Assembly: GCA_017885365.1 (NCBI GenBank)
Contig: JAFNGD010000274.1
Location: 2,961 to 10,395 of the forward strand
Origin: Nitrospirota bacterium
GTDB lineage: Bacteria > Nitrospirota > UBA9217
Length of the DNA: 7,435 nucleotides
Direction: 5' to 3'
Of this stretch, positions 1 through 7,435 are shown piece after piece; the stretch's first letter is position 1; the number at the start of each line of letters is the position of its first letter. The position numbers were made by a program, and so were the translations under genes. The notes beneath the pieces were generated by a model. The model saw nothing but the letters and a program-made list of their open reading frames with translations. It ran no database searches and was not told where the DNA came from.

Positions 1-53
1 GAATTATAAGGTGAAGCCCTCGATTTGTCAAGGGAAAAGACCGGTGAAACCCG

Positions 54-88
54 GGAGCCAGGAGCCAGAAGTCAGGAGAGAGGAGACA
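54..88. repeat. Five-unit degenerate heptamer tandem repeat
   Basis: Five consecutive 7-bp units can be read: GGAGCCA, GGAGCCA, GAAGTCA, GGAGAGA, GGAGACA, followed by GG. The unit is purine-rich on the plus strand and follows the pattern GRAGNNA. It lies just beyond the 3' end of the minus-strand transporter gene and codes for nothing visible. Similar short degenerate GGAGCCA/GAAGTCA runs are, from memory, common between genes in sediment Nitrospirota and Deltaproteobacteria; I cannot check that here. The remainder of positions 1-113 shows nothing else I can support, including no clear terminator for the transporter. Confidence 0.7.
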
Positions 89-113
89 GGTTGATTCGCC
101 TATCCCGTACTGC

Positions 114-1355
114 TTATGATGTTCCCGACCCTTGCCCCTGAAGTACATTCGGTCCGCCGCCATTCACCCGCCGGAGCAGAACAAGCCCGATAATAAAGAA
201 GGCGGCGATGGAAAGAATGGCAGGCCGCTGGCTACCGAAGGCCGCTGACACTTGGCCGAAGACCAGGGGGCCGATGACCGCGGAGGACTTCCCGACGAGG
301 GAATAAACGCCAAAGTACTCGGCCTCCTTGCTCTCGGGGATGAACTGCGTGTAGAAGGCGCGGGTGCCCGCCTGGACCGAGCCGAGCCCGAGCCCCGCGG
401 TACAGGCGATGGCCCAGAAGTGGGTCTTGTTCTGGACGAAGAACGCTGATACGGCGACCAGCGACCAGAGCAGGAGCGAAAGGGTAACGACCTTCTTGGG
501 ACCCCACGTGTCGGTCGGCTTCGAGAGAAAGAAAGCGCCGATAAGCGCCGTGACCTGCACCACAAGGTACAGGCCGATGAGCTCGCCCTGTCCGAAGGCA
601 AAGGTCGTCGCGGCCAGGCTGCTTGAGAATACAATGACCGTGTTCACGCCGTCTTCATATATGAGGTAGGAAAGGAGGAACTTCCGGGGCTCCTTCCGCG
701 ACCAGATCTCCCGCAGGGTCGTCACCGCTTTCTGAATGCCGATACTTCCTGCCTGCGAAGCCGTCACGCCGGTCTGTCTGTCCCGCGGCAGGAACAGGAA
801 GGCGGGGAGGGAAAAGAGCGCAAAGAACGCCGCAACCATGAGCCAGATACCCTCGAACCTACCGGCCTTAGCCAGCGGAAGCGCGAACAGGAGCGACAGG
901 ATGGACCCCGCATATCCCACACTGAATCCCCAGCCTGAGACACGGCCCTGGTACTCCACGGGAGCGATCTGGGGAAGGAAGGAGTTGTAGAACACCAGCC
1001 CGCCTTCCATACCGATGTTCGCGACGACGATGAGGATGAACCCGAGGAGCGACGCGCCGGGTGTCAACAGGGAGAGCGCCGCAACGGCCGCGACACAGAT
1101 AGAGGTATAGAAGGCGAGAAGTCTTTTCCGGAGCCCCGCGTAGTCGGCAATGCCGCCCAGGAAGGGGGAGGATAGGGAGACGAACAACATGCTGACCGAG
1201 ATGGCTGTTCCCCACCAGAGGTCTCCGTTGCCGCGTTCGTTTCCCACGATGCGGTTGATATAGTATACCTGGAACACGACGGCCGCGATGACCGCCGAGT
1301 AGCTCGAGTTCGCGAAGTCAAAGAGGCACCAGGAGAGGATCTGCTTCCTGTTCAT
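114..1355 (-). CDS. MFS transporter, UMF1 / Atg22-like family
   Basis: A polytopic inner-membrane protein of 413 residues, the usual size for this family, with about 12 hydrophobic segments. Family hallmarks are visible: an N-terminal DFANSSYSAVI segment (residues 13-23), a loop resembling MFS motif A with D71, G74 and R76-K77-R78, and the FYNSFLPQI (122-130) and GRVSGWGFSVGYAGS (137-151) region typical of UMF1/Atg22 proteins. The family is thought to move small solutes, with amino acid efflux known for yeast Atg22; the bacterial substrate is unknown and I infer none. The frame stays open upstream to an ATG at 1470-1472. That would add 39 polar residues with no family resemblance, so I prefer the ATG at 1353-1355, where the conserved N terminus begins. 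No strong Shine-Dalgarno precedes any of the candidate starts. The gene stands alone, transcribed away from everything else in the window, and ends in TAA. Confidence 0.88.
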   Translation of the reverse strand: MNRKQILSWCLFDFANSSYSAVIAAVVFQVYYINRIVGNERGNGDLWWGTAISVSMLFVSLSSPFLGGIADYAGLRKRLLAFYTSICVAAVAALSLLTPGASLLGFILIVVANIGMEGGLVFYNSFLPQIAPVEYQGRVSGWGFSVGYAGSILSLLFALPLAKAGRFEGIWLMVAAFFALFSLPAFLFLPRDRQTGVTASQAGSIGIQKAVTTLREIWSRKEPRKFLLSYLIYEDGVNTVIVFSSSLAATTFAFGQGELIGLYLVVQVTALIGAFFLSKPTDTWGPKKVVTLSLLLWSLVAVSAFFVQNKTHFWAIACTAGLGLGSVQAGTRAFYTQFIPESKEAEYFGVYSLVGKSSAVIGPLVFGQVSAAFGSQRPAILSIAAFFIIGLVLLRRVNGGGPNVLQGQGSGTS

Positions 1356-2080
1356 GGGCCACATTATGGGATAATTGATGCATGATTGCAAGGGGGATGT
1401 GGTTGTTCGTTTTGCTGTCATGGGCATGAAGAACAATTTTAGACTCTCATGAGCGGCTGAAATAAATTGCATTTAGTAACAAACAAATACCCTTAATATA
1501 CCCCGCCAGAAGTCGATTATCGCAAAGGGGAATAACGCCATCCTCCGGGAACTAGGAACTAATTCCTCGATCAGTAAGAATTTATTCCTATGGCAAGAAG
1601 GGGATTCTCTGCTATAGTGAACATGCGCAGAGGGACCCTGGTGGCGCCGGACGAGCATACCCCGGTGGAGGCTTGACGGATGCACACGTGGTCATAGGCT
1701 TCTGCCGGCACCGGCACGAGAGGAAGGACCGGAGAGCACCTGACCAGGTGCCCTTCGCATCATCCGCTGTCTATCACGTTACCCTATTGATGAAGGAGGC
1801 GAACAATGAAGGAAGGGAACCGAGTTCTTCCATAATCGGCGCACGATTTGTCGTCTTGCTCATCACGAAACTTTACGATGGTGTTCGCACAAGACAAGCC
1901 GGCAGACCTTCCAGGGCAAGATGCAAGACCTTCGACCATATACCTGCCGCATCTACTTCCACACCGGATGGTTCATCGGGCTATGAATAGTATGAGATGT
2001 CCATAACCAATTATCGGTGAAATGGCCATTATGACCCGGTGAAATAGCTGCTGTCACGAGATCGCTCAATCATAATAGAT
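1356..2080. other. Long intergenic stretch without a convincing gene
   Basis: I see no gene here that I would defend. Open frames at 1473-1685 (minus) and 1673-1990 (plus, TTG start) have low-complexity, Arg/Ser-rich translations without recognisable motifs. A good Shine-Dalgarno (AAGGAGGC, near 1794-1801) precedes an ATG at 1806, but that frame closes after nine codons. Two compact palindromes are present: TGCCGG-CA-CCGGCA (1703-1716) and GCACCTG-AC-CAGGTGC (1736-1751). The 1790-1985 stretch could be a decayed coding region, because other frames across it give peptide-like sequence, but this is weak. Any promoter of the minus-strand transporter should lie at the left end of the stretch; I cannot identify it. 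Confidence 0.5.
2015..2045 (+). repeat. Two 9-bp direct repeats 22 bp apart, possible activator sites
   Basis: CGGTGAAAT occurs at 2015-2023 and again at 2037-2045. A spacing of 22 bp is about two helical turns, so both copies face the same side of the DNA. They lie roughly 165-190 bp upstream of the start site predicted from the sigma-54 promoter at 2181-2196. That is within the range where sigma-54 activator proteins commonly bind. A role as an activator site is inference. Confidence 0.35.
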
Positions 2081-2092
2081 TTGCTACTATAG

Positions 2093-2142
2093 AGTTTCGC
2101 AAATATTAAACTGTTGAATTATATATGCAATATTGCGAAACT
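2093..2142. promoter_or_regulatory. Inverted repeat upstream of the sigma-54 promoter
   Basis: AGTTTCGCAA (2093-2102) and TTGCGAAACT (2133-2142) are perfect 10-bp inverted copies, each followed inward by an ATATT-type block. The right arm overlaps a perfect 10-bp palindrome, GCAATATTGC (2127-2136). The spacer is AT-rich, so this resembles paired protein-binding sites with a bendable centre more than an RNA hairpin. It lies about 65-115 bp upstream of the predicted transcription start at about 2208, the classic position for an upstream activating sequence. The binding protein is unknown. Confidence 0.5.
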
Positions 2143-2180
2143 AAATAACAATTTTGCGTATGATTAATCAGTAGATACGA

Positions 2181-2196
2181 TTGGCATGATTGTTGC
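2181..2196 (+). promoter_or_regulatory. Sigma-54 (RpoN) -24/-12 promoter
   Basis: The sequence TTGGCATGATTGTTGC matches the sigma-54 consensus TGGCAC-N5-TTGC closely. The -24 GG is at 2183-2184 and the -12 GC at 2195-2196, with the invariant 12-nt offset. Only the C of the GGCAC block differs (T here). Transcription would start near 2208, giving an untranslated leader of about 135 nt before the small gene at 2343. Sigma-54 promoters need an ATP-dependent activator bound upstream, and candidate sites lie at 2015-2045 and 2093-2142. Confidence 0.72.
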
Positions 2197-2230
2197 GTCC
2201 ATTTCATAAAGCAACAATGTAGTAATTTGG

Positions 2231-2245
2231 GCTATCGGGGATAGC
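2231..2245 (+). other. Small perfect hairpin in the leader of the small CxxC gene
   Basis: GCTATC (2231-2236) and GATAGC (2240-2245) form a perfect 6-bp stem around a GGG loop. It sits inside the predicted 5' leader downstream of the sigma-54 promoter. No poly-U run follows, so it is not a terminator. It may protect the mRNA end or bind a regulator; I recognise no riboswitch class. Confidence 0.35.
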
Positions 2246-2342
2246 GAGTTTATCATTAAGAATTAAGAAAGAGTTAAAATAATTAATGTCTTTAATGACG
2301 GGCGATGGTCTACTCACAACAGGTTTGAAAGAGAGGCTATGT

Positions 2343-2528
2343 ATGGAAAGTGTAATGAATATTCTTTACAGTCTTTCACCGAGTGGTAATTGTCCCGTAT
2401 GTAAAAAAAACGTGAAGTACGTTGCAGAAGAATATACCATATTCAAATCCAAGCCGGTGTTGATATATAAAGATAGGATTGAAACGAAATGCCCCAATTG
2501 TAACCGCCCTCTTGTTGATAAATACTAG
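2343..2528 (+). CDS. Small two-CxxC (zinc-ribbon-like) hypothetical protein
   Basis: A 61-residue soluble protein with two Cys pairs, C17-P-V-C20 and C50-P-N-C53, separated by 29 residues. Two CxxC knuckles of the form CPxC suggest a single structural metal site (zinc ribbon or rubredoxin-like), but I do not recognise the family. The frame is also open from ATG 2286, which would add 19 residues. I prefer 2343 because GAGAGG lies six bases upstream, whereas the 2286 start has only a distant, weak AGAAAGAG. The gene appears monocistronic, with the sigma-54 promoter upstream and a strong terminator 42 bp downstream. Its base composition is AT-richer than the cytochrome and transporter. It could be a small regulator or adaptor expressed under a stress or nutrient signal. 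That is inference only. Confidence 0.65.
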   Translation: MESVMNILYSLSPSGNCPVCKKNVKYVAEEYTIFKSKPVLIYKDRIETKCPNCNRPLVDKY

Positions 2529-2542
2529 ACTCTATTTAGAGT
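2529..2542 (+). other. Perfect 6-bp hairpin just after the stop codon
   Basis: ACTCTA (2529-2534), loop TT, TAGAGT (2537-2542), immediately following the TAG stop at 2526-2528. It lacks a U-tract. It may stabilise the 3' end of the short mRNA upstream of the real terminator. Confidence 0.35.
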
Positions 2543-2570
2543 AGACGGCAAAGAAGTCTCCCGAAGACAA

Positions 2571-2624
2571 AAAAGCCGGGATTACCGATCGCAATAACAT
2601 GCAATCGTGATCCCGGCTTTTTTT
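2571..2624 (+). terminator. Strong intrinsic terminator of the small CxxC gene
   Basis: AAAAGCCGGGAT (2571-2582) pairs with ATCCCGGCTTTT (2610-2621), a perfect 12-bp stem, followed by further T residues to 2624. Inner bases CGAT/ATCG extend the structure toward the loop. The A-run on the left makes it a bidirectional candidate, but there is no convergent gene next to it. It separates the small gene from the cytochrome locus. Confidence 0.9.
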
Positions 2625-2653
2625 ATTTTCATCATCCTCACAACCGACGGGTC

Positions 2654-2830
2654 TTTAAAAAGATTGTTGAAAAACACGGATTACGTCATAGCGAAGAGCG
2701 CTTTCCGCTGAGCCTGCCCCTGTATGATTACAGCAGGGGCGGCAATCTCGAACTATTTGATTTTCCAACGGTGAGATTGCTTCGCAACGCTCGCCAAGAC
2801 AGCTAAAAGCTTTTTCAACAGCCTGTTAAA
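2654..2830. mobile_element. MITE-like / REP-like element with terminal inverted repeats
   Basis: The left end (2654-2674) reads TTTAAAAAGATTG then TTGAAAAA. The right end (2811-2830), read on the minus strand, is TTTAACAGGCTGTTGAAAAA. The two agree apart from a few substitutions and one indel. The roughly 177-bp interior has no open frame and nests further inverted repeats: GCCCCTG/CAGGGGC around 2720-2750, and GCAATCTC/GAGATTGC around 2742-2780. This is the build of a non-autonomous miniature element or a folded palindromic repeat. CTGTTGAAAAAG-ended elements are, to my knowledge, frequent between genes of Deltaproteobacteria and Nitrospirota. No target-site duplication is clear. Confidence 0.5.
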
Positions 2831-2859
2831 TCAACTGCCGGGCGGTATGGAGTGTGTTG

Positions 2860-2876
2860 CCGGGGAGAGTCCCCGG
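2860..2876 (+). other. GC-rich 7-bp hairpin
   Basis: CCGGGGA (2860-2866), loop GAG, TCCCCGG (2870-2876): a perfect 7-bp stem. It is flanked by AGTG/CACT arms that could extend it with internal loops. No U-tract follows. It stands between the MITE-like element and the tandem hairpin repeat. Function unknown. Confidence 0.4.
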
Positions 2877-2969
2877 ATATGTTTGCACTTCCGGCCTGGC
2901 AGGACCAAGAACGCTCCACAAAAGCTGCAGATCCGCTTCCCAACAGGAGAAGCAAAGGCCTTAGTAAAG

Positions 2970-3123
2970 ACGGTCAAGATATGAAATCCATCCTGTAGTG
3001 GTTCCTCCCCCGGGGAACACGTTACAGGAAGGTGAAAGGAGGGAGGTACAGCATTACGGTCAAGATATGCAAGCCATCCTGTAGAGTGGTTCCTCCCCCG
3101 GGGAACACTCTACAGGATGGTGA
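2970..3123 (+). repeat. Two tandem copies of a long hairpin-forming unit, 86 bp apart
   Basis: ACGGTCAAGATATG begins both copies (2970 and 3056). In each it is followed by a CCATCCTGTA...GTGGTTCC arm, a C-rich loop and a GGGGAACAC...TACAGGA arm, then GGTGA. In copy 2 the arms CCATCCTGTAGAGTG (3074-3088) and CACTCTACAGGATGG (3106-3120) pair perfectly over 15 bp, with further TTCC/GGAA pairing inside. Copy 1 has a weaker version: the TCCTGTA/TACAGGA and GTG/CAC pairs remain, with a two-base bulge and one mismatch. Primary sequence outside the arms is also conserved, so this is a true duplication. It could be a regulatory RNA, a protein-binding site or a small mobile repeat. I recognise no named family. 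Confidence 0.65.
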
Positions 3124-3218
3124 GGCGATCATGGCCGCGGTTGATCCCCTGGCAACAAATTCAATCCGAGCTGGCAGGCTGAATGGAGGTGCAAAACTCC
3201 TATTTAGGTCTATAGGTA

Positions 3219-3247
3219 TTTAACATGAATGCAAACGCATATATATT
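3219..3247 (+). promoter_or_regulatory. Possible sigma-70 promoter for the cytochrome gene
   Basis: TTTAAC (3219-3224), a 17-bp spacer and TATATT (3242-3247). The -10 matches 5 of 6 consensus bases; the -35 only 3 of 6. Transcription would start near 3254, which would place the structured element 3264-3337 at the very 5' end of the mRNA. The weak -35 suggests a need for activation, or that the call is wrong. Confidence 0.3.
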
Positions 3248-3263
3248 GTTTCGTTCCCTGTCA

Positions 3264-3337
3264 TTGAGCGGGCACTCGTCCGGAGGCGACGCCGGGTTTG
3301 TGCGATAAACGGAATATCCGGCTTGCTGCCCGCTCAA
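3264..3337 (+). promoter_or_regulatory. Structured 5' leader, possible cis-regulatory RNA
   Basis: An 11-bp perfect stem, TTGAGCGGGCA (3264-3274) with TGCCCGCTCAA (3327-3337), encloses 52 nt that can form a second helix, GCCGG (3291-3295) with CCGGC (3318-3322), with GTTT/AAAC (3296-3299/3307-3310) stacked on it. A competing CCGG/CCGG hairpin at 3280-3295 is mutually exclusive with it. Alternative pairing is what a switch would look like. The element ends 136 nt before the cytochrome start and has no U-tract. I looked for the conserved cores of c-di-GMP/cAMP-GMP (GEMM) riboswitches, which control cytochromes in Geobacter, and did not find them. Confidence 0.4.
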
Positions 3338-3427
3338 ATCCTTCACGGAAGGGCAATGAAAAAAAGTTCCTTGCAATGGCGAAATGGTAATCGCGTTTGT
3401 ACTGGTTTTTGGTGTTTTCAGGCATCG

Positions 3428-3452
3428 GTCGTAACGACGAATGTTACGTAAC
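3428..3452. promoter_or_regulatory. Twin palindromes just upstream of the ribosome binding site
   Basis: GTCGTAACGAC (3428-3438) is an 11-bp palindrome around a central A, and GTTACGTAAC (3443-3452) is a perfect 10-bp palindrome. Both contain CGTAAC. They end seven bases before the AAGGAG of the cytochrome. They could be operator half-sites or RNA hairpins controlling translation. Confidence 0.4.
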
Positions 3453-3458
3453 ACTCAT

Positions 3459-3464
3459 AAGGAG
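3459..3464 (+). promoter_or_regulatory. Ribosome binding site of the cytochrome
   Basis: AAGGAG, with nine bases to the ATG at 3474. The frame is also open back to ATG 3441, but that start has no Shine-Dalgarno and would put 11 polar residues before the signal peptide. This site fixes the start at 3474. Confidence 0.85.
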
Positions 3465-3473
3465 AAAATTACC

Positions 3474-6400
3474 ATGGGTAAAATAAAACTTAGGCATCTG
3501 ATGACAGTCCTGACTGCTGTCATCCTCTTGGTCGGTGTTCCGGCTGCCTTTGCCGCCCACATCGATGTGCCCCTGAAGGACGCTTCGGGCGCTCCCGTCA
3601 CAGGAACGACGCCGTACAGCCCGAAAGTGACCTGCGGCGGCTGCCATTTTGATTGCACGACCGGTTTGCCCAGCGATGTCCGGTCAACGTGGTGCACAAG
3701 CGGTCTTCAGAAGAATTGCGCCACCGATGCATGCCCTGACTACCAGTATGGCTCATCGACGGTCACCAAGAACCAGGGCATTATCAAGTCCGATGGGACG
3801 GTCACGTTCGTCAACTATACGGTAAGCGTGCCGACCCACGGTGCTTCGACGGGCAAACACAGCACGCAAGGTAGGAATGAAGGGCTCGTGGCTATGCAGC
3901 GGACCATATGGTCTGCACCGGCCACGATCAGCAGCCCGGGAATGTACGGCCGCTACTGACCACCCTCTAACCGCCAGTTGGCGGCAAAACCTGTTCTCGG
4001 ATCCACACAAGACGATCTTTTGAAAGAAGTAGAAATGAGCACCTCGAATTTTGGCAAATCTTGCGGCGTCTGCCATGTAGGCGGTGGTCAGATGGAGTAC
4101 GACAGCGACATGAAGGCCTTTGGCGATCCCTCCTCCACGGACGCAAGCAGTCTCTTGACCTACAGGATCAACCGGATCGAGGACGGCAGCATCGTTCCCG
4201 GTTCTATCGTATCAACCTCCACAAATTCAAACCGTGAGCTCTATGGCGACAACAAGGCGGAAGTTGACTGCCTGATGTGCCATATGAACGGTCTCAAGAC
4301 CGGCGCTGCATGGTACAAATCCCTGGGCTGCGGTCCCGCGAAGCCCGTAGGACCTGCGAACGATCCCACGTGCAGCGGCCCCGAGTTCGCCGCGGTGGAC
4401 AACTCGGGCGGCTTCTACGACTCCTTCAACAGGAACATCGCGGTCTCGCTGGGTTACTTCAAGCAGGCTGCCTCGGCGGGTATCGGCGCTCTGATCAATC
4501 TTCTGGACGGCACAATGAGCAATGTGCCTTCCTCGGTCTCGGGCGGAAAGATCGCTGCTGCGCCGAACAGCGAGAACTGCGCCATGTGCCATGCACGGAC
4601 CAATTCCGACAGCATCGGTCTTCCGATGGAAGCAGCTCAGTACGGCGGCATGGTGACGGGCTTCGGAAACTTCTTCCGGATGACCGAGGCCGGCAAGGCG
4701 TTCGATTTCGACAAGATCGCCACAGACGGCTCGTGTTCCGGCGACTGCTCAAATACGTCTCTGTGGAACGAGTTCGGTTGCAAGACCGGCATGGGCAAGA
4801 GGGCCCAGAGGTCAGGTGTGGGCACCCAGGACCGGTTCGGGTTCGGGATCTGCCTGGGCTGCGCCACGTTCAACGCCATGAGCGGGGACATGACCACTGG
4901 CTGGTTCGGCAACGGTGTCTGCGCGATGCCGAGCGTACAGGCTGCGTGCAACACCGCAGCCGGCACTACCCTGCAGGGCAGCGCAGGACAATGGATGGGT
5001 ATTCTCGAAAATCCCATGACGATGCTGCCGAAGAAGGTCGTGGGCAAGATGTCCGATACCGATGTCCATGATGCTGCAGGCATGAAGTGCTCTACCTGTC
5101 ACTATGCGCTCAGCGGCGATGGCCCTGCAGCACGGACCGTCGGGTCCGGTGCAAATCTCTATACGATTCCGCAGACCACCGGCATGAACAGGATGGACCA
5201 CCAGATGGCCCAGGGCTGGAGCACGCTGGAGAAAGCGAATGACTCCCTTGATGGAACGGTCACGTGCGAAAGCTGCCATACCGAACGCACGCATCCCAAC
5301 GCGGGAGCTGCTCCGAATCCGGGCCACATCGGCCTCCCGGCCCTGCACCTCGAAAGGATCGATTGCAGGACCTGCCACATTCCCGCTGTGTACTCGTCGC
5401 CCGGCCGCTTGCTGTTCAGGGATTGGACCGCGGGTGCGTACCGCCAGACCGACGGCTCCAACGGCAATGCCAACCACTTTGACTTTGCTTTCAATTTCAT
5501 GGAAGGCTCGGCAATGCCGATGGCCCCGATGAAGGTCTGGATCAAAGTGCAGGAGCCTGCGGGCGATGTATACAAAATCGCCCCCGGGCTTTCCTCCCTG
5601 CTCCCGGTGTGGTTCGGCAAGATGAATGCGGCCAACGCCTCGCCTTTGCCGATGTACACGCGGGATGTCACCGCAGCCGCAGCACTTGTTGCAGCAAATC
5701 ATCCCGAACTGGGCATCCGGCTGAACGGAACGAACGAACATCCGTTGTTCCAGGGATTCCAGCTCACGGATCCAATGAAGATCGAATCAGCAACAAAGAT
5801 CGCCCTGATGCGAACAGAGCTCCAGGGAACAGGCGGAGGCCTGGCGACACATAATGCCTATGCCAACCCGCAACTGAACCTGCAGCCCTTCTTCTTCGAC
5901 CCGTCGCACGGCATCACGTCCAAGACAGTGGCCCTCGGCGCGAACGGCTGCACGGACTGCCACTCGACCACCAGCCAGTTCTTTAACGGTTCGAAGGACC
6001 TGCTGAAAAACGGCATGATGGCGATGGCCGATTACGACTGCGGCGGCGACGACACGCATCAGCTTGATGCCGCAAATTACGGCAATACCCCCGGCGGGTG
6101 GCCCAATTCCGACGGCGGTATGTGTGCTATGTTCGATAATCCCGCCATGGGCGGAAACGGCAGCGGCTTCTGTGATCCGGCCGAACTGCAGGCCTGCAAG
6201 ACCTATATCGGAAGCAATCTCTTCCAGCAGTTCGGCATGCCCGGCGATATCGCCACGGCGTTCCCGATCGACGGCATCGACATGATGCAGATGCAGGCGA
6301 TCCAGGAAGGCGCCACGGCGGCAGGCTGCAATCCGATCTACTCGTTCTTCGGATTCCCGAATGCAGGCCGCATGACCGCTCCGGGTTCGATGACGAACGG

Positions 6401-7435
6401 CACCGGACCCACGAACGGCTGTATCGCGGCAGACTACTACAGCCGCGACGAGATCAGGAAGCACTATTCGAAGAACCTGCAGCAGGTCAACGACGGCACC
6501 GGGAACAAGGTCTTCGGCAGGTTCAATAAGCCCGCCACCGGGTCTCTCGCGATCGGGGGCACGCCGGCACTGGCGGCCTACGACCTCGGAACGACCTGCG
6601 TAACCAATCGGCAGACCGGTGCAACGGGACCCTGCACGGACGGCGGCTATATCAGCACCACGGTGACGGAGAAGCAGCTCCTGGGCTACAATGACGCTGA
6701 TTTCGCGAAACTGACGAATTTCAGCACCATGCAGGCGACTGACGCATGTACAAACTGCCATACGCAAAGCCTGACATCGATGAACCATCCGTCAGGCACA
6801 GGAACACCGTCGTCGTGCGCAGCCTGCCATTTGGCCGGCACACCAGCAATGCAGGTCCATGTGGGAGTACCGATCAATGTTCAGACTGCCTGCGGTCAGT
6901 GCCACGGCGGTTCAGCAGGAACAGGCGGCACGACAAATGGCGCTCCGTACTTCATCGCGGCCCAGCTAGATCAGTATGCAAACAACATCCACGGCGTTTC
7001 GCCTGTTGCCCGCTTCACCTGGTCAACGTCGTCGACCGTGGACTATCTGGTGCTGTATGATGCATCAGCCACAACCTGCCCGACCGGCGGCACGTGCACC
7101 TACTCCTGGAGCACGGGTGAGACCGGCATAACTACGTCTCATCCGTTCACCAGCAACGCAACAACGACAGTGACGTTGACGGTCACGAGCAGCCTGGGCG
7201 GCAGCGATAGTACTTCACTCGCTGTCACGCCGAAGTACGTGGCCGGCAATCCGACGTCACTTGATGGTAGCTTATCGGTGGTGACGACCGGCTTTACGTC
7301 GACCGTCGGCTGGACGGTTTCCGGCGGTGTCGCACCGTATACCATCAGGGCAAACTGGGGCGATGGCCAAATCAACACAATAAGCTCGGCACCAGCTGGT
7401 GCCGGCTCCCTGGGCCATACCTACGTCACTGCCGG
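3474..7435 (+). CDS. Giant secreted multiheme cytochrome c with PKD repeats; in-frame TGA (candidate selenoprotein); 3' partial
   Basis: Likely an exported or outer-surface electron-transfer protein; 1320 residues lie in the window and no stop is reached. Residues 1-27 are a Sec signal peptide (K3/K5/R7, hydrophobic core, AFA cleavage before A28). Eleven CxxCH heme motifs begin at residues 54, 197, 266, 369, 539, 598, 631, 826, 1092, 1115 and 1140, all in one frame. CLGCA at 460 looks like a heme site lacking its His. Residues 60-90 and 850-1080 hold extra non-heme Cys. PKD/Ig-like repeats fill about 1175-1255 and 1262 onward (WGDG at 1295-1298, HTY at 1315). Codon 162 is TGA; the frame continues unshifted as PPSNRQLAAK into the second heme motif. 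Trp is encoded by TGG and no other TGA occurs, so general recoding is unlikely. Selenocysteine is my preferred reading; a nonsense mutation or sequence error is the alternative. Starting separately at ATG 4035 would give a cytochrome with no signal peptide and a weak Shine-Dalgarno. Confidence 0.85.
3957..3959 (+). other. In-frame TGA, candidate selenocysteine codon
   Basis: TGA follows codons for GMYGRY and is followed in the same frame by codons for PPSNRQL, with 25 sense codons before the next Met (4035). Both sides read as one protein. The upstream part carries the signal peptide and first heme; the downstream part carries the other ten. Cys (TGC/TGT) is one base away from TGA, as expected for a Cys/Sec exchange. 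Trp (TGG) is also one base away, so mutation to stop is possible. Confidence 0.6.
3971..3984 (+). promoter_or_regulatory. SECIS-like hairpin 11 nt after the TGA
   Basis: CCGCC (3971-3975), loop AGTT (3976-3979), GGCGG (3980-3984): a perfect 5-bp stem. Eleven bases separate the TGA from the stem and 16 separate it from the loop. Known bacterial SECIS elements, bound by SelB, have a short stem, a G among the first two loop bases (GU in E. coli fdhF) and a loop roughly 16-37 nt from the UGA. All three hold here. The bulged U of the E. coli element is not evident. Short GC-rich hairpins also occur by chance, so the position is the main evidence. Confidence 0.55.

Follow-up and report, generated by a model that had tools for sequence, protein, structure and literature searches.

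The window, a 7,435-nucleotide stretch of DNA from a Nitrospirota bacterium (contig JAFNGD010000274.1), carries a long reading frame that continues past the window's end (Table 1). Translation of positions 3474 to 7434 gives 1,320 residues interrupted by exactly one stop, a TGA at codon 162. One of the 11 CXXCH heme motifs lies upstream of this TGA and ten lie downstream, and the frame has 15 TGG codons and no TGA besides codon 162. On each of these points, namely the single TGA, the placing of the heme motifs and the use of TGG for Trp throughout, translation and counting agree with the original prediction made from the sequence. The database entry for the same protein (P0002) extends the total to about 1,524 residues and has carboxypeptidase-regulatory-like domains after the PKD domain, beyond the window; its called start is the TTG at 3978. 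The window protein also passes the Pfam family PF22113 (31.9, cut-off 30).

Table 1. Features of the locus, in window coordinates
Feature	Position	Strand	Remarks
MFS / Atg22-like transporter	114-1472	-	
Zinc-ribbon-like ORF	2286-2528		
Tandem-like block, parts	2970-2998, 3056-3084, 2997-3035, 3085-3123		
AAGGAG, probable ribosome binding site for the ATG at 3474	3459-3464	+	Direct reading
Multiheme c-type cytochrome gene with predicted in-frame Sec codon	3474-7435	+	Leaves the window; about 1,524 aa according to P0002
Probable signal peptide, residues 1-27, cleavage after AFA	3474-3554	+	By eye
Probable OTR-like eight-heme core, model residues 1-814	3555-5996	+	Structural model and profiles
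Heme motif 1, CGGCH, residue 54	3633-3647	+	Motif scan
TGA predicted to be decoded as selenocysteine, residue 162	3957-3959	+	Homologs and genome loci
SECIS-type hairpin, CCGCC-AGUU-GGCGG	3971-3984	+	Loop begins 16 nt past the UGA; -9.4 kcal/mol
Heme motif 2, CGVCH, residue 197	4062-4076	+	Motif scan
Heme motifs 3 to 8, residues 266, 369, 539, 598, 631, 826	4269-5963	+	
Candidate Lys442, GMGKR	4797-4799	+	Invariant in 13 aligned sequences
Heme motifs 9 to 11, residues 1092, 1115, 1140	6747-6905	+	
PKD domain, PF18911	6996-7217	+	Pfam

A protein search, in which 7,992 candidates were scored, yielded at least 80 homologs. Twelve of the 80 listed span the site of the TGA, 11 of them with Cys and one, the distant P0081, with Ser. 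A further 66 start at query residues 163 to 210, directly behind the site, and two start far downstream. In the window and in at least some homologs, the start was called at the TTG of QL codons that lie within the hairpin described below. Starts placed just past the site in so many homologs are what a recoded TGA would produce in the gene calls of a family, and together with the database start of P0002 they bear out the claim that gene callers split this gene. Taken at face value, the same starts would instead mean two genes, with an exported mono-heme protein ending at the TGA and a second, translationally coupled protein beginning at the TTG at 3978 or the ATG at 4035, where callers do set starts; a conserved-operon alternative of this kind was kept open for another cytochrome, ExtKL, in the passages of Fujita et al. 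2007 that concern it (PMC1914089). This reading is very improbable, since the homologs that span the site are continuous through it, a Cys codon occupies the site in 16 genome sequences, inspection by eye shows no signal peptide on the second piece, the window's called TTG start falls inside the SECIS-type hairpin, and this hairpin is maintained beyond codon constraint in TGA copies and not in Cys copies.

A scan of genome contigs gave two loci, L002 and one (L001) in Citrifermentans bremense R1, where the TGA stands in the context DGMYGKW-TGA-PPSS and is followed by a hairpin with an AGTT loop, as in the window. A profile of hemes 1 to 3, run over 395 genomes from the phylum of this organism, which we take to be Desulfobacterota, matched 85 of them. 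Among the matches listed, those that contain a stop have one TGA each and neither TAA nor TAG. With frames split at TAA and TAG, 112 loci gave 109 rows and, after removal of nine duplicates, 100 distinct sequences. Their residue at the site is TGA in 62, Cys in 16, Ser in nine, Leu and Val in three each, Gln in two, and Ala, Phe, Gly, Met and Trp once each. When all stops were instead read through, there were 99 distinct sequences, of which 62 have TGA and none has TAA or TAG at the site, with no other stop within the matched stretches; five of the 112 loci (L002, L095, L104, L107 and L108) have no row at the site in this count. Such figures amount to recurrence beyond chance. That the TGA arose through faulty sequencing or by mutation in a pseudogene is thus an extremely remote prospect: the window's own TGA is known from assembled sequence, but TGA recurs at the site in many genomes, and long open frames flank the window's TGA on either side.

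The expectation that homologs would have Cys or another TGA at position 162 was upheld by 11 of the 12 proteins and by the TGA and Cys copies among the genome loci. Exceptions to a strict rule are the nine Ser copies and the 13 copies with other residues among the 100 distinct sequences, which cluster on separate branches of a tree. This quick tree (77 rows, site masked) has long branches and implies at least seven changes of the Sec label, six of them forced by strongly supported branches, with Sec, Cys and Ser interchanging across it. The window groups with ten Cys proteins, which is a selection effect, since TGA-bearing relatives in the database are truncated and so absent from the tree.

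The RNA downstream of the UGA in the window, on which the original prediction is silent, conforms to the bacterial SECIS model, as quoted in a passage of PMC13188914, in the loop, stem, G, spacing and energy that we used as criteria. Because the window hairpin alone is unexceptional (z of -1.5 to -1.7, with a longer piece of RNA adopting a different fold), it is the family that carries the case for a SECIS element. Every one of the 63 TGA copies, among them that of the window, has a C-AG-N-N-G loop, compared with eight of the 38 copies without TGA; in the TGA copies the loop follows the UGA by 16 nt in 46 and by 22 nt in 17. Relative to codon-preserving shuffles, the downstream RNA of TGA copies is more stable than expected (mean z of -1.85, 48 of 63 below -1), which does not extend to Cys copies (mean z of +0.28, one of 16 below -1) or to copies with other residues (mean z of -0.09, two of 13), and is partial in Ser copies (mean z of -0.94, four of nine). 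A stricter automatic hairpin rule was passed by 54 of 63 TGA copies, and by two of 16 Cys, two of nine Ser and two of 13 other copies. In 35 distinct hairpins (four of 39 have five-base loops and were excluded), two inner pairs of the stem swap among C-G, G-C and A-U or U-A, giving a covariation score of 0.295, versus 0.083 for shuffled and at most 0.094 for slid alignments, although kinship among sequences inflates such scores. In two of the Ser copies (L015 and L031), where the site codon is TCA, an intact hairpin of eight pairs persists with its AGTT loop at SECIS spacing, likely the fossil of a recent loss of Sec. A search of the window with Rfam returned no SECIS or other family above its gathering score, and two matches at chance level.

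The machinery for Sec insertion was sought in 80 of the 85 host genomes, with the weak matches G071, G159, G240, G294 and G303 excluded. SelB scored above the cut-off in 78 of the 80 and tRNA-Sec was matched in all of them, in six at only 47-50 bit, a level that control genomes also reach. Of the two remaining genomes, G035, with a Ser copy, has SelB under the cut-off, and G084, which carries a TGA copy, has no SelB match at the threshold used. SelB is also above the cut-off in 68 of 80 non-host genomes of the same phylum. The machinery fits a Sec reading, and is weak evidence on its own, as the presence of SelB discriminates poorly. Decoding of the UGA as an ordinary amino acid, for instance through a suppressor tRNA that inserts Cys or Trp, has to be weighed here: Cys is the usual alternative residue at the site, so a Cys-inserting suppressor would be compatible with the alignment. 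We consider this most unlikely, given a SECIS-spaced hairpin in every TGA copy, host genomes that encode tRNA-Sec and SelB, and Trp codons in the window that are TGG.

The Cys or TGA at the homologous site and the conserved SECIS-type hairpin downstream thus support the original reading of the TGA as selenocysteine, and on these comparisons it almost certainly encodes this amino acid. The locus would then hold a single selenoprotein gene, in which SelB and tRNA-Sec decode the UGA under the direction of the hairpin, a function suggested by its conservation. The product would be an exported multiheme c-type cytochrome, consisting of a core like that of octaheme tetrathionate reductase (OTR), three more hemes, and PKD and carboxypeptidase-regulatory-like surface domains.

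The relation to OTR emerged from a structural search with a model of the core, whose only significant PDB match was 1SP3, the OTR (TIGR04315) of Shewanella oneidensis; its eight hemes have the same order as those of the window core. Comparison of the profile of the window family with that of OTR gave a match of 99.7%. Judging from the structural model and the profile comparison, the eight-heme core is very probably a distant homolog of OTR. Sequence searches of the PDB did not contribute to this link, as the hits of full alignments were limited to PKD domains of the collagenase type and weak matches to single hemes, and searches with single relatives were uninformative. The TIGR04315 cut-off of 375 bits is missed by the window (24.3) and by the best of ten members (54.4), and the window family differs from OTR in being much larger, with additional hemes and surface domains. 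Lys442 is a candidate counterpart of the lysine that is presumably the ligand of the active-site heme in OTR; Lys columns that follow heme 4 coincide in the profile alignment, for the wider family rather than for exactly Lys442.

OTRs themselves also appear to use Sec. The TIGR04315 model matches 112 of the 395 genomes, 68 above the cut-off, and many of these rows carry one TGA. Of 29 OTR loci, 13 have NNF-U (TGA) and 16 have NNF-C at the site in the interval from heme 1 to heme 2. A 2026 review includes an OTR-family selenoprotein, taken from GenBank annotation and with no motif given in the entry, and the nearest TIGR04315 selenoprotein that it names is WP_331457571.1; our comparison was made on the genome loci rather than on this protein. 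The Sec of the window family lies in the same interval, but its motif GMYGRY-U-PPSN precedes heme 2 by about 35 residues, versus about 10 for NNFU, and intermediate families have a Cys 20-45 residues ahead of heme 2. The Sec column and the OTR Cys column were left unpaired in profile alignments, masked or unmasked, and also via the intermediate families. The two residues share an interval of one fold, and we do not claim that they are equivalent. As a separate observation, two types of hairpin can be seen by eye after the TGA in the OTR loci L141-L170 (for example L143, L147 and L148).

A Sec-containing multiheme cytochrome has precedents in ExtKL and in the OTR-family row of the 2026 review. 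ExtKL of Geobacter (GSU2937-2936, NF040886), proposed by Fujita et al. 2007 as a five-heme TGA cytochrome, is like the window protein a multiheme cytochrome with one in-frame TGA, and its host phylum is known for extracellular electron transfer, a likeness to the window family, according to the relevant passages of PMC1914089 and PMC5877670. It differs in that all five hemes precede the TGA, and in that the passages on it in PMC1914089 report no identifiable SECIS and no Cys homologs. NF040886 is absent from the NCBIfam matches of the window, 12 aligned members and 10 further members. MmcA of a methanogen (TIGR04314) is an OTR-related surface electron conduit, but has seven hemes, and Sec goes unmentioned in the passages of PMC11024163 that concern it; members of the window family resemble the TIGR04314 profile weakly (up to 42 bits, cut-off 250). 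TIGR03507, the model of the decaheme outer-membrane cytochromes MtrC/OmcA, is not among the matches of the window and reached 32 bits in one member, versus a cut-off of 209; the Pfam domain PF22113, by contrast, is passed by the window, as given above. No tested member attained the curated cut-off of any NCBIfam cytochrome-family model. The window family is not recognisable in the review's table, in the part that lists ExtKL and the OTR row, and open-licence PMC literature on Sec octahemes or Sec extracellular cytochromes yielded ExtKL and the review rows only, which is not proof of absence. Thus, Sec cytochromes and OTR-like octahemes are known kinds, and what is new is a broad, often mis-annotated and apparently uncatalogued family of Sec cytochromes.

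As to what the Sec might do, its position between hemes 1 and 2 could place a selenolate beside the catalytic heme of the core. There it would attack or bind an oxidised chalcogen or metalloid compound, for which tetrathionate and polysulfide are candidates, and the heme chain would supply the electrons for turnover of the Sec. In some relatives this chain is probably fed via an outer-membrane conduit of a beta-barrel and a 12-heme cytochrome. In three of 20 neighbourhoods, a beta-barrel-like protein comes first, a 12-heme cytochrome that has a lipoprotein-type signal second and the Sec cytochrome third, and two further loci have the barrel-like protein without the 12-heme cytochrome; the barrel candidates have a signal peptide, a C-terminal aromatic residue and no family match, and were called by eye. 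At another locus (L064:1246-3822), the Sec octaheme core and a cytochrome b of the formate dehydrogenase gamma type (136 bits, cut-off 116) form one fusion protein. The explanation as a whole, that is, one selenoprotein gene with an OTR-like core and Sec chemistry at a heme, is probable to a high degree. A catalytic role of the Sec at the heme, which supposes heme proximity, a nucleophile role, such a substrate and a surface location, has in our view close to an even chance.

The Sec could also be real and non-catalytic. It might then ligate a heme axially, act as a structural redox switch, or bind a metalloid, for example arsenic. In 61 eight-heme cores (a set that leaves out 39 of the 100 sequences, and on which the profile alignment was also made), no more than six His columns outside the heme motifs reach 85% conservation, which leaves two or more hemes with no His partner that is universally conserved. 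Two short Sec octahemes lie near genes for an ACR3 arsenite pump and an ArsP-type permease (L132 by annotation, L123 via BLAST clustering). Yet a Sec free of chemistry would be costly in a surface conduit, and the OTR relatives with a conserved Cys or Sec in the interval are reductases, acting on tetrathionate, nitrite and hydroxylamine according to a passage of PMC6449678. A non-catalytic Sec thus has a chance somewhat below even. The most specific version of the catalytic reading, in which Sec162 is the distal ligand or immediate chemical partner of the OTR-type catalytic heme within an electron conduit at the cell surface, forming an extracellular selenoenzyme that passes respiratory electrons to chalcogen or metalloid compounds, and in which the OTR fold gained Sec at two positions by one heme, is an unlikely one.

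Extracellular electron transfer would with this family gain a broad, apparently uncatalogued group of selenoproteins, which gene callers often truncate at the expense of the signal peptide, heme 1 and the site of the Sec. Since a member occurs in an isolate, C. bremense R1, the Sec claim can be tested directly, and the relation to OTR leads to a specific hypothesis on what the selenium is for. The changes from Sec to Cys and to Ser, two of them with the hairpin retained, constitute a natural experiment in the gain and loss of Sec.

In the window itself, the only neighbours seen are an MFS-type transporter, above the Pfam cut-offs, and a small ORF of 80 residues that resembles a zinc ribbon, with CPVC and CPNC pairs and no Pfam match over the cut-off. 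A block of about 70 bases upstream of the cytochrome gene is present in two tandem-like copies, which are 92-93% identical and contain internal inverted repeats.
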